Both the position numbers and the translations under genes were made by a program. 64,000 nt of DNA, from positions 2,074,501 through 2,138,500 of the forward strand of contig NZ_CP017415.1 in NCBI RefSeq assembly GCF_001753245.1. The letters run 5' to 3'. Of this stretch, positions 1 to 64,000 are shown piece after piece. This stretch comes from Acidihalobacter yilgarnensis. Its GTDB lineage: Bacteria > Pseudomonadota > Gammaproteobacteria > DSM-5130 > Acidihalobacteraceae. Positions within the stretch are counted from its first letter, which is position 1. The number at the start of each line of letters is the position of its first letter. Under the pieces are notes generated by a model. That model searched no databases. It was not told the origin of the DNA and saw only the letters and a list, made by a program, of their open reading frames with translations.

Positions 1-589
1 CCAGACCGTAGGCTACCGCAGCGGCCGTCGGCTCGTTCAGCAGGCGGAACACGTTAAGTCCAGCCAGACGCGCGGCATCCTTGGTGGCCTGACGCTGGGC
101 GTCGTCGAAATAGGCCGGCACCGTAATCACCACACCCGCGAGTTCGTCGCCCAACGAAGCCTCTGCACGAGCGCGCAAGCTGCGCAGGATTTCCGCCGAA
201 ACCTCGACGGCCGTCACATCGCCGGCTGCGGTACGTATACGCGGGACCGTGGATTCGCCCGGAACGAACTGATAGGGCACATGGCCGGCCAGGGTCTTCA
301 AATCCCCTGCAGCCCGCCCCATCAGTCGCTTGATCGAGGCCAATGTATTGAGCGGATCGTCGACTGCGGCGGATTTGGCGACCTCGCCGACGACAGGATC
401 GGCGCCCGCACGATAGCGTACGACTGAGGGCAGGATATGCCTGCCTGCTTCATCGGCAAGCGTTTCCGGCACGCCACTACGTACCGAGGCCACCAGCGAA
501 TTGGTGGTCCCGAGATCGATGCCCGCCGCAAGGCGATGAGCATGGGGCGCGGTGGACATGCCGGGTTCGGCAATCTGGAGTAATGACAT
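1..589 (-). CDS. hscA: Fe-S cluster chaperone HscA (Hsp70 family), partial
   Basis: Specialised Hsp70 that, with co-chaperone HscB, uses ATP to release Fe-S clusters from the scaffold IscU to acceptor proteins in the cytoplasm. Only the N-terminal 196 residues lie in the window; the gene runs off the left edge. The start ATG at 589 gives [10 protein letters not shown], then the Hsp70 phosphate-loop signature [14 protein letters not shown] at about residues 21-34, and later the conserved [20 protein letters not shown] and [13 protein letters not shown] segments. The short extension before the ATPase domain is typical of HscA rather than DnaK. It lies 35 bp downstream of hscB and is the last visible gene of the isc operon; ferredoxin would be expected next, outside the window. 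Confidence 0.97.
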
Positions 590-624
590 GGCTCAGGTAT
601 GTTTTCAGTCGGTTCGAGGTGGGG

Positions 625-1176
625 TTAGGCGTCTTGATCTTCCAGCCGCTCAGCCATTTGATCAGCCTCATTGAGAAGGCGCGCGTAGAAACGCAGCTGG
701 AGCACCGCGCGCTTGGCGTCGTCCAGTTCGCCCACCGTGTAAGCTTCATTAAAGTGTTCGAACAAAAGCTCGCAATCTTCGCGCAACCCGCTCATCAGCA
801 CTTCCAGCGCCGCGAGCGGATTTTCGGCATCCGCAGTCGCCTCCAACGTCTCACGCAGCTCCAGCTGCCGCATCAAGAAGTCGGTATCCGAGGTCGTGTC
901 ACGCTCATCGTCGAACGAAACACCCGCAAGCTCCAGCAGATAGCGCGCCCGGCGTGCCGGATCGCGCAGCGTCTGATAACCCTCGTTGACCCAGGCCGAG
1001 GCCTGCACGGCCAGCCGCCGGTCACGTGCCTCGCCACCGGCATGCCGGTCGGGATGGTATAGACCTTGGAGTTCACGATAACGAGTATCGAGGGCGGTCG
1101 GGTCAATCGCGAAAAGCCTCGGTTGACCGAACAGCTCGAAATAGTCGCGCCCGAAATCGAATCCACTTAGATCCAT
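625..1176 (-). CDS. hscB: Fe-S co-chaperone HscB (J-domain protein)
   Basis: J-domain co-chaperone that binds holo-IscU, delivers it to HscA and stimulates HscA ATPase. The 183-residue product has an N-terminal J-domain (about 1-80) with the diagnostic HPD tripeptide in LYHPDRHAGG near residue 42, followed by a C-terminal three-helix IscU-binding domain. Length is close to the usual 170-180. It lies between iscA and hscA in the conserved isc order with short gaps, so it is almost certainly co-transcribed and under IscR control. Nothing looks damaged. Confidence 0.96.
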   Translation of the reverse strand: MDLSGFDFGRDYFELFGQPRLFAIDPTALDTRYRELQGLYHPDRHAGGEARDRRLAVQASAWVNEGYQTLRDPARRARYLLELAGVSFDDERDTTSDTDFLMRQLELRETLEATADAENPLAALEVLMSGLREDCELLFEHFNEAYTVGELDDAKRAVLQLRFYARLLNEADQMAERLEDQDA

Positions 1177-1191
1177 CGGGGCGCTCCAACG

Positions 1192-1515
1192 CTAGACATT
1201 GAAGCTTTCACCGCAGCCGCAGCGATTTTTCTCGTTCGGGTTTGAGAACTTGAATCCCTCATTCAAGCCCTCGCGGACATAATCCAGTTCGGTCCCGTCG
1301 AGATAGACCAAGCTCTTGGCGTTGATCACGATCTTCACGCCTTGATTATCGAAAACCTCATCACCCTCATCGAGCGAATCGGCAAATTCCATGACATAAG
1401 CCATGCCGGAACACCCGGTAGTTTTCACACCAAGGCGCACGCCCACCCCCGCACCGCGATTCGCCATGAAGGTTCGCATACGGTTGGCCGCCGATTCAGT
1501 CAGAGAAATCGCCAC
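1192..1515 (-). CDS. iscA: A-type iron-sulfur carrier IscA
   Basis: A-type carrier that receives clusters or iron from the Isc machinery and passes them to apo-targets. The protein is 107 residues with the three invariant cysteines: one in [10 protein letters not shown] and two in the C-terminal CGCGESF. A longer open frame extends upstream into iscU, but I chose the GTG at 1515 because GGAGGTGA lies just before it and the protein then starts VAISLTES, matching the usual IscA N-terminus. It follows iscU by 32 bp in the isc operon. Confidence 0.95.
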
Positions 1516-1547
1516 TGGCTTCACCTCCAAAGTATTCAGCGCGTTGT

Positions 1548-1955
1548 TCAAGCGGACTGTGCCTGCTGTGTGTTGACGTCCTGCTTGTTCTGGTAGTCCT
1601 CGATCGCGGCCTTGATCGCGTCCTCCGCCAACACCGAACAGTGAATCTTCACCGGCGGCAATGCCAGCTCTTCGGCGATCTGCGTGTTCTTGATCGAGCC
1701 CGCTTCCGCCAGCGTCTTGCCCTTGACCCATTCCGTCAACAGGCTCGAACTCGCAATCGCAGAACCACACCCGTACGTCTTGAACTTGGCGTCCTCGATC
1801 ACGCCCGATGCGTTCACCCGGATCTGTAGCTTCATCACGTCGCCACACGCCGGGGCACCCACCATGCCGGTCCCCACGCTCGCGTCGCCCTTGTCCAGGG
1901 TGCCCACGTTACGCGGGTTCTCGTAGTGATCTATTACCTTGTCGCTGTAGGCCAT
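1548..1955 (-). CDS. iscU: Iron-sulfur cluster scaffold IscU
   Basis: Scaffold on which IscS-derived sulfur and iron are assembled into [2Fe-2S] clusters. The 135-residue product has the three ligand cysteines ([30 protein letters not shown]), the conserved aspartate after the first cysteine, and the LPPVK motif recognised by HscA. Length is close to the family's usual 128-130; the C-terminal tail is slightly longer and glutamine-rich. It lies between iscS and iscA in the operon. Confidence 0.97.
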
Positions 1956-1988
1956 CTTCAGGTCCTCCGTTCTATCCGTCTCGCTGCC

Positions 1989-3212
1989 TTAGTGCGCAGC
2001 CCATTGAATGCTTTTGATGTCCACGCCGTCCTGGTACATCTCCCACAACGGCGATAGCTCGCGCAGCTTGCTCACCGCGCTACGTACCTGGGCAATCGCG
2101 TAGTCAATCTCGGCGGCATTCGTGTAACGACCGATCGAGAAGCGAATCGAGCTGTGCGCCAGTTCGTCGTCGCGGCCCAGGGCGCGCAGGACGTAGCTCG
2201 GCTCAAGACTCGCCGAGGTGCATGCGGAACCCGAGGAGACGGCCAAGTCCTTGAGCGCCATCAGCAGGCTCTCGCCTTCAACGTAGGCAAAGCTGACGTT
2301 GAGTATCCCGGCATAGCCGTGCGCCATGTCGCCGTTGAGATACACTTCTTCAAGGTCGTTGACGCCGTTCCACAGCCGGTCGCGCAGCCCGCGTATCCGT
2401 TCGAGGTCGGCGCCCATCTCTTCACGCGCTAGCCGCGCGGCTTCGCCCATGCCGACGATCTGGTGGGTCGCCAGGGTGCCAGATCGCATCCCGCGCTCGT
2501 GACCCCCGCCGTGCATCTGCGCTTCCAGTCGGACACGCGGCTTGCGCCGGACGTATAGCGCACCGATCCCTTTGGGACCGTACATCTTGTGTCCCGATAC
2601 GCTGACCAGGTCGACTTCCAGCGCCTGGACGTCGAGCGGAATCTTGCCTGCAGACTGGGCGGCGTCTACGTGTAGCAGTACGCCACGGGCCCGCGTCAAT
2701 GCCCCGATCGCGGCCAGGTCCTGGATCACTCCGGTCTCGTTGTTCACGTGCATCAGCGAGACCAGTACGGTGTCTTCGCGCAGCGCGGCCTCAAGCTTGC
2801 CTTGGTCGATCAGACCGCTCGGCTCGGGATCAAGATAGGTCACTTCGTAACCTTCTCGCTCCAGCTGCCGACAGCTGTCGAGCACGGCCTTGTGCTCGGT
2901 CTTGCACGTCACCAGGTGTCGCCCTTTGCGCTGGTAAAAATGCATCGCGCCCTTCAGCGCTAGGTTGTCAGACTCGGTCGCGCCGCTGGTCCATACGATC
3001 TCCTTCGGGTCGGCATTGAGCAATCGCGCCACTTCAGCCCGCGCATTCTCGACCGCCGCTTCCGACGACCAGCCAAAACTGTGGCTGCGCGACGCCGGAT
3101 TACCGTATACACCTTCCCGCGTCAAATACCCGCACATCAAATCCGCAACACGACCGTCCACCGGCGTCGTCGCCGAATAGTCCAAATATACCGGTACCTT
3201 TACTACGTCCAT
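1989..3212 (-). CDS. iscS: Cysteine desulfurase IscS
   Basis: PLP-dependent enzyme that takes sulfur from L-cysteine and hands the persulfide to IscU (clusters) and to tRNA thiolation partners. The product is 407 residues with YLDYSATTP near the N-terminus, the PLP lysine in [12 protein letters not shown] and the catalytic cysteine in [20 protein letters not shown]. The open frame extends to 3239, but ATG 3212 is preferred: GAGG lies about 8 nt upstream and [17 protein letters not shown] matches the family start. It sits just downstream of iscR and is expected to be repressed by holo-IscR. Confidence 0.97.
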
Positions 3213-3235
3213 CGCTCGCCTCATCCCTAACAGAT

Positions 3236-3748
3236 TCAAATGCTGGTTTGCGTACCAACCGTGACCGTGACCGTTTCCTGAGCGTTCTCAGAGATGCGCA
3301 GACGCTGGTGATGCATCGCAATCTGGCGCTCCGCCACCTCGCGGACGCCTTGTCGGCGCATCAGCGCTCCCAGGCTGACGCCACCGAGAAATTCGCGTAT
3401 CTGGTCGCTAAGATCACTCCACAAGTCGTGCGTCAAGCAACGCTCACGGTTTTGGCAATCGCTCTCACCACCGCAGCGGGTCGCATCGATCACCTCGTCT
3501 ACCGCACTGATCACATGACCGACCGCAATCGCATCCGCGTCACGCGCAAGGTTGTAGCCACCACCAGGGCCGCGCGTACTCACTACCAGATTCGATTTGC
3601 GTAGCCGCGAAAACAACTGTTCTAAATAAGACAGAGAGATACCCTGCCGTGAGGAAACATCTGCCAACGTCACCGGTCCCGCGTCGTTGTGCAGTGCGAG
3701 ATCCAGCATCGCGGTCACGGCATAACGGCCTTTCGTGGTCAGTTTCAT
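3236..3748 (-). CDS. iscR: Fe-S-dependent transcriptional regulator IscR (Rrf2 family)
   Basis: Rrf2-family winged-helix repressor that senses [2Fe-2S] status and represses the isc operon when clustered. The 170-residue product begins [18 protein letters not shown], has the DNA-recognition region around [20 protein letters not shown], and the three cluster cysteines in [20 protein letters not shown] near residues 90-105, plus the following histidine, so it should bind a cluster. It is the first gene of the isc operon; its promoter overlaps the 3' end of cysE and carries a candidate IscR site. Confidence 0.96.
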
Positions 3749-3775
3749 TGCGAACCCCTAGACAACTCTTGAGCT

Positions 3776-3810
3776 AGACTAGCAATAACATAGCGAAACA
3801 GTCAACTATT
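3776..3810 (-). promoter_or_regulatory. Candidate iscR promoter with type 1 IscR half-site
   Basis: Reading the minus strand from 3809, ATAGTTGACTGTTTC matches the first 15 positions of the known type 1 IscR consensus (ATASYYGACTRWWWY); the second half of the box is poorly matched. TTGACT (3805-3800) can serve as -35, with TAGTCT about 18 nt further as a weak -10. GCTAGTCTAGC is a short palindrome over that -10. The box overlaps the cysE stop codon. Match made by eye. Confidence 0.55.
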
Positions 3811-4611
3811 AGGCGGGGCGGATGGGCGCGCTTCATCCCTATCTATTTCAGATGGTTCGGTCACGCGACTATCGAGTTCGCAATTGACGATCGGAGGCAA
3901 CTTGCCCGCGTCGACTTCACCACCGAGGTCGCGCACTGTCTGACAAAGCTGAGCCAAACGCTCATCGACCAGATGCGTGTGATCCAATAGACAGTCGATC
4001 GCATGCGCGACCGGGTCCGGCGCATCACGAGTGACGCCGTAGGCATCGAAACCCAGCCGGCTCGCGAGTGCCTGCCGACGCTCCGCATCCTCGCCCGTAC
4101 GCTGGCGAACGATATGCGCCGGAATGCCGACTGCGGTTGCGTGAGCAGGCACATCCTTGAGTACGACTGCATTCGAGCCGACACGACTACCGTCCCCCAG
4201 GTGTAGCGGCCCGAGAATCTTGGCGCCTGCGCCGACAACAACGTTGTTGCCCAGCGTCGGATGGCGCTTACCCGGTTTCCAGGAGGTACCGCCGAGCGTC
4301 ACGCCATGATAGAGCGTGCAATCGTCGCCAATCTCAGCGGTTTCGCCGATGACCACGCCCATGCCGTGATCAATGAAAAAACGCCGACCGATGGTCGCGC
4401 CCGGGTGTATTTCAACGCCCGTCCACCAACGTCCGAAGGCGGACAGCATGCGGGCGGGCCAGCGCATGCCCAGATACCATAGGCGATGGCTTCCACGGTG
4501 GATCAGCACCGCGTGCAAGCCCGGATAGGTCGTCAGCACCTCAAAGGTGGTGCGCGCCGCGGGATCCCGCTCTAAAACGCAACGAACGTCCTCACGCAGA
4601 CGATCAAACAT
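3802..4611 (-). CDS. cysE: Serine O-acetyltransferase CysE
   Basis: Catalyses acetyl transfer from acetyl-CoA to L-serine, giving O-acetylserine, the first step of cysteine synthesis, here linked to sulfur supply for IscS. The 269-residue protein has the N-terminal helical region and then a left-handed beta-helix of hexapeptide repeats, with the active-site stretch [20 protein letters not shown] and [20 protein letters not shown]. Length fits the family. It precedes iscR in the same orientation, an arrangement common in Gammaproteobacteria; the iscR promoter lies across its stop codon. Confidence 0.96.
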
Positions 4612-4648
4612 GAATAATTCCTCAGTGGGCCGTCGGGAACGATGCCCG

Positions 4649-5404
4649 CTAGCCGCCGCGCGCCAGCTTGGCTTGGCGCTGTGCGGCGGTCAGGATACCA
4701 CGCAGCAGATTGACCTCGGTGCGCAGCAAGCGTGTGCGGTTGAACAAGCGTTTCAGGCGTCGCATGAGCTGACGTGGATTCTCACGATCAAGAAACTCGA
4801 TCTCAGCCAACGCCGCCTCAAGATGCACGTAAAACCGTTCGACTTCGATCTGCTCCGCGTAAGCCTCGCGCGGATCTTCTTCCGATATTGCGGGCGTCGG
4901 GTCGTCGACCGGCCCCGCTTCCGCGGCCAATGCCAGCTCGTAACATAACAACTGCACCGCCGCCGCAAGATTCAGCGAACTGTATTCCGGGTTGGCTGGG
5001 ATATGCACGCGGTAATGGCATCGCTCAAGCTCCGAGTTCGTCAATCCGCTACGCTCGCGGCCGAAGACAATCGCAGCCTCCCCACCCGACTCGGCATTAA
5101 TACGTTCGGCCGCCTGTCGTGGCGGAATCGTCGGCCACTCCAGACTGCGTGCACGCGCGCTGGTACCCAGCACCAACGTCACCCCACGCAAAGCCTCGTC
5201 CAAATCCTGACAGACCAGCGCCCGCGCGAGCACGTCGTCTGCACCCGAAGCACGTGCGGTGGCCTCTGCATGGGGATACGACTCGGGTGACACGAGATAC
5301 AGCCGTGACAGCCCCATGGTTTTCATCGCACGAGCCGCCGCACCGATGTTGCCGGGGTGCGAAGGCGCCACCAGTACGATCCGAATCTCCTCCAGATCAA
5401 TCAT
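4649..5404 (-). CDS. trmJ: tRNA (Cm32/Um32) 2'-O-methyltransferase TrmJ
   Basis: SPOUT-class, SAM-dependent methyltransferase modifying the ribose of tRNA nucleotide 32. The 251-residue form starting at ATG 5404 ([20 protein letters not shown]) carries the knotted-fold motifs: [15 protein letters not shown] near the start, [13 protein letters not shown], and [19 protein letters not shown] for SAM binding. The frame stays open to 5485, but that would overlap the divergent suhB control region and ATG 5404 has GAGG upstream. It lies just upstream of cysE on the same strand and diverges from suhB, as in many gammaproteobacteria. Confidence 0.93.
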
Positions 5405-5490
5405 GCTGGGCGCCCTCATACCAGAATGTGGCATCAATCCAGACCTGAGTCTGGTATTCTTTCGCCCCCGTTTTGATTCGATCAAGCATC

Positions 5491-6279
5491 ATGCATCCTT
5501 TTCTTAATACCGCCATCAAGGCCGCTCGTGCGGCTGGTACAGTCCTGCTCCGCAGCAGCGAGCGCATCGATACATTGACGATCGAGAGCAAGCAGCGCAA
5601 CGACTTCGTCAGCGAGATCGACCGCCAAGCTGAAGAGGTCATTATACGAACCCTGCGCAAGGCTTACCCCGATCACGGCATCCTCGCGGAGGAAAGCGGC
5701 CACATCGACGGCAACGAATACGAGTGGGTGATCGACCCACTCGATGGCACCACTAATTATCTCCACGGCTTCCCGCAGTATGCCGTCTCCATCGCATTGC
5801 GTTACCGCGATCGCCTGGAACAGGGCGTAGTCTACGACCCATTCAAGGACGAAATGTTCGCCGCCACGCGTGGTGCGGGCGCCACCCTGAACAATCGCCG
5901 CATCCGCGTCAGCACCCGTGCCGGCTTAGATGGCGCACTGATCGGCACAGGGATCCCCTTCAGGGAACACCAGGAAATCGACGGCTACCTCAAGATCCTG
6001 CGCAGCTTCGTCGGGCAGCCCGCCGGCATCCGACGCGCAGGCTCCGCCGCGCTCGATCTGGCTTATGTCGCGGCGGGTCGCCTAGACGGCTACTGGGAAT
6101 CCGGGTTGATGCCCTGGGATCTAGCCGCCGGGGCTTTGCTGGTGATGGAAGCTGGCGGTCTAGTCAGCGACTTTTCCGGCGGGGATCGCTATGCCGATAG
6201 CGGTGACATCGTCGCGGCCAGCCCTAAGGTGTTGCGTCATATGCTTGGCAATATCCATCAGGGCATGAAGAAGGACTGA
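5491..6279 (+). CDS. suhB: Inositol-1-monophosphatase family protein SuhB
   Basis: Mg-dependent inositol monophosphatase fold; SuhB is also known to join transcription antitermination complexes on rRNA operons. The 262-residue product shows ILAEESG, the metal-binding DPLDGTTNYLHGFPQYAVSI near residue 85 and the C-terminal WDLAAGALLVMEAGG signature. I chose ATG 5491 (MHPFLNTAIKAARAAG), the normal family start, over the in-frame ATG at 5473. It diverges from trmJ across about 86 bp that include an inverted repeat CCAGAC-CTGA-GTCTGG, which may be a shared control site. Confidence 0.95.
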   Translation: MHPFLNTAIKAARAAGTVLLRSSERIDTLTIESKQRNDFVSEIDRQAEEVIIRTLRKAYPDHGILAEESGHIDGNEYEWVIDPLDGTTNYLHGFPQYAVSIALRYRDRLEQGVVYDPFKDEMFAATRGAGATLNNRRIRVSTRAGLDGALIGTGIPFREHQEIDGYLKILRSFVGQPAGIRRAGSAALDLAYVAAGRLDGYWESGLMPWDLAAGALLVMEAGGLVSDFSGGDRYADSGDIVAASPKVLRHMLGNIHQGMKKD

Positions 6280-6330
6280 AGCCCCTACCCCTTCTTTGCC
6301 CGCCGGAAGCACGCGCGCGGACCGGAGAAG

Positions 6331-6363
6331 GAAGCGTGGGGCACCTAGAGCCCCCGCTCTTCC
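6331..6363. terminator. Hairpin between convergent suhB and secF
   Basis: GAAGCGTGGGGC, a 7-nt loop, then GCCCCCGCTCTTC form an imperfect stem in the gap between convergent suhB and secF. It could end transcription from both sides, but no long T-tract follows on either strand. Confidence 0.45.
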
Positions 6364-6379
6364 CACAAGCCCGAGCACA

Positions 6380-7309
6380 TCAAGGCCGGTCGTCGACCTC
6401 GCCCTTCTTCACCGGCATCAGATCGGCCTTGCTGATACCGAGCAGCAACGCCAGCGAACTGGCGATATACACAGAGGAATAGGTACCGAAGACCACACCC
6501 ACCAGCAGCGCCACGGAGAAATTGTGGATCACACTACCGCCTAGGAAGAATAGCGAAAGCAACACCAACACCACCGTGAGCGAGGTCATCACGGTACGCG
6601 ACAGAGTCTGGTTCACCGCCGTATTGACCACCTCCACGGGAGAACCTTTGCGCATTCTGCGGAAATTCTCCCGAATACGGTCATAGACCACAATCGTATC
6701 GTTGAGCGAATAGCCGAGCAGCGCGAGCAAAGCCGCGAGCACCGTCAGATTGAATTCGTATTGGGTGATCGCGAACACGCCCAGGGTCACGATAATGTCG
6801 TGCATCGAAGCGATGACCGCACCGATGGCCAGGCGGTATTCGAAGCGAAAGGCGACATAGACCAGGATCGCAATCATGGTATATAGCAGCGCCAAGCTAC
6901 CATCCTGTCGCAATTCCTTGCCGACGACCGGCCCGACGAATTCCACCTTGCGCAACACGACCTGCCCCCCGGCCGACGCCTGTAGCACGGAAAGCACCTG
7001 ATCGCCGATCTTGGAGCGGTCTTCATGCAGCTTAGGCGCCACCCGGATCATCACGTCCTGCGCCGTACCAATATTGGTGGCCTGTGCGTCCTTAAAGCCA
7101 TGTGCATGCAGACTCTCGCGCACCTTTGACAGCGGCACGACCTTGTCGTAATGCACCTCGACCACGGTGCCGCCGGTGAAATCGATGCCGAAATTCAGTC
7201 CGCGCGTAGCCAAGGCCACGATAGAGAGAATCACCAGTATCACGGACATCGCCATCCACAAATGGCGTTTGCTCATGAAATTGATGTGGGTCTGTTTGAA
7301 CTGAAACAT
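6380..7309 (-). CDS. secF: Protein translocase subunit SecF
   Basis: Inner-membrane partner of SecD; the pair uses the proton gradient to help pull secreted proteins through SecYEG on the periplasmic side. The 309-residue product has a first membrane helix, the family motif GLNFGIDFTGGTVVEVHY near residues 33-50, a periplasmic domain and a C-terminal bundle of five membrane helices including GYSLNDTIVVYDRIREN. It lies 14 bp after secD and forms a yajC-secD-secF transcription unit. Confidence 0.97.
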   Translation of the reverse strand: MFQFKQTHINFMSKRHLWMAMSVILVILSIVALATRGLNFGIDFTGGTVVEVHYDKVVPLSKVRESLHAHGFKDAQATNIGTAQDVMIRVAPKLHEDRSKIGDQVLSVLQASAGGQVVLRKVEFVGPVVGKELRQDGSLALLYTMIAILVYVAFRFEYRLAIGAVIASMHDIIVTLGVFAITQYEFNLTVLAALLALLGYSLNDTIVVYDRIRENFRRMRKGSPVEVVNTAVNQTLSRTVMTSLTVVLVLLSLFFLGGSVIHNFSVALLVGVVFGTYSSVYIASSLALLLGISKADLMPVKKGEVDDRP

Positions 7310-7323
7310 GCTGTGTCGCGCTC

Positions 7324-9177
7324 TCAGATGGCCAGGCTCTTGACGCGCCGACGACCATATACAAGGTTGATAACCGCCCGCGTACCCATGATGGCGGTAA
7401 ACATGGAGGTCACGATACCGATCGAGAGCGTGACCGCGAAACCCTTCACGGGCCCAGAACCAAAGGCGAACAGCATCACCGCCGCGATCAGCGTCGTGAT
7501 ATTGGAGTCCGCAATGGTACCGAAGGCACGCTCATAACCTGCGTGGATGCTCGCCTGAGGCGTGTTTCCGTTGCGTAGTTCTTCACGTATTCGCTCGAAA
7601 ATCAGCACGTTGGCGTCCACTGCCATACCAACGGTCAGGGTGATACCTGCGATACCCGGCAATGTCAGCGTTGCCTGGATCATCGACATCACGGCGACGA
7701 TGAGCACCACATTGGCGATCAATGCGAGGTTGGCGACCAGTCCGAAGATACGGTAATACACCGCCATGAACAGCACCACGAGCAGGAAGCCGATCACCGC
7801 CGAATTGAAGCCTTGCTGGATATTTTCCTTGCCCAGGCTCGGGCCAACGGTACGCTCTTCGATAATAGTCATCGGCGCGGCCAGGGAGCCTGCGCGCAAC
7901 AGCAGTGACAGGTTGCGGGCCTGCTGAGGGCTGTCGAGGCCCGTGATCTGGAAGCGTTTACCCAGTTGTTCCTGGATACGCGCCACGTTGATGACCTCTT
8001 CGCTCTTCTGGTGACTCACGACCTTTTTGCCGGCGACCATATGCGTCACCGGTTTGCTCTCGATGTAGACCACCGCCATCATTCGGCCGACATTATTGCG
8101 CGTGGCATCGCTCATCAGGTGCGCGCCCTCGGCATTCAGGGTGATGAATACCGCAGGCGAATTGCTCTGCTGGGCAAAACCCGAGGCTGCGTTCACCACA
8201 TAATCGCCGGTCAGGATGACGTGGCGCTGCAGCAAGATCGGCGAACCATTGCGTTCATGAAACAAGCGGGTATTGGGGGGAAGATTCCCAGTACGCTCGA
8301 CGTTCGCGGCATTGCCCTGCTGCGACACCAGCCTGAACTCCAGCCCGGCCGTAGCGCCGAGGATATCCTTGGCGCGCGCGGTGTCCTGCACACCCGGCAA
8401 CTCGACCACGATGCGGTCCTTGCCCTGCTGCTGGATCACCGGCTCGGACACACCGAGTTCGTTCACGCGATTACGTAATGTCGTGATGTTCTGTTCCATC
8501 GCATAACGCTGGGTCTCCGCCAGCGCAGCAGCACTCATGTGTACGGCAAGCGCGGGCACCCCGTCGCGTTGGACAGGCGAAAACGTGAGATCCGTATATT
8601 CCGTGCCCAGCGCCGTCTCCGCCTTGTCACGCTGCGTTGCGTCAGGAAAGCGGATGTATAACGCTTCCTTATCTCGGCTGACTTCCGTGTAACGGATCTG
8701 CTGGGCCATCAGGAAACGGCGCATGCCTGTCTCGTCGCGATCAAGCACCTGCTCCACCGCCGCACCCATGTCGATCTGCAGTAAAAAATGCACGCCGCCA
8801 CGCAGATCGAGGCCAAGATACATCGGTTGCGCACTCAAATCCCGCAACCACTTAGGCGTCGCTGGCGCAAGATTGACCGCCACCACGTAACGACTACCCA
8901 ACGCGGTTTTCAGTGGCTCGATGGCCTTGAGCTGCTGCTCGGTATCGTAGAAACGGACCAGATAGGTATCGCCTTCGTGCTCGATACGCTTGTAACGTAT
9001 GTGGTCCTTGTCGAGAACAGTCCCAATCTCGCCACCCAGAGCAGCGCTCACCGGGGTGTCGCGATGGGAGATCTGGATCGCGGGATCTTCTCCGTAAAGA
9101 TTGGGCAGGGCATAAAGCAGCCCGACCGCAATGACGGCGACGATCAGCAGGTATTTCCAGAGGGGATAACGGTTCAT
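7324..9177 (-). CDS. secD: Protein translocase subunit SecD
   Basis: Inner-membrane Sec accessory protein with a large periplasmic region (P1 base and head) that captures emerging substrates. The 617-residue protein begins with one membrane helix (LLIVAVIAVGLLYALPNLYG), shows LGLDLRGGVHFLLQIDM near residue 125, ELPGVQDTARAKDILGATAGL, and a C-terminal five-helix region with GMAVDANVLIFERIREELRN. Length and order are normal. Co-directional with yajC upstream and secF downstream. Confidence 0.97.
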   Translation of the reverse strand: MNRYPLWKYLLIVAVIAVGLLYALPNLYGEDPAIQISHRDTPVSAALGGEIGTVLDKDHIRYKRIEHEGDTYLVRFYDTEQQLKAIEPLKTALGSRYVVAVNLAPATPKWLRDLSAQPMYLGLDLRGGVHFLLQIDMGAAVEQVLDRDETGMRRFLMAQQIRYTEVSRDKEALYIRFPDATQRDKAETALGTEYTDLTFSPVQRDGVPALAVHMSAAALAETQRYAMEQNITTLRNRVNELGVSEPVIQQQGKDRIVVELPGVQDTARAKDILGATAGLEFRLVSQQGNAANVERTGNLPPNTRLFHERNGSPILLQRHVILTGDYVVNAASGFAQQSNSPAVFITLNAEGAHLMSDATRNNVGRMMAVVYIESKPVTHMVAGKKVVSHQKSEEVINVARIQEQLGKRFQITGLDSPQQARNLSLLLRAGSLAAPMTIIEERTVGPSLGKENIQQGFNSAVIGFLLVVLFMAVYYRIFGLVANLALIANVVLIVAVMSMIQATLTLPGIAGITLTVGMAVDANVLIFERIREELRNGNTPQASIHAGYERAFGTIADSNITTLIAAVMLFAFGSGPVKGFAVTLSIGIVTSMFTAIMGTRAVINLVYGRRRVKSLAI

Positions 9178-9201
9178 CCGGCAGTATGTCCTGGTGTCGG
9201 G

Positions 9202-9540
9202 TCAGAGGCCCTTGATCGTGCCCTTGGGCAGCACGGAGGTCACCGCCTGCTTCTGCAGCTTGACCTCTACACCTTCCGACACCTCGACCTGCACGAAATT
9301 ATCGCCAACCGTGGTTACCTTGCCGACGATCCCGCCGGTGGTCACCACCTCATCGCCCTTGGAGAGCGCCTCGACCAAGCGCTTGTGCTCCTTGGCGCGC
9401 TTGCTTTGCGGACGGATGATCATGAAATACATCACCGCGAACATGATAGCGATCAAAATCATGAAGTCGAGACCACCACCCGGCTGGGAGGCGACCGCGC
9501 CACCCGCCTCGGCGTACGCGTTAGGAATCAAAAAACTCAT
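9202..9540 (-). CDS. yajC: Preprotein translocase subunit YajC
   Basis: Small single-span membrane protein associated with SecDF. Starting at ATG 9540 (AAGGAG lies upstream) gives 112 residues: MSFLIPNAYAEAGG, one membrane helix (FMILIAIMFAVMYFMIIRPQ) and the conserved RPQSKRAKEHKRLVEALSKG with a C-terminal beta-rich domain. A longer frame to 9594 has no support. It sits between tgt and secD as usual in proteobacteria. Confidence 0.95.
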   Translation of the reverse strand: MSFLIPNAYAEAGGAVASQPGGGLDFMILIAIMFAVMYFMIIRPQSKRAKEHKRLVEALSKGDEVVTTGGIVGKVTTVGDNFVQVEVSEGVEVKLQKQAVTSVLPKGTIKGL

Positions 9541-9604
9541 CGCTCGCTCCTTAAAAAGGCATCGTGAGGTGCGAGGGTGCCCGTACCCCCGCAAAGGCGG
9601 CGTA

Positions 9605-11742
<2,138 letters not shown>

Positions 11743-11814
11743 GGCGCGCGATGTTAGCACGCCACACGCGCCGATTTGCCTACGCGACAAATTCGGGTAC
11801 ACTCCCGCGTCCAT

Positions 11815-11901
11815 GCCGGGATGGCGGAACTGGTAGACGCGCCAGACTCAAAATCTGGTTTCCGCAAGGAAGTGCGAGTTCGATTCTCGCTCCCGGCACC
11901 A
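11815..11901 (+). tRNA. tRNA-Leu (anticodon CAA)
   Basis: Cloverleaf of 87 nt including encoded CCA. Acceptor arms GCCGGGA (11815-11821) and TCCCGGC (11891-11897) pair perfectly; the anticodon arm CCAGA-CTCAAAA-TCTGG gives anticodon CAA; a long variable arm and the T-arm GCGAG-TTCGATT-CTCGC are present, as expected of a class II leucine tRNA. It marks the border between housekeeping genes and accessory DNA, and tRNA 3' ends are common integration sites, but I saw no repeat of its 3' end downstream. Confidence 0.97.
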
Positions 11902-11949
11902 CTGTTACTTATGGATTCAATAAGTTATCTGTTTTTGGCGTAATTAAAA

Positions 11950-12711
11950 TCAAGCGCCCATTCTGGCAAGCTGCCGTTCCAGTGCGCGGTCGAAGTAGCG
12001 CCCCTGCAGATATCGACACCCGATCTTTCGCGCGTAGGCCACATGCGCATCGCGTTCCACCCACTCGGCCACCACCTCGGCGCCCAGGTTTCGGGCGATC
12101 TCAACGATCCCGCGGCACGCGATGTCTGCGGCACTCCGGTAGCCCGCCGCCCCGGCCTGAAACAGCGCGCCATCGATCTTGATCCAGTCGGGCCGCACAC
12201 GGGTCGCGCGGTCCATCCAGTCGTGGCCCGCACCGGCATCGTCGATGGCGACGCCTACGCCCTCCGATTTCAGCGCATGCAAGCGTTTCGTGGCCTTCTC
12301 AAGCTGCGCTGGCAAGGCCGGCGTTTCCACCCATTCGACGACAATGCGCCCATGCAGCGGCAGGCGCTGGATTTCACGATAGATTCGATCGTCCGCCAAT
12401 TGCCGGGTGGTCAGGTTGAAAGTGACATAGGGCGCGCGGTCGAGCGCAAAGGCCATGCCGCGGTCGGCCAGATGGCGGTACCACGATAGCCAGCGGCGGC
12501 TGTCTTCCGACGGCATTGCGCGAAACGGGAACTGCGGCCGGTACAGGATCTCAACCCCGCAGACCTGGCGCAGGCTGCTGGCGGACACCAGCGGTTCGAG
12601 ACACAGGCGTCCAGGACGCATGCGCGCGGTGGCCCAGTGAGTTTGATACAGGCTGCCGGCTGCGGTACTTGCCGCCTCAACGCCCGTCAACAGATGTCCG
12701 ATCGGTAGCAT
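11950..12711 (-). CDS. Degenerate EAL-domain protein
   Basis: EAL domains hydrolyse cyclic-di-GMP or, when degenerate, act as sensors or adaptors. The 253-residue protein is essentially one EAL domain: GVEILYRP replaces the EALxR motif, TFNLTTRQL, VVEWVETPA, VAIDDAGAGHDW (usual DDFGTG), WIKIDGALF and VVAEWVE (usual AEGVE), then YLQGRYFDR. The metal-binding DD and K are present but the EAL glutamate context and DDFG loop are altered, so activity is doubtful. ATG 12711 is preceded by GAGGTGA; the longer TTG start at 12738 is less likely. No other signalling domain is attached. Lies downstream of tRNA-Leu on the opposite strand. Confidence 0.75.
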   Translation of the reverse strand: MLPIGHLLTGVEAASTAAGSLYQTHWATARMRPGRLCLEPLVSASSLRQVCGVEILYRPQFPFRAMPSEDSRRWLSWYRHLADRGMAFALDRAPYVTFNLTTRQLADDRIYREIQRLPLHGRIVVEWVETPALPAQLEKATKRLHALKSEGVGVAIDDAGAGHDWMDRATRVRPDWIKIDGALFQAGAAGYRSAADIACRGIVEIARNLGAEVVAEWVERDAHVAYARKIGCRYLQGRYFDRALERQLARMGA

Positions 12712-12841
12712 CGCTTCACCTCGAAGCCAGTCTATCAAAGATCGCGATGCGGGTGCCGCCTATCAAAACCTGCACAATCGGCTTGCGTTCCGCGCTCTCG
12801 CAGTAAACTGTGGATACATAGGTTTTTTCGGAGCTTTTCTA

Positions 12842-13408
12842 ATGTACTGGCGCCCCGTGTTTCTCCTGACGGCCACCCTGTTCGCTGCGTTCTCAACGTC
12901 GCCGGCCAGCGCCTGGTGGCATGACTACCGCGACGCCAGGCACCCGGTGTTCCCGCGCCGCGATGCGCTGCCAAATCCGCGCCTCACGCCGGGTGCCCTC
13001 AACCCTGCCGTAACCCAGGCGAACATCCACGAAACCATTTGTGTGCGCGGCTATACGAGAAGCATACGACCGCCTGAACGGTATACCGAATCGCTCAAGC
13101 GGCGCCAGATTCGAGAATACGACTACCCACACGGTATGAACCGGTTGTGGTTCTTCGAGGAAGACCATCTCATCAGTCTCGAATTGGGCGGATCGCCGTC
13201 TTCGCCTCGCAACCTCTGGCCTGAGCCTCATCGCGTTGCCGGCGGATGGGGGTCCTATGCCAAGGACCGTCTCGAGAACAAGCTCAACCATCTGGTCTGT
13301 TCCGGCAGGCTGCCGCTCGCCGCCGCTCAGCACATGATCGCGCACGACTGGATCTCGGCCTATCGTCGTTACATCGGCCCGGTTCCTGACGATAAAAAGG
13401 TCTGGTGA
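12842..13408 (+). CDS. Secreted HNH-nuclease-like protein
   Basis: The 188-residue product has a cleavable signal peptide (hydrophobic FLLTATLFAAFSTSPASA, about residues 7-24) and a C-terminal HNH-like core EEDHLISLELGGSPSSPRNL followed by WPEPHR, a pattern of small exported HNH proteins whose substrate is unknown. The upstream segment TPGALNPAVTQANIHETIC is also typical of that group. SD GGAG lies 9 nt before the ATG. It stands before the helicase genes and opens the accessory region; I infer a periplasmic nuclease but did not verify activity residues beyond D-H and N. Confidence 0.72.
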   Translation: MYWRPVFLLTATLFAAFSTSPASAWWHDYRDARHPVFPRRDALPNPRLTPGALNPAVTQANIHETICVRGYTRSIRPPERYTESLKRRQIREYDYPHGMNRLWFFEEDHLISLELGGSPSSPRNLWPEPHRVAGGWGSYAKDRLENKLNHLVCSGRLPLAAAQHMIAHDWISAYRRYIGPVPDDKKVW

Positions 13409-13432
13409 TGCCACAGAAATGGAATCAAGCTA

Positions 13433-13738
13433 ATGAATATTGTTTGCGAACACGGACGACTCAAGCGCGAGTGCAAATTTTGTGAGAAGGACGCAGAAAT
13501 TGCTCGCCTGCACTCTGAAATTGAGGCCCTGCAAGCGTGCCGTATACCGACTGAACCCACGACGGAGATGGTCCAGGCCGGCGTGTCCTTCGCTCTGCGG
13601 ACATCGGTCGGCGATAGCTGGCATCGGTACATTAGCGATCTTTACCGGCACATGATAAGGCACGCGCCAAACCAACCACAGATGCGCTCCACACCTGCGC
13701 TGCGCTCGGGCGACGGACATGATTCGAACGACTTCTAA
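13433..13738 (+). CDS. Small phage-like protein with N-terminal Cys-His motif
   Basis: 101 residues. The N-terminus CEHGRLKRECKFCEKDAEIA has a Cys/His arrangement that could hold zinc, followed by a short coiled-coil-like stretch. Similar short openings are common in phage and plasmid proteins, but I do not know a function. It overlaps the start of the downstream helicase gene by 20 bp, suggesting co-translation. Confidence 0.5.
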   Translation: MNIVCEHGRLKRECKFCEKDAEIARLHSEIEALQACRIPTEPTTEMVQAGVSFALRTSVGDSWHRYISDLYRHMIRHAPNQPQMRSTPALRSGDGHDSNDF

Positions 13739-15311
13739 TATGGCGGCTGCATTGGCACCGCAGGCACCTCCCGTGTCGATGAATGCAGATCAGGCGCGCG
13801 CGTTCGAGGCCCTGCGCCGCTTCATGCGGGGGCCGCCCGGGGAATGCGTGCTCAAGGGCTATGCCGGTACCGGCAAGACCTGGCTGCTGGTGCAGGCGGT
13901 GCTGCTGGCAGCCGAACTCGGCATCAAAACCGCAGTTTGCGCACCGACCCACAAGGCCGTCGCCGTCATTCGTGACAAACTGGACGCTGCGCTCGCCAGC
14001 GCTGGCAAAACCAGCGACCAGATAGCCATCCGGACGGGCACCCTGCATGCGTTGCTGGGTCTGCGTCTCAAAGAGGACCGATTCGGCGCTTATCGGGTGG
14101 AAATCGACAGAAACCCCGGCAACGAATACTTCGACGATTACCCGTTGGTCGTGATCGACGAATCTTCCATGGTGGGCGACACCCTGCTCTATCACATACA
14201 TGAAGCGATGCAGGACAGCGATGTTCGGGTGCTCTATGTCGGCGATCCGGGACAGTTGCTGCCAGTCGAGGACAAGCCCGATAAAAACGCCGGCACGAGC
14301 GCTTTGCTGGCGAGGCTCCCGCCCGTCTTTGAAACCGTTTCCATGCAGCACGAGCTGAACGAGATCGTGCGCCAGAAAGCGACCGGACGCCCCCATCCGA
14401 TCGTGCAGTTCGCCCAAGTCGTCCGTGGTTATATCGAGGGTGACACAGAGGGCGTGTTTACGCCGGAACGCGTCCGTGAATATGTCGTTCGGCAAAGCGA
14501 TAATCTGGCTGGCCGGGTCCGCATCGCCTCGGTTTCGGATGTCGGAGCAGGACTCGTCAAGCTCAGGCGCGCGAGGCCCGATCAAGATATTCGCGCCGTC
14601 GCATGGCGCAACCGCGTCGTCGACCAGCACAACGCCTTCGTGCACCGGGAACTGGCCGACCTGTACGAGAGCCAAGAAGGCACGGGTGACGCACCCTTTT
14701 GGTCCGGCGAAACGATCATCGCGCGCGAGATGCTGCATGCGTTCCCCGCCGGATGCGGCAGCGAGTGGCGAGACGAACTATTCTGGGAGGCGATGCTTTC
14801 GCCCGGGAAAACATCATATGGGCATGGCAAAGCCAAGCGCAAAGAACGGGAAAAAGCCGCGGCCGGGTTCAAACCCATTTCCATTCAGAACAACACTGAA
14901 ATGATCGTGCGCGAATGCCGTGCGATGGAGCACCCTTATCTGCATATCCCCAGCTGGCGAATACTGACCTCGACTTCAGAGGACGGCGAGGTCGAATTCT
15001 ATATCGCCGACGATGCGGACGAGCATACCCGCATCAAGACAGCAACCTGGGCGCATTACCGCGAGCAGCAAAACCACCGGCTGCGCGAAGAAGAATTCGG
15101 CCGGGCCTGGGCGGTGACGCGCGCCTGCGCGCCGGTCATGCACGGCTATGCCATGACCGCGCACAAATCGCAGGGCAGCACATTTTATTGCTCGATTGTC
15201 GATGTCCGCGATCTGTATGGCATGGTCCGCAAGTCCGGCGCCGAAGATTATCATCGCGCTCTCTATGTCGCCGTGACTCGGGCGAGTGATTATGTCTGGC
15301 TTTGTATTTGA
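13719..15311 (+). CDS. SF1 DNA helicase, Dda/RecD-like
   Basis: ATP-dependent DNA helicase of superfamily 1. The 530-residue protein has Walker A (LKGYAGTGKTWLL, near residue 48), motif Ia APTHKAVAVI, Walker B VVIDESSMVG, motif III YVGDPGQLLPVED and, at the C-terminus, the UvrD_C_2 segment GYAMTAHKSQGSTF and ALYVAVTRASDYVWL. Domain order and length fit Dda-type helicases of phages and mobile elements. The first ATG overlaps the preceding small gene; ATG 13740 is an alternative. It overlaps the next gene by 20 bp. Confidence 0.85.
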   Translation: MIRTTSNMAAALAPQAPPVSMNADQARAFEALRRFMRGPPGECVLKGYAGTGKTWLLVQAVLLAAELGIKTAVCAPTHKAVAVIRDKLDAALASAGKTSDQIAIRTGTLHALLGLRLKEDRFGAYRVEIDRNPGNEYFDDYPLVVIDESSMVGDTLLYHIHEAMQDSDVRVLYVGDPGQLLPVEDKPDKNAGTSALLARLPPVFETVSMQHELNEIVRQKATGRPHPIVQFAQVVRGYIEGDTEGVFTPERVREYVVRQSDNLAGRVRIASVSDVGAGLVKLRRARPDQDIRAVAWRNRVVDQHNAFVHRELADLYESQEGTGDAPFWSGETIIAREMLHAFPAGCGSEWRDELFWEAMLSPGKTSYGHGKAKRKEREKAAAGFKPISIQNNTEMIVRECRAMEHPYLHIPSWRILTSTSEDGEVEFYIADDADEHTRIKTATWAHYREQQNHRLREEEFGRAWAVTRACAPVMHGYAMTAHKSQGSTFYCSIVDVRDLYGMVRKSGAEDYHRALYVAVTRASDYVWLCI

Positions 15312-16028
15312 GCCCGAGCCGCCTTGTCCGGAATCCGCCGCATCGTCGAGCAGGTCGTGGCCGATATGACGGCAACCGGCGAGCCGGTGCCGCAGCCTTG
15401 GGATTCAAAAACCATGCGGCGCTGCGTGCAGCCCTTGCCGGCCGCGCAACCGCAGAGGCGCAGAAGCCGAGTAATGCCCGGCTGGTGCAGCGCCTGCGGC
15501 AATTCGGCTACGCCGCACCCGACGACCTGCGGCTGCCGAAGTTCAAGCGCTCCTATTCGCCGTTCAAGACCTTCCCGCTGCGAACGCAGCGCAGCGCGCG
15601 CTGGTGGGTCTGGCGAAATCTGATGGTGTCGGCTTGTCAACGCTGGCCTCGAACAGCGCCTGTTCGGGCTGTCGGAAGGCGAGAACTGGCCCGGTGGTGC
15701 CGAAGACAGTCATCACTGCGAGCGCAGCACCCATCGCTTCGTGTTCGATGGGGATCTGCCGGCGGTCGCCAGTGTGGATGCGATCAGCGGCGGCGAGCTT
15801 TCCATCAATGTTGTTCTCAAGCCTCAGAAAGCTGACATTCAGCCGGAGTGGTATTGCGATTTGAGCAGTGGGGACGCGGTGGCTTCTGGTAGGGTGGAGC
15901 GGCACTTGGGTGCCTGGCTTCAGGATGGTGGCGAGGATGTTCACTGCAAGCGTGCGTTGCAGTCGCGCATTGCAGATGTTGGGATCGAGCCTGCGGGTTA
16001 CTCCGATCAGGGCAACTTCTTCATGTAG
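15292..16028 (+). pseudogene. Unrecognised accessory gene, frame broken at four places
   Basis: No single frame is open across this stretch, but adding one C or G at each of four sites restores a continuous protein of about 245 residues starting at ATG 15292, inside the helicase 3' end: MSGFVFEPEPP, LSGIRRIVEQVVADMTATGE, AAALGFKNHAALRAALAGRA, FKTFPAANAAQRALVGLAKS, NAGLEQRLFGLSEGENWPGG and a C-terminal part ending YSDQGNFFM. Breaks are near 15319, 15384, 15567 and 15632. I do not recognise the family. The pieces join naturally, so this is either a recently decayed gene or a sequencing artefact. Confidence 0.6.
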
Positions 16029-16245
16029 TTGACCTGCGGCGTAATAGCAGTCTCGGAGCAGGGGCGTGTCGGCGCGATGCGCCGCCGGGCTTTCGGACTG
16101 CGCCCCATGCCGTCTTTGCCGTCACAACCATTCGGCTTCAATCCCTCACGCCTTCGTGCCTATGGCGCTGCGGCTTCGCTTGCCTCCAGCGGATCTATGC
16201 AAGACCCGCACGCGCATCGCTCCCAGCCCAGCACGATTACTAAGG

Positions 16246-19200
16246 TTAGGGCGCCACTATCGCTTCGCACTCGGGAAGGCACTGGAGCGGCAAGAGATCC
16301 ATGACATCGCGAAACAGCGACCGGTTCTGCCAGTCGTTCCGGTCGCCGATAACATAAAAACGTCGCTTGGCCCGCGTCGCTGCCACATTCAGCAGGTTGG
16401 GCTCTGAGACCGCCCAATCTCGTGCGCCAGAACCTTCGGTATTGCCGCCCAGCACCATGATAACGACTGGAGCCTCCTTGCCCTGCATGGCGTGGATGGT
16501 TCCGGAAACCATCGAGTCACCGAGCAGGCGTTTGAGGTTTTCCTGAACAGCCTTGAAGGGCGTGATCACCGAAATTTCGGCCGCATCCACGCCATCCACG
16601 CGCAACAGGGCGAGCAGCGCCCGCAAGGCCTCTCCTTCGGCCGGCACCCAGTTCCCGTCGGATGCTCCGCTGGCGTGAATCCATCCCGTCGGCAGGCGGG
16701 CGCGCGTCTCTTTGTCGGCGCGCGGTGCGAGGGTGCCATACACCATGGCACCGTCGTAGGCGATACGGTTGGCCAGCCTGTACATCGGCTTGTCGCAGCG
16801 CCGATGCACGACCAATGGCAACCCCACCCACGTCTTGCTGTCGGCTGGCCCCGCCAGGCGGCCCCATGTCGTGGCCTGATCCGCCAAGGTCTGCGCGGAC
16901 TGTCTGTTGGGGAGCCAATGCGCATCGACGCGATAGCGTGTGCGCATGTGTTCCAGCACAGCGTCGGACACGGTGACGATGGGCTTGATTTGCAGTGGAT
17001 CGCCCACCAGCAGCGCGCGTCGGGAGCGCCACAGCGCACCCACCGCCGCTTGCGGGAGGGCCTGTCCGGCCTCATCCACCAGCAGCCAGCCGATCTCCCC
17101 CGGCCCCAATGAGCGGAAAGAGCTTGCGAACGAGGCAAAGGTGCTGCTGAGTACCGGCACGACCATGAACAACGAGGCCCAAACCGAGCGAATCGCCTCG
17201 CGCGAGAATCCCTGCAGGTGCGCGCCGGTCAACATCGCGTTGATCAGAAACAGGTTGAAGCGCATCCGTGCCGCCTCCAGCTCGAAGAATGTCCGATGTA
17301 GCTTCAGTGCCTGAATGAAGACACGCGCTCGGGCCTGTCGCCAGCCCTCGATGTGCCAGGGTTCGGCCAGTTCGATGGCGTCGCCACGGCCGATCACGCC
17401 GTCGCGCAGCCATGCCAGTAGATGGTCGGCTCGACAAGCGCTAGCCAAATCGCTGGCCTGTTGCGTCAGGGATTGATCTTCCGCCCGCATTTTTTTCAAC
17501 GCCTGCTGCGCATTGGCGATCTGCCTATCCAGTTGCTGCCTGGAGTCCTCGAATTGCTTGGCAAGCCGTGCGATGCGGTCGAACTCAGCCTTGGCGAGGC
17601 CATGCCGGTCTTGCAGCAGTTTCAGCGCAGTGTTCCAGGTGCGTGACGCTCCCCACAGACTGCATAGGTTCGCCCAGAACCCTGGTTTGCTGGCCTGGTG
17701 TTGGGCAAGCGCCTCCAGCGCATGTTTGAACGCCGCATTGGCGGGACGACCTTCATCGGCATCCAGGCGTGCCTGTTGTTCCGCCGTGTGCGCCAAGCGC
17801 TTTTCAAGCGCCTGCACGGTGGCAGTCGTTTCGGTGATCTTCTTCCTGGTCGTTTCCAGCGTCTGGATCAGAGCGCGGATGCGGGAGGCTTCGGCGCATA
17901 CCAAGCGAACCTGCGCCTTGGCCTTCTCGTACTCGGCGACCGCCTGCTGCCACAGGGCTTGGCGTTCTTCCGGCCTGCGCTCCTTGTTGCGCTGGCTGTG
18001 CTCGCCCAACCATGCCATCAGGCCTTGCGGCGCTTTCTTCAGCGGTTGCTGAGATGCTTGCTGATCATTGGTCTCGGCAGCGGTGGCCGGGCCGGCAAAC
18101 AGGGTCTTGGCGACATTCTCATCGTCGATTTCGTCGCTGGCTTCCTCGTTGTTGTCCACCTTGTCTTGGCCGGCCGCTGGACTCTGCCCATAGAAGTAGC
18201 GGTCTACGAACGCCTTGCGCCGCGCCTTGCTGCCCAGCGCACCAGAGATCAATCCCCAGGCCGGCTTGCCAGTGATCAGCTCACCCAGGTCGGCGAAGTG
18301 CTCGGCCTCGGGCAGCCAGTTCTCGTCGATCTTGTCGCGCTGGGGCAGTTCAAGGGTGACGTTCTCCACGGCGCCGTTGTTGGACGAAGCGACCACGATC
18401 TCGAAGCCGTACAGCGAAGGATTGAGCTTGAAGGCAGCCCGCTCCTTACCGCCATCGTTGCCGGTTTCGCGCGCGTTGCTGGCAAAACCGTCGGATGCGC
18501 GGCGCAGCGTGGCAAGCACGTCCGCCCGGCTGGTGATGATGGCGGCTATCAAATCGCGCAGCAGGGTCGTTTTGCCCGTGCCCGGCGGGCCATTGACTCC
18601 TAGAAGTCCCTGTCCGTCAGCGAGCTTGGACAGAACGGTGTTCACGGCCAGTTGCTGGGAATGCACAAGCCCCAGGTGCCGTTCGGAGGGCCAGCAGCTA
18701 TCGGCATGGGCCTGCGGCATAAGCCGCTCGATCAGCGATGGGGAGGCGTCGTCGCTGTCGATATGCAGCCGCAGTTGCGGATCGTGGCGGCGCAGGTATT
18801 GGTTCAACGCTTCGCTCGCCACGCCCTTGCTGAGGCTGTCAGCAACGGTGGCTAGGTCGTCGAGCAGGAAGCTGTTGAGCGGATCGTCCTCCGATGCGGG
18901 CTTGTCGGGTTTGACAGGTTGGGAACAAAATCGCAGTGGCGGGCGCTCAATAGTCGCAAAGAAATCCGCCACGCCGAGAAACTGCAGCACCCACCGGGTG
19001 AAGTCCCGCAGCGCATCGCCGGAGACCTGGCCTTGTAGCTGCGTTCGCGCCTGCTCGGCGGCGGCCCGCTGATCGTCCTCGAATCCGCGTGTCCAGTCCT
19101 TTCTCGCCAGCGCCCGTCCGAGGAACCAGGCCTCGCTGGAGAGCACGAAACTATCTTCCACCAGTTGCCCGCGCATGGTGAACTTCGCGGCGAACATCGC

Positions 19201-19503
19201 AGACTCTCGGTGCTGTGGTTCGCGGTAGCCCTGGTCGGCGCCGTACAGTTTCTGGAGCGCGGCGGCGACGAGCCGGCTGTCGTACAGGTGTGCATAGAGC
19301 CTATGGCTCCATTCGCGCTTCTCGGGAAGCGCCTGCTTGCTAACGATGCTCTGGGGTGCCCAAGGAGGGATAGGGCGCGTGCAGGGCGTATCGTGAAGGA
19401 ATGCACCATAGGCGCTGCTGCGTTTTTTGATCTTGGGGGCCGATTGCGGCTGCAGCAACTCGACTGCATGCCAGTACCGGACGATGTTCTCGGGCTCCTT
19501 CAA
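16246..19503 (-). CDS. Large Upf1-like SF1 helicase/ATPase (AAA_11/AAA_12 type)
   Basis: 1085-residue protein with split superfamily 1 helicase motifs: Walker A GVNGPPGTGKTTLLRD near residue 305, Walker B LLVDEAGQALPQAAVG near 830, GDPLQIKPIVT, motif V TIHAMQGKEAPVVIMVLGGN and motif VI NVAATRAKRRFYVIGD. Between them lies a long insertion rich in Ala, Gln and Lys that looks coiled-coil. The N-terminal 270 residues have no motif I know. Large free-standing helicases of this kind are frequent in defence islands, but no partner nuclease sits beside it. The start is uncertain: TTG 19503 follows GGAAAGG and no nearby ATG fits. Confidence 0.8.
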   Translation of the reverse strand: MKEPENIVRYWHAVELLQPQSAPKIKKRSSAYGAFLHDTPCTRPIPPWAPQSIVSKQALPEKREWSHRLYAHLYDSRLVAAALQKLYGADQGYREPQHRESAMFAAKFTMRGQLVEDSFVLSSEAWFLGRALARKDWTRGFEDDQRAAAEQARTQLQGQVSGDALRDFTRWVLQFLGVADFFATIERPPLRFCSQPVKPDKPASEDDPLNSFLLDDLATVADSLSKGVASEALNQYLRRHDPQLRLHIDSDDASPSLIERLMPQAHADSCWPSERHLGLVHSQQLAVNTVLSKLADGQGLLGVNGPPGTGKTTLLRDLIAAIITSRADVLATLRRASDGFASNARETGNDGGKERAAFKLNPSLYGFEIVVASSNNGAVENVTLELPQRDKIDENWLPEAEHFADLGELITGKPAWGLISGALGSKARRKAFVDRYFYGQSPAAGQDKVDNNEEASDEIDDENVAKTLFAGPATAAETNDQQASQQPLKKAPQGLMAWLGEHSQRNKERRPEERQALWQQAVAEYEKAKAQVRLVCAEASRIRALIQTLETTRKKITETTATVQALEKRLAHTAEQQARLDADEGRPANAAFKHALEALAQHQASKPGFWANLCSLWGASRTWNTALKLLQDRHGLAKAEFDRIARLAKQFEDSRQQLDRQIANAQQALKKMRAEDQSLTQQASDLASACRADHLLAWLRDGVIGRGDAIELAEPWHIEGWRQARARVFIQALKLHRTFFELEAARMRFNLFLINAMLTGAHLQGFSREAIRSVWASLFMVVPVLSSTFASFASSFRSLGPGEIGWLLVDEAGQALPQAAVGALWRSRRALLVGDPLQIKPIVTVSDAVLEHMRTRYRVDAHWLPNRQSAQTLADQATTWGRLAGPADSKTWVGLPLVVHRRCDKPMYRLANRIAYDGAMVYGTLAPRADKETRARLPTGWIHASGASDGNWVPAEGEALRALLALLRVDGVDAAEISVITPFKAVQENLKRLLGDSMVSGTIHAMQGKEAPVVIMVLGGNTEGSGARDWAVSEPNLLNVAATRAKRRFYVIGDRNDWQNRSLFRDVMDLLPLQCLPECEAIVAP

Positions 19504-19769
19504 AATGCCTTTCCTTTCTTGTTCTTGGTTTGCTTCACGGTCTACTCTGCGTGGTATTTACTGTCCATCGGCATGAATTGTCATGGATGTCGAGTCCCCT
19601 TGCCACCCCCCATCGGCCGCCCTGACGCTGGCGGGTCGCGGACCGTCCATGGTTGCTTCTGGGGATGAGTCAGCGCGAAGCTTTCCGGCGATACGACCTG
19701 AGCTTGCATTCCCCCTCTCCCGTGCGATCCTAACCCTGTCCAAGAACACGATACACAGGAGAGAACACC

Positions 19770-20486
19770 ATGATCCGCCCGCTCGCCCTCGCCGCCGCCC
19801 TGCTCGGCCTGCTCGCCCTCGGCGGCTGCGCCTTCAACCACGGCGTCACCCTCAACAACCCGCCCCCGGCCGCCAAGACCGCCTTCCTCAAGGGCCGCGC
19901 CTTCACCGTCGGCAAAGTCACCGTCGCCCCCGACGCCCGCCCGGTACACGAAACCGTCTACCACTGCCTGCCCGACCCGATGTACGCGAAGATGATGAAG
20001 TACAACCTCGAACTCGCCTTCCAGCGCGCCGGGCTGACTCAGGGCAAAGGCCCCGCCGTGCCGGTGAACTTCGAGATTACTTATCGAGCGTTCAAGGACA
20101 ACATCGCTCAGGGGCTTGGCCCCTCCGGCCTTGTCGGAACCCTCACCTTCGCGGGGTTTCCGGTGATCATGCATATTTACGGGGTGGGCGGTGCCGGTTG
20201 GTTCAACACAGGTCCCTATTGGACGCGGCAACAACGGATCATGCCGGCCATGGCTGCAGCGATTACGGGTGGGCTGAAAGGTGTGCAGCACGGTAAGAGT
20301 TTCTACAGCAACCTGGATTTTTTCGGGTCGGATTCGGTTGGCGGATATTTCGGCGACAAAGGCGGATTCACCCACCACATCGTTACCCTGCCCTATCCGA
20401 TGACGGTCAAGGAGTACGAGCAGATCACGGGCAAGTCGGCCGCGCAGCTGGCGGCGATCTGCAAGGCGAGGATCGCCGGGAAGTAA
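19770..20486 (+). CDS. Predicted outer-membrane or periplasmic lipoprotein
   Basis: 238 residues with a clear lipoprotein signal: hydrophobic LAAALLGLLALGGC, cysteine near residue 20. The mature part contains VTLNNPPPAAKTAFLKGRAF and a glycine-rich segment (VGGAGWF, AITGGLKG). I do not recognise the family. Good SD (AGGAGAG) precedes ATG 19770, and a strong terminator follows, so it is probably a monocistronic gene. Confidence 0.7.
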   Translation: MIRPLALAAALLGLLALGGCAFNHGVTLNNPPPAAKTAFLKGRAFTVGKVTVAPDARPVHETVYHCLPDPMYAKMMKYNLELAFQRAGLTQGKGPAVPVNFEITYRAFKDNIAQGLGPSGLVGTLTFAGFPVIMHIYGVGGAGWFNTGPYWTRQQRIMPAMAAAITGGLKGVQHGKSFYSNLDFFGSDSVGGYFGDKGGFTHHIVTLPYPMTVKEYEQITGKSAAQLAAICKARIAGK

Positions 20487-20508
20487 CTTTCCAGGGAAGG
20501 AACGCAAA

Positions 20509-20534
20509 GGGCCGGGAGCACCCCGGCCCTTTTT
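20509..20534 (+). terminator. Rho-independent terminator after the lipoprotein gene
   Basis: GGGCCGGG, loop of about 5, CCCGGCCC, then TTTTT. A perfect 8-bp G/C stem with a T-tract, 23 bp after the lipoprotein stop codon. Confidence 0.9.
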
Positions 20535-20552
20535 GTGGAAGCAACCAGCCCC

Positions 20553-22256
20553 TTACGGCGCAGGCGGCAGTGCGCCGTAGATCGAACTCGACTGCCCGTT
20601 GGTGTACTGCCGGGTGATGCTGTCGGGCGTGTCGGGCGTCACGTTGTCGGCGCCTTTCAGCGTCGTGCGCGCCTGACTGCCGAGCGATCCGGGCGCGGTC
20701 AGCTGGTCGCTCGTGGTCGCGTTGGTCAGCGCGCCGATGACGCCGTTCGAACCGCCCGAGACGTTCGGGTTGCTCGCCTGCGCCGTGGTCGAGGTGCCCG
20801 CCGTGACGTTGGCCGAGTCCAGCGCCGCGATGTAGGCCGCGAGATTGTACTGCGAGACCGCGGCGCTTCCGGTCTTGCTGTTGCCGTTGCCCGCTAGGGA
20901 GCCCCACTGCGACTTGACGCCATAGGCCGCGCCCGCATTCGGCGTACCGGCGATCCCCAGGAACCCGGTGTCGTACAGCAGCGAGGCAGCGGCCGAGAAA
21001 CCCGCCCCCGCGAGCGCGCCACCGGCAAAATCAGCCGAAAGGCCCGCAGCGGTCATGGCCTGGGTTGTGGCCAATACGGCCCCACTGCCAGCTACCCCAG
21101 AAGTCAACGCATACGCCGCCAATCCTCCCGTCACTGCGCCCAGGGCGACGGCAAAGACGGCCATCGTAAACAGCGAAAATCCGCTCTGCGACTGGCTGTA
21201 CTGATACACCGGCCAGGAACTGGTATCCAGCCCGATCGGGTCGGCGCCCTGGTGGATGTACTCGACCCCCGCCGGGATCGTCAGCGCCGCCCAGTCCTGG
21301 CCCTTGTAGGTCATCGAGGACACCCCGCCCTCGGTCGTCGTGTCCGACCACAGCTGCGCTTGCTGCTTCGCTTGCGACAGCGAACCGGCGGTCATCGGCG
21401 TACCGCTCACCGGATTGCACAGCGGCAGCTTGTAGCCGGTGGTGAACCCGCCCGGCACCTCGCCAGACGGCAGCACCAGCGTCCAGATCGGCTTCGCGTC
21501 GTAGGTCACCGTCTCCTTGGTGTGCTTGACAAACAAGTTGCCCGACGACTGCGTGCTCACGTGCGGCGTCACGTCCATGGTCGCGATCAGCCCGCGCTGC
21601 GCGCTGAATTTGCGCAGCACCATGCCCACCGCCGCGTAGAAACCGTTCACGCCGGCATTCACGAAGGCGTAGGGGTCGCTCACCGTCGGGTTGCCGGCAT
21701 TGCCCGGCACGAACTGCCAGAACGGGTTGTTCTTGTCGTAGCCGTAGGACAGGATGATGCCGTCCTCCGGCGCGAACGGCATCTGTTCGACCAGCACCTG
21801 ACCGTTGACCCGGATGGCCCGGTCGATCCAGATCCGGCCCACGGAGGTCTGCGGGTCGTAGAAGGCCATGACCACCGGCGCCGCACCCATGGACTCGAAG
21901 TCGATGCGGCCATTGAGGTCCTTCTCGGGCACCTTGAGCAGAATCGCCCCGGTCAGGTTGTCGACGTAGGCGATGCCGGCGTCCATCGCCTTGAGGCTGT
22001 GCTTGCCCTGCAGGGTATTGTCGACATGGTGGGCGACCGCGCCCCACTGGTTGTAGATCGGCGTCGAGTCGTCCATGCGCTGCTCCGTGTTGGTCACCTG
22101 GCACTGGCCGAAGTAGTCGATCCCGTCGTGGAACGCCGGCGGCGCCGCGTAGGACGCCACCGGCAGCGCCAGCATGGACAACAGCGCCGCGCCCGTCAGC
22201 GTGCCGGCAGCCGTGCGGTAGAGGGTCTTGTGAATCGATCGAATGAGGTTGTGCAT
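20553..22256 (-). CDS. Unrecognised secreted protein with hydrophobic Gly/Ala-rich C-terminal third
   Basis: 567 residues from ATG 22256 (SD AAGGAG). N-terminal signal peptide (TGAALLSMLALPVASYA then APP). The middle contains an acid-rich beta-type region with PVVMAFYDPQTSVGRIWIDR; around residues 370-440 there is a long hydrophobic Gly/Ala segment (FTMAVFAVALGAVTGGLAAY) that may form two membrane helices, followed by a low-complexity Ser/Thr/Asn tail. I do not know the family. It is convergent with the lipoprotein gene. An exported, perhaps membrane-anchored, surface or conjugation-related protein is a guess only. Confidence 0.6.
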   Translation of the reverse strand: MHNLIRSIHKTLYRTAAGTLTGAALLSMLALPVASYAAPPAFHDGIDYFGQCQVTNTEQRMDDSTPIYNQWGAVAHHVDNTLQGKHSLKAMDAGIAYVDNLTGAILLKVPEKDLNGRIDFESMGAAPVVMAFYDPQTSVGRIWIDRAIRVNGQVLVEQMPFAPEDGIILSYGYDKNNPFWQFVPGNAGNPTVSDPYAFVNAGVNGFYAAVGMVLRKFSAQRGLIATMDVTPHVSTQSSGNLFVKHTKETVTYDAKPIWTLVLPSGEVPGGFTTGYKLPLCNPVSGTPMTAGSLSQAKQQAQLWSDTTTEGGVSSMTYKGQDWAALTIPAGVEYIHQGADPIGLDTSSWPVYQYSQSQSGFSLFTMAVFAVALGAVTGGLAAYALTSGVAGSGAVLATTQAMTAAGLSADFAGGALAGAGFSAAASLLYDTGFLGIAGTPNAGAAYGVKSQWGSLAGNGNSKTGSAAVSQYNLAAYIAALDSANVTAGTSTTAQASNPNVSGGSNGVIGALTNATTSDQLTAPGSLGSQARTTLKGADNVTPDTPDSITRQYTNGQSSSIYGALPPAP

Positions 22257-22384
22257 GGCGAGATCTCCTTGTGGAAGATCCCATGATCCATGGGCAAACC
22301 ACCGCGTAGTAACCCAAATAACCCTAAATAGCGCGAACATTCGGGTTTTTTGCGCGCTCTATGCGCCCGGCAGCCTCGCGCGGC

Positions 22385-22654
22385 TCAACGGTATACGTGC
22401 CGCCTGTTTCCAATTCTCAGAACGAGAACGCAAAGTTCGGCGTCCTCGATGCTGGCGATAACGCGATAGTCGCCAACCCGGTATTTCCAGAATGCGCCCA
22501 GCTTGGCCCCTTTCAGCGCTTCGCCAATGCTTCGCGGGTCATCCAGCTGCGCCAGGCGGTCATGCAAGAAAACGAGAATGCGGCGCGCGATCTGCGGATC
22601 GAGTTTGGATAGTTCGCGCTCGGCCGATCGCTCGAACTTAACCGTCCAGACCAT
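22385..22654 (-). CDS. RelE/ParE-family toxin
   Basis: 89-residue protein of the RelE/ParE fold: [20 protein letters not shown] at the start, then [20 protein letters not shown] and [13 protein letters not shown] at the end, the typical order with basic residues expected to contact mRNA in RelE-type toxins. It overlaps the antitoxin gene by 17 bp, a normal toxin-antitoxin arrangement. Confidence 0.88.
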
Positions 22655-22865
22655 ACCGCGCCATCAGATCATCAAGCGAAACAGCGTCCGACTTGCCTGC
22701 GCGCAGGTCTACAAGACGTTGCTCGGCGAGGTATACGTCTTCGAGATCATCAAGGTGATCGATGATCGCTTCGGTGGCGTAGAATGTCTTGCTGCGTCCC
22801 GTGCGCGCCGCCAACTCGTTAAGCCTGGCTTCAACATCGCTGGGGAGTCGGATTGAAATCGGCAT
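22638..22865 (-). CDS. RelB-like ribbon-helix-helix antitoxin
   Basis: 75-residue protein starting [20 protein letters not shown], a ribbon-helix-helix DNA-binding N-terminus, with an acidic C-terminus for toxin binding. It lies upstream of the RelE-type toxin and presumably represses the pair through the palindrome at 22887-22902. Confidence 0.85.
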
Positions 22866-22886
22866 GGTCTCGCTTTCCGCTCAAAT

Positions 22887-22902
22887 GCGATACAAGTATC
22901 GC
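22887..22902. promoter_or_regulatory. Palindrome upstream of relB-like gene, probable autoregulatory operator
   Basis: GCGATAC-AA-GTATCGC, a perfect 7-bp inverted repeat, begins 22 bp upstream of the antitoxin start codon. Ribbon-helix-helix antitoxins normally repress from such sites. Confidence 0.65.
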
Positions 22903-23055
22903 TCAAAGGGCCGCGCTCGTCAAATCTGCCGGCGAGACAGAGCAGGAAACTTTTCTGACCCCCAAAAAAGTATCCGAATTATCTGGTTGAAAGCCTCACC
23001 GGCACATCACTTCCGTATCTCTAACTAGATGCCGGGTAAGCGTGGTTGCCAATCC

Positions 23056-23070
23056 TACGGCAATGCCGTA
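23056..23070. promoter_or_regulatory. Palindromic operator candidate upstream of higB-like gene
   Basis: TACGGCAATGCCGTA is a perfect 15-bp palindrome about a central A, 11 bp before the toxin start codon. The xre-type antitoxin encoded downstream would be the natural ligand. Confidence 0.55.
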
Positions 23071-23081
23071 TATTATTCGTT

Positions 23082-23402
23082 ATGTTCACGCTCATCGAAT
23101 CTCCAATTTTTACCCGGCTGTGGCCGGACTACTGGACTGAAGAAGAGCGTGGTGAATTTGCAGCTTGGTTGGCCGAGAATCCTGAAGCTGGAGATGTAGT
23201 TCCAGGTTCAGGAGGTGTGCGGAAGGTTCGTTGGTCACGGGCCGGTCAAGGCAAGCGTGGTGGCGTGAGGGTTATTTACTTCTGTCAAACTGGCGAAAGC
23301 CTGATTTGGCTGCTAACCATCTACGCCAAGTCTCGTCAGGAGAATGCACCAGCACATATTCTCCGAGGATTGCGGCAGGAGTTGATCGATGGACAAGAGT
23401 GA
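23082..23402 (+). CDS. HigB/RelE-type toxin
   Basis: 106-residue protein from ATG 23082 with FTRLWPDYWTEEERGEFAAW near the N-terminus, then VPGSGGVRKVRWSRAGQGKR and GVRVIYFCQTGESLIWLL, the pattern of RelE-superfamily toxins paired with an xre antitoxin (toxin gene first). The C-terminus overlaps the antitoxin gene by 14 bp. Such toxins cleave mRNA at the ribosome; here that is inferred from family. Confidence 0.85.
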   Translation: MFTLIESPIFTRLWPDYWTEEERGEFAAWLAENPEAGDVVPGSGGVRKVRWSRAGQGKRGGVRVIYFCQTGESLIWLLTIYAKSRQENAPAHILRGLRQELIDGQE

Positions 23403-23697
23403 AAAGGAACTGATTGAGCGTGATCTCAAGCGAGACGTTTGGCAGGAAACCTTAGATGCAGTTAAGAGCATCAAGGCCGGGGAGGTAGGTACTGTTCGCA
23501 CAGTGGAATTATCCCCGGTCGTGGAGGCTCGCCGCAAATCTGGCTTGCCGCAGTCTCAGTTTGCTGAGCTTTTAGGTGTGTCTGTCCGTACTCTCCAAGA
23601 TTGGGAGCAGGGTCGTAGGCAGCCAAGTCGAGCTGCTGTATCTCTAATTCAAATTGCCAGGCAGCGGCCTGATGTACTCCGTGAAGTTTTTGGCTGA
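23389..23697 (+). CDS. HigA/NadS-like xre-family antitoxin
   Basis: 102 residues. The C-terminal half is a lambda-repressor-type helix-turn-helix: GLPQSQFAELLGVSVRTLQD then WEQGRRQPSRAAVSL. The N-terminal half is charged and probably binds the toxin. Gene order toxin-antitoxin with a 14-bp overlap is typical of this type. It lies inside the inverted-repeat unit. Confidence 0.86.
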   Translation: MDKSEKELIERDLKRDVWQETLDAVKSIKAGEVGTVRTVELSPVVEARRKSGLPQSQFAELLGVSVRTLQDWEQGRRQPSRAAVSLIQIARQRPDVLREVFG

Positions 23698-23746
23698 AAA
23701 GCCTTGGCAACTGGTATCCAGTCTCAACCAGATAATTTGGATACCC

Positions 23747-23781
23747 AAAAAAAAGCGCGCCCCGAACTGGTCGGAGCGCGC
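23747..23781 (-). terminator. Rho-independent terminator of the minus-strand small-gene operon
   Basis: On the minus strand GCGCGCTCCGA, a 5-nt loop, TCGGGGCGCGC and then eight Ts. It ends transcription after the small membrane protein gene at 23790. The inverted-repeat unit abuts its T-tract, as if it had inserted there. Confidence 0.88.
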
Positions 23782-23789
23782 TGGATGAA

Positions 23790-23993
23790 CTAGTCGCCGA
23801 TGGCGGACCAAACGGCCCAAGCCAAAACGATAACGACAATGGCGGCGGCCACAGCCCCTAGGGGTGTGATGCCGTGCATCAGTTTGAAAATGGCCGCGTA
23901 AATAACACCGTGGATCATGGCTGAGCCGATCGCATGGCCCAGCCAGTGGCTATGATAGCCGCCATGGTGCCAATAGACTTTGCGATAACTCAT
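23790..23993 (-). CDS. Small His-rich membrane protein
   Basis: 67 residues from ATG 23993 (SD GGAGG). His-rich N-terminus (YWHHGGYHSHWLGHAIG) followed by two hydrophobic segments, the second AVAAAIVVIVLAWAVWSAIG. The start overlaps the stop codon of the interrupted gene just upstream (ACATGA), so they were translationally coupled. Function unknown. Confidence 0.65.
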   Translation of the reverse strand: MSYRKVYWHHGGYHSHWLGHAIGSAMIHGVIYAAIFKLMHGITPLGAVAAAIVVIVLAWAVWSAIGD

Positions 23994-24167
23994 GTCGAGC
24001 CTCCGGTGACGTGATCGGCATTGAGTTTGTCGCTCAGCGCCTGCAGACCATAAACCAGGTCGTTGGCCCGGTCGATCAGTGCCTGCACGTCGATCTTGTA
24101 AGCTGCCGGGGCTTGAGCAGTTAAGCAATTACTTGCTCGATATTGCGCGTTCATATACAATTTGAAC

Positions 24168-24797
24168 ATGTCTAGTAAGATGGTCAGTATTCGCGAAGCC
24201 GCCGAGTTCCTGGGCGTCGTGCCTCAAACGCTGCGGCGATGGGAACGCGAAGGCAAACTTTTGCCCGATGAACGCACACCGGGCGGACGCAGGCGCTATG
24301 ACCTTGCGCGGCTGCGTCCTGAGCAGTTTCGTGCGGATGATGCGCCACGTCGAACCATCGCCTATGCCCGCGTTTCAAGCCACGACCAGAAAGACGATCT
24401 GGAACGCCAAAAGCAGGTGCTGGAACTGTACTGCGCCCGCCAAGGCTGGACGTTCGAGGTCATTGCCGATCTGGGTTCCGGCATGAACTATCACAAGAAG
24501 GGCTTGAAGCGCCTGCTCAATGCCATTCTTGCCGGGAATGTCGGGCGACTGGTCATCAGCCACAAAGATCGGCTGCTGCGCTTCGGCGCGGAACTGGTGT
24601 TCGCCATCTGCGAGGCCACAGGCGTTGAAGTGGTGATACTCAACCAGGGCGAGGATACGACCTTCGAGGAAGACTTGGCCAAGGACGTGTTGGAAATCAT
24701 CACTGTGTTCTCGGCACGACTGTATGGCAGCCGCTCACGCAAGAACCAAAAGCTGCTCGATGGCGTGAAGAAGGCCGTTGACGAGGCGCAGACATGA
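24168..24797 (+). CDS. tnpA: IS607-family serine recombinase TnpA
   Basis: Transposase of the serine-recombinase type. The 209-residue protein has an N-terminal MerR-like helix-turn-helix (SIREAAEFLGVVPQTLRRWE), then the catalytic domain with the nucleophilic serine in IAYARVSSHDQKDDLERQKQ and LVISHKDRLLRFGAELVFAI. ATG 24168 was chosen; TTG 24162 is also in frame. Stop overlaps the tnpB start (ATGA). Confidence 0.93.
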   Translation: MSSKMVSIREAAEFLGVVPQTLRRWEREGKLLPDERTPGGRRRYDLARLRPEQFRADDAPRRTIAYARVSSHDQKDDLERQKQVLELYCARQGWTFEVIADLGSGMNYHKKGLKRLLNAILAGNVGRLVISHKDRLLRFGAELVFAICEATGVEVVILNQGEDTTFEEDLAKDVLEIITVFSARLYGSRSRKNQKLLDGVKKAVDEAQT

Positions 24798-25996
24798 TCC
24801 TCGCCCACAAAATCGCGCTTGACCCGAACAACGCGCAGGCGACCTACTTTGCCCGCGCAGCAGGCACGGCCCGCTTTGCCTACAACTGGGCGCTGGCCGA
24901 ATGGCAGCGCCAGTACGCGGCATGGAAAGCCGACAACAGCCTGTCCAGGCCATCGCAAGCGGCGCTGCGCCGACAATTAAACGCCATCAAGCGCGAGCAA
25001 TTTCCGTGGATGCTCGAAGTCACCAAGAACGCCCCACAGATGGCCATCATCCAGTTGGGACAAGCGTTCCAGAATTTCTTTGCCGGTCGCGCCCGTTATC
25101 CGCAGTTTCGCAGGAAAGGCGTACACGACCGTTTCACGCTCACCAACGACCAGTTCGCCATCGACGACTGTCGCATACGCATCCCCTATATCGGTTGGGT
25201 GCGCATGCGCGAGCCGTTGCGCTTTGCGGGCAAGATCCTGTCGGCCACAATCTCCCGGCTGGCCGACAGGTGGTTCGTCAGCATTGCCGTGGATGTACCC
25301 GACGCTTCACACCTACCCAAAGCCGAAAACCAAGGCGCGGTGGGCGTGGATTTGGGCGTCTCGGCACTCGCGACGCTCTCGACGGGAGAAACCATCAACG
25401 GCCCGAAGCCACACAGGGCGCTGCTGGCCCGGCTGCAACGGCTCTCGCGTAGTCTGAGCCGTAAACAGAAGGGATCAGCGAACCGGCACAAGGCCAAAGC
25501 TAAACTGGCCCGACTGCACGCCCGCATTGCAAATATCCGCAATGACGCCCTACACAAGCTCACGTCCGACCTCACGCGCCGGTTCCATACCATCGGTATC
25601 GAGGATTTGAACGTGCGCGGCATGATAAAGAACCGCCGTCTGTCCCGTTCAATCGCAGACATGGGTTTCTTTGAGTTCAGGCGGCAACTGGAGTACAAGG
25701 CGGCGATGCGAGGTGGCGTGGTCGTGGTGGCGGATCGTTTTTTCCCGAGCAGCAAGATGTGTTCAACTCCCGTCTGTAAATACACGCTGGATGACCTTGC
25801 ATTGTCGGTGCGTCAGTGGACATGTCCAGAATGCGGCACAGTCCACGACCGTGACGTGAATGCCGCGATCAACTTGAAGAACCTGGCGGTGAGTTCCACC
25901 GCATCAGCCTGTGGAGAGGCGGGCACTGGCTCCGGTCGCAAGACCGGAGTGAAACCCGCCTCGACGAAGCAGGAAGTCAGCTTTGTTCCTGTTTGA
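24794..25996 (+). CDS. tnpB: TnpB RNA-guided nuclease (IS607 element)
   Basis: 400-residue TnpB, the ancestor-type of Cas12, which uses an RNA from the element's right end to cut DNA lacking the insertion. The RuvC triad is visible: D in VGVDLGVSALATLSTGE, E in TIGIEDLNVRGMIKN, D in HDRDVNAAINLKNLA. The zinc ribbon appears as CSTPVCKY and CPECGTVHDRD. N-terminal helix region FAYNWALAEWQRQYAAWKAD is typical. All key residues are present, so it may be active. Confidence 0.93.
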   Translation: MILAHKIALDPNNAQATYFARAAGTARFAYNWALAEWQRQYAAWKADNSLSRPSQAALRRQLNAIKREQFPWMLEVTKNAPQMAIIQLGQAFQNFFAGRARYPQFRRKGVHDRFTLTNDQFAIDDCRIRIPYIGWVRMREPLRFAGKILSATISRLADRWFVSIAVDVPDASHLPKAENQGAVGVDLGVSALATLSTGETINGPKPHRALLARLQRLSRSLSRKQKGSANRHKAKAKLARLHARIANIRNDALHKLTSDLTRRFHTIGIEDLNVRGMIKNRRLSRSIADMGFFEFRRQLEYKAAMRGGVVVVADRFFPSSKMCSTPVCKYTLDDLALSVRQWTCPECGTVHDRDVNAAINLKNLAVSSTASACGEAGTGSGRKTGVKPASTKQEVSFVPV

Positions 25997-26015
25997 TCAG
26001 GAATGAGTAAGTCTG
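25850..26015 (+). ncRNA. Probable guide (omega) RNA region of the IS607 TnpB
   Basis: TnpB guide RNAs are known to cover the 3' end of tnpB and the right end of the element. Here that region contains GGCTCCGGTCGCAAGACCGG (hairpin CCGGTC-GCAA-GACCGG). Placement by family knowledge and this hairpin; ends approximate. Confidence 0.4.
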
Positions 26016-26119
26016 ATGGAACGGCAGCTTTCTGCATATCCACCAGGTCGTTAACCAGAAAGACAGCCGAATGGCGGCTTTTGGTGCAGGTCTCTTCCAG
26101 AAGATTCATATCTCGATCC

Positions 26120-26305
26120 TCAGTTAGGCAATTTGCCGATGAGCCCGCGGTACCTCCCCCATCGTTCGGGATAGCGATTGACCAATGTTTCGAGGTCGCT
26201 ATTGGTTAGCGGGTTGGTTGGATGCCGGGCCAGTTCCATCACGTGCCGGTCGGCTTCTGCGATACGCTTGTGCGCTTCCCAGAAAATCTCCTTTTGCGTT
26301 TTCAT
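26120..26305 (-). CDS. Small hypothetical protein
   Basis: 61 residues, MKTQKEIFWEAHKRIAEADR at the start, charged and helical, no motif I know. Its ATG overlaps the stop of 26302-26694 by four bases (ATGA), supporting it as a real operon member. Function unknown. Confidence 0.65.
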   Translation of the reverse strand: MKTQKEIFWEAHKRIAEADRHVMELARHPTNPLTNSDLETLVNRYPERWGRYRGLIGKLPN

Positions 26306-26694
26306 CGTTCAAGTCCTATTGCCAGGCGGGCTTTTTGGTATGCTTCAAAAAGAAGATCAGGCGAGAACCCATCGGATGGATTTTCCGGCTTGAAAGCTTC
26401 AACGAGATCTTCGCACGCCTTTCGTGCGAAATTTTCCCGCCTCATCTGAATCACCGATGCGTCCGGTTTCGGAAAAGCCTCGACAGCGGATTCGATATTG
26501 AATTCCAGGGATGAGCCCTCGACCTCATCGAATTCGTCGTAGAGCAACGGCATTTCAGGCGTATCGTCCCATATCGTGCCTTCGTCGAAAGCGTTCGCAG
26601 CTTTCTCAAGGGCTTTTTCTTCGTTTTCGGCCTCGATGCCCACATGCACTTCGTGAGCGTAGTCGAGTGAATACGAAACAACGTACTTCGTCAT
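26302..26694 (-). CDS. Hypothetical acidic protein of the mobile element
   Basis: 130 residues starting MTKYVVSYSLDYAHEVHVGI, a short beta-type N-terminus with EAENEEKALEKA as in proteins with a small ferredoxin-like domain, then an acidic middle. ATG 26694 has AGGAGAG upstream. First gene of the small operon 26694-23790. Function unknown. Confidence 0.7.
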   Translation of the reverse strand: MTKYVVSYSLDYAHEVHVGIEAENEEKALEKAANAFDEGTIWDDTPEMPLLYDEFDEVEGSSLEFNIESAVEAFPKPDASVIQMRRENFARKACEDLVEAFKPENPSDGFSPDLLFEAYQKARLAIGLER

Positions 26695-26784
26695 TGGATC
26701 TCTCCTGTTCTGTTAATCGATCATGTCATGGCCGGCATGCGGTCCGGCGGCCGTTGGAGTGTTTTTTTGCCGCATTTTTTCGTC

Positions 26785-26814
26785 AAAAAAACATGGGCGC
26801 CAAAGGCGCCCATG
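26785..26814 (-). terminator. Rho-independent terminator after 26844-27431
   Basis: Minus strand: CATGGGCGCC, TTT loop, GGCGCCCATG, then seven Ts. A perfect 10-bp stem, 30 bp after the stop codon of the DUF5983-like gene. Confidence 0.92.
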
Positions 26815-26843
26815 AGGATATGGATTGGTTTTTTCAGAAAGGC

Positions 26844-27431
26844 TTAATTGATCGTATGCGTCGAACAGGAATCTTCTTCACAACACTGGATATCCGGAAT
26901 CGGTTCTGCATCCGCATCCAGGTTGAGAATGTACGCGCCGTTGGACATGGCGTAACGAATCAGACCGGACAGTTCATCGCTTGCGCCGAGCGCGGGGTCC
27001 AGGTAAACGAAATCTTCGTCGTCAAGCAGTTCCGGCAGAAACAGCGTCCAGCCATATTCGTGCGAAACAGTCCTGGGAAATCCGGCTTGGTTACGCGCGG
27101 CCATGTCGTCCAAGAGCTTGATATCGGAAGGCGAGAGGTGCGCGGTCGAAGCATCGACCATAGGCACCACGCCGGCCGGCAGTGTCTCGTCTGGCAGGTT
27201 GTTTGCCAACGCATCCAGCGTTGTCGCCAGTGCCTCACGATAGGCCTGAGAATCGATATCGAATCCAGCGCGCTGTTGCGCCAGTACCATGGATTCCAGT
27301 GCATCGATTGCGGCCGCCTCCGGCGACCCCGGTTCCAGTCCTTCATGCAATGTCTCGAGACTGAGTACGATGTCTTCCGGAATGTCCGGCATTACACGAA
27401 TGTTCTTGCATTGCTTGCATCCATCACACAT
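26844..27431 (-). CDS. DUF5983-like mobile-element protein
   Basis: 195 residues. Two N-terminal cysteines (CDGCKQC), a helical region, then TVSHEYGWTLFLPELLDDED and GLIRYAMSNGAYILNLDADA, a pattern recalled from DUF5983 proteins of integrative elements, and a Cys-rich tail CCEEDSC. Role unknown. Overlaps the upstream gene by 8 bp and ends at a strong terminator. Confidence 0.65.
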   Translation of the reverse strand: MCDGCKQCKNIRVMPDIPEDIVLSLETLHEGLEPGSPEAAAIDALESMVLAQQRAGFDIDSQAYREALATTLDALANNLPDETLPAGVVPMVDASTAHLSPSDIKLLDDMAARNQAGFPRTVSHEYGWTLFLPELLDDEDFVYLDPALGASDELSGLIRYAMSNGAYILNLDADAEPIPDIQCCEEDSCSTHTIN

Positions 27432-27837
27432 CGCCGATCTCCTTGAGCAGAAGCCGAGCGGCTTCGATGTAATTCATCAACGCCTGGTGAGACTCGATAT
27501 AGCCGCCATCCGGTCCTTCGCATTCGGCTGTCGGTCTCCCCTGATCGCAGTCCCATTCCCACAGCGGCAAGTCTGCAATGGATTCGACAAACCGACGCAT
27601 TTTCTTTTCGGGGGACAGTACCGCATATGTCTCGTCACTGAATTCGGCGACAGTCGCTTCATACCCACATCGAGGACACTTACAGCTGGACACATCCGTC
27701 CAGTTGTGATCACCGAATGTTTCGCTGCCATCGTCATGCACTACGCACATAACGTTGGTCGCGATATGAAAAGGCCAGAAGCTTCCGCAGTTCTGGCACT
27801 GCATGCCTTCAAGGCAGTTTGTGTTTGGATTTTCCAT
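27424..27837 (-). CDS. Hypothetical protein with zinc-ribbon-like cysteines
   Basis: 137 residues with MQCQNCGSFW and KCPRCGYEATV, two CxxC pairs likely to hold one zinc, then an acidic C-terminal half. Function unknown; partner of the overlapping 26844 gene. SD GGAGGCAA precedes the ATG and is fully complementary to a loop in the upstream leader (27858-27943). Confidence 0.7.
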   Translation of the reverse strand: MENPNTNCLEGMQCQNCGSFWPFHIATNVMCVVHDDGSETFGDHNWTDVSSCKCPRCGYEATVAEFSDETYAVLSPEKKMRRFVESIADLPLWEWDCDQGRPTAECEGPDGGYIESHQALMNYIEAARLLLKEIGDV

Positions 27838-27857
27838 CTTGCCTCCAACGAGATTTT

Positions 27858-27943
27858 ATGCCGGTAAGCGCCGGCATTCGCCTGTAAACGTTTTCGGGGC
27901 GGAGGCAACCCTGAAAACGCGCCCCGATAAGGGGCGCAGGCGT
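27858..27943 (-). promoter_or_regulatory. Structured 5' leader, copy 1 of an 86-nt repeat
   Basis: 86-nt sequence lying upstream of gene 27837 and repeated at 28403-28488 with one mismatch. On the minus strand it folds into CGCCCCTTAT-CGGGGCG, GTTTTCAGGG-TTGCCTCCG-CCCCGAAAAC and GCCGGCGCTTACCGGC hairpins. The middle loop TTGCCTCC is complementary over 8 nt to the downstream SD GGAGGCAA. Looks like a translational control element. Confidence 0.6.
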
Positions 27944-28004
27944 ATATTGCATCTATCCTTTTATGCGCTATGCTTCAAGCAACATGAAATATGAGATGTA
28001 TCAC

Positions 28005-28196
28005 ATGCCAGATCTCGAACTGATAAAGGGCCATCGAGACCAAGCCGTAAAACGGCTCGGCGAGTGCCTGCTTGAAAGCTTACGACGCGCTTCACAAAAA
28101 GATCGTGCTGATGCTGAACGTGAAATGCTCAACATCGATCGCCGCCTATCGAAAAAGGCAACCCTTGTTAGCGTTCAACGCGGCGAGCAGCCATAG
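28005..28196 (+). CDS. Small hypothetical protein, plus strand
   Basis: 63 residues from ATG 28005 (MPDLELIKGHRDQAVKRLGE), highly charged and helical, with earlier in-frame ATGs at 27984 and 27996. A sigma70-like promoter lies just upstream: TTGCAT, 16 bp, TATGCT (about 27946-27973). It converges with 28168 and overlaps its end by 29 bp. Function unknown; moderate support. Confidence 0.5.
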   Translation: MPDLELIKGHRDQAVKRLGECLLESLRRASQKDRADAEREMLNIDRRLSKKATLVSVQRGEQP

Positions 28197-28377
28197 ACTC
28201 GACCCTGGCTAACATTTCTTCATCGATCAAGCGTATAGCCCTCTTGATTTCAGGCCGCAAATCCGAACTTTTGAGTTTTGCATAGAGAGAGACCAGATAT
28301 TCCCTGTGTGACAAAAGGGATTCTTCGGTTGCGTTTTCGATTAGCGCATAAAATTCCTGCCAGAATTCACGATTCAC
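28168..28377 (-). CDS. Small hypothetical protein behind repeated leader
   Basis: 69 residues from GTG 28377 (SD GGAGGCA, 6 nt upstream): VNREFWQEFYALIENATEES, helical and charged. A longer frame to 28494 would run back through the structured repeat and is rejected. The repeat 28403-28488 forms its leader. Function unknown. Confidence 0.6.
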   Translation of the reverse strand: MNREFWQEFYALIENATEESLLSHREYLVSLYAKLKSSDLRPEIKRAIRLIDEEMLARVESMAARRVER

Positions 28378-28402
28378 TGTGTGCCTCCAAAATGAATATT
28401 GG

Positions 28403-28488
28403 ATGCCGGTAAGCGCCGGCATTCGCCTGTAAACGTTTTCAGGGCGGAGGCAACCCTGAAAACGCGCCCCGATAAGGGGCGCAGGCGT
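28403..28488 (-). promoter_or_regulatory. Structured 5' leader, copy 2 of the 86-nt repeat
   Basis: Matches 27858-27943 at 85 of 86 positions. Central hairpin GTTTTCAGGG-TTGCCTCCG-CCCTGAAAAC is perfect here. The loop can pair with the downstream SD GGAGGCA. Same position relative to a small-protein gene as copy 1, so the two genes probably respond to the same signal. Confidence 0.6.
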
Positions 28489-28490
28489 GT

Positions 28491-28655
28491 TCAACTTTGC
28501 TTTGTTTTGCTTCGATGACTATAGGTCCGCTCTAGCGCGCGCAACCGCGTGCGGGCCTTGACGTAGGCCGGTGTGGCCTTTCTATGTTCTAGCTTGAGCA
28601 AACGTTTCCTGGCAACGCGAAGGCGTTCCAGCAGGCTTTTGTCTCTCCTGTTCAT
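28491..28655 (-). CDS. Small basic protein
   Basis: 54 residues, MNRRDKSLLERLRVARKRLL followed by more Arg/Lys-rich helix. ATG 28655 overlaps the stop of the upstream gene by four bases (ATGA). Strongly basic, so nucleic-acid binding is possible; no family recognised. Confidence 0.55.
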   Translation of the reverse strand: MNRRDKSLLERLRVARKRLLKLEHRKATPAYVKARTRLRALERTYSHRSKTKQS

Positions 28656-29146
28656 GCGCGTTGATCCATGAGGCTGGCCGCGCCCACGGTGGCTTCGTAA
28701 CGATGTTTTGAACCACGCTTTGTGAGCAGCAGCTTTACCTGACCTTTGGGGAATCTCGCTGTTATGACGCCGCTGCTGAAACGCTGGCTTCCAAGTTGCA
28801 GATTGCGATATTTCTGACCCACCCTGACGTTCAACGTGGCGGCTGCAACCTCGTTTCTGGTGTCTGCGCGCCACTGTTCGACGCAACGCCTGGCGTAATA
28901 GACCTCCATGCCTCTGATGCCGTTTTCGACGCTTTTCAGTTCCGGGTCGTTCGGGTAGGCGAAAGTCTCACCCATCCGTTTCTCGACATAGCTGAAAACA
29001 TCCGTTGTGTAAAACAAACCTTCGTCGAGCGCTTCTGTAATCACGGCCATGAGTATGAGCCGTTCGGGTTCGGATTCTCGACGTTCGTTTTGAATGTCGT
29101 TCCAAATCATAGATGCCTGATTGGTGTTCTCTGGGAATGGATACAT
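28652..29146 (-). CDS. Hypothetical protein of the mobile element
   Basis: 164 residues from ATG 29146 (SD AAGAGG, 9 nt before; the ATG at 29155 touches the SD). N-terminus MYPFPENTNQASMIWNDIQN, acidic helical middle, basic C-terminal third (KGQVKLLLTKRGSKHRYEAT). No family recognised. Translationally coupled to the small basic protein. Confidence 0.6.
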   Translation of the reverse strand: MYPFPENTNQASMIWNDIQNERRESEPERLILMAVITEALDEGLFYTTDVFSYVEKRMGETFAYPNDPELKSVENGIRGMEVYYARRCVEQWRADTRNEVAAATLNVRVGQKYRNLQLGSQRFSSGVITARFPKGQVKLLLTKRGSKHRYEATVGAASLMDQRA

Positions 29147-29298
29147 GACAGTCATCCTCTTGAATGCGCGGCCTTGCGGTCGCGCGAATTAGATTGCTGA
29201 ATGTTTTCCCGCGACGAAGCGCGAGAGAGAAGGCCGCGAGAGTCTGCGGCGGGACGTGAAATCCATTCCGAAATCGCCGGACGGCGTCTTTGGAAAGG

Positions 29299-29321
29299 CC
29301 CGAGCGCGCAAGGCGCTCGGG
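29299..29321 (-). terminator. Hairpin downstream of the methyltransferase gene
   Basis: Perfect 9-bp stem CCCGAGCGC-loop-GCGCTCGGG. Before the IS630 insertion it lay just past the restored stop codon of the methyltransferase gene (29329), so it was probably its terminator. T-tract weak. Confidence 0.55.
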
Positions 29322-29363
29322 TGATGTTTCAGGCAGCGAACAGATCGTTCTGCCGATGAGTTA

Positions 29364-30454
29364 CTCATAAGTCAGTAGATTAGGGAACAAATGGCGTCGA
29401 CTTCGATCATAATTGGGTATGAAGAACGATGGACGGACATTGACCCGCGAGACGCTGGAAGCGATGCGCTTCATGGCGCTGGAGCGGATGGCGGAAGGCG
29501 AATCGCCGGCAGCGGTCTCGGCGTCGTTCGGGATGCACCGGACTTGGGCGTACAAGGTACGGCTGAAGGCGCGCGGGCGCGGCCAAGGCAAGCAGGCCCT
29601 GCAGTTGCGGCGGGCCCCCGGGCGGCGCCGGAAGTTGACCGATGCCCAAGGACGGCAAGTGTTCCGGTGGGTCAACGGCAAGAACCCGCGGCAGTATGGC
29701 TTCGACTTCGGTTTATGGACACGCCAGATCGTGCGCGAACTGATCGCACAGCGATTGGGCGTTTCGCTGAGCTTGGCCTCAGTGGGCGCGTTGCTGGCGC
29801 GGGTCGGCTTGACTGCGCAAAAGCCACTCCAGCGTGCGTATCAGAGGGACCCTGACGCGATCGAGCGCTGGCAACGGGAAACCTATCCGGCGATTGCCCG
29901 CCAAGCCAAGCGGGACAAGGCCGATATCTATTTTTGGGACGAGTCAGGTTTTCGTGCCGACTCGGTGCATGGCAAGACATGGGGCGCCAAAGGACACACG
30001 CCGGTCGTCTCGGTGCCCGGACAGCGTCAAGGGATCAGTGCCGCCTCGGCGGTCAGTGCCAAGGGGGCGTTCTGGTTCGCGACTTACAAGGGCGGCTTGA
30101 ACGGCGACCTGTTCGTGACCTTCCTACAGCGCCTGATGCGCGGCCGACGCAAGCCGCTGCATCTGATCCTCGATAATCTGCCTGCGCACAAGACCCACGC
30201 CGTCAAAACGTATGTCGCCAAGTCAAAGGGCAAGTTGACGTTGCACTTCCTGCCCGGCTATGCCCCCGAACTCAATCCCGACGAGCTGGTCTGGAGCCAC
30301 GCCAAGCGCACGGGCAATGCCCGCCGGCCGTTGCGTGCCGGAGAACGTCTGGAAGATCGCATCCAGTTTCAACTCGCCAACATGGCCGCACAGCCGAATC
30401 TGATCCGCTCGTTCTTCAGGCATCCAAGTGTTGCCTATATTACTGACTGCTGAG
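29364..30454 (+). mobile_element. IS630-family insertion sequence, copy 1 (family A)
   Basis: 1091 bp between duplicated TA dinucleotides (29362-29363 and 30455-30456), as in IS630 elements. Imperfect terminal inverted repeats: CTCATAAGTCAGTAGATTAG on the left, CTCAGCAGTCAGTAATATAG on the right (read inward). Same length as copy 2 at 58087-59177. It cuts off the last residues of the minus-strand methyltransferase gene. Confidence 0.92.
29419..30453 (+). CDS. IS630-family transposase (copy 1)
   Basis: 344-residue DDE transposase. N-terminal helix-turn-helix (SASFGMHRTWAYKVRLKARG), winged helix (LRRAPGRRRKLTDAQGRQVF), then DDE domain with first D in IYFWDESGFRADSVHGKTWG, second in HLILDNLPAHKTHAVKTYV and E in YAPELNPDELVWSHAKR. 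ATG 29419 rather than the in-frame TTG 29413. It differs from copy 2 at three residues that I see (A/V, Q/R, H/R). Appears intact. Confidence 0.95.
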   Translation: MKNDGRTLTRETLEAMRFMALERMAEGESPAAVSASFGMHRTWAYKVRLKARGRGQGKQALQLRRAPGRRRKLTDAQGRQVFRWVNGKNPRQYGFDFGLWTRQIVRELIAQRLGVSLSLASVGALLARVGLTAQKPLQRAYQRDPDAIERWQRETYPAIARQAKRDKADIYFWDESGFRADSVHGKTWGAKGHTPVVSVPGQRQGISAASAVSAKGAFWFATYKGGLNGDLFVTFLQRLMRGRRKPLHLILDNLPAHKTHAVKTYVAKSKGKLTLHFLPGYAPELNPDELVWSHAKRTGNARRPLRAGERLEDRIQFQLANMAAQPNLIRSFFRHPSVAYITDC

Positions 30455-32154
30455 TAATGCGGGCAAATCCCGTTTTTCGTGCTCGATGACCGTGTCGATA
30501 TCGATACCCTTTTCTTTCTGGATATCTTTCAGGATCTCATCGAGCAATGCGTTAGCTTTAGCCTGGTTTTCAGAATCGGCCGTACGAGACACCTCGCGAA
30601 TCAAGCCATTCCAGAACGTCCTGTTCCCAGGATGCGCTTTAGCCCGACGGCAAACTTCCTTGTCGAACTTCTCGGCGTTTTCGTACTGCAGCCAGAATGA
30701 CTTGTCGACGCGTTCATCTTCCGGCGGCAGCCATTGCCGATGTCTTCCGACAATCATGTTCAGTCGGTCGATATGCTTCCTGTTACCGGGGAAGAAATGA
30801 ATGGTGCCCGTCCCAGGGTAATAGCGAATGTCGAAGAAATCGCACGAAAGCCTGTTGCCGGCCGCGAGTTCTGCGTACTGCGAATTAAAAAGATCCACCA
30901 GCCCGAAATGTTTTGCCTGTGGATTGCCGTCCAGTAGCGCAAAGGCCTTGTCGAAATCCTCCAGCTTGTTTTTGGCCTCCCAATCCAGGGCTTTGCCGGA
31001 ATAATTCGGCTTGAAATAAGGCAGCACAAAACGCGTGCCCTTGATGCGCATACCGCAAGTGCGATGCTTGTCGTTGGACTTCCATCCGCGATAATGCACG
31101 CGATTTCCCGTGTGATACTTTGTGATCTCGTCAAAGATATCGCACAGCATTTCAACCTGGATCCCCCCTGATTTTCGACAAGACCAGAGAGAAAACCGCG
31201 AACATTGGCCACGGTAAAGTCCAAATCTTTGATTTCTTCGAAGCGTCGAGCGAATTCAGCCTTCATACCGGCTGTCAGCCGCGAGTTGATCTCAGTCATC
31301 CGAAGAATGTTGGCCCAGGCCGAGTTCTTCAGTTTCTGATATCGATCATGCAGCGCATCCCTGACCCACTCGGCTGAACGATGATCTCTTACATCGCCCT
31401 GCTCGCCGACGATCTGCTCGAACGTGGGACCGAGCAGATTCTGGTAATACTCGGCGCGGGCTTCCGCGCGCACCAGTTCCTGCGTGGCCACCCAGGCCGC
31501 ATTGAATGCGAGCACTGCGTTTTCGATGTTTGAGTTCGGAATCGCCAAATCCTGATGACAATCGATCTCGATGCCATCCGCCGCTCCGCTGTCTTTGCTG
31601 AGATCGGCCAGCAATGTTCCCAGTAAATCCCGGCTGTCCGCCTTCTTTTCAAGGTGCACCAAGGCGATGTCGACATCGGTTTTGCGTTCGGCATTCGTGA
31701 AAGCGCCTTCAATGAACTCCACGCTGCCGTGATCTTCAATGAGATTGAGCAGATGCTGACGCTCCTGGCTAAACGGATTGCGTATCGTTTCAGCATTGAG
31801 AATCGCTACAATCTCTCCATGCCAAAGAATGTCCCAGGCATGCAAAACATGCTTGACGCCTTCGGCAAAGGGCGGGTTCATGATGATGTGAGAATACTGG
31901 GCGCCCTTGTCGTAAGACAGGAAGTCCAAACCCAGCACGGTCGCGCCGAGTTCGCGCAATCTTGGATGATGCCGCATGTCGATCTCGAGACAGTCGAAGT
32001 TCCGACGATACTCGTATTTATTCGGCATCCTTTCGAGCAAAGCTCCGCTTCCTGCTTCCGGCTCCAGCACGCGCTCGAACCGTCGATTGCGAAACAATGC
32101 CCACGCGCGGTCCGCCAAATCCGGCGGCGTTGGATAAAACTGATTGTCGATCAT
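30440..32154 (-). CDS. DNA N6-methyltransferase with C-terminal DUF4942 domain, frame broken and 3' end cut by IS630
   Basis: Two overlapping minus-strand frames make one protein. N-terminal part (from ATG 32154): MIDNQFYPTPPDLADRAWAL, SAM motif I RVLEPEAGSGALLERM, and the catalytic NPPF motif in HIIMNPPFAEGVKHVLHAWD. The C-terminal part reads MLCDIFDEITKYHTGNRVHY onward, DUF4942-like. The frames meet at a run of six Gs (minus strand; 31163-31168): seven Gs would give a continuous protein, and GGGGGGA is also a possible -1 slippage heptamer. The last codons before the IS read DLPAL; beyond the IS (29361-29329) the frame continues THRQNDLFAA then stop. Confidence 0.78.
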
Positions 32155-32158
32155 AAAA

Positions 32159-32220
32159 GTCTCCTGAACGCGGAGACACAGCCCAGCGGGACTGTGCCCC
32201 GCTGGGGTTGATGATGTCGG
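32159..32220 (-). promoter_or_regulatory. Leader of the methyltransferase gene with anti-SD segment
   Basis: Minus strand contains AACCCCAGCGGGGCACAG, a second stem CAGTCCCGCTGGGCTG, then GTCTCC (32177-32172) seven nt before the SD GGAGAC (32164-32159). The last two can pair perfectly and hide the ribosome site. Similar to the leader at 39851. Confidence 0.5.
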
Positions 32221-32221
32221 C

Positions 32222-32610
32222 TCAAGTCAGCCTGTAAATTTTCCCGGTCAACCAGCGCCCACCAAGGAGCGCCAGGAAGACGCCGATGAGGACGCCGGCA
32301 CCCATGGGGGTGACATGGCCCGTGTAGGTCTTGTCGATGATTTCTCGCGCGATGAAAATCAGGCACACGTCCAGCAGAAACGCCAGGCGCAAGGCATGCT
32401 CCATCGCCCAGGTCGCACTCATCCAGGCGAGTTCAATCAAGGCAAGCGAGGTCAGAACGTCAGTGACCATCGAACGAATGTCGAGCGGATTGCTCGGGGG
32501 ATGGCCAGATCGATGGCCACATGAACGAGACCGATCAGCGCCATCAGTTGCAGCAGCACCGACGCGACCCACATGAGGATCGCCGTGCCCCAGTAATGCA
32601 GTTTCTGCAT
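32222..32610 (-). CDS. PsiE-like four-helix membrane protein, one frame break
   Basis: Two overlapping frames join into a 129-residue protein if a run of five Cs on the minus strand (32496-32500) is read as six: MQKLHYWGTAILMWVASVLL, QLMALIGLVHVAIDLAIPP, then SNPLDIRSMVTDVLTSLALI, FLLDVCLIFIAREIIDKTYT and a final helix GVLIGVFLALLGGRWL. Four membrane helices and the LDVCLIFIAREI segment resemble the PsiE (phosphate-starvation-inducible) family. SD GGGAG precedes ATG 32610. Role on a mobile element unknown. Confidence 0.6.
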
Positions 32611-32731
32611 GTATTTTCTCCCTGTGTTCCGCGATAACGCCGCGGAGACGTGAAAATGGGAGGCGGTGTCAAACCGTCTGCGATCATCCGTCTGCAAGGA
32701 GACAGGTCCGGGATATCCGGGCCTGCTTGGT

Positions 32732-32842
32732 TTACCGGCCTCTGCAGGCCTTGCGATTTCTCTGCTTCTTCTTGTCCTGAACCACTCGCGGCCGAAACCG
32801 TGGCGTACGGACTTGCTTGGCGACCGGGTTCCTGCGTTTCAT
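32732..32842 (-). CDS. Small basic phage-like protein (36 residues)
   Basis: MKRRNPVAKQVRTPRFRPRV then VQDKKKQRNRKACRGR. The opening RNPVAK-x-(L/V)RTP and following RPRVV-x-DKK resemble a family of very short basic proteins found in phages (DUF7230-like, from memory). SD GAGGAA before ATG 32842. A hairpin (32703-32725) follows. Function unknown. Confidence 0.6.
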   Translation of the reverse strand: MKRRNPVAKQVRTPRFRPRVVQDKKKQRNRKACRGR

Positions 32843-32955
32843 CAGTAATTCCTCAACCGTTTTGCATGAGTTTTATCCGAATTTTGCTTTATTGAGTTAT
32901 CCGGCGATGACCGCGCCGGAGCGGTATCAATCTTTTCGCAGCGCGAATGCGCTCT

Positions 32956-32981
32956 GGAAAGATCCCCGGCCGAAGCCGGGG
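32956..32981 (-). terminator. Hairpin after the VWA gene
   Basis: Minus strand CCCCGGC-TTCG-GCCGGGG followed by ATCTTTCC, 13 bp past the stop codon of the CobT-like gene. A stable tetraloop stem with a short T-rich tail. Confidence 0.6.
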
Positions 32982-32994
32982 TAAGGAAAAGACG

Positions 32995-34725
32995 TTATGC
33001 AGCCGCCATCAGGCGCGAACGCAAGGCGGACAGCACCGCTTCTGCGATCTGCGTGGGATTGGACAGCACGGAATAACGCGGGCAGAACTGCTGGACCGCA
33101 TCCGCGCCGATACCCAGCCCATAGAGTTCGATGCCGGAATTCACCACACGCTGCGCAACTGCCTGGGCCGCCGGTAGATTGTTCGGCATCCCATCGGTTG
33201 CGATCATCAGGAGCTTGCGCTCCTCGCGTCTGGCTGCCAGCCTCAACCCGGCATGCCACAAGGCTTCCGCCGTCGGCGTGCCGCCGCTGGCGGCGACGCC
33301 GCCAATGATGGCGTGGGCGGTTTGCAGGGGCTGCTCGAAGTGCTTGAGGATGTGAACGGAACTGCCTGCAAATGCCAGCAGTTCGGTTTTGACGTTGATG
33401 ATCTCGTTGACTTCCGCCAGCACGATCAACGCCTGCTTCGCCAGCAGGATTTCCTGTCCAGCCATGGACCCGGAACAATCCAGCACCACGGAAACCGCGG
33501 GGTATGGCAACGGCCGCTTGACCTTGTGACGATAGATGCGCCGATCGCCCATCAGGGCTCGATGAAGACGCCGACTATCCAGGCGGCCTTCCTCACTAAC
33601 CATTTGACGGCGACGAGTCATCGACTGATATTCGGCGACGATGCGCCGCTGCAGTTCGCGGGTTTCGCCCCACACGGTCTCTTCCAGCTGATGATAGGCA
33701 TCGGCATTCTTGCCGCCAAAACCATCATGTAGCGACTCGCCGGCCGTGAAGCCGCCTTCGGCTTCCGCCGTCGCCTCATTGATGGCCTGCTCGGCCGCTT
33801 TCGACCGATCGAGCAACGATTTGACTTCCGGGTTGTCATTCATCATTGCCCGGATGGCTTCTCCGCCGCCCGCGCCGTGGCCGCCCGTCTGCGCTTTTTC
33901 GTCACCAGCGTTCGGCGCGTTCTGACCAGAATCGTCGCCAGACGGCTGTCCTCCCGATGCAGGTGCGCCGGAATCGTTTTCAGTAGCGTCGTTGGAGGCG
34001 CCGCTTCCATTGTCGTTTCCGGCTTGATTGCCTTGAGCGCCCTGATGTTGTTGGTCTTGCTGCTGCTGTTCTTCATCGGCTTCGTCAGCGATTTCCTCGA
34101 GTAGTTTCTCGATTTTTCGCGTCAGTTTGAAACCGGCTTCGGTCGAATCGACCGAATAAAGATGCTGCGACAACAGGGCGTTAAGACGCACCCTTCCGTT
34201 TTCGCCCAGGGCTTCTTCGACGGGCTTGATCAGAGGTGCGTGAAGCTTCTCCACGTCGTGCCCTAGCACGTGCATCCTGCCCCAGGTGTCCACGTAGTGC
34301 GTCAACGCGGGACCCGGTGCGAGGGTGCTGGACGGCGCTTTTTCATCTTGCGCCATGTATTCCACCGAAAGTTTCAGGTTTTCACGGCAACCCAGGTATT
34401 CCTCGCCCAGGCGTCGTTCGATGAAGGTGTCCTCGATGGCATTGTGCAGGTTGTGTACGAACTGCCGACGCTTGGGGTCGACACTCCCCAGCTGCTTTTC
34501 GGCTGCAGAGAAATCCGTATAAAGCACATGCCCGCATTCGTGGTCGATATCTCCCGTGATGATGCGGGTCTGGCGTTCATCGGCGTCCAACGGCAACGGG
34601 TTCGAATAGATTGTGTTCCCGTCGGTCCGTGGTGGACCCCTGAAAACAAGCTTGATGCCTTTTTGCCCGGTCAGCGCCCGACACACGGCCGGTAACGAGC
34701 GAGCAAGATTCTTCGCCTTGTTCAT
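32995..34725 (-). CDS. CobT-like VWA-domain protein with HExxH motif
   Basis: 576 residues. N-terminal domain with a zincin-like HECGHVLYTDF at residues 62-72; middle very acidic and low complexity (Gln, Asn, Gly, Asp; about 220-300); C-terminal von Willebrand A domain with the metal-site motif VVLDCSGSMAGQEI, TELLAFAGSSVHIL and MIATDGMPNN. This order is that of CobT, the partner of the AAA+ ATPase CobS in chelatase-like complexes; here the pair is encoded on a conjugative element, probably acting on DNA or protein complexes rather than cobalt. The CobS-like partner is at 38884. SD GGAGAATC before ATG 34725. Confidence 0.8.
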   Translation of the reverse strand: MNKAKNLARSLPAVCRALTGQKGIKLVFRGPPRTDGNTIYSNPLPLDADERQTRIITGDIDHECGHVLYTDFSAAEKQLGSVDPKRRQFVHNLHNAIEDTFIERRLGEEYLGCRENLKLSVEYMAQDEKAPSSTLAPGPALTHYVDTWGRMHVLGHDVEKLHAPLIKPVEEALGENGRVRLNALLSQHLYSVDSTEAGFKLTRKIEKLLEEIADEADEEQQQQDQQHQGAQGNQAGNDNGSGASNDATENDSGAPASGGQPSGDDSGQNAPNAGDEKAQTGGHGAGGGEAIRAMMNDNPEVKSLLDRSKAAEQAINEATAEAEGGFTAGESLHDGFGGKNADAYHQLEETVWGETRELQRRIVAEYQSMTRRRQMVSEEGRLDSRRLHRALMGDRRIYRHKVKRPLPYPAVSVVLDCSGSMAGQEILLAKQALIVLAEVNEIINVKTELLAFAGSSVHILKHFEQPLQTAHAIIGGVAASGGTPTAEALWHAGLRLAARREERKLLMIATDGMPNNLPAAQAVAQRVVNSGIELYGLGIGADAVQQFCPRYSVLSNPTQIAEAVLSALRSRLMAAA

Positions 34726-34923
34726 GGGCGATTCTCCTTACGGTGTGCGCGCCGGATAACGCCGGCGCTCGTGGTTGAAATCCCAAACCGATACAGGGAA
34801 CGGCCTGTATGGGATAGGGACAACAGGAGGCAGAGCAGGAAGGACCCGGTTGAGACGAACGCGGGCTGATTTATGGAAAATTAAAGTCGAATGTGCTTTA
34901 AGGCAGGCGATTATTTCACCCGA

Positions 34924-34952
34924 AAAGCATGAAGGGCGCCAAAGCGCCCTCC
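34924..34952 (-). terminator. Hairpin after the small membrane peptide gene
   Basis: Minus strand AGGGCGC-TTTG-GCGCCCT, then TCATGCTTTTC, about 24 bp past the stop codon at 34975. Plausible weak terminator. Confidence 0.5.
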
Positions 34953-34974
34953 ATGTGTGCCGAAAACCGGCGAA

Positions 34975-35096
34975 TTATTTGTGATGTGTGTCCTTGCGAT
35001 GGTCGGAATCGTGCTCGTTCCACCACACGACGATGCCGAAAGCCACCACAAGAAGGGTCACAACGATCAACCCGGGTACCGGCTAACGTGTTCCAT
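34975..35096 (-). CDS. Single-span membrane peptide, one frame break
   Basis: From ATG 35096 the frame reads MEHVSRYPG and stops; adding one G to a GGG run at 35073-35075 continues as LIVVTLLVVAFGIVVWWNE then HDSDHRKDTHHK, a 40-residue peptide with one membrane helix and a His/Asp-rich tail. Without the correction the only frame starts at TTG 35070 (31 residues). Function unknown. Confidence 0.45.
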
Positions 35097-35130
35097 TGAT
35101 ATTCTCACACGTGGCTGTAGCAGACGGAAT

Positions 35131-36117
35131 TTACCAGATGACAGCTGTCTCGCTCTCGATTTCTCCATCGGCATCAGCTTCGCATTCTGCTTCTGCTTGG
35201 GTTTCGACCTCAAGATCTTCCGCCGTCACGGTTTCCGTTCCGGTTTCAGTCCCGGCGGATAACAGATCAGACGGCAGCGTGACATCAAACAGCTTTTGCC
35301 CATTCTTCAGCGCGCGCGCGAAGTCGCTTTCTTCGCTCAGGCGAAGCAGCATCTGACTGAGCGCAAGCGCGTGCAGCGGGCTGTAATCCGCGTTGCGGAT
35401 GCCGCGAGGCACGCTGGCCAGTATTTGCTTGAGTTCCTGCGCAATGAGACGAAGCGGCGGCGCGATGTAGCCCAACCCCTCGACCTTGCGCGCGATTTCA
35501 TCGAGCGCGGAAAGCTTGGCTTTCGGCGTCTGCGATCCCATCGCCTGCGCTGCGCGCTGCGCCACTTCGTGCAACGCGCTACCCAGTACGCCCTCGCGGA
35601 CAATCCCTTCTTCAGAAGGCACCAGTTCGATGGTCTTGGGATTCAGATACTCGAACCTCAGCTGCTCGTCCAGGTAGTCCTTCGAAGGCTGCGCAGCGCT
35701 GACCACGCTGATAAAGGCATCGGTATGTTCGAAGCCTTCGGCGTCGCACGATTCTCGCAATGCAGCCAGATGTTGCTCACAGACTTGATCGTAGTGGTCG
35801 AGCAGAAGCTGCTTCTCGGCGTAGAACTCGGCCTTGATGGTTTCGAGTTCGCGCAGCAGTTCATCCTGCCGGCCCGGGTTGATGACCCAACCAAAGAACT
35901 CCGAACGGGTCGCATGCTGCATCAGCAGCGAACGCGCGCGGCCGCGTTGTTTCGCCAGGGGGTTGATGGCTTCCTGCGGCAGCACAGACTGACGCAGCAG
36001 CGGTTTCATGGCCTGCGGGATATGGTCAATCCCCAGGATGCGCTTGATGTCGTTCTCGCCGGCCAACCGTGACGGCGAGATCAGCGAGATGGCGACATTG
36101 AATACATGGACTTTCAT
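35131..36117 (-). CDS. DUF3150 family protein
   Basis: 328 residues from ATG 36117 (MKVHVFNVAISLISPSRLAG). Helical throughout, with RSLLMQHATRSEFFGWVINP and AEKQLLLDHYDQVCEQHLAA, and an acidic C-terminal tail (EDLEVETQAEAECEADADGE). I recall this as DUF3150, found near CobS/CobT-like genes in phages and integrative elements; biochemical role unknown. The open frame upstream of 36117 lacks support; SD AGGAGG precedes the chosen ATG. Lies between the CobT-like and CobS-like genes. Confidence 0.72.
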   Translation of the reverse strand: MKVHVFNVAISLISPSRLAGENDIKRILGIDHIPQAMKPLLRQSVLPQEAINPLAKQRGRARSLLMQHATRSEFFGWVINPGRQDELLRELETIKAEFYAEKQLLLDHYDQVCEQHLAALRESCDAEGFEHTDAFISVVSAAQPSKDYLDEQLRFEYLNPKTIELVPSEEGIVREGVLGSALHEVAQRAAQAMGSQTPKAKLSALDEIARKVEGLGYIAPPLRLIAQELKQILASVPRGIRNADYSPLHALALSQMLLRLSEESDFARALKNGQKLFDVTLPSDLLSAGTETGTETVTAEDLEVETQAEAECEADADGEIESETAVIW

Positions 36118-36179
36118 GCGTCCTCCTTGTTGCCCGTGTGGGCAAGTGTTCAGTGACCGAAGCCGAAGCGACGGATGCG

Positions 36180-36389
36180 TCAGGAAAGAGAAGGGTCTTT
36201 CGGCCCAATGTGGAAATCGTGATCGCCGCACTCTGGCGGACAAGGCTTCAGATAACCGGCCTCGCAGTCTTCAAGAACTTGGCCGCAGGGCGCGATATCT
36301 CCCAATTTGCAGGCGCACTCGCCAGGGGAGTACAAGCCGTCGAAGCCGTTGGCTTCCAGGTAATTGATGATTATTTCGATAACACTCAT
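36180..36389 (-). CDS. Small Cys-rich phage-like protein
   Basis: 69 residues from ATG 36389 (SD GGAGG): MSVIEIIINYLEANGFDGLY, then six cysteines in CACKLGDIAPCGQVLEDC and PCPPECGDH. Similar short proteins with this opening and cysteine pattern occur in phages; probably zinc-binding. Its start overlaps the stop of the kinase gene (TAATG). Confidence 0.7.
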   Translation of the reverse strand: MSVIEIIINYLEANGFDGLYSPGECACKLGDIAPCGQVLEDCEAGYLKPCPPECGDHDFHIGPKDPSLS

Positions 36390-36988
36390 TACGCCACCTC
36401 CGAATCGAGCAACATCCGGTCGACGACGCACTGCAGATCGTGAATCGTTCCGTGGTTGGGGACGATTTTGTCTACAAGCGCTTCGGCCAGAGCAGTTTCT
36501 GAAATATGCGCAGATACTGAAGAAATGCCCGTCCGTTCAATACGCTAAAAAAACGCATTCAGCGACATGAGCGCAGCGTGTTCATTCGGGAATCTCATGT
36601 CTGATACGACATGATTCATCTGTGGCTCGGCACGGATGTCTGGAATAACCGGCTCAACGAAATAATCCGGCTCCTTCGCCCGGCGGAAATCTCCCCATCG
36701 CTGGAGGATATAGCGCGGCGAAAAGACAGCGTCCAATTTCGGCCCATCTTTAGCCACGAGGTACGCCGTGAAGTCCGCCTTATGGCAGCGACTTAGTTTC
36801 AGCGCGTCCATCGGTCGCTCCTTGGTATCTCGCCTTGCGAGGACCTTGAACGGCACATCGAACGCCGCCGAAACCTCTTCGTATAACAGGTCTGCGAACG
36901 CATGGCGTTTGAATCCGTGTGCGCTCACCAGATAATTGGCGACCGTGTCCTTTCCGGAGCCGGCCGCGCCCGTGAGTCCTAAGATCAT
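36389..36988 (-). pseudogene. Deoxynucleoside monophosphate kinase with in-frame amber codon
   Basis: Phosphorylates dNMPs to dNDPs for DNA synthesis (T4 gene 1-type family). From ATG 36988: MILGLTGAAGSGKDTVANYL (Walker A), FKRHAFADLLYEEVSAAFDV, SPRYILQRWGDFRRAKEPDY and VVSDMRFPNEHAALMSLNAF. A TAG at 36547-36545 stops it at 147 residues, but the same frame then continues RIERTGISSVSAHISETALA and ends 48 codons later at TAA 36389, just where the next gene starts. A point mutation has therefore probably inactivated it, unless the stop is suppressed. Its 5' leader holds the hairpin family described at 37040. Confidence 0.75.
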
Positions 36989-37039
36989 CTTGATCTCCAT
37001 AGGTGTTCAGCCGACAGGCTGATAATGAATCAATACTCC

Positions 37040-37112
37040 AACTCAGAGCCGTTGGAGAGGCTGTTACGGCGAAGCCAGACAGGCTTTGCGGTAAGAGCGG
37101 TTAACTGTCAGC
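37040..37112 (-). promoter_or_regulatory. Hairpin leader, family 2 copy a (dNMP kinase gene)
   Basis: Minus strand: TTACCGCAAAGCC, short loop, GGCTTCGCCGTAA, then CTCCAAC-GGCTCTGA-GTTGGAG. The second hairpin's stem differs from copy b by a compensatory change (CCAAC/GTTGG against CCGAC/GTCGG), which supports a structured RNA. Lies 50-120 nt upstream of the kinase start. Confidence 0.55.
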
Positions 37113-37203
37113 GTTGATTGCGATGAGTTGCATTCCGTTGTCTTTTGGTATGCTTTAGGCAGCTATTAGCGGCAAACACAGTTGCGAAAAAGAGGCAATG
37201 TCT

Positions 37204-37422
37204 ATGTCCGATGAACTTGACTACGAATCGCGCGTGAGTGAGCGTAAACGGAATCGAATACCGCTTTCTGAAACGGACGATGAAAACCTAGAACACACCC
37301 TGTTTTTTACCGTCTTCTTGACGCCTGAGCAGCAGGCTGAAGTGCGAGGCACGGACGATTACTTGGAAAAGCGGCGGCTCATTGTTCGATATTCGGAAGA
37401 GTTCGCGGAAAGCGATGATTGA
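37204..37422 (+). CDS. Small acidic hypothetical protein
   Basis: 72 residues from ATG 37204 (SD AGAGG): MSDELDYESRVSERKRNRIP, strongly charged, acidic C-terminus. One of few plus-strand genes here, convergent with the PemK-like gene. It could be an antitoxin-like protein by size and charge, but gene orientation is unusual for that. Function unknown. Confidence 0.6.
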   Translation: MSDELDYESRVSERKRNRIPLSETDDENLEHTLFFTVFLTPEQQAEVRGTDDYLEKRRLIVRYSEEFAESDD

Positions 37423-37461
37423 ATATGCGCGCCACTTATAATCAGGTGGCGCGCATTATGC

Positions 37462-37800
37462 TTAATCCTTCATGCCTGCTGCGAGCGCAGCGTAATATAA
37501 CTTGCGTAATGTTTGCTTAGGCAAAGAAGATACGTGCCCTAGCTTTTTCTTGACATCGACAATGGGAATATTCACTCTTTTCCCAAAATCAATCCTGCTC
37601 GATCGCGACAATCCAATCATGATGGCTTCTTCTTGGCTTAAAACTATTTCCGTTTGGAAAGCCTCGACAAGTTTTTGTGTCGAGATATAAACCAGCCTGG
37701 CGGAGACTGGCGTAGTTTCCCACACCAAAGCCGGCCTATATTTTTTAATTTCGTTTTCCATGTTGGGAAATAAGGCAAGCACAATATCGCCTTCTTTCAC
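37462..37800 (-). CDS. PemK/MazF-like protein
   Basis: 112 residues from GTG 37800 (SD GGAGGT). FVKEGDIVLALFPNMENEIK and KYRPALVWETTPVSARLVYI match the opening of MazF/PemK endoribonuclease toxins (GDIVxxxFP, RPALV), and RIDFGKRVNIPIVDVKKKLG fits the later strands. No adjacent co-directional antitoxin gene is present, so it is either an orphan toxin or a non-toxic relative. Confidence 0.65.
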   Translation of the reverse strand: MKEGDIVLALFPNMENEIKKYRPALVWETTPVSARLVYISTQKLVEAFQTEIVLSQEEAIMIGLSRSSRIDFGKRVNIPIVDVKKKLGHVSSLPKQTLRKLYYAALAAGMKD

Positions 37801-37804
37801 GAAG

Positions 37805-37990
37805 ACCTCCAAACCTGACGCACCAGGTGTTTACCGGAGGTGCATATTTCCCGCGCCGGGGCCATATGCCCCGCCGGGGTTAAAAAATCCGCAATGCGGA
37901 ATTCGATAATCCGACTCAAAGCCGTCGGAGAGGCTGTTACGGCGAAGCTCGTTACGCTTTGCGGTAACACAGCCGGAAAGGCTGGAAAAT
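37805..37990 (-). promoter_or_regulatory. Composite hairpin leader of the PemK-like gene (family 2 copy b plus anti-SD)
   Basis: Minus strand: TTACCGCAAAGC and GCTTCGCCGTAA arms, then TCCGAC-GGCTTTGA-GTCGGA, then AACCCCGGCGGGGC, CCCCGGCGCGGG and ACCTCC (37841-37836) that can pair with the SD GGAGGT (37810-37805). It joins elements seen separately at 37040, 41100, 32159 and 39851. Confidence 0.55.
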
Positions 37991-38018
37991 GCGCCCCCAA
38001 TCAATGGGGGCGATGTGA

Positions 38019-38879
38019 TTACCAGTAAACGTACTCAGAGGTGTTCGCATCTTCAAGAATGCGAACCTTTGTGTCGTTCGTAAACCAGCGCTCGCGCACA
38101 GCGCGCACCAGGTTTTCCTCTGGGTACCCTTGGGGGATTTTTATCCGATCCCAGTCCAGGCAGATACCCAATTTTCCCTTGTCGTCATCTACAGCGGAGA
38201 AACCGTCGGCGTTTCGAATCAAAACGGCAAGAAACAACGGCACGGTCAACTGATGCAGCGACTCGCCGTACTCCAGCGTTCCGCTGCCCCCACCATTGAG
38301 AGACAGCCAGCCGTCGCGGCTCACGTTGCGCTCCATAATTGCCTTGCGCGCTATTGGGCTCAACAAGCCATCTATGAACGCTTGCGGCGGATAACCGAAA
38401 TGAAGGTCGTCGTCATCTACGGCGGAAAAAGTCACCTGCCCTTCTGGCGTCAGATGAACGCAAGGCGCCAGTCCCGCCGTATTCAGCACGGTATTGACCA
38501 GCGTGACCGCATCATTGAGATGGTCGATAGTTATAGGCTTTGGAGCTAACCATGCGACGCTGCGACCCGGGTTGGCGGGCGGTTCTTCCGAAACACCCTT
38601 GCCGACAAGCACCCCGTGTTCCAGAAACTTTTCGTCAAAGAATCGTTCCTGGTCGAAGTTGGGATCATTTGCGACAGCCGGGCCATAACCTTTTCGGGTT
38701 TTTTCATCCACTTTGGCGCGGGCACAGGCATTCGCTTTATAGGGCGAACTGAACGAATAGGTTTTCACTTGCCCCTTGGTGCCGTTACGCCCCCAGAAGA
38801 CATAACACGTGCGGTTTCTGACGGAGACGGCCCAGAACTTGTCTGAGCCGTTTTTATCGTGGAAAAGGACGCTTTCCAT
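38019..38879 (-). CDS. WGR-domain protein
   Basis: 286 residues. N-terminal WGR domain: FWAVSVRNRTCYVFWGRNGT then KGQVKTYSFSSPYKANACAR and VDEKTRKGYG (about residues 14-65), a module found in nucleic-acid-associated proteins, including PARPs and some bacterial regulators. The remaining 200 residues (two similar segments around FSAVDDDDLHF and FSAVDDDKGKL) are not recognised. It starts 4 bp after the CobS-like gene, so the two are co-expressed. Confidence 0.75.
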   Translation of the reverse strand: MESVLFHDKNGSDKFWAVSVRNRTCYVFWGRNGTKGQVKTYSFSSPYKANACARAKVDEKTRKGYGPAVANDPNFDQERFFDEKFLEHGVLVGKGVSEEPPANPGRSVAWLAPKPITIDHLNDAVTLVNTVLNTAGLAPCVHLTPEGQVTFSAVDDDDLHFGYPPQAFIDGLLSPIARKAIMERNVSRDGWLSLNGGGSGTLEYGESLHQLTVPLFLAVLIRNADGFSAVDDDKGKLGICLDWDRIKIPQGYPEENLVRAVRERWFTNDTKVRILEDANTSEYVYW

Positions 38880-38883
38880 AGCA

Positions 38884-39843
38884 TCACCCCAGGTTCAAGC
38901 CGAACATCCGCTGGAACACTTCTCCGACAGCTGTGCGTTCGGTTTCGCCGAGCATGTCGAAATAGGCGTCGGCAAAGGCCTCTCCAATGTCTCGGAAAGC
39001 CAGCGTAGAACCCGCCCACTCCTTGAGGTTGCGAACCGTGAATGGCAGAGAGACTTCCTGCTCGGCCACGAGCGACCTGATAGCGCAGGCCGTTTCGACC
39101 ATCAATGAAGACAAGGTCTTGTTGGTCTCAGGCAGTTCCACCACCGCGTTGATGCGCGGGAACGACCGCGTGATGATCTGTTCTTCCAGGTCGGGGGGCA
39201 GGTAATTCACCCGCAATCCGGCGAACCGGGAGCGCGTCGCGCCATTCTGAGCCTGGGAGCCGGCGTAAATGCCGGACTCGTCGATCCCGCCAGCGGTGTT
39301 GGCGGTGACCACGAATGTCACGTTATCGGCCGCCTTCACGGTTTCGCCGGTTTCCGGGATGGTGACCTCCCCGGTTTCCAGCAAACGGTTGAACTGCGCG
39401 GCCACCGTCGAGGGCGCCATGTTGAACTCATCGAGCACCACGATGGCGCCGGGTTCCCGCATGGCCTGAGTCAGCGTGCCGTAACGAAACGCCGTCTCGA
39501 ACCCGTTCTTGCTTTCAGCCGCCTTGAGCTCGAAGGTTCCCAGCAGCTCGCGCAAACTGGTTTCCTCGCCGATGCTGATGACGTGGACGGGGCGCTTGAG
39601 ACGCGCGCCGACCTGAACCATCAACTCCGTCTTGCCGCAGCCTGACGGACCGTGTATCCACATCGGTTTGCGGTTATTGATGTTCTTGAGCACGCGCTTG
39701 AGATTGCGATACTCGAACACATAGTTCGGGTCCGGCTGGACCTGCTCGTGGTCGCCCAGCGGGCAGATCTTGTCGAGCGGGATCTGCTTGGTATCCGCCA
39801 CCGGAGAAGTCACGCCGAAGGCGTCGTAAAGGGAAATACTCAT
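38884..39843 (-). CDS. CobS/MoxR-like AAA+ ATPase
   Basis: 319-residue AAA+ ATPase: Walker A HGPSGCGKTELM (about 64-75), Walker B IVVLDEFNMAP (133-143), sensor region NVTFVVTANTAGGIDESGIY and arginine-finger area GATRSRFAGLRVNYLPPDLE. Members work as hexameric remodelers with a VWA partner (CobS-CobT, MoxR-VWA). The CobT-like partner is encoded at 32995, with a DUF3150 protein between. SD GGAGGATAA before ATG 39843; an upstream leader can fold that SD into CCTCC-ATCA-GGAGG. Confidence 0.85.
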   Translation of the reverse strand: MSISLYDAFGVTSPVADTKQIPLDKICPLGDHEQVQPDPNYVFEYRNLKRVLKNINNRKPMWIHGPSGCGKTELMVQVGARLKRPVHVISIGEETSLRELLGTFELKAAESKNGFETAFRYGTLTQAMREPGAIVVLDEFNMAPSTVAAQFNRLLETGEVTIPETGETVKAADNVTFVVTANTAGGIDESGIYAGSQAQNGATRSRFAGLRVNYLPPDLEEQIITRSFPRINAVVELPETNKTLSSLMVETACAIRSLVAEQEVSLPFTVRNLKEWAGSTLAFRDIGEAFADAYFDMLGETERTAVGEVFQRMFGLNLG

Positions 39844-39850
39844 GAGTTAT

Positions 39851-39950
39851 CCTCCTGATGGAGGCGCACACCCCTGTTCGGGGTATGAGCCCCGCGGGGG
39901 TTGATGGAAGGCCGGTTGTACGGTCCGGCTCCGTTGATGGAATAACGTGC
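39851..39950 (-). promoter_or_regulatory. Leader of the CobS-like gene with SD-sequestering hairpin
   Basis: Minus strand: GGAGCCGGACCGTAC-CCGGCC region, AACCCCCGCGGGGCTC, CCCCGAACAGGGG, then CCTCC (39864-39860), ATCA, GGAGG (39855-39851) where GGAGG is the SD. The AACCCC-N-GCGGGGC stem recurs in the leaders at 32159 and 37805. Confidence 0.55.
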
Positions 39951-40042
39951 ACTGGCGCGCTATCCGATCAGCCGAATGTTTGGCGTTATTTCAGCACAAG
40001 GGCATCACCGGCCCGTTTGGGCCGGTGATGCCTTGAATCAAA

Positions 40043-41090
40043 TCACCAGGCGAACTGACCCTCGCCTTCCTGTTGCTCGGCTTGCGCCGATTCCGCGATT
40101 GCGGCCTTGACATCAGCTTTGGCTGCCTTTTCGGAAACTTCCGAGGAAGGCGCCATGCGCACCTGCTGGCGCGGCTTCTTGCGATAGCCGTCCAGTTCCG
40201 CGTCACTGAGGTTCGGCAACAGGTCCTCGCGGACCTTGTTCCAGTCTACTGATCCCTGGACCTGAAAACGTGTCAGCTGCACGCCGAACGCATTGGCCCT
40301 GACGAATTCACCCATCAGTTGAACGAGCTTGTCCTGCTCGGCACCCATCGCCTGCTTGAGGTCCTTCACCTGTTCCTCGAGACGTTTGAGGTTGGACTGA
40401 TGTTCGAGCCAAGCGCCGGCAGATGCTTTCCAGGCGCGAATGTCCGCCAGATTCTCGGGCACGAACTCATCGCGCTCGGGGTCCTTGGGCGGTTCTTTCC
40501 GGTCCTTGACCATCTGCCAGAAGGCCACGCCAGCTACGAGTATTTCGTCGATCGCCTGCGGGTCGCGCGCGATCTCGAACTCTTTCCAAACCTCTTCGCC
40601 GGTGTCGCTCTCTTCTGGTGTCAGATAAAAGCAAAGCACGCCCTTGTCAGCTTCGGTCACCAGCATCTGGTGCTGTACCTGCCACCAATACAGCTGGTAG
40701 GCCTCTGATGCCTCGCCTTGCTCAAGCACCTCCGCCATCACGCTGGATGACGGCGCCTTGAGTTCGACCGGGATGCGTTTATCTGTCAGACCGTCGAGCG
40801 AAGCGCGGAATAACGGATTTGCCGACCATTCGGCGCAGACAGGCAGCAGAACAACGTTGTGTCGTTCCTCATAGCATTGACGCGCTCTGTCTTCATTGCC
40901 CACGCCACGCCTGACGTTGGGGTTTCGCGACAAATCTTCGGGGCTACCTTGCCCGTTTTTTCAGCCCACAGACGCCAGGGGGTCTTGTACGGACTATGCC
41001 CGTGGTCACGGGGCTTTCGCTGGCCGTGATGCCATTTCTTCGCCAGTCGAGCCAGGCCTCTGACTTCTGGTCGAGATTCACTATCTTCAC
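40043..41090 (-). CDS. YqaJ-type phage exonuclease, two frame breaks in the N-terminal part
   Basis: YqaJ/lambda-exonuclease-type recombinase nuclease. A full protein of about 350 residues can be read from GTG 41090 (perfect SD GGAGGTAATC): VKIVNLDQKSEAWLDWRRNG, ITASESPVTTG, HSPYKTPWRLWAEKTGKVAP, EDLSRNPNVRRGVGNEDRAR, then the catalytic region LFRASLDGLTDKRIPVELKA and YWWQVQHQMLVTEADKGVLC. Frame changes lie at a GGG run (about 40999-41001) and a CCCC run (40944-40947, minus-strand sense); one extra G and one extra C restore it. From ATG 40933 alone, 296 residues remain and lack the N-terminal fold. The C-terminal third is a coiled coil and acidic tail. Confidence 0.78.
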
Positions 41091-41099
41091 ATTGATTAC

Positions 41100-41185
41100 C
41101 TCCTTGCCGTCCAGTCAGTAAGGCGGACGGTGCCGTCATGAATCGGCGGTTACGGCAAAACCGGCTGGGCTTTGCGGTAATGAAA
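41100..41185 (-). promoter_or_regulatory. Hairpin leader, family 2 copy c (yqaJ-like gene)
   Basis: Minus strand: TTACCGCAAAGCCC, loop, GGTTTTGCCGTAACCGCC, then CCGTCC-(12 nt)-GGACGG, ending at the SD GGAGG. Shares the TTACCGCAAAGC / GCCGTAAC arms with 37040 and 37805. Confidence 0.5.
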
Positions 41186-41244
41186 TCCAGAGGTTTTTAT
41201 TGGGGAATGAAGTGCCCGGATTTACCCGGGCACTCAAAGGGTTT

Positions 41245-41991
41245 TCAGTGATGGCTGTGCTCGCGCACGTCTTCATAATCCATCGCCTCGTCCAGAGGCA
41301 TGGGTTCGAAGAAATCCGGGTCGATTTCCGGCGGCAGTTCCGCCGGCTCCGGTTCGGTCGCCGCAGGTTGCCGACGCTCGTCCAGATGCACGACCTTGGG
41401 ATGCTGCACGCGCGGGGTGTCGGGATTCAGACTGACCCGCGTCTTATGGATGATGGCCGAGACGATCGCGGCGGCTTCCTCGGCATAAGCGCCCGAGAAA
41501 TGCACTTCCTTGCCGCGGCGCACCGCGTTGACCACCTTCTCGATGGACTGACGGCCTTCCGACTGCCAGCGCGCACACATGTGCGCCGTGTAATCGCCGG
41601 CAAAGCCGGCCGGAGGCGCGAACGCTCCGCGTTTTCCGGGCGTGGTGTCGACCACGATCCGGTTTTTCGCCGCCGCCTTGATTTCGGCTTCGGCCTGCTT
41701 CAAGGCTTCCGCTTCCGCCCGCTTGCGGGCTTGGGCTTCCACCTTCTCACGCGCTGCCTGTTCGGCACGCGCGGTTTTTTCCGCTGCAGCGGCCTTGAAG
41801 GCGGCTACAGGCGCTGCCGCCGCTTCACCTGACGCGCGAGCGACAGGCTCGACCGCTTTGGCGGCCTTTCTGGCAAACAGCTTCGTACCCCTGAACATGA
41901 GGCGCAAGGGCAAATAAACCATCATCGCAATGATGGCGGAATCGAACAGGAAAAGCATGAAAAACCCGACTGCATTTTCCACTTGTTGCAT
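41245..41991 (-). CDS. Membrane-anchored coiled-coil protein
   Basis: 248 residues. One N-terminal membrane segment (AVGFFMLFLFDSAIIAMMVY), then a long Ala/Glu/Lys coiled coil (about 45-110), then a folded part with MCARWQSEGRQSIEKVVNAV and a Pro/Glu-rich tail ending HSHH. SD GGGAGG before ATG 41991. No family recognised; an inner-membrane scaffold is possible. Confidence 0.65.
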   Translation of the reverse strand: MQQVENAVGFFMLFLFDSAIIAMMVYLPLRLMFRGTKLFARKAAKAVEPVARASGEAAAAPVAAFKAAAAEKTARAEQAAREKVEAQARKRAEAEALKQAEAEIKAAAKNRIVVDTTPGKRGAFAPPAGFAGDYTAHMCARWQSEGRQSIEKVVNAVRRGKEVHFSGAYAEEAAAIVSAIIHKTRVSLNPDTPRVQHPKVVHLDERRQPAATEPEPAELPPEIDPDFFEPMPLDEAMDYEDVREHSHH

Positions 41992-42080
41992 GATAAACCT
42001 CCCATGGTGAGGCTGATGTTCAGCGGCGTCCCGCTGATCGTTTGTTCGACCTATGCCCCGGTCGAAATAGGGTGAAAACC

Positions 42081-42599
42081 CTAAGGCGCGGTCGCGCCAT
42101 CATGGTGAAAGATCATGCGGGCGGCGCGCAGCGTATTGACGCTCAGCTGGCGACCAACCCACGGCACGCGAAACACGTATTGGTCGCGCACGGCGTCGTA
42201 TGTCACCTCGTCGCCATCCGGCGTCCAGGCGGCTACGTCGAGCAGATACGACTGACGCACCAGGGCCGAATTGAAGGTTTCTTCGTCAGGCAGGCGTGAG
42301 CGCCACCAGCCCGTCACCAGTTCCCGATAGTCAGGCCCCAGTTTCTCTGCGGCCTGAAGACCCGGTTCCCACCAGATTGCGCTGACGCCTTCGCCCGGAT
42401 TGAAATCGCCCACGGATCGAGGCGGCAACCGGCGAAAAGCCAGCAGCCTGTCTGACCTTACTAAAAACTGCAGACGGCGCTTGTGATGCGCTTCTCCCGT
42501 CAACCCGTCTTCCGGGTCAACGAGTTCCAGCACCTGACCATCAAGGGCGACGCTGATTCGGCCTTTGAGTTTTTTCATCAGCGGATGATTGAATGACAT
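42081..42599 (-). CDS. Hypothetical protein of the mobile element
   Basis: 172 residues, MSFNHPLMKKLKGRISVALD at the start, several Trp-rich segments (AIWWEPGLQAAEKLG, LVTGWWRSRLPDEE, FRVPWVGRQLSVNT). ATG 42599 has GGAG upstream. No family recognised. Overlaps the preceding gene by 59 bp in another frame. Confidence 0.6.
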   Translation of the reverse strand: MSFNHPLMKKLKGRISVALDGQVLELVDPEDGLTGEAHHKRRLQFLVRSDRLLAFRRLPPRSVGDFNPGEGVSAIWWEPGLQAAEKLGPDYRELVTGWWRSRLPDEETFNSALVRQSYLLDVAAWTPDGDEVTYDAVRDQYVFRVPWVGRQLSVNTLRAARMIFHHDGATAP

Positions 42600-42837
42600 G
42601 GTGTTCCACCACTCCTTTGGGGTTGCTGTTTTTTCCGATGAACTGCCGGTACACGACCGACATCGGCTCGTCTCTGATTTCCCAGGTCACGAACCGTCCT
42701 TTGCGTTCGATCAGGTAGGCGGTTTTACCGCCGAAGATCGACCAAAAATGATGCGTGGCGTCAGGCGTTCGACACGCGCAGGAATCCTGCACGCGCGCGC
42801 CGCCCATGGCCGCCGCGAGTTCGGCAATAATGCTCAT
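42541..42837 (-). CDS. Small hypothetical protein
   Basis: 98 residues, MSIIAELAAAMGGARVQDSC onward with HHFWSIFGGKTAYLIERKGR. SD AGAGGAAA precedes ATG 42837. It overlaps the next gene by 59 bp, more than usual, so the C-terminus may be imprecise or one start wrong. Function unknown. Confidence 0.55.
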   Translation of the reverse strand: MSIIAELAAAMGGARVQDSCACRTPDATHHFWSIFGGKTAYLIERKGRFVTWEIRDEPMSVVYRQFIGKNSNPKGVVEHHVIQSSADEKTQRPNQRRP

Positions 42838-42911
42838 TGGGGTTTCCTCTCGATTGCTCCGCGAATGAAGGGAGGCGGAGACTCCGGTCTTCTGCTTCGC
42901 TTCGAAAAGCG

Positions 42912-42941
42912 GTTCAGAAGACCGCCGGCTGATGCCGGCGG
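42912..42941 (-). terminator. Hairpin after nrdB
   Basis: Minus strand CCGCCGGC-ATCA-GCCGGCGG, then TCTTCTG, 16 bp past the nrdB stop codon. A perfect 8-bp stem; T-tract weak. May also be the top of the next gene's leader. Confidence 0.6.
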
Positions 42942-42957
42942 GAGGAAGGTGGAGGTA

Positions 42958-44061
42958 TCAGTCCCAGCTTAATGCGCCGCCGGTCTGATATTCAGTGACG
43001 CGCGTCTCGAAGAAATTCTTCTCCTTGCGCAGGTTCGCCTGCTCGTCCAGCCACTCGATCGCGTTCTCCGCGCCCGGGAAAGGCTCTTCGAGGCCGAGCT
43101 GCTTGGCGCGGCGGTTGGCGACGAAGCGGAACTGGTCGCTGTGCATCTCGGCGGTGTAGCCGAGGATCGGGTCGGGCAGGAGGTAGCAGGCGTAGCCGCT
43201 TTCGGCGGCCTCGGCCTCGTCCCACATCTCGCGGATGGCCTTGGGATCGGGGCGGATGTTTTCCTCCAGCATGATCTGCTTGGCCACGCGGATGCCGAAG
43301 CTGGCGTGCATGACCTCGTCGCGCATGATGTATTGCAGCTGTTCGGCGGTGCCCTTCATCAGGCCGCGGCGCTGCAGGGCGAAGATAGGGGTGAAGCCGT
43401 TGTAGAACCAGCTGCCTTCGAACACGGCGGCGAAGAAGATGTACGCCATGAGGAAGTTCATCAGTTCGCCGCGGTCCTTGAGGTCGATGTCGGGACGCAG
43501 GACGGAGTCGAGCCGGCGGTTGGCGATGCGGATCTTGGCGTGGATCTCGGGGACCACGCGATAGCGGTTGTAGATCTCGCCCTGGTCGAGGCCGATGGTT
43601 TCGATGCAGTGCTGGTAGGTCCAGGTGTGCAGGGATTCCTCGTAGACCTGGCGGGCCTGGTAGATCTGCAGCTCGGGCGCGGACATCTTTTCCATCACCG
43701 CGAGGCCGATGTTGCGCATGGCCAGGATGTCGGAGGTAGTCAGGTAGGCGAGCACGTTCTCGTAGACGTGGCGTTCTTCCAGGGTGAGCTTGTGGAAGTA
43801 GTCGTGCACGTCGGAGGCCATGTTGATGTCGAGCGGCGTCCAGTGGTTCTTGTTGGCGTTGAGGAAGTAGTTCCACGCCCAGGGGTACTTGAACGGCGCG
43901 AGCTGGTTTACGTCGGTGAGGCCGTTGACGACGCGCTTGTCGTCGGCCTTGACCGGCTGGCTCTCGCGTTCATCTTCGGCGGACCCGATAATGTCTTGCG
44001 CACCCGCGTTATCAGGCTCGCGCCTGACTGCGGGCGCAAGCGGATCGTCCCAGTCTTTCAT
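42958..44061 (-). CDS. nrdB: Class Ia ribonucleotide reductase beta subunit
   Basis: Radical-generating subunit of ribonucleotide reductase. The 367-residue protein keeps the diiron ligands: D111 (LTTSDILAM), E142 and H145 in EESLHTWTY, E215 (VFEGSWFY), E249 and H252 (MRDEVMHASFG), plus the radical tyrosine Y149. So it should be functional, but the alpha subunit is not in the window. N-terminal 40 residues (acidic, DDPLAP) are longer than usual. It is a single gene on a mobile element; it may pair with the host alpha subunit or one elsewhere on the element. SD AGGAG before ATG 44061. Confidence 0.92.
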   Translation of the reverse strand: MKDWDDPLAPAVRREPDNAGAQDIIGSAEDERESQPVKADDKRVVNGLTDVNQLAPFKYPWAWNYFLNANKNHWTPLDINMASDVHDYFHKLTLEERHVYENVLAYLTTSDILAMRNIGLAVMEKMSAPELQIYQARQVYEESLHTWTYQHCIETIGLDQGEIYNRYRVVPEIHAKIRIANRRLDSVLRPDIDLKDRGELMNFLMAYIFFAAVFEGSWFYNGFTPIFALQRRGLMKGTAEQLQYIMRDEVMHASFGIRVAKQIMLEENIRPDPKAIREMWDEAEAAESGYACYLLPDPILGYTAEMHSDQFRFVANRRAKQLGLEEPFPGAENAIEWLDEQANLRKEKNFFETRVTEYQTGGALSWD

Positions 44062-44226
44062 GACGAGGCTCCTGTGGTTTTTAAGGGATAGGCCGGGCTG
44101 CGCGCCGGCTGACGTTGAAACCAGACCCTATGCGTGCGGGCATCCGGATAGGGTTTGGCTGGCCTAAAGTCGATGGGATAGCGTGACAGCCGCAGCGATG
44201 GCGGCGGAGTCACCCGCGACGGTGGA

Positions 44227-44460
44227 TTACCGCCGCGAGTGTTTTTCCACGAAATACAGGACCATCATCAGCAGGCCGCTGATGATGCCTGTGCCTGTCG
44301 GAAGCCAAAAACTCACGGCTCCGCTCATGAACATGGAAACGAATACGGCCGAAAAAGTCGCGGCTACCAAAACCCAGGCGATCGCATGACGTGCTTTGGC
44401 GTGTGTTCCGTTCATGTTCGTGCTCAAGGGCTGTTGGCGGGCGTGCATGGTCTGCTCCAT
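44227..44460 (-). CDS. Small two-helix membrane protein
   Basis: 77 residues if started at ATG 44460, with two hydrophobic segments (AIAWVLVAATFSAVFVSMFM, GTGIISGLLMMVLYFVEK). The start is uncertain (44448 and 44412 are alternatives). Its ATG lies one base after the preceding stop (TAGAATG), so coupling is likely. Function unknown. Confidence 0.55.
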   Translation of the reverse strand: MEQTMHARQQPLSTNMNGTHAKARHAIAWVLVAATFSAVFVSMFMSGAVSFWLPTGTGIISGLLMMVLYFVEKHSRR

Positions 44461-44461
44461 T

Positions 44462-44620
44462 CTATTTCGAAAGGAAAAGCAAGACAAATGACACGCCCGC
44501 CGCGAGCGCGGTTGCCCCGATATCCCAGGGCGTCGGGTCACCACCTGCAGCCAGGTGCTTCATCCCGAGCACAACCGCTCCCCACAGCCCGAGAGACATC
44601 AGTCTCAGGGCGTGTTTCAT
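44462..44620 (-). CDS. Small membrane protein
   Basis: 52 residues from ATG 44620 (SD GAGGAA): MKHALRLMSLGLWGAVVLGM and ATALAAGVSFVLLFLSK give two membrane segments. Co-directional and abutting the next small membrane protein gene. Function unknown. Confidence 0.55.
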   Translation of the reverse strand: MKHALRLMSLGLWGAVVLGMKHLAAGGDPTPWDIGATALAAGVSFVLLFLSK

Positions 44621-44701
44621 CTTCATTTCCTCATTCTTGATTAACGTTGGCGTTGTTCGACGGAGAAGGCCGTCGATCCTTTGGAGAACCCCATCATTCT
44701 G

Positions 44702-44721
44702 GCATGCCCAGGAAGGCATGC
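44702..44721. promoter_or_regulatory. Inverted repeat upstream of 44764
   Basis: GCATGCC-CAGGAA-GGCATGC, a perfect 7-bp inverted repeat with 6-bp spacer, between the divergent 44620 and 44764 genes, with a further GGCAT direct copy at 44731. A likely regulator-binding site. Confidence 0.5.
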
Positions 44722-44763
44722 TAGGATGATGGCATCTCTCAACAAACACACATGAGGGCATCG

Positions 44764-44955
44764 ATGAATACCGAAGACACCATCGACTTTGTCAGCTACC
44801 GCAAGCGTCCCGAAGTGCGCAACCGAGTGCTCACCCGTCGGCACGAGCGTCTCCGCAAAGAGAAGCCGGATCTGGCCGAAAAGCATCACCGACTACTGGA
44901 GGCAATCTTCGAAGATCCGGAAGTACAGAAAGTCTGCGAAGAAAACGACATTTAG
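44764..44955 (+). CDS. Small charged hypothetical protein
   Basis: 63 residues from ATG 44764 (SD GAGGG): MNTEDTIDFVSYRKRPEVRN, then a basic-acidic helical region. Convergent with 45024 across a shared terminator. Function unknown; a small regulator is possible given the palindrome upstream. Confidence 0.6.
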   Translation: MNTEDTIDFVSYRKRPEVRNRVLTRRHERLRKEKPDLAEKHHRLLEAIFEDPEVQKVCEENDI

Positions 44956-44983
44956 ACGCCGCCAGGCACCGAATCGAGTAAAA

Positions 44984-45010
44984 GAAGAGCCCGCATCAAG
45001 CGGGCTCTTC
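44984..45010. terminator. Bidirectional terminator between 44764 and 45024
   Basis: GAAGAGCCCGC-ATCAA-GCGGGCTCTTC, a perfect 11-bp stem. On the minus strand it is followed by TTTTACTC; on the plus strand the T-tract is poor. Confidence 0.85.
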
Positions 45011-45023
45011 GCGATAGGGCGTA

Positions 45024-45248
45024 TCAGTTGTACCGATACCCCGCAAGAAAGCCGTGAACCTCCTCGCTGGACAATCCGATCCTGTCGGCCGCCTCCCAGA
45101 CCTTGGCTTCCGCCAGATCCGGATCTTTGGCATACAGGGCGTCGAAACGCGCTTCCAACACCGCAAGCGGCCGCACGCGACGGTCACGCGAATGCAGGTT
45201 GATGAACGCAGCGACGATAGGGTTTTCACGGTCGTTAATCATGGTCAT
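45024..45248 (-). CDS. Small hypothetical protein
   Basis: 74 residues from ATG 45248 (SD AGGAGA): MTMINDRENPIVAAFINLHS, then LAEAKVWEAADRIGLSSEEV, helical. Upstream lies about 280 bp of leader (45249-45527) rich in short stems such as CCGCGTAGCGG and CCCATCGCGGG, with no gene. Function unknown. Confidence 0.55.
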   Translation of the reverse strand: MTMINDRENPIVAAFINLHSRDRRVRPLAVLEARFDALYAKDPDLAEAKVWEAADRIGLSSEEVHGFLAGYRYN

Positions 45249-45527
45249 GACAGTTCTCCTCGGGGCCGCTACTCCCTGAAGAAAATCTCATGTCCCATCC
45301 GCGTAGCGGAGAGGACATCATGACTCCCATCGCGGGAGAGATGTCCCGCAGATGGGTGCAATGTCCGGGATGCCTCCCGGAAGTTGTCTTGCGATAAGCT
45401 CGCAAGCGGCTATGTGAAATCTGATCGTTACGCCTGGCTGCCCACGCTGTCAAGCGCTCGCATATCGGGCATCGCTCAATGCCTGAAATGCGCCGCCCCG
45501 AAGGGCGGCAAATCGGTGTTAATTACG

Positions 45528-45794
45528 TTATGGGAACAGCCGGATTTGACCCTGGCTCTCCAATTTTGTGCGATACGACTGATCAGTGCAGTGCTCGATC
45601 GCCTGAACCTCCGTCTTGCAATATTCTCCGCATTCGGAACAAACCCAGTATTCGACCTCGCTGATCGTTGGCGGACAGCATTCCCGCGCCTCGTCATAAT
45701 CCTCGTATTCCGCGCCGCATTCTTCGCAGCGGAATAGTTCTATTTTCTCGACGATGTGATTCGCCGAAAAATCTGGTTCGTTCAGGGTTTTCAT
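45528..45794 (-). CDS. Small zinc-ribbon protein
   Basis: 88 residues from ATG 45794 (SD AAGGAGG). Cysteine pairs FRCEECGAEYED and CCPP, then WVCSECGEYC and HC, suggesting two zinc sites. Directly follows dnaN (SD overlaps the dnaN stop), so likely co-transcribed. A hairpin at 45492-45509 lies after it. Function unknown. Confidence 0.6.
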   Translation of the reverse strand: MKTLNEPDFSANHIVEKIELFRCEECGAEYEDYDEARECCPPTISEVEYWVCSECGEYCKTEVQAIEHCTDQSYRTKLESQGQIRLFP

Positions 45795-45804
45795 TGGCAC
45801 CTCC

Positions 45805-46905
45805 TTAGATGAGGCACTGAGACAGCGTGACCGAAAGTTCCGGGTCCTCGCTGGTCAGCAGCATCGGTTTGTTGCTGGACGCGATGTGGATGCTGACTTC
45901 TTCCCCGGACAATACTGAAATTGCGTCCTGCAAATAGCTGAGCGTAAAGCCAACCCGACAGGTGTCACCCTGATACTCGCAGTCGATCTCAATGTTGCCG
46001 GCATCGGCGCTCATCGCTGAATGGGCATTCAGCGCCAGCTTTCCGGGAGCAATATCCGCGGCCACGGCCCGATATTTCGCATCAGAAAAACCGCCAATCA
46101 AATCGACGGCCTCACGCAATTGCTCACGGTTGACCACGACCGGTGTCGGCACTTCTTTCGCCAGTATTCGACGATAATCCGGGTAAGTGCCGTCGAGCAG
46201 ATTGGTGGTCAGGGCAAAGCCCTCCACCTCGAAGCGCGCTTGATGCTTATTCAACTTGATGACCATCGTCCCGTTGCTCTTCGGCAATGCACGGCTCAAT
46301 ACCGTCAAGGCTGCATGCGGAATAATTCCGCTCACCCCGGAGGCATCACCCGTGTAGATCATGCTCTGTACCAGGCAACGGTGACCGTCGGTAGCCACGC
46401 AGGTGGCGATTCCGTCGTCGAGCTGCAGATAGGCCCCGTTGAGATAGGTGCGCACGTCGTTTTCCGCGGCGTGCATAGCGGTGGACTTCATGGCCGCGTG
46501 CAGCGCCGATGTGCCAACCTCGATGCGGGTATCGTCTTCACCCGGTTTTTCTGGCATCGGGAAATCGCCGACCTCATAACTCGCCAGCGTGAAGCGGCCA
46601 CGACCGCAGGTCACCTTGATCTTTGGCTCAACACCTTCTTCCGGCATGAATTCGATGTATTCGCCAAAACCGCCGGAAGCGATAGCCGTCAGCTTGTCCA
46701 GTGGGGCTGTGAACATTGCGTTACCGCCTTCGGCAGGCAGCATCGCGAACGCCCAGGACTTCAAATCTGTCGCCGTGATGACGAGCGTATCCTGTGTCAC
46801 CGATACCAGCACATGACCGAGTATCGGCAGCACGTTCGCGCGCTTGACCAGCGCGGCAACACGACCGAGCGCGTCGGCCAGCGCCTTGCGTTCCACTTTG
46901 AACAT
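45805..46905 (-). CDS. dnaN: DNA polymerase III beta sliding clamp, element-encoded
   Basis: Ring-shaped processivity clamp. The 366-residue protein from ATG 46905 (SD AGGAGATA) has the three-domain pattern: MFKVERKALADALGRVAALV, LPILGHVLVSVTQDTLVITA; ATCVATDGHRCLVQSM in domain 2; and DAISVLSGEEVSIHIASSNK with a C-terminal end LSVTLSQCLI. Length equals a normal DnaN. Being far from dnaA and among conjugation-element genes, it is most likely a second clamp. A good sigma70-like promoter (47123-47151) drives it. Confidence 0.9.
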   Translation of the reverse strand: MFKVERKALADALGRVAALVKRANVLPILGHVLVSVTQDTLVITATDLKSWAFAMLPAEGGNAMFTAPLDKLTAIASGGFGEYIEFMPEEGVEPKIKVTCGRGRFTLASYEVGDFPMPEKPGEDDTRIEVGTSALHAAMKSTAMHAAENDVRTYLNGAYLQLDDGIATCVATDGHRCLVQSMIYTGDASGVSGIIPHAALTVLSRALPKSNGTMVIKLNKHQARFEVEGFALTTNLLDGTYPDYRRILAKEVPTPVVVNREQLREAVDLIGGFSDAKYRAVAADIAPGKLALNAHSAMSADAGNIEIDCEYQGDTCRVGFTLSYLQDAISVLSGEEVSIHIASSNKPMLLTSEDPELSVTLSQCLI

Positions 46906-47122
46906 GAGGTATCTCCTGTTTAAGACGCGCACGCAAAAGCCCCAGACGCGCAAAACGCGCGCACGGGTATCCCGCGTACACAAAAACCAATAGGAAGTGC
47001 GCCGTTCGGCGCGAATGAGTGCGGCGATTGCCGCGGTACAGATGTCCGGTTGCCCGGGAATTCAGTCCGGCGTTGCCGGAATCATTGGCCGCGATGCGTT
47101 CGCGGGGACGGTTTCCAGAAAA

Positions 47123-47151
47123 TATATATCACGCTATCTTGGGCTGTGCAA
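47123..47151 (-). promoter_or_regulatory. Sigma70-like promoter for dnaN
   Basis: Minus strand TTGCAC (47151-47146), 17-bp spacer, TATATA (47128-47123). It overlaps the 3' end of the lytic transglycosylase gene and lies about 220 bp upstream of the dnaN ATG, leaving a long leader. Confidence 0.6.
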
Positions 47152-47628
47152 GCCCGCGAGATCGCGTATCGAGGCGGCCACTTTCAGCTGGTAGCCGGCG
47201 GCCAGCCGGCGCGTGTGCGAGTGATACCAGCCGATCGCGCGGGCGAGATTGCCGTGAGCCTGCGACAAGTAGTTTTTCAGGATGGCGGCGGCCACCGCGA
47301 GGTTGATGCAGCCGTCATTCTGTACCTCCGCCCGCGTGATGCCAATCCGCGCCAGCTTCGGCATCCAGAGCGTGTTCACCTGCATCGGGCCTAGATCGTA
47401 GGTGCCGTTGCCGTCCTTCACCGCCTGCCCTGGCCGCCCGCCTTCCGTTTGCATGATCCCGAGCAATGCCCAGGGGTTGAGCTTGTCGGCTCTGGCCACC
47501 GTCAACACGCATTGCGGTGTCGGCCAGCGCGGCGCGGGCGCCGGAGCGCTCCACGCGGGCATCGGCAGACTGCCGGCGGCCATTAGGCCGACCGCGATGA
47601 TCGTCCTGCTCACGAAACGAAGGTTCAT
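47134..47628 (-). CDS. Lytic transglycosylase (VirB1-like), exported
   Basis: 164 residues from ATG 47628. Signal peptide (IIAVGLMAAGSLPMPAWSA), then an SLT-type domain: CVLTVARADKLNPWALLGIM, catalytic glutamate in QTEGGRPGQ, YDLGPMQVNTLWMPKLA and LAVAAAILKNYLSQAHGNLA with AIGWYHSHT. Such enzymes open peptidoglycan for conjugation machinery. Fits the element's transfer functions, although no pilus genes are in view. Confidence 0.85.
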   Translation of the reverse strand: MNLRFVSRTIIAVGLMAAGSLPMPAWSAPAPAPRWPTPQCVLTVARADKLNPWALLGIMQTEGGRPGQAVKDGNGTYDLGPMQVNTLWMPKLARIGITRAEVQNDGCINLAVAAAILKNYLSQAHGNLARAIGWYHSHTRRLAAGYQLKVAASIRDLAGLHSPR

Positions 47629-47783
47629 GCCCGGATCATGTCCCGATTCGGGCATCAATGCCCGTCTCGCGAATCGGAAATCACGAAAAGACCCATTATT
47701 TCGGATTAGTTGAGGGGAAACGACCCAGACAACCACATCATCATGTCCTCGTTCGGGACGCGGCTTGCGTTTTCTCGGAAACC

Positions 47784-47797
47784 ATTATCCTGATAAT
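47784..47797. promoter_or_regulatory. Palindrome upstream of 47827
   Basis: ATTATC-CT-GATAAT, about 30 bp before the start of the plus-strand gene at 47827, between divergent genes. GATAAT could itself be a -10 element. Confidence 0.4.
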
Positions 47798-47826
47798 CAG
47801 AACATCTTTTATCGGAGGATTTTGCC

Positions 47827-48567
47827 GTGGATTTCGAATGCCCCAACTGCCACAGCCAGCAGGCCAAGCGCCTCGCGCTCACCTGGGCGTCCGGCCTCTC
47901 AAAGACCAAGACCAAGAGCGTCGGTGCCGGCGCCGCTCTCTTTTTCAACCACATGCCCTGGTCGCTCGTCGCCATGGTTTTCAAATGGGTCGTCATACCT
48001 TTCACCCTGGCATTCTCATTCCCCGCCGTGTTCGTCCACGCGGGTTACTCGTGGGGCACCAGCCAGAGCGTGCTTTCCGCCGCGACTCGGCCGCCCTGGC
48101 GGTTTCGCGTGCTGCGCAGCTTGGTGCAGGCCGTTTTCTTCACGCTGATCGTCGGCTGGGTGTTCGAGGTGTTCGGTTTCTGGGCCTCAGCCCATGCCCT
48201 CGTGTCGCTGTTTCATATCAATCCTCAGCATGCCTCGCATGCCGAGCAGCAGCGCATCCTTTATGCCGCTATCGGAATACCGGCCTCCGTCATCGCGTCC
48301 ATCGTAATCGCCGCGTTCGTTCTCGGTATCCGTTACAACCTCAAGGTCTGGCCGAAACGCGAAGCCGTTTGGCAGCGGACGTTCTCATGCCAACGCTGCG
48401 GCACCCTGTACGTCGTACCCGAATTCACCCCTGCCGGCGAAAACGTCGTCCGCTCCGATAGGGCAGAAAAAGGCGGCTTGCTCCCGCGCTCGCCCGAACG
48501 CAAGAGCGAGGCCGAAGCCCTGGCCGACGCCGACAATGCCGTGTTGCGCAAGCGCGTTCGAGGGTAA
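47827..48567 (+). CDS. Membrane protein with two zinc-ribbon segments
   Basis: 246 residues from GTG 47827 (SD GGAGGA). N-terminal zinc knuckle FECPNCHSQQAKRLALTW, three or four membrane helices (WSLVAMVFKWVVIPFTLAFS, SLVQAVFFTLIVGWVFEVFG, IGIPASVIASIVIAAFVLGI), then a second CxxC (FSCQRCGTLYVVPEF) and a charged tail. No family recognised; probably an inner-membrane protein of the element. Confidence 0.65.
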   Translation: MDFECPNCHSQQAKRLALTWASGLSKTKTKSVGAGAALFFNHMPWSLVAMVFKWVVIPFTLAFSFPAVFVHAGYSWGTSQSVLSAATRPPWRFRVLRSLVQAVFFTLIVGWVFEVFGFWASAHALVSLFHINPQHASHAEQQRILYAAIGIPASVIASIVIAAFVLGIRYNLKVWPKREAVWQRTFSCQRCGTLYVVPEFTPAGENVVRSDRAEKGGLLPRSPERKSEAEALADADNAVLRKRVRG

Positions 48568-48572
48568 ACGGG

Positions 48573-48773
48573 ATGCTGTTCGACACCACTTTCGCTGTCA
48601 TCGATTGCGAGGCCACCGGGCTTGATCTGGAACAAGATCGGCCCGTCGAGGCCGCGGTTGCCCTGCTGCATCCCGACGGCCGCATAGAGCCCACGATCGA
48701 TACCCTGATCGACCCGCAGATCCCGATTGTCGAGTCGCCGCCTTGCCACCTTCGCGCAGTCATCCATGACTGA
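48573..48773 (+). pseudogene. DEDDh 3'-5' exonuclease N-terminal fragment, cut by the IscB element
   Basis: 66 residues: FAVIDCEATGLDLEQDRPVE carries the first catalytic D and E of DnaQ-type exonucleases (D-x-E), followed by the expected strand region and DTLIDPQIPI, then HLRAVIHD, which resembles the usual HxxT approach to the next motif. The frame stops at the border of the HEARO/IscB element, so the rest of the domain is missing. The other half was not found downstream. Confidence 0.7.
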
Positions 48774-48775
48774 AC

Positions 48776-49020
48776 GGAGGCGCCAGGAGACTTGACCAGC
48801 CCGCCCTTCGAGGCAGACGACGCAAAGTGAAGTGAAAACGACTCACCGCCGGGTGCTTCTCCAGCCCGGCGCTCTGAGGCCAAAGTGGACACGGTAGGAC
48901 GCGGCATACCGCCGACCATCAGGCTGAACGACCTTTGCGATCCGGGCGGGGAGACCGTAACCGTCTAGGCCTTCGGGCCATGGCGAGTCTATCGAGGCGC
49001 GTAAGCGCCATGAGGTAACA
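48776..49020 (+). ncRNA. HEARO / IscB omega RNA
   Basis: IscB proteins are known to use a long structured RNA encoded just upstream of the ORF (HEARO RNA). The 245 bp before the ATG contain no ORF and fold into several stems: CGCCGGG-(11)-CCCGGCG near 48848-48872, GCGGCATACCGC, GGCCTTCGGGCC and GCGCGTAAGCGC close to the ATG. The guide would come from the flank at the 5' end. Limits approximate. Confidence 0.7.
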
Positions 49021-50307
49021 ATGAACCGAGTATTTGTATTGAGCCGTACCCGCACGCCGCTTATGCCCTGCCATCCAGCACGAGCAAGAAAGCTGTTGCG
49101 CCACGGCCGCGCGGCTGTTTTTCGGCGGCAACCGTTTACCATCATCTTGTCGGATCGAGAGGCCGGTGAGATCCAGCCCGTGGTCTTCAAGGCCGACCCT
49201 GGCAGCAAGACCACTGGACTGGCGCTGGTAGCCGAGTTCCAACGGGGTCGGCAGGTCGTATGGGCGGCCAACCTCACCCACCGCGGGCATCGCATCAAGG
49301 CGGCCCTGACCGACCGACGGATGTTCCGCAGGGGGCGCCGTGGTCGTCATTGCCGATATCGCCCGGCACGTTTTGACAACCGCACGCGCAAAGCGGGCTG
49401 GTTGCCGCCCTCGCTCATGTCACGGGTCAACAACGTGAGCGCCTGGTACAGTCGTTTGCTCGACCGGACGCCAATCACCGCGGCCCAGGTCGAAACCGTG
49501 CGCTTCGATACCCAGGCGATGCAGACCCCAGGCATCTCCGGCGTCCAGTACCAGCAAGGCACGCTTGCCGGTTACGAGGTGCGCGAATATCTGCTGGAGA
49601 AATGGTGTCGGCGGTGCGCCTACTGCGGGGCAGAAAACGTACCGCTCGAAATCGACCACATCCACCCCAAAAGCCGAGGTGGCTCCGAACGCATCAGCAA
49701 TCTCACGCTGGCCTGCGTGCCATGCAACCAGGCAAAGAGCAACCGGCCCGTAGAGGATTTTCTGGCCCGAGATCTTAAGCGTCTCGCCCGAATCAAGGCG
49801 CAAGCCAAAGCGCCGCTCAAGGACGCCGCGGCCGTCAATGCCACACGCTACGCCATCGGCGACACCCTCAAGACATTCGGCCTGCCGGTGTCGTTCTGGT
49901 CGGGTGGCCGCACCAAGTTCAACCGCACAGCGCAGGGTTACGCCAAGGCGCACTGGATCGATGCGGCCTGCGTGGGCGAGGAAGGCAGCGACGTGAAGGT
50001 CCCTTACGGCTTCCAGCCTTTGATCATCCAGGCCACGGGCCGAGGCCGACGCCGGGTGCGGGGTAACGATCGGTATGGCTTCCCGCGTGGGAAACCGCGC
50101 ACGCAAAAGCGCGTCTACGGGTTCCAGACCGGCGATCTGGCCGAGCTGAAATGTCTCGCTGGAAAATCGGCTGGCGCGCACGTCGGGCGCATCAAAAGCA
50201 TCCGCAGTCGCGGTTGGTTCGTGCTGGACAAGCATGACCGCCCGGCGCGGGAGTTTCGTCTGCTGCAACGGGCGGACGGCTACGCTTACACGGCGGCGAC
50301 GGCATGA
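49021..50307 (+). CDS. iscB: IscB RNA-guided nuclease
   Basis: 428-residue IscB, relative of Cas9. N-terminal PLMP domain: RTRTPLMPCHPARARKLLRH; RuvC-I D in VFKADPGSKTTGLAL; arginine-rich bridge (RRMFRRGRRGRHCRYRPARF-like); RuvC-II E in QVETVRFDTQAM; HNH domain CAYCGAENVPLEIDHIHPKS then RGGSERISNLTLACVPCNQ; RuvC-III HWIDAACVG; C-terminal TAM-interacting part. All catalytic residues are visible, so both nuclease domains look intact. Sits directly behind its RNA, with ATG following GAGGTAACA. Confidence 0.95.
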   Translation: MNRVFVLSRTRTPLMPCHPARARKLLRHGRAAVFRRQPFTIILSDREAGEIQPVVFKADPGSKTTGLALVAEFQRGRQVVWAANLTHRGHRIKAALTDRRMFRRGRRGRHCRYRPARFDNRTRKAGWLPPSLMSRVNNVSAWYSRLLDRTPITAAQVETVRFDTQAMQTPGISGVQYQQGTLAGYEVREYLLEKWCRRCAYCGAENVPLEIDHIHPKSRGGSERISNLTLACVPCNQAKSNRPVEDFLARDLKRLARIKAQAKAPLKDAAAVNATRYAIGDTLKTFGLPVSFWSGGRTKFNRTAQGYAKAHWIDAACVGEEGSDVKVPYGFQPLIIQATGRGRRRVRGNDRYGFPRGKPRTQKRVYGFQTGDLAELKCLAGKSAGAHVGRIKSIRSRGWFVLDKHDRPAREFRLLQRADGYAYTAATA

Positions 50308-50483
50308 AGATCGCGCCGGCGCGTCCGTTCGCGGATCGGACAACGCACGGGTTGAAGCGGGTCCGCTCTGCCGCCGCACATGACTCAAGGCCGGCGGGTC
50401 GCAGCCCGTCCATGGGCTGCTTCGCGGCATGCCGCCGCGCTTTGGCTTGAACGTTATAGGGCCATTTAGCCGGAGGCCCGGCC

Positions 50484-50786
50484 ATGCTTTCCGAACACGC
50501 GCGAAAACATCTGGATGCGGCCAAGGCCTTAACCGGCGACAAAACTTCCGCCAGGGCGTCCCTGGAGCGATTGCCCGGCCCCCTGCCCCGGTTACCCGAA
50601 CAACGTACCAGCCGCAAGGCTGCCTGTAACCGCATTCAGCAAGAAGCACCGGATGTCGCAGAACTGATCCAGGAGGTCTCATCCGTTTTTGGCAAGCTGG
50701 CTGGATTGCGGGTGGTTATTCGTGGCGAAACTATCGTCGATACGACTACGAAGCCGTCGACAGACGGTCTCCGCCCCAGGTCCTAA
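50484..50786 (+). CDS. Small hypothetical protein
   Basis: 100 residues from ATG 50484 (SD GGAGG): MLSEHARKHLDAAKALTGDK, helical and charged, with PDVAELIQEVSSVFGKLAGL. No family recognised. About 175 bp between iscB and this gene hold G/C-rich stems but no ORF I trust. Confidence 0.5.
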   Translation: MLSEHARKHLDAAKALTGDKTSARASLERLPGPLPRLPEQRTSRKAACNRIQQEAPDVAELIQEVSSVFGKLAGLRVVIRGETIVDTTTKPSTDGLRPRS

Positions 50787-50862
50787 CTCATCAGTTGTGC
50801 GATGGTTGCCGCATCACGTCCTGTGCCCTCTTTAAATGGCATCCCGTTTGCAACCCGCCAGA

Positions 50863-50880
50863 CCTTACATTAATGTAAGG
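50863..50880. promoter_or_regulatory. Perfect 18-bp palindrome, likely antitoxin operator
   Basis: CCTTACATTAATGTAAGG is fully self-complementary and lies 20 bp before the AbrB-type antitoxin start. AbrB-like antitoxins bind such sites to repress their own operon. Confidence 0.75.
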
Positions 50881-50899
50881 ATGAACGGGAGGCGCCTAC

Positions 50900-51142
50900 A
50901 TGACTACCGCTACCATCACTTCCAAAGGCCAGATCACGATTCCAGCCGATGTGCGCCATGCGCTCGCCGTCGACGCCGGGGACCGGGTGGAGTTCGTCCA
51001 GATTGAACCTGGGCAGTTCCTGTTCGTGGCGGCGAATCGGTCTGTAACGGAGCTCAAGGGCATGTTCGGCAAGCCGGTCAAGACCGTGTCCATCGCGGAC
51101 ATGAACGCTGCCATTGCATCTCGCGGAAAATCGGCGCGATGA
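50900..51142 (+). CDS. VapB-like AbrB-type antitoxin
   Basis: 80 residues with the swapped-hairpin AbrB opening: TTATITSKGQITIPADVRHA, then GDRVEFVQIEPGQFLFVAAN and a C-terminal toxin-binding tail ending IASRGKSAR. Its stop overlaps the ATG of a PIN-toxin remnant (ATGA). SD GGGAGG. The antitoxin appears intact while its toxin is lost. Confidence 0.85.
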   Translation: MTTATITSKGQITIPADVRHALAVDAGDRVEFVQIEPGQFLFVAANRSVTELKGMFGKPVKTVSIADMNAAIASRGKSAR

Positions 51143-51162
51143 TCGGACTGGATACCAACGAT
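51139..51162 (+). pseudogene. Remnant of a PIN-domain (VapC) toxin
   Basis: The frame after the antitoxin begins MIGLDTN, the first strand of a PIN domain with its first catalytic D, then turns into sequence antisense to the 3' end of the DUF4400 gene at 51163. So only about seven codons of the toxin remain. The deletion joins the module to the conjugation genes. Confidence 0.7.
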
Positions 51163-51756
51163 TCAAATCCGCTTCTGCATCGACGCCGCCCACCACCTGA
51201 GACTGATCGCCACCAGCAGATAACCGCTTATGACGACCGCGGGCGGCAACGGGATCGGCAGCGCCACCAACAGCAGGGCAAGGTCGATTGCCCACAGCAC
51301 CGTGCTGCGCGCCATCGTATGCCGGGCCGTCGAGGTGTATTCGTACCGCCACTGCAATATCCGACGCGCGATCATGCCGTCGAACAGTGCTCCGGCCAGC
51401 ACCGGCGAAAACAATATCGCCACGCCCATGAAAAAAAACAGCCGCCACATGAACAGATAGAGCCCCATGTAGCCGGACTCAAGACGCTCCCGGAAAAACC
51501 CGGTCGCCTGTTGGTAGATGTTCGCCAGCCCCGTGGACGCATAGATCGCACGGGTGGCGTGCAACGCCATATGATCGAAAAACGCCACCGTGCCCAGACC
51601 CATCTCGCCGCCCGTGGCCGTTTCCTGCGCGTGTTGCAGTACCTCCAACCAGGGCAGCGGGGCGAACAGCACGATGGCGATCCAGGATACCAGCCAGATG
51701 CCCACCAGCTTGCGCTTGCGATCGAAGCCGCCGCCCTTGTTCCCGCCGCCGGCCAT
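51163..51756 (-). CDS. DUF4400-type conjugative element membrane protein
   Basis: 197 residues with four predicted membrane helices: LVGIWLVSWIAIVLFAPLPW, LYLFMWRLFFFMGVAILFSP, and VLWAIDLALLLVALPIPLPP followed by VISGYLLVAISLRW. MIARRILQWRYEYTSTARHT is a cytoplasmic loop typical of this integrating-conjugative-element family. Start abuts the traD stop by one base. Presumably part of the coupling or transfer apparatus. Confidence 0.82.
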   Translation of the reverse strand: MAGGGNKGGGFDRKRKLVGIWLVSWIAIVLFAPLPWLEVLQHAQETATGGEMGLGTVAFFDHMALHATRAIYASTGLANIYQQATGFFRERLESGYMGLYLFMWRLFFFMGVAILFSPVLAGALFDGMIARRILQWRYEYTSTARHTMARSTVLWAIDLALLLVALPIPLPPAVVISGYLLVAISLRWWAASMQKRI

Positions 51757-53585
51757 CAGCGCCTGTCCTCGCCCACGATGGGAAAACGGGCCTTGACGAT
51801 CCGCCCGTCCGAAAAACGCGCGATGTAGTGCAGCGGCGGCAGACGCATCAGCAGGTCCGGCGTCACAAGGTCCACCTCTTGTTGCTCCAGCCCTTCGCTG
51901 TAGCCGCCGCCCCAGGCATCCCCGGGCGTCGGCTGTATCGACTGAGAGAAGCTGCGCTTGACCGAGCGCGCTTGATAGCGCGGCAGCGCCTTGGCCAGCA
52001 TCTCGGCAGTCTTCGGGTCCTGCAAGCCCAGAATGATGACGTTGTTGAGGTTGCCGATCTGCTGCAGGGCTTCCGGTTCTCCGCCCAGACGAACCACCAG
52101 ATCGGCCAAGGTCTGCGTCGCGATCAGCGTCCTAAATTTCGCGCTGCGTCCCTTGTTGAGCAGCTGCGTCAGCTGCTCGTTGCTGATCTCGGCCACTTCG
52201 TCCGCTAGGAGGTTGACCGTCGGACCGATGTCCCCGCTGTCGTAACGCTCACCGGCAAGCGCCGTCGTGTCGGCCAACAGAATCGAGCCGATCGCCGCGC
52301 CGATAATGGGGTCCGACATCGAGGACAACGACACATAGAGACCGCGTCCCTGCTTCACGATCTTGTCGATTGTGGTGATCTCGCGGGTATCGCCAGGCGT
52401 CACCACGGGCGACAGCAAGTCATCCAGCGGCGGCGTGGTCAGCATGGTCAGGATCGGCGTCAACGACACCACCATCTTGCTGAAATGTTCCTTGTCGTGA
52501 TTGAAGTCCTGGATCAAGCCATCGATTTCGGGGGAATGCCCACTGCCCTTGCCCTGCCGTCTGCTCAGCACGCGCTCGTAAAACTCGATGTATCCCTGTA
52601 CCTCCATGCCGGTCTTGGTCTTCGCATTGTTCACGTAGCCCATGTATTCCTCGGGCTGGGCGTATTGGGCGCACCAGGACTTGAGCACCTCGAGCACCAG
52701 GCCCGCAGAACCCATTTCCACCAGACGGCGCAGGGACATCAGGTTGGGTTTGCGACCCGCCAGCAGCTCGCCCTGCACCAGGTTGTTCAGGACTCGCCAG
52801 ACGAAGGCCTTGAACGTGCCGTCCGCCTCGACCAGCGCGGTGACTCGCGAGGCCACCTCTGTCGAGCGACTCCAGTTCGCCAGCGGGTCAAGACGCACCG
52901 AGGTCTCCGGACGGGAAGCCCGGAACGCCGCGAACTTCTCGGGTACACCCAATCTCGCATAGGTATCGCGCATCAGGTCTTCGAGATCATGGTCGCCCTT
53001 CGGATCGAACGCGATGACCGGTTCTCCGCGTAGTATCGCCTGCGTCAGAAAATGGTCGAATAGCCGGGTTTTGCCCTTGCCCGTCGAGCCCACGATGAGC
53101 ACATGCCCGTCCATCATGCGGTCGTTCAGCAGGACCGGCTTCGGCGCTTCGATCTGCTGTACCCACCCGGCGCTTTCGCGCCCATCGCGTTGTTTGAGAT
53201 TCAGCGTTTCGCCCAGTCCTCTGGCGGCTACAAAGCGGATCTTTTCGGCCGTCGTCGGCGTGATCTCGAATCCTTCGCCCAGCCAGGTCGAGTGCTGCGC
53301 CCTGGCCCAGGCGTACCATTGGTTGGCCCGCGATCTTGGCATGAACCACAGCGAGTCGATCTGCTTGAGGCGGTTTCTCGCGATTTCGAAGGGGCGCCCT
53401 TTCCAGTATCGGTATCCGGCCATGCCGAACGACCCGCAGGCAATGCTCAGCCCCAGCGTGGCTGGCAAGCGGGTTGCAACCGTCATTCCCAGCGTGCCCA
53501 AGCCGGAAACCACCCAGCCGACGGCCGCCTTGTATTCATAGGGTGCGCGGAACGGCGGTTCGTAACTCAGCGTATCGTTGTTCAT
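51756..53585 (-). CDS. traD: Conjugative coupling protein TraD (SXT/TOL type)
   Basis: Hexameric membrane ATPase that delivers the relaxase-DNA complex to the mating channel. The 609-residue protein has two N-terminal membrane helices (about 23-60), Walker A HVLIVGSTGKGKTRLFDHFL near residue 160, PVIAFDPKGDHDLEDLMRDT, Walker B-like NLLADEVAEISNEQLTQLLN and sensor LIATQTLADLVVRLG. Its ATG overlaps the traI stop (ATGA), forming traI-traD-DUF4400, as in SXT-like elements. Confidence 0.93.
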   Translation of the reverse strand: MNNDTLSYEPPFRAPYEYKAAVGWVVSGLGTLGMTVATRLPATLGLSIACGSFGMAGYRYWKGRPFEIARNRLKQIDSLWFMPRSRANQWYAWARAQHSTWLGEGFEITPTTAEKIRFVAARGLGETLNLKQRDGRESAGWVQQIEAPKPVLLNDRMMDGHVLIVGSTGKGKTRLFDHFLTQAILRGEPVIAFDPKGDHDLEDLMRDTYARLGVPEKFAAFRASRPETSVRLDPLANWSRSTEVASRVTALVEADGTFKAFVWRVLNNLVQGELLAGRKPNLMSLRRLVEMGSAGLVLEVLKSWCAQYAQPEEYMGYVNNAKTKTGMEVQGYIEFYERVLSRRQGKGSGHSPEIDGLIQDFNHDKEHFSKMVVSLTPILTMLTTPPLDDLLSPVVTPGDTREITTIDKIVKQGRGLYVSLSSMSDPIIGAAIGSILLADTTALAGERYDSGDIGPTVNLLADEVAEISNEQLTQLLNKGRSAKFRTLIATQTLADLVVRLGGEPEALQQIGNLNNVIILGLQDPKTAEMLAKALPRYQARSVKRSFSQSIQPTPGDAWGGGYSEGLEQQEVDLVTPDLLMRLPPLHYIARFSDGRIVKARFPIVGEDRR

Positions 53586-55378
53586 GATTTTTTCGCCTTC
53601 GCGGATGATTGAAGACGCGCGTAGCGCTTGTCCTTCTGCTTGCCGTTATCCAGCACGCCCGTCACGATCAAACCTTCGGATTCCAGCCAATCGACGATAG
53701 CGCCCTCGCCTTCGAACAAACGCCCCCAGGACTCGAACAAGACGACCGGAACGTAGCGTTGCGCCTTGATGTCCCGAACATCCTCCGTTTGATGACCTAT
53801 CCATTCGGCCAGCCAGTCGCGAGCCGCACTACGCGCGTACACGGGGCCGAAGCCGGACAGACGCACGCCTTTGCCGCCCTCGATGTCGTGTGCGATTTTC
53901 TTGCCTTCGGATTCGGCAAGGCCCCCTTCGACCAGATCCTTGGCGACTTGCAGCGGCGTCATGCCGTAGCCGGCAAAGGCTTCCGGATAGCGCAGATAGA
54001 CCGCGTCTTCGGCAAACACTAAGAGCGTTGAAGCCTTCACCCCGCTGGCAAGGTCTCCGAATACGGCTTCCGCCGCCGGGCATTCAAGCACCCGCTCGCG
54101 GAAGCTTTTGGCCTCCGGCGCCTGCGCCGTCTGGTGCGGCTTCTCCCCTCCTGCCGACGTATCCGGCGCGGCGGGTTCGCGGGCCTGGTCGGCCGCCTGC
54201 GGCGCCAGAGTATTGGTGGACTCGACCGCCTCGCCTGTAGGCTTCTCGTCGCCCAGCCATTCGCCGGCAACGCGCTCGCCTTCCACTTCTAGCGCGCCCG
54301 GCTTGAGCCTGACGCCCGCGATGGTCAATCCTTCCGGCAACCGATACCGCCAGGTAGGCGCCTCGTCAGGTCCCGCCTTGGCCGTACCCGTGTCCAGGAG
54401 CACATTGAGAATGGCGTCCGGCTGACGCATGACGCCCGGTATCCGGTGATTCGACAGCCAGTTTCCGATATCGCGCAACGCCTTGGGCCAAGCCAGCAGC
54501 ACATGATCGTCATGGGTACGCAGGCACACCTTGCCGCCGGGTTTCCATTCGCCGGTACGCAGCAGACTCCGCGCGGCATCCAGAATGTGCGATTCGGCCG
54601 CGACGCCGGGTATCCGGTGGTCTTCGTTCATCTGCCCGCGACGGGCAAGGTCCTGCGCCACCGATATCCTATCGGCTTCGAGAATGATTTCCGGCAACAA
54701 CCCCTGGGTTGCACCTGTCGTCACCGCGTCCACCAGTTGTAGCAAGGCGTCCTGTCCGCAGATTTCGCACAACCAGGCCATCTCGTCCGCGCCGGCCAGC
54801 CTCGGCAACATGACGGCGGCACCCAGCTTATGGCGATCCTCACGTCCAGACCGCCAGCGCAAGCGGTACCGCCGTTCCTTCCCAGCCGCGAGCCACGCAG
54901 TCAGGCTGCCCTTGACCGGATTCCAAAGATCGCCCGAGCGGTCGCCCACCACATCCACGTCCGTCAAGGGCTTCGCGCAATCGTGCAGCATCGCCCCGAT
55001 AACCGCTGCCCATCGCATGCCTTGCTGGTAACGTTTGCGGTCCGCGGACGGCACTTCCAGGCCCACCACTCGGCGATCGTAAAGCCCGGCCGCCGCCAGG
55101 GCCGCCTCGAGGCCGTGCCGCAGCAATCCGCCTGCGCCGTAATGATGATGTTCGCGCGAGGCCGGCAACAGATGTATCCAGCGGGCATAGCGACGAATGA
55201 CCGGCTGGTAGTGGCGAACCCATACGTCCGGCGATTCGCCCACCCCCTGCTCCAGTGCGATCAGCAGCTCACGCTGCGTCGCCAGTAATTTGTGCTCCGA
55301 TATTGCAGGAATGCCCTGCTCCACCGGCGGCCAGCGCGGCGGCTCTGTGATATCCGTTTCAAGGGAGATATTCGACAT
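53582..55378 (-). CDS. traI: MOBH-family conjugative relaxase TraI
   Basis: Nicks the transfer origin to start conjugation. The 598-residue protein from ATG 55378 has the TraI_2 domain with HD-type metal residues: HHHYGAGGLLRHGLEAALAA near residue 85 and AAVIGAMLHDCAKPLTDVDV near 130, characteristic of MOBH relaxases; a proline- and acid-rich linker (about 385-430); and a C-terminal winged-helix-like DUF1528-type region (LRYPEAFAGYGMTPLQVAKD). No SD is obvious; the start could be a little further upstream. Transfer origin not identified. Confidence 0.9.
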   Translation of the reverse strand: MSNISLETDITEPPRWPPVEQGIPAISEHKLLATQRELLIALEQGVGESPDVWVRHYQPVIRRYARWIHLLPASREHHHYGAGGLLRHGLEAALAAAGLYDRRVVGLEVPSADRKRYQQGMRWAAVIGAMLHDCAKPLTDVDVVGDRSGDLWNPVKGSLTAWLAAGKERRYRLRWRSGREDRHKLGAAVMLPRLAGADEMAWLCEICGQDALLQLVDAVTTGATQGLLPEIILEADRISVAQDLARRGQMNEDHRIPGVAAESHILDAARSLLRTGEWKPGGKVCLRTHDDHVLLAWPKALRDIGNWLSNHRIPGVMRQPDAILNVLLDTGTAKAGPDEAPTWRYRLPEGLTIAGVRLKPGALEVEGERVAGEWLGDEKPTGEAVESTNTLAPQAADQAREPAAPDTSAGGEKPHQTAQAPEAKSFRERVLECPAAEAVFGDLASGVKASTLLVFAEDAVYLRYPEAFAGYGMTPLQVAKDLVEGGLAESEGKKIAHDIEGGKGVRLSGFGPVYARSAARDWLAEWIGHQTEDVRDIKAQRYVPVVLFESWGRLFEGEGAIVDWLESEGLIVTGVLDNGKQKDKRYARLQSSAKAKKS

Positions 55379-55439
55379 GCACAACAGCATAAACGCAGGC
55401 TGCTACCGATAAATCTCCGAATGTTCTCCCTGAGCACGG

Positions 55440-55532
55440 TTATTCGGTGATTTCCTTGCCCTCTATATGGCGCATGCTGATTTCAACGGACTTGGATTTG
55501 CGTTCTCTGCGATTCGGGTATCGTCTGTTCAT
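55440..55532 (-). CDS. Very short basic ORF upstream of traI
   Basis: 30 residues: MNRRYPNRRERKSKSVEISM then RHIEGKEITE. Plausible as a real peptide or as the 3' end of a longer gene cut by the IS605 element that ends near 55545. SD weak. Function unknown. Confidence 0.3.
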   Translation of the reverse strand: MNRRYPNRRERKSKSVEISMRHIEGKEITE

Positions 55533-55586
55533 CGCTCATTACGGACCCGCAGCGGGGGTTAATCCGCTGGGCCAGCCGGCGGTGCC

Positions 55587-57065
55587 CTAACACCGTCTGT
55601 CTCTGGCACGAATGCCAAAGCTGGCGGGCAATGGCCCGCCCTTCGCCGCTTGAACAGCACCGGACACCGCTTTCCCCAGCAGCGATTCCACAGCGCACCA
55701 ACCCTTGCGGGCTGATTCGGTGTCCAGTTTCCAAACGCCACCGTCCTCAAGGACATGCAGCGCCAGATACGCACTATACAAATCCCGCTGCGCACGCACG
55801 CCGCACGCGCAATCGTGCCAGCGCTTGCTCAACGGTTTCTTCACCACAGTCCCGCATTGACAGCTTTGCGAGAGTTTCGTGGTCCGGGTCGGAAATTCGA
55901 TTATCTCGCCGCCGGCGCTTGCAGCCTTGCGACGTAGGTGCTCCATGAATTCTCCGGGCGCCCGGTCGCGGACACTCTTGCCGAACATCCGCTGAAAGGC
56001 TTTGTAGCTTAACTTTTCGGCCATGACCGTATCGCCCAAGGCGATAACGTGATTTGCCAGCCTGCCGTGCTCCGAGCGCCGGTAAGCGGCCAGCAATCGG
56101 TGCAATTCTCGCCGTTGGGCGCGCAGACGCAGGTAGCCGTTGGTGAACACCCATTGCAGACGCCGGCCATTTGCCGACTTTTTGATGGTTCCGTCCTTGT
56201 TGTAATTATCCGGATTCGACCCACGCTTCGACCGATCCATGGCCCGTTGTATTCTGCGAATCGCTTTTTGCAGATTGGGCACGTTGGCGCAGAACTGCGT
56301 CAGAAAGGCGTCTGTATCGCTGACGGCGGCGATGGTGGACGGGCCGATGTCGATGGCACTTTTCCCTGGGCGTACGGTTTTTTTATCTTTCCACTTTGGA
56401 ACTCCAGCAAGGATCAACTGCACGAACCAGCGGGTCTTGCCATTCAGTATCCGTCGTACCAGGCGGCAGTATTTGACCGAGTTTTGCAGGGCAAATGCCT
56501 GGACACCGTGTGTATCTTTACAGTCGTAAATTGCCTTGAGTTTGAGTCCGTTCCATTCCAGATGATCGTTGCGCCAGCGCAGGCCGGTCGCGTTGCTCTT
56601 GCCCTCCATGGACGCCAGCGACTTCCACTTGGGTTTGAAGCGGGGTCGGCCACCCGTGCGGAACTGATAGCGTTGTGCAGCCTTGAATGCCCGTGTGCCG
56701 ATTTTCCGGGTGGCGTGGGCATCCAGATGTTCTCCAATCCAGCAAGCATTCTTGCACTGCGTGGCATAGGCTTGCAGGTCGTAATCCGTAAAGCCAATCG
56801 CTTTGGTGATCAGCGAAAACTCGGTGGCGCGTGCTTTTTGTTCGGGGGAACCCGGCTTTCCTTTGGTCATCTTCCGAGCCGCTTGCCAGACCCTGGATTG
56901 CTTCATGAGATCCAGTCGCCGTAGCGCCTCGCCCAGCACCGCGTTATAGAGCTGTCGGCCCGCCTCAAAACGCACGCTGAGCATCCGGCTTTCGTGTGGG
57001 TTTGCCACCAAGGGCAACTCCAGAACGAAAGTGGGTTTCCCAGACCGGGCGCGCGGCTTAGACAT
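55587..57065 (-). CDS. tnpB: TnpB RNA-guided nuclease (IS605 element), long form
   Basis: 492 residues from ATG 57065 (MSKPRARSGKPTFVLELPLV), longer than common 400-residue TnpBs. RuvC D in KSAIDIGPSTIAAVSDTDAF, E in VMAEKLSYKAFQRMFG, zinc ribbon CQCGTVVKKPLSKRWHDCAC, final D in RAQRDLYSAYLALHV. Residues are retained although GPST replaces the usual GxxxxA context. A linker with GSNPDNYNKDGTIKKSANGR is a family trait of the long type. Its guide RNA would overlap the 3' end (about 55560-55720). Confidence 0.9.
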   Translation of the reverse strand: MSKPRARSGKPTFVLELPLVANPHESRMLSVRFEAGRQLYNAVLGEALRRLDLMKQSRVWQAARKMTKGKPGSPEQKARATEFSLITKAIGFTDYDLQAYATQCKNACWIGEHLDAHATRKIGTRAFKAAQRYQFRTGGRPRFKPKWKSLASMEGKSNATGLRWRNDHLEWNGLKLKAIYDCKDTHGVQAFALQNSVKYCRLVRRILNGKTRWFVQLILAGVPKWKDKKTVRPGKSAIDIGPSTIAAVSDTDAFLTQFCANVPNLQKAIRRIQRAMDRSKRGSNPDNYNKDGTIKKSANGRRLQWVFTNGYLRLRAQRRELHRLLAAYRRSEHGRLANHVIALGDTVMAEKLSYKAFQRMFGKSVRDRAPGEFMEHLRRKAASAGGEIIEFPTRTTKLSQSCQCGTVVKKPLSKRWHDCACGVRAQRDLYSAYLALHVLEDGGVWKLDTESARKGWCAVESLLGKAVSGAVQAAKGGPLPASFGIRARDRRC

Positions 57066-57465
57066 GCTTTTGCTGCTCGATGTACTGTTTGACGATTTCC
57101 AGCGGTGCACCACCTACGGTGGAAACGAAATAACTGTTGGTCCAGAGGCTGGGCAGCCGGGTACGGCACCAGCGAAACTCCTGGCGCAGCAGGCGCGAAG
57201 AGCGACCCTTGATCAATTTAACCAGATGATGCACCCCAAACTGCGGGTCTACTTCGACCAGCAGATGCACATGGTCTGGCATGACTTCCATCTCCAGTAT
57301 CTCGCTGTCCGTCTCGGAACACACCTGCTGTATAATCCACTTGAGTCGCGCATCAGCGCCGTTCACCAGCACGTCTCGTCGGTACTTCGGGCACCATACA
57401 ACGTGGTACATACAAGAAAAAACCACGTTTCGATTCGATTTATAGGTAACCTTGTATTCTGACAT
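57058..57465 (-). CDS. tnpA: IS200/IS605 Y1 transposase TnpA
   Basis: 135 residues. HUH single-strand transposase: CMYHVVWCPKYRRDVLV, the HUH motif in MPDHVHLLVEVDP, and catalytic tyrosine in APLEIVKQYIEQQK. Moves single-stranded DNA during replication without target duplication. Length and motifs normal, likely active. Confidence 0.94.
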   Translation of the reverse strand: MSEYKVTYKSNRNVVFSCMYHVVWCPKYRRDVLVNGADARLKWIIQQVCSETDSEILEMEVMPDHVHLLVEVDPQFGVHHLVKLIKGRSSRLLRQEFRWCRTRLPSLWTNSYFVSTVGGAPLEIVKQYIEQQKHV

Positions 57466-57552
57466 GTGTATATTATAAAAGTTGAGTATCAGATAATAAA
57501 CTGTATGCCGCTCACCCCATGTCTAAAGCCAGGGGCTTGCGCGGCAATTTAG

Positions 57553-57885
57553 GTCACTTCTGGGCGTATTCCGCGCAACTTTCTTGACCTGCCGCATGGA
57601 TGCGCCTCGCAAAGCGCCTATAAAGCGGCTGCGAAGGCGGCTGGCCTGCCGGTTCACGGTGCGCCGTTTCCCGCTAAACTGGCCGAGTTTTTCATCAAGT
57701 TCCTGACGGTCGAGGGAGACCTGGTTGCGGACTTTATGGCCGGGTCGCTGACGGTGCCCGTCATGGCCGAATTGCTGGGGCGTCACTGGATCGCCTCTGA
57801 TTTGATTTGGGAATATCTAGCCGGCGGCGCCCTGCGTTTTCCGGGGGCAGCACTGACCCCGCAATTTCAAGCATGCGGAGCCTAA
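57553..57885 (+). pseudogene. C-terminal fragment of a DNA methyltransferase
   Basis: An open frame without start, from just inside the IS605 border to TAA 57885: SGRIPRNFLDLPHGCASQSA, YKAAAKAAGLPVHGAPFPAK, LAEFFIKFLTVEGDLVADFM, AGSLTVPVMAELLGRHWIAS. This matches the C-terminal part of cytosine-N4/adenine-N6 methyltransferases (FPxxLxEFFIKFLTxxGDLVxDxFAGSxTT); DPFAG is replaced by DFMAG. The 5' part was lost, presumably with the IS605 insertion. Confidence 0.7.
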
Positions 57886-58086
57886 GTGTTAATTATTAAC
57901 GGAGCATGATTGATGCCGAGGTTTACGCAAAAAGCATTGATGCGAGATATTGTGTACGGCGCTATTGGCGACCGGAGAGAATATCTAAATTTGGTTTCCG
58001 GCGGCAGTAAAGATGACTTCGCCGAAGCAACACATGAGCTAGAGATGGTCTGCGGTTTGCGCGGAAAAACGCTCCGACGGGCATTA

Positions 58087-59177
58087 CTCAGCAGTCAGTA
58101 ATATAGGCAACACTTGGGTGCCTGAAGAACGAGCGGATCAGATTCGGCTGTGCGGCCATGTTGGCGAGTTGAAACTGGATGCGATCTTCCAGACGCTCTC
58201 CGGCCCGCAACGGCCGGCGGGCATTGCCCGTGCGCTTGGCGTGGCTCCAGACCAGCTCGTCGGGATTGAGTTCGGGGGCATAGCCGGGCAGGAAGTGCAA
58301 CGTCAACTTGCCCTTTGACTTGGCGACATACGTTTTGACGGCGCGGGTCTTGTGCGCAGGCAGATTATCGAGGATCAGATGCAACGGCTTGCGTCGGCCG
58401 CGCATCAGGCGCTGTAGGAAGGTCACGAACAGGTCGCCGTTCAAGCCGCCTTTGTAAGTCGCGAACCAGAACGCCCCCTTGGCACTGACCGCCGAGGCGG
58501 CACTGATCCCTTGACGCTGTCCGGGCACCGAGACGACCGGCGTGTGTCCTTTGGCGCCCCATGTCTTGCCATGCACCGAGTCGGCACGAAAACCTGACTC
58601 GTCCCAAAAATAGATATCGGCCTTGTCCCGCTTGGCTTGGCGGGCAATCGCCGGATAGGTTTCCCGTTGCCAGCGCTCGATCGCGTCAGGGTCCCTCTGA
58701 TACGCACGCTGGAGTGGCTTTTGCGCAGTCAAGCCGACCCGCGCCAGCAACGCGCCCACTGAGGCCAAGCTCAGCGAAACGCCCAATCGCTGTGCGATCA
58801 GTTCGCGCACGATCTGGCGTGTCCATAAACCGAAGTCGAAGCCATACTGCCGCGGGTTCTTGCCGTTGACCCACCGGAACACTTGCCGTCCTTGGGCATC
58901 GGTCAACTTCCGGCGCCGCCCGGGGGCCCGCCGCAACTGCAGGGCCCGCTTGCCTTGGCCGCGCCCGCGCGCCTTCAGCCGTACCTTGTACGCCCAAGTC
59001 CGGTGCATCCCGAACGACGCCGAGACCGCTGCCGGCGATTCGCCTTCCACCATCCGCTCCAGCGCCATGAAGCGCATCGCTTCCAGCGTCTCGCGGGTCA
59101 ATGTCCGTCCATCGTTCTTCATACCCAATTATGACCGAAGTCGACGCCATTTGTTCCCTAATCTACTGACTTATGAG
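58087..59177 (-). mobile_element. IS630-family insertion sequence, copy 2 (family A)
   Basis: 1091 bp, same ends and length as copy 1, inverted orientation, between TA duplicates at 58085-58086 and 59178-59179. Sits inside the gene starting at 57913. Confidence 0.93.
58088..59122 (-). CDS. IS630-family transposase (copy 2)
   Basis: 344 residues, same product as copy 1 with V for A in ERMVEGES, R for Q in GKRALQL and R for H in KTRAVKTYV. DDE residues as in copy 1 (FWDESGF, ILDNLPAHK, PELNPDEL). Intact, so either copy could be the source of the other. Confidence 0.95.
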   Translation of the reverse strand: MKNDGRTLTRETLEAMRFMALERMVEGESPAAVSASFGMHRTWAYKVRLKARGRGQGKRALQLRRAPGRRRKLTDAQGRQVFRWVNGKNPRQYGFDFGLWTRQIVRELIAQRLGVSLSLASVGALLARVGLTAQKPLQRAYQRDPDAIERWQRETYPAIARQAKRDKADIYFWDESGFRADSVHGKTWGAKGHTPVVSVPGQRQGISAASAVSAKGAFWFATYKGGLNGDLFVTFLQRLMRGRRKPLHLILDNLPAHKTRAVKTYVAKSKGKLTLHFLPGYAPELNPDELVWSHAKRTGNARRPLRAGERLEDRIQFQLANMAAQPNLIRSFFRHPSVAYITDC

Positions 59178-59374
59178 TAAACGATAGTCCCGAGGCACTT
59201 TTCTTGGCATGTGTTTGTACTGAAACCTGGTATGAAGGTCTTGCCACTGGTGGCACAGATGAAATTAGCCGTGATGCTGCCAAGAGTTACAAAGCCATCA
59301 AAAAATTTCGGCATGTTTATTTTGGGAAAAGTCGATTGGAAATCATGCTGGAGAGGGCGGAGAGTGTTTCTTTA

Positions 59375-60499
59375 TAGATTCGGCACGCAAATAATACGAA
59401 CTATCAAGTAATTGTCATGTCGAATTTTGCATGGACAAACAAGACGCAAGAAAACTGGATCCGGCGGCGCAATACGAACTGCGCAAGCAGGTTATCCGGG
59501 CATGGAAACGCGGGCGCAATCGAGTTCAGATCAGCGAAGAGATTGGTTTGAGCTACGTTGCGGTCTGCAACATCGTCAAGCGCTACCGCGCGAGCGAAGA
59601 CAAAGGCATCAGCGCACTGGCTCCTGCACGACGAGGGCGTCGCGAAGGAGAATCCCGCACGCTCACGGCAGAACAGGAAACACACCTGCAGCGCCTGATC
59701 TGCGAGAAGCGCCCGGAACAGTTAAAGATGGTGTTCGCCTTGTGGAGCCGGGCTGCGGTCATGCAACTGGTCGAGCGCGAATGCGGCATCAAGCTATCCG
59801 TACGGGGTGTTGGCAATTACCTCAAGCGCTGGGGATTCACCCCGCAAAAGCCGATCAAGAAGGCTTACGAGCAACGTCCGGAGGCAGTTCAGAACTGGCT
59901 GGAAGAGGAATACCCCGCTATCGAGAAACGCGCCAAGACTGAGGGTGCCGAGATTCATTGGGGCGACGAGACGGCGGTGGTGAACACCGATGTACGTGGT
60001 CGCAGCTACGCACCGGCTGGAAAAACACCGGTGACTTTTGCGGTGGGCGGCACGCGCCAGAAACTGTCGATGATCGCCACCGTGACCAACCAGGGCAAGA
60101 CGCGCTGGATGATTATTGATGAGGCGTTCAATGCGGACAGGCTCATCGAATTTTTGGGTGCTTTGATCAAAGACGCGGGACGCAAAGTGTTTTTGATTCT
60201 CGACAATCTGCGGGTACACCACAGCAAGGTGGTTAAGGCCTGGGTTGCTGATCGCACAGACAAGATCGAGTTGTTTTACCTGCCCAGCTACAGTCCTGAA
60301 CTGAACCCGGAGGAGCGGCTCAATGCGGATTTGAAACAAGCGATTTATACAAAAGTGCCGGCGCGCACCAAAGCCAAACTGAAGGCCGCAACCGCCGAAT
60401 AGAGGCAGACCTTGGAGGGCTCGCCAGAGCGCGTCAAAATGTATTTCCAGGACTCGCGCGTGAAGTATGCCGCTTAATACTATTTGCTGGCCGGATCAA
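59375..60499 (+). mobile_element. IS630-family insertion sequence, family B copy 1
   Basis: Imperfect terminal inverted repeats: TAGATTCGGCACGCAAATAA on the left, TTGATCCGGCCAGCAAATAG on the right (read inward), with TA at 59373-59374 and 60500-60501. It is inserted at the last codons of the gene from 57913. Confidence 0.8.
59431..60477 (+). pseudogene. IS630-family transposase (family B) with nonsense codon
   Basis: Frame gives 323 residues (MDKQDARKLDPAAQYELRKQ; D in IHWGDETAVVNTDVRG; D in FLILDNLRVHHSKVVKAWV; E in YSPELNPEERLNADLKQA) and stops at TAG 60400-60402, after which RQTLEGSPERVKMYFQDSRV and KYAA follow in frame to a TAA. Copy 2 (62489) reads YMQTLEG at the same place, so the stop is a mutation. 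DDE residues precede it, so partial activity cannot be excluded. Confidence 0.85.
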
Positions 60500-60534
60500 T
60501 AAGGTTGTGAATTAGTGGAGAACGGAGAACCGAT

Positions 60535-60900
60535 ATGCCTGACGAAATGATGCCTATTCAGCCTGTGCGTGATGGTAGATTTGTGTCGAATCGTATCGTC
60601 GAAAAGTTGCTGGAGCTGGAGGTTGCGCCGATCGATTTGAACGACATAGCCGCTATGAATTTTTCCCAAGCTGAGCGCGAACAGTTCGCTCAGTTGATTG
60701 GGTACTCACTTAGCGGATTTTCAGAGCTTAGCTATGTGAGTGACTAAACCTACGCTGTGGCGTGCAAGGTTGCCGGGGGCAAGAGTGAGTGCGAGTCCCG
60801 CAATGAGGCACTGAGAGAGCAGTTGGACGAGATTCGGCGCGGACTGCGAATTGCCGCTGCCGGGGCATTTAGAGTCCAGCCAGACGACTTGGTTGTTTGA
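60535..60900 (+). pseudogene. Small mobile-element gene with one nonsense codon
   Basis: Reads MPDEMMPIQPVRDGRFVSNR, IVEKLLELEVAPIDLNDIAA, FSQAEREQFAQLIGYSLSGF, SELSYVSD then TAA at 60745-60747, and in the same frame TYAVACKVAGGKSECESRNE and LREQLDEIRRGLRIAAAGAF to TGA 60900. From memory, related small proteins read YVSDETY here, so GAA probably mutated to TAA. The unbroken product would be 121 residues. Function unknown. SD GGAGAA. Confidence 0.7.
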
Positions 60901-60920
60901 TTGGATAACGTGGAGCAGGA

Positions 60921-61112
60921 ATGCACATCTTCATATTGCGGTATAAGGACGGCCCGGTTTCGCTCGAACGCGTGGTCGAAGCAACCGGGCGAGGACGACG
61001 CGACCCCGCAGAGCTTCTTGCCGATCTGTTGCGAGAAGCTGGTAGGCAGAGATGCGTGTTGAGTTGCGGAATTCCGCGTGGCCAGATCACCGCCATTCAG
61101 CGCCTCAACTGA
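60921..61112 (+). CDS. Small hypothetical protein
   Basis: 63 residues, MHIFILRYKDGPVSLERVVE, with GRGRRDPAELLADLLREAGR. SD GGAGCAGGA. No family recognised. Ends directly before the AP2-like gene (TGAGTG). Confidence 0.5.
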   Translation: MHIFILRYKDGPVSLERVVEATGRGRRDPAELLADLLREAGRQRCVLSCGIPRGQITAIQRLN

Positions 61113-61613
61113 GTGGAAGACGGCATTCGGATGCGAGCAATCGATCCTGCATTGCGCTACATAACTGAGGCGCACACAACTCGCAATGGCAGCTATTTCT
61201 TGGTGCGGGTTCCAGGGAAGCCTCAAAAGACGTTTGCTTATAAGTGCAAACAAGGGCGACTGGTCGCATTGGAATCTGCCAAGACGTACCGAAACAGTTT
61301 GTTCCATGATGGCAAGGCGCCGCCACAGAAGACGAAGTACGAAGCATCGGCCTCTAACACGAGCGGTTACATAGGGTTGCATCGCGCGCTGCGCTTCAAA
61401 CGCGGCGCGTGGCAAGTGTACTGGGTCGCAGTGTTTCCACCGTCCACGGGCCAGCCGTACAACAAGGCGTTTATGGTGGGTAGCAGGACAGAGTGTGAAG
61501 CGTTCAAGCTTGCCGCTGCAGCGCGCTACGAGCGCTGCGGCGATCTGGTGCAGGTATCGCGAAACCCGAACGCCCCGTGTAGTCCTGGCGTGCCAGTTGA
61601 AAAGAGGTTTTGA
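61113..61613 (+). CDS. AP2-like DNA-binding domain protein
   Basis: 166 residues from GTG 61113 (ATG 61131 is an alternative). Middle and C-terminal part: NTSGYIGLHRALRFKRGAWQ, VYWVAVFPPSTGQPYNKAFM, ECEAFKLAAAARYERCGDLV, the spacing of the AP2/ERF-like domain found in phage proteins and homing endonucleases (N-T-S-G start, W, then E-A-x-x-A-A-x-x-R). No nuclease domain is present, so a DNA-binding protein is likely. Confidence 0.65.
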   Translation: MEDGIRMRAIDPALRYITEAHTTRNGSYFLVRVPGKPQKTFAYKCKQGRLVALESAKTYRNSLFHDGKAPPQKTKYEASASNTSGYIGLHRALRFKRGAWQVYWVAVFPPSTGQPYNKAFMVGSRTECEAFKLAAAARYERCGDLVQVSRNPNAPCSPGVPVEKRF

Positions 61614-61683
61614 GCAAATGACTACTTGAAATGGTCTTTTTTTGGTACAGTAGTGACTATCGTAATATGACCATGGTGAGTAT

Positions 61684-61917
61684 ATGCAAGAGCAGGTATC
61701 GAAGTCGCAGTTCAAAGCGAAGGCCTTGGAGATGTTCCGCCAGGTAGAGTCCAGCGGTAAAGCGGTGGTGGTCACTGATCACGGCAAACCAACCATTGAA
61801 GTTCGCCCATATCGCGACACGACTCGGAGCCCGCTGGAGCAGCTGAAGGGCAGCGTCGTTGAGTATGTCGATCCTTTCGAGCCGGTGGGCGATGACGACT
61901 GGAATGCCCTCGCATGA
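61684..61917 (+). CDS. Phd/YefM-type antitoxin
   Basis: 77 residues: QEQVSKSQFKAKALEMFRQV and GKAVVVTDHGKPTIEVRPYR, the Phd/YefM DNA-binding N-domain, with an acidic C-terminus. Its stop overlaps the toxin start (ATGA). Upstream, TTGAAA and TACAGT with a GACTACT/AGTAGTG inverted repeat may be promoter and operator. Confidence 0.88.
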   Translation: MQEQVSKSQFKAKALEMFRQVESSGKAVVVTDHGKPTIEVRPYRDTTRSPLEQLKGSVVEYVDPFEPVGDDDWNALA

Positions 61918-62312
61918 TCGTACTGGATACGCATGCCTTGCTCTGGTGGGTGAGCGGCGATAAGCAGCTCTCCACGAAGGCGCAAAAGGCCATCGAAAAT
62001 GAGCAGAGGGGAAATGGCCAGGTAATCGTTTCCGCGATCACCGCTTGGGAGATTGCCATGCTCGCATCCAAGGGGCAGCTGGTGCTGTCGAAAGATGTTG
62101 ATGACTGGCTGGCGACCGTGGACGCTATCGAGGTCGTGGAGTTTGCCCCGGTGACTCAGGAGCTGGCCGTTCAGTCGGTACGCCTACCCGGCGACTTTCA
62201 TCCCGACCCGGCGGATCGGATGATCGTCGCATTGGCTCGACACCTATCGGCTTCGCTTGTGACAGCAGACTCAAAAATCCGCGCCTATCGTCACGTTAAG
62301 ACGATTTGGTAA
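61914..62312 (+). CDS. PIN-domain (VapC-type) toxin
   Basis: 132-residue PIN ribonuclease: first D in MIVLDTHALLWW, E in ITAWEIAMLASKGQLVL, D in HPDPADRMIVALARHL and final D in LVTADSKIRAY. All acidic residues are present. Paired with the Phd-type antitoxin, the usual partner of this VapC subgroup. Confidence 0.92.
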   Translation: MIVLDTHALLWWVSGDKQLSTKAQKAIENEQRGNGQVIVSAITAWEIAMLASKGQLVLSKDVDDWLATVDAIEVVEFAPVTQELAVQSVRLPGDFHPDPADRMIVALARHLSASLVTADSKIRAYRHVKTIW

Positions 62313-62339
62313 ACACAAGACATCATTGGAGACCGAACG

Positions 62340-62486
62340 ATGAATCTTGCAGAAGTCCTGACCACTCCAGCAGTGAAGAGCGGCGATGCCTGGTTTCGTC
62401 CTGTTGCATGGCGTGGCGCCAACTGCGCCTATGCGCTCAAGGACGGACGCACATATCGGGTGCCTATTGATCCGGCCGGCAAATAG
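62340..62486 (+). pseudogene. Small gene cut by IS630 family B copy 2
   Basis: From ATG 62340 (SD GGAG): MNLAEVLTTPAVKSGDAWFR, PVAWRGANCAYALKDGRTYR, VP, then the frame enters the IS end at 62467 and stops after IDPAGK. The native C-terminus is lost. Function unknown. Confidence 0.55.
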
Positions 62487-63043
62487 TATTACGCGGTATA
62501 CTTCACGCGCGGGTCCTGGAAATACGTTTTGACGCGCTCTGGCGAGCCCTCCAAGGTCTGCATGTATTCGGCGGTTGCGGCCTTCAGTTTGGCTTTGGTG
62601 CGCGCCGGCACTTTTGTATAAATCGCTTGTTTCAAATCCGCATTGAGCCGCTCCTCCGGGTTCAGTTCAGGACTGTAGCTGGGCAGGTAAAACAACTCGA
62701 TCTTGTCTGTGCGATCAGCAACCCAGGCCTTAACCACCTTGCTGTGGTGTACCCGCAGATTGTCGAGAATCAAAAACACTTTGCGTCCCGCGTCTTTGAT
62801 CAAAGCACCCAAAAATTCGATGAGCCTGTCCGCATTGAACGCCTCATCAATCATCATCCAGCGCGTCTTGCCCTGGTTGGTCACGGTGGCGATCATCGAC
62901 AGTTTCTGGCGCGTGCCGCCCACCGCAAAAGTCACAGGTGTTTTGCCAGCCGGCACGTAGCTACGGCCACGCACATCGGTATTGACCACCGCTGTTTCGT
63001 CACCCCAATGTACCTCGTCACCTTCTACCTTGACGCGCACCAA
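62467..63043 (-). mobile_element. IS630 family B, truncated copy 2
   Basis: Right end on the plus strand TTGATCCGGCCGGCAAATAG, next to TA 62465-62466, matches the end of copy 1. The other end is deleted; similarity to copy 1 stops near 63043. Confidence 0.8.
62489..63043 (-). pseudogene. IS630-family transposase fragment (family B)
   Basis: 184 residues, the C-terminal half of the transposase: EVHWGDETAVVNTDVRGRSY, FLILDNLRVHHSKVVKAWVA, SYSPELNPEERLNADLKQAI, ending FQDPRVKYTA. The N-terminal DNA-binding half is missing. It shows the native reading through the nonsense codon of copy 1 (AEYMQTLEG). Confidence 0.88.
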
Positions 63044-63263
63044 CTATCCCAATCGCATGACCTCCCATATGCTTACCAAGCCATTAAAGCTCCCATTCAC
63101 TCCGCACCACCCTATCTTGTTTCATGTTGTCTATCATTGCGCGATTTGTCGAGAGCATGACGTTTTGATCGCATGGTGGCATTCGCCGAGTTGCTCATAC
63201 CTCAGTATCGCAGTCATGTACTCGGGATGCGCGAGGACAATGTGTTCCCCGAGTAACTGGGTT

Positions 63264-64000
63264 TTATCTGTTTGAAGACATGGATAACAGTTCGGATAGT
63301 GTTGTACCCCGCTCATCTATGTATCTGATCAACATCATGAGCGCGAACAGCGCATTGGACGTACCGGGTATGTCTGAGAACGCATAATGACCGTGATCAT
63401 CAAAATAAAGGCTGGCGGCGTTTTTGTGTAACGCTCCCCATGCTTCGAAGGCACCTCCACCCACTGCTTCGGCGGTTTCGATATCCGATGGGCGAGGATG
63501 GCAAGCTGGATCGAACAAGATTTTGCGGTCAGGATACACTTCGGTTTGCTGACGTGCCAACAGCCAACCTAATGCTTCGGGCGACACGCTACTGCCTTGC
63601 TCATCGACTACAGCCAAGCATTCACCGCTGACATCAATGGCCGCTCCGAAATTGCAACCGTTATCCTTCACCACTCGAGCAAGACGTTTTAATTTATTGC
63701 GACCGAATGGATTAGGCCCACTGGTCTTAAATCCAGGATCTGACTCAAATCCCAGCGGCCAGACACGGATGCCATTGAGGTGCGAAAGGATTGCGTCTAC
63801 TTGTACGCCAATCTGACCGTTCCCCGCGTCGAGCGCCAGCTTCATCAGCGCGACTGACCTCACCCACTGGCGAAGGGATGCCGCATAATCTGACAGCATT
63901 GGAAGCCGGCACAGTGTCTGGGTGCATTCCGTACTGAGCAAATCCTCCATACGGGACCAGCGGGAGGCGGCTTCTGCGATGGGTGCGACCGGCATAGGCT
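63264..64000 (-). CDS. Phosphohexomutase-like protein lacking the metal loop, partial
   Basis: Runs off the right edge of the window. The visible 244 residues match domains II and III of the phosphomannomutase/phosphoglucomutase family: LMKLALDAGNGQIGVQVDAI, WPLGFESDPGFKTSGPNPFG, RLARVVKDNGCNFGAAIDVS, RKILFDPACHPRPSDIETAE. The usual Mg-binding DxDGDR is replaced (AAIDVSGECLAVVDE) and domain IV is absent, since the frame stops at 63264 after ERGTTLSELLSMSSNR. Catalysis is unlikely as read. Possibly a degenerate paralogue or a regulator. The 220 bp from 63044 to 63263 hold nothing I recognise. Confidence 0.6.
   Translation of the reverse strand, partial: PMPVAPIAEAASRWSRMEDLLSTECTQTLCRLPMLSDYAASLRQWVRSVALMKLALDAGNGQIGVQVDAILSHLNGIRVWPLGFESDPGFKTSGPNPFGRNKLKRLARVVKDNGCNFGAAIDVSGECLAVVDEQGSSVSPEALGWLLARQQTEVYPDRKILFDPACHPRPSDIETAEAVGGGAFEAWGALHKNAASLYFDDHGHYAFSDIPGTSNALFALMMLIRYIDERGTTLSELLSMSSNR

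What the first reader, a model, noticed from the sequence alone, without database searches (positions are those of the whole stretch)
48573..50430. Intact IscB with its RNA inserted in a DnaQ-like exonuclease gene
All RuvC and HNH residues of IscB appear present, and a structured 245-nt upstream region fits HEARO RNA. The exonuclease frame ends exactly where the element begins, so the guide at the RNA's 5' end would match the exonuclease gene. It has no TnpA, though the IS605 TnpA at 57058 might act in trans.
Basis: partly seen in the sequence, partly recalled or inferred. Interest (0 to 1): 0.65.

Follow-up and report, generated by a model that had tools for sequence, protein, structure and literature searches.

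The report
IscB element inside a truncated exonuclease gene
This is a small mobile DNA element carrying an apparently intact RNA-guided DNA-cutting protein (IscB, a Cas9 relative) and its guide RNA, sitting in the remains of an exonuclease gene; it is a good new example of a known kind of element, with one odd twist in how it joins its host gene.

Summary
Window 49021-50307 encodes a 428-aa IscB (NCBIfam guided_IscB, 438 bits, cut-off 175). Upstream lies a HEARO/omegaRNA: Rfam RF02033, 44.8 bits, E 5e-8, below the gathering score of 83, as is usual in its clade (40-67 bits). In six clade members 28 of 53 pairs change on both sides, with 0 of 500 shuffles as high. Sister elements place the element at 48729-50423. 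In ten elements or mini-elements of this family, this one included, 9 right flanks read NNGG (background 8%), a predicted TAM; here it is GCGG. The presumed guide (48713-48728) is exonuclease sequence, exact once in the genome, and the element's own joint lacks NNGG. Two corrections. First, the exonuclease is not merely split: against the intact gene of a relative (G004) 512-513 nt are missing. Second, nothing found links the TnpA at 57058 to the element; TnpA-less IscB is common. Most likely a non-autonomous IS200/IS605-type IscB element in a region with conjugation genes, its guide aimed at exonuclease alleles lacking it. Ordinary in kind; the deletion junction exactly at the guide-side end is the unusual feature.

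The parts
48573..48728 (+). N-terminal 52 codons of a DEDDh/DnaQ-like 3'-5' exonuclease gene (remnant)
   Evidence: RNase_T 26.4 bits; 10-14 of 15 bases identical to the intact G004 gene in each 15-nt step from 48579 to 48728, then 7 and 2 of 15
48713..48728 (+). presumed 16-nt guide encoded by the left flank (true length unknown)
   Evidence: lies directly 5' of omegaRNA helix P1; the only exact match in the own genome
48729..48961 (+). omegaRNA (HEARO) scaffold, starting with helix P1 (48729-48736); left end of the element
   Evidence: RF02033 E 5.3e-8; HEARO hits of L015, L072, L079 and L073 start on this same base; 28 of 53 pairs covary in 6 sequences; the window mispairs at 1 of 53
49021..50307 (+). 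iscB, 428 aa, PLMP / split RuvC / bridge helix / HNH / C-terminal domain
50308..50423 (+). right end of the element; 7-bp subterminal hairpin ending 3 nt before the end (TTC)
   Evidence: same end in L015, L072, L079, L082, L073 and in own-genome mini-elements; hairpin folded
50424..50429 (+). GCGGCA, predicted TAM (NNGG) on the right flank
   Evidence: 9 of 10 right flanks read NNGG; mean GG frequency 0.083
50425..50469 (+). C-terminal remnant of the exonuclease gene (last 14 codons and stop)
   Evidence: 14, 14, 14 of 15 bases identical to G001 and 11, 13, 7 of 15 to G004 in the three 15-nt steps; 2-7 of 15 in the steps before it
19589..19659 (+). 71-nt mini-element with the same two ends, no gene (non-autonomous derivative)

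Best explanation
A non-autonomous IS200/IS605-type element made of an omegaRNA and an intact iscB. It came to lie next to a GCGG motif in a dnaQ-like exonuclease gene in a region with conjugation genes. Shown by sequence: the IscB protein, the covarying omegaRNA, both ends, the NNGG right-flank rule, and the exonuclease pieces on both sides with 512-513 nt between them missing. Inferred: transcription from the left flank makes an omegaRNA whose first ~16 nt copy the exonuclease. IscB then cuts exonuclease alleles lacking the element (guide match followed by NNGG) and spares its own locus, where the guide match is followed by GTCG. This would favour keeping the element and spreading it by repair from the element-bearing copy. 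Movement is by a TnpA supplied in trans, not identified. The deletion either preceded the insertion or came with or after it at the guide-side end.
For: Protein family, 438 bits against 175, and conserved columns in 25 proteins. HEARO E 5.3e-8 and covariation: 92.3% of cells paired, 28 of 53 pairs changed on both sides, 0 of 500 shuffles as high, slid controls 3-6 pairs; the window mispairs at 1 of 53 pairs. HEARO hits begin on the element's first base in L015, L072, L079 and L073. Two copies in G235 (L072, L079; 1,689 of 1,708 bases identical) in different surroundings fix both ends. NNGG in 9 of 10 right flanks. Guide exact once in the genome and followed there by GTCGAGTC; of 7 near-matches inspected (5 with 2 mismatches, 2 with 3; out of 43) 0 carry NNGG. 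Intact exonuclease in G004.
Against: HEARO score below Rfam's gathering score. The structure tested was derived from the same six sequences, one of which (L074) mispairs at 14 of 53. The closest relative, L015, has an in-frame stop at iscB codon 7, so damaged copies occur in the clade. The G004 gene differs from the guide at 6 of 16 bases (counted by eye) and is followed by CCCG, so it would not be a target. No element-free allele of the same species was seen. Near-matches to the guide are more frequent than to the reversed control (44 against 13). Guide length, expression and cleavage are untested. A mini-element with another right flank (ATGA, L012) breaks the TAM rule once.
Confidence: 0.85

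Rival explanations
1. Clean insertion into an exonuclease gene that had already lost 512-513 nt (a pseudogene), with the deletion junction and insertion point coinciding by chance or because the junction created a NNGG site.
For: The congener G001 has its own, different internal deletion of the same gene and no element there, so the gene seems dispensable in this lineage. The right flank carries a proper NNGG.
Against: The insertion would have to hit exactly the deletion junction; GG alone makes up about 7% of dinucleotides in the window, so other sites were near.
Confidence: 0.4
2. Insertion into an intact gene next to GCGG, then (or at the same time) loss of 512-513 nt on the guide side up to the element's first base, by aberrant TnpA strand transfer or a repair event. 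This would have replaced the guide.
For: A mini-element pair in the same genome (window 19589-19659 and G000:C1:1491208-1491138, minus strand) shares its right flank and 2.6 kb beyond, but the left flanks part at the element's first base, the same geometry.
Against: Clade relatives L072 and L015 look like clean insertions (reading frames on the two sides agree, by eye). No ancestral sequence is available; the mechanism is not demonstrated, and the mini-element pair may be an ordinary duplication edge.
Confidence: 0.35
3. A decayed, inactive IscB element, kept only by chance.
For: Single full copy in the genome; one mispair in omegaRNA helix 2; the nearest relative L015 has a stop at iscB codon 7.
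Against: Full-length frame without stops, catalytic columns kept, 52 of 53 RNA pairs form, all 8 of P1.
Confidence: 0.15

Closest known systems
IscB (OMEGA family, IS200/IS605; NCBIfam NF040563)
   Same: Domain order, catalytic columns, upstream omegaRNA, guide from the left flank, TAM on the right flank, no TnpA in the element (common: passages of PMC9755519)
   Different: Predicted TAM NNGG. TAMs in the passages I saw: NWRRNA (OgeuIscB), MRNRAA (wild-type IscB.m16), and an NNRR preference for a modified editor (PMC11900391). NNGG falls within NNRR, so the difference is small
HEARO RNA (Rfam RF02033)
   Same: Whole-model match, same order of helices, position before an HNH/RuvC ORF
   Different: The clade scores 40-67 bits, under the gathering score of 83; Rfam starts the window match 30 nt inside the RNA start proposed here
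IscB element in congener G001 (C4:41408-42715, L076)
   Same: IscB with HEARO of 104.8 bits, 56% identical
   Different: Other branch of the tree, other ends, other site; right end abuts ATGA by eye

Membership tests
IscB | N-terminal PLMP region and arginine-rich RRXRR/bridge helix | tested here: met
   RRXRR 229.5 bits, residues 4-180; PLMP at residues 13-16 read (PLMP domain named in passages of PMC9581776)
IscB | Split RuvC with catalytic D, E, H/D | tested here: met
   D59, H311, D314 invariant and E158 at least 90% in 25 proteins; which columns are catalytic is recalled knowledge
IscB | HNH domain between RuvC-II and RuvC-III | tested here: met
   HNH 50.7 bits, residues 199-242; H213 and N236 invariant
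IscB | omegaRNA directly upstream, same strand | tested here: met
   sub-gathering in Rfam
IscB | C-terminal TAM-interacting domain | tested here: inconclusive
   Conserved columns run to residue 423; no structure predicted
IscB | RNA-guided, TAM-dependent DNA cleavage | not testable with these tools
   needs an assay
HEARO RF02033 | Score at or above the Rfam gathering cut-off | tested here: not met
   44.8 of 83 bits; described as a divergent HEARO-like omegaRNA on the strength of E 5.3e-8 and covariation
IS200/IS605 element, autonomous | tnpA (Y1) inside the element | tested here: not met
   None between 48729 and 50423; hence called non-autonomous
IS200/IS605 element | Fixed ends with subterminal hairpin and a fixed flanking motif on one side, no target duplication | tested here: met
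   absence of duplication in L072 and L015 judged by eye

The most novel reading that the evidence does not exclude
The guide-side end of this element family is a switching point. The TAM-side end stays put while the guide-side end is rejoined exactly at its first base to a new sequence (a 512-513-nt deletion in the exonuclease gene; a different left neighbour for one of two mini-elements with the same right flank). For an iscB-bearing copy this would give the nuclease a new guide without moving the element.
Probability: 0.12. Interest if true: 0.6.

Novelty: new member of a known kind. Interest (0 to 1): 0.32.

Why it matters
It is a compact IscB (428 aa) from a clade with a predicted NNGG TAM and an omegaRNA that Rfam's cut-off misses, so it is a testable addition to the known nucleases. 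If the guide-side switching is real, it would show how such elements can change target without transposing.

Tried and rejected
TnpA at 57058 as partner: its locus and those of the other own-genome Y1 genes (8 loci tested) gave only 11-12-nt matches (E 0.08 and up) to the element's ends. phmmer with this TnpA against the loci held at that time (E<=1e-5) found only own-genome TnpAs; other TnpA kinds may be missed. Viral scan: one weak relative, 39% over residues 180-260. Plasmids: 44 records at E<=1e-80, all under 60% identity, so no close copy. Closer intact exonuclease: all 413 plasmid records with a match are under 60% identity; in 398 genomes of the phylum 13 match at E<=1e-30, at 38-46% identity; in 114 relatives only G004 and the own remnant at E<=1e-15. 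Relatives of the L015 target gene: 1,168 plasmid records, all under 60% identity, so its empty site was not confirmed that way. Empty site of the mini-element at 19589: the G001 match stops at 19498, not informative. The paired-end pattern was written after seeing two mini-elements, so it found those two and no more (reversed control 0). Paper searches: IscB with MITE and IS200 (0 papers); at least three of IS200, TnpA, adjacent deletion, one-ended transposition, flanking deletion (2 papers, search listing only) showed nothing on guide-side switching. The library lacks most subscription journals, so this says little.

Counts and dropped rows: the ten flanks include the window itself and three elements of one genome (L072, L079, L082), so they are not all independent; the mini-element at 19589 was left out because it shares its right flank with the one in L110. 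L078, L080 and the other-clade loci were not counted. End motifs of L070 and L074 were chosen by eye; without those two, NNGG holds in 7 of 8. In the tree L070 was labelled NNGG before its flank was read. An earlier count of two mispairs in omegaRNA helix 2, made by hand, was wrong; one search gives one.

Full report
What is there. The ORF at 49021-50307 (428 aa; no internal stop) is an IscB by Pfam (RRXRR 229.5 bits, HNH 50.7 bits), NCBIfam (guided_IscB, 438.4 bits, cut-off 175) and PDB sequence search (17 sequences at E<=0.001, TbaIscB and several IscBs first). In 25 aligned IscBs, chosen from the loci then held, D59, H213, N236, H311 and D314 are invariant and E158 is at least 90% conserved. 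That these columns are the catalytic ones is recalled knowledge. It is the only full copy in the 3.57-Mb genome; one further weak hit covers residues 198-246.

The RNA. The whole-window Rfam scan at gathering found only a tRNA. A local scan found HEARO RF02033 at 48759-48961, 44.8 bits, E 5.3e-8. Of 12 loci scanned at E<=0.01, 10 gave a HEARO; the two without are the mini-element loci L012 and L084. Members of the window's clade scored 40.3-66.9 bits (L015, L072, L079, L073, L070, L074), and L075, L076, L077 and L081 95.7-113.7 bits. In L015, L072, L079 and L073 the hit starts on the first base of the element (GTYGAG); in L074 it starts further in, and L070 is cut off by its contig end. The corresponding base in the window is 48729. 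In six aligned sequences RNAalifold predicts 53 pairs, 28 with two-sided changes. The pair count gives 92.3% of cells paired, 28 pairs changed on both sides against a shuffle mean of 11.1, 0 of 500 shuffles as high, and 3-6 when slid. The structure came from these same sequences, which favours it. The window copy mispairs at 1 of 53 pairs, in helix 2; all eight P1 pairs form; L074 mispairs at 14.

The ends. Two elements in G235 (L072, L079; 1,689 of 1,708 bases identical) stand in different surroundings and agree from GTTGAG to CTTC. L015 (85% identical in protein, but with an in-frame stop at iscB codon 7) agrees with the window from GTCGAG to GCTGCTTC. Two gene-less mini-elements in the own genome have like ends, and a relative of one lies in the window at 19589-19659. 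The element is therefore 48729-50423. Its right end has a 7-bp hairpin 3 nt from the end.

The flank rule. In 10 elements or mini-elements, the window included, the four bases right of the end read NNGG in 9; the exception is the mini-element L012 (ATGA). GG makes up 8.3% of dinucleotides on average in these loci. End motifs of L070 and L074 were set by eye; without them it is 7 of 8. Three of the ten come from one genome. I take NNGG as the predicted TAM. The six clade members form one group in a tree of 25 (support 83/69; the five without L074 96/89).

The host gene. G004, of the same family, has an intact 243-aa exonuclease (RNase_T 57.6 bits; the only relative with a match besides the own remnant, in 114 genomes at E<=1e-15). 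Step-by-step comparison shows homology to the window up to 48728, loss at 48729, and return at 50425. Between these points G004 has 513 nt (512 if base 50424 is counted as flank) that the window lacks. So the element bridges an internal deletion, and the exonuclease can hardly be functional. The congener G001 has no element here and a different deletion, leaving the start codon and a C-terminal tail. G001 carries another IscB, of another branch, about 10 kb further on.

How it probably works. The guide would be the last ~16 nt before 48729. That 16-mer is exact once in the own genome; 43 further sites have 2-3 mismatches, 44 in all against 13 for the reversed control. Of seven of these inspected, none is followed by NNGG; the other 36 were not inspected. 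Its own locus is followed by GTCGAGTC, so it is not a target under the NNGG rule. The expected action, from work on the family, is RNA-guided cutting of element-free alleles, favouring retention. For the related TnpB a gene-drive action on plasmids is reported (abstract of the preprint PMC11870625). HEARO nucleases are active in E. coli, only a few sit beside TnpA, and 65% of their 5' UTRs hit RF02033 (passages of PMC9755519). [quoted passage not shown] All function here is inferred.

The twist. Two loci of this genome show a kept right flank and a left flank that breaks exactly at the element's first base: the exonuclease (deletion) and the mini-element pair, where 2.64 kb to the right match at 92.8% and the left sides differ. 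Two cases do not prove a mechanism. They are the basis of the novel reading.

Noticed in passing
window 55587-57465 (-): IS605-type element with Y1 tnpA (147 bits) and tnpB (Cas12f1-like_TNB 29 bits) in the same region, next to TraI_2 and TraG/TraD genes.
   Followed up: partly
window 19589-19659; G000:C1:1491138-1491208; G000:C1:~1468241-1468326: Gene-less mini-elements with IscB-element ends; the first two share the right flank but not the left flank.
   Followed up: partly
G001:C4:41408-42715 (L076): A 56% identical IscB with a strong HEARO (104.8 bits) in the congener's related region, apparently abutting ATGA on the right.
   Followed up: partly
G001:C3 near 719000 (L118): At the site of mini-element L012 the congener has a divergent end sequence before the same ATGATTCAGC flank, with other DNA to its left.
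   Followed up: no
L015:2091-2111: In-frame stop at codon 7 of the iscB most similar to the window's.
   Followed up: no
window 50900-51142: Small AbrB/MazE-like antitoxin gene right of the exonuclease remnant; its partner was not examined.
   Followed up: no
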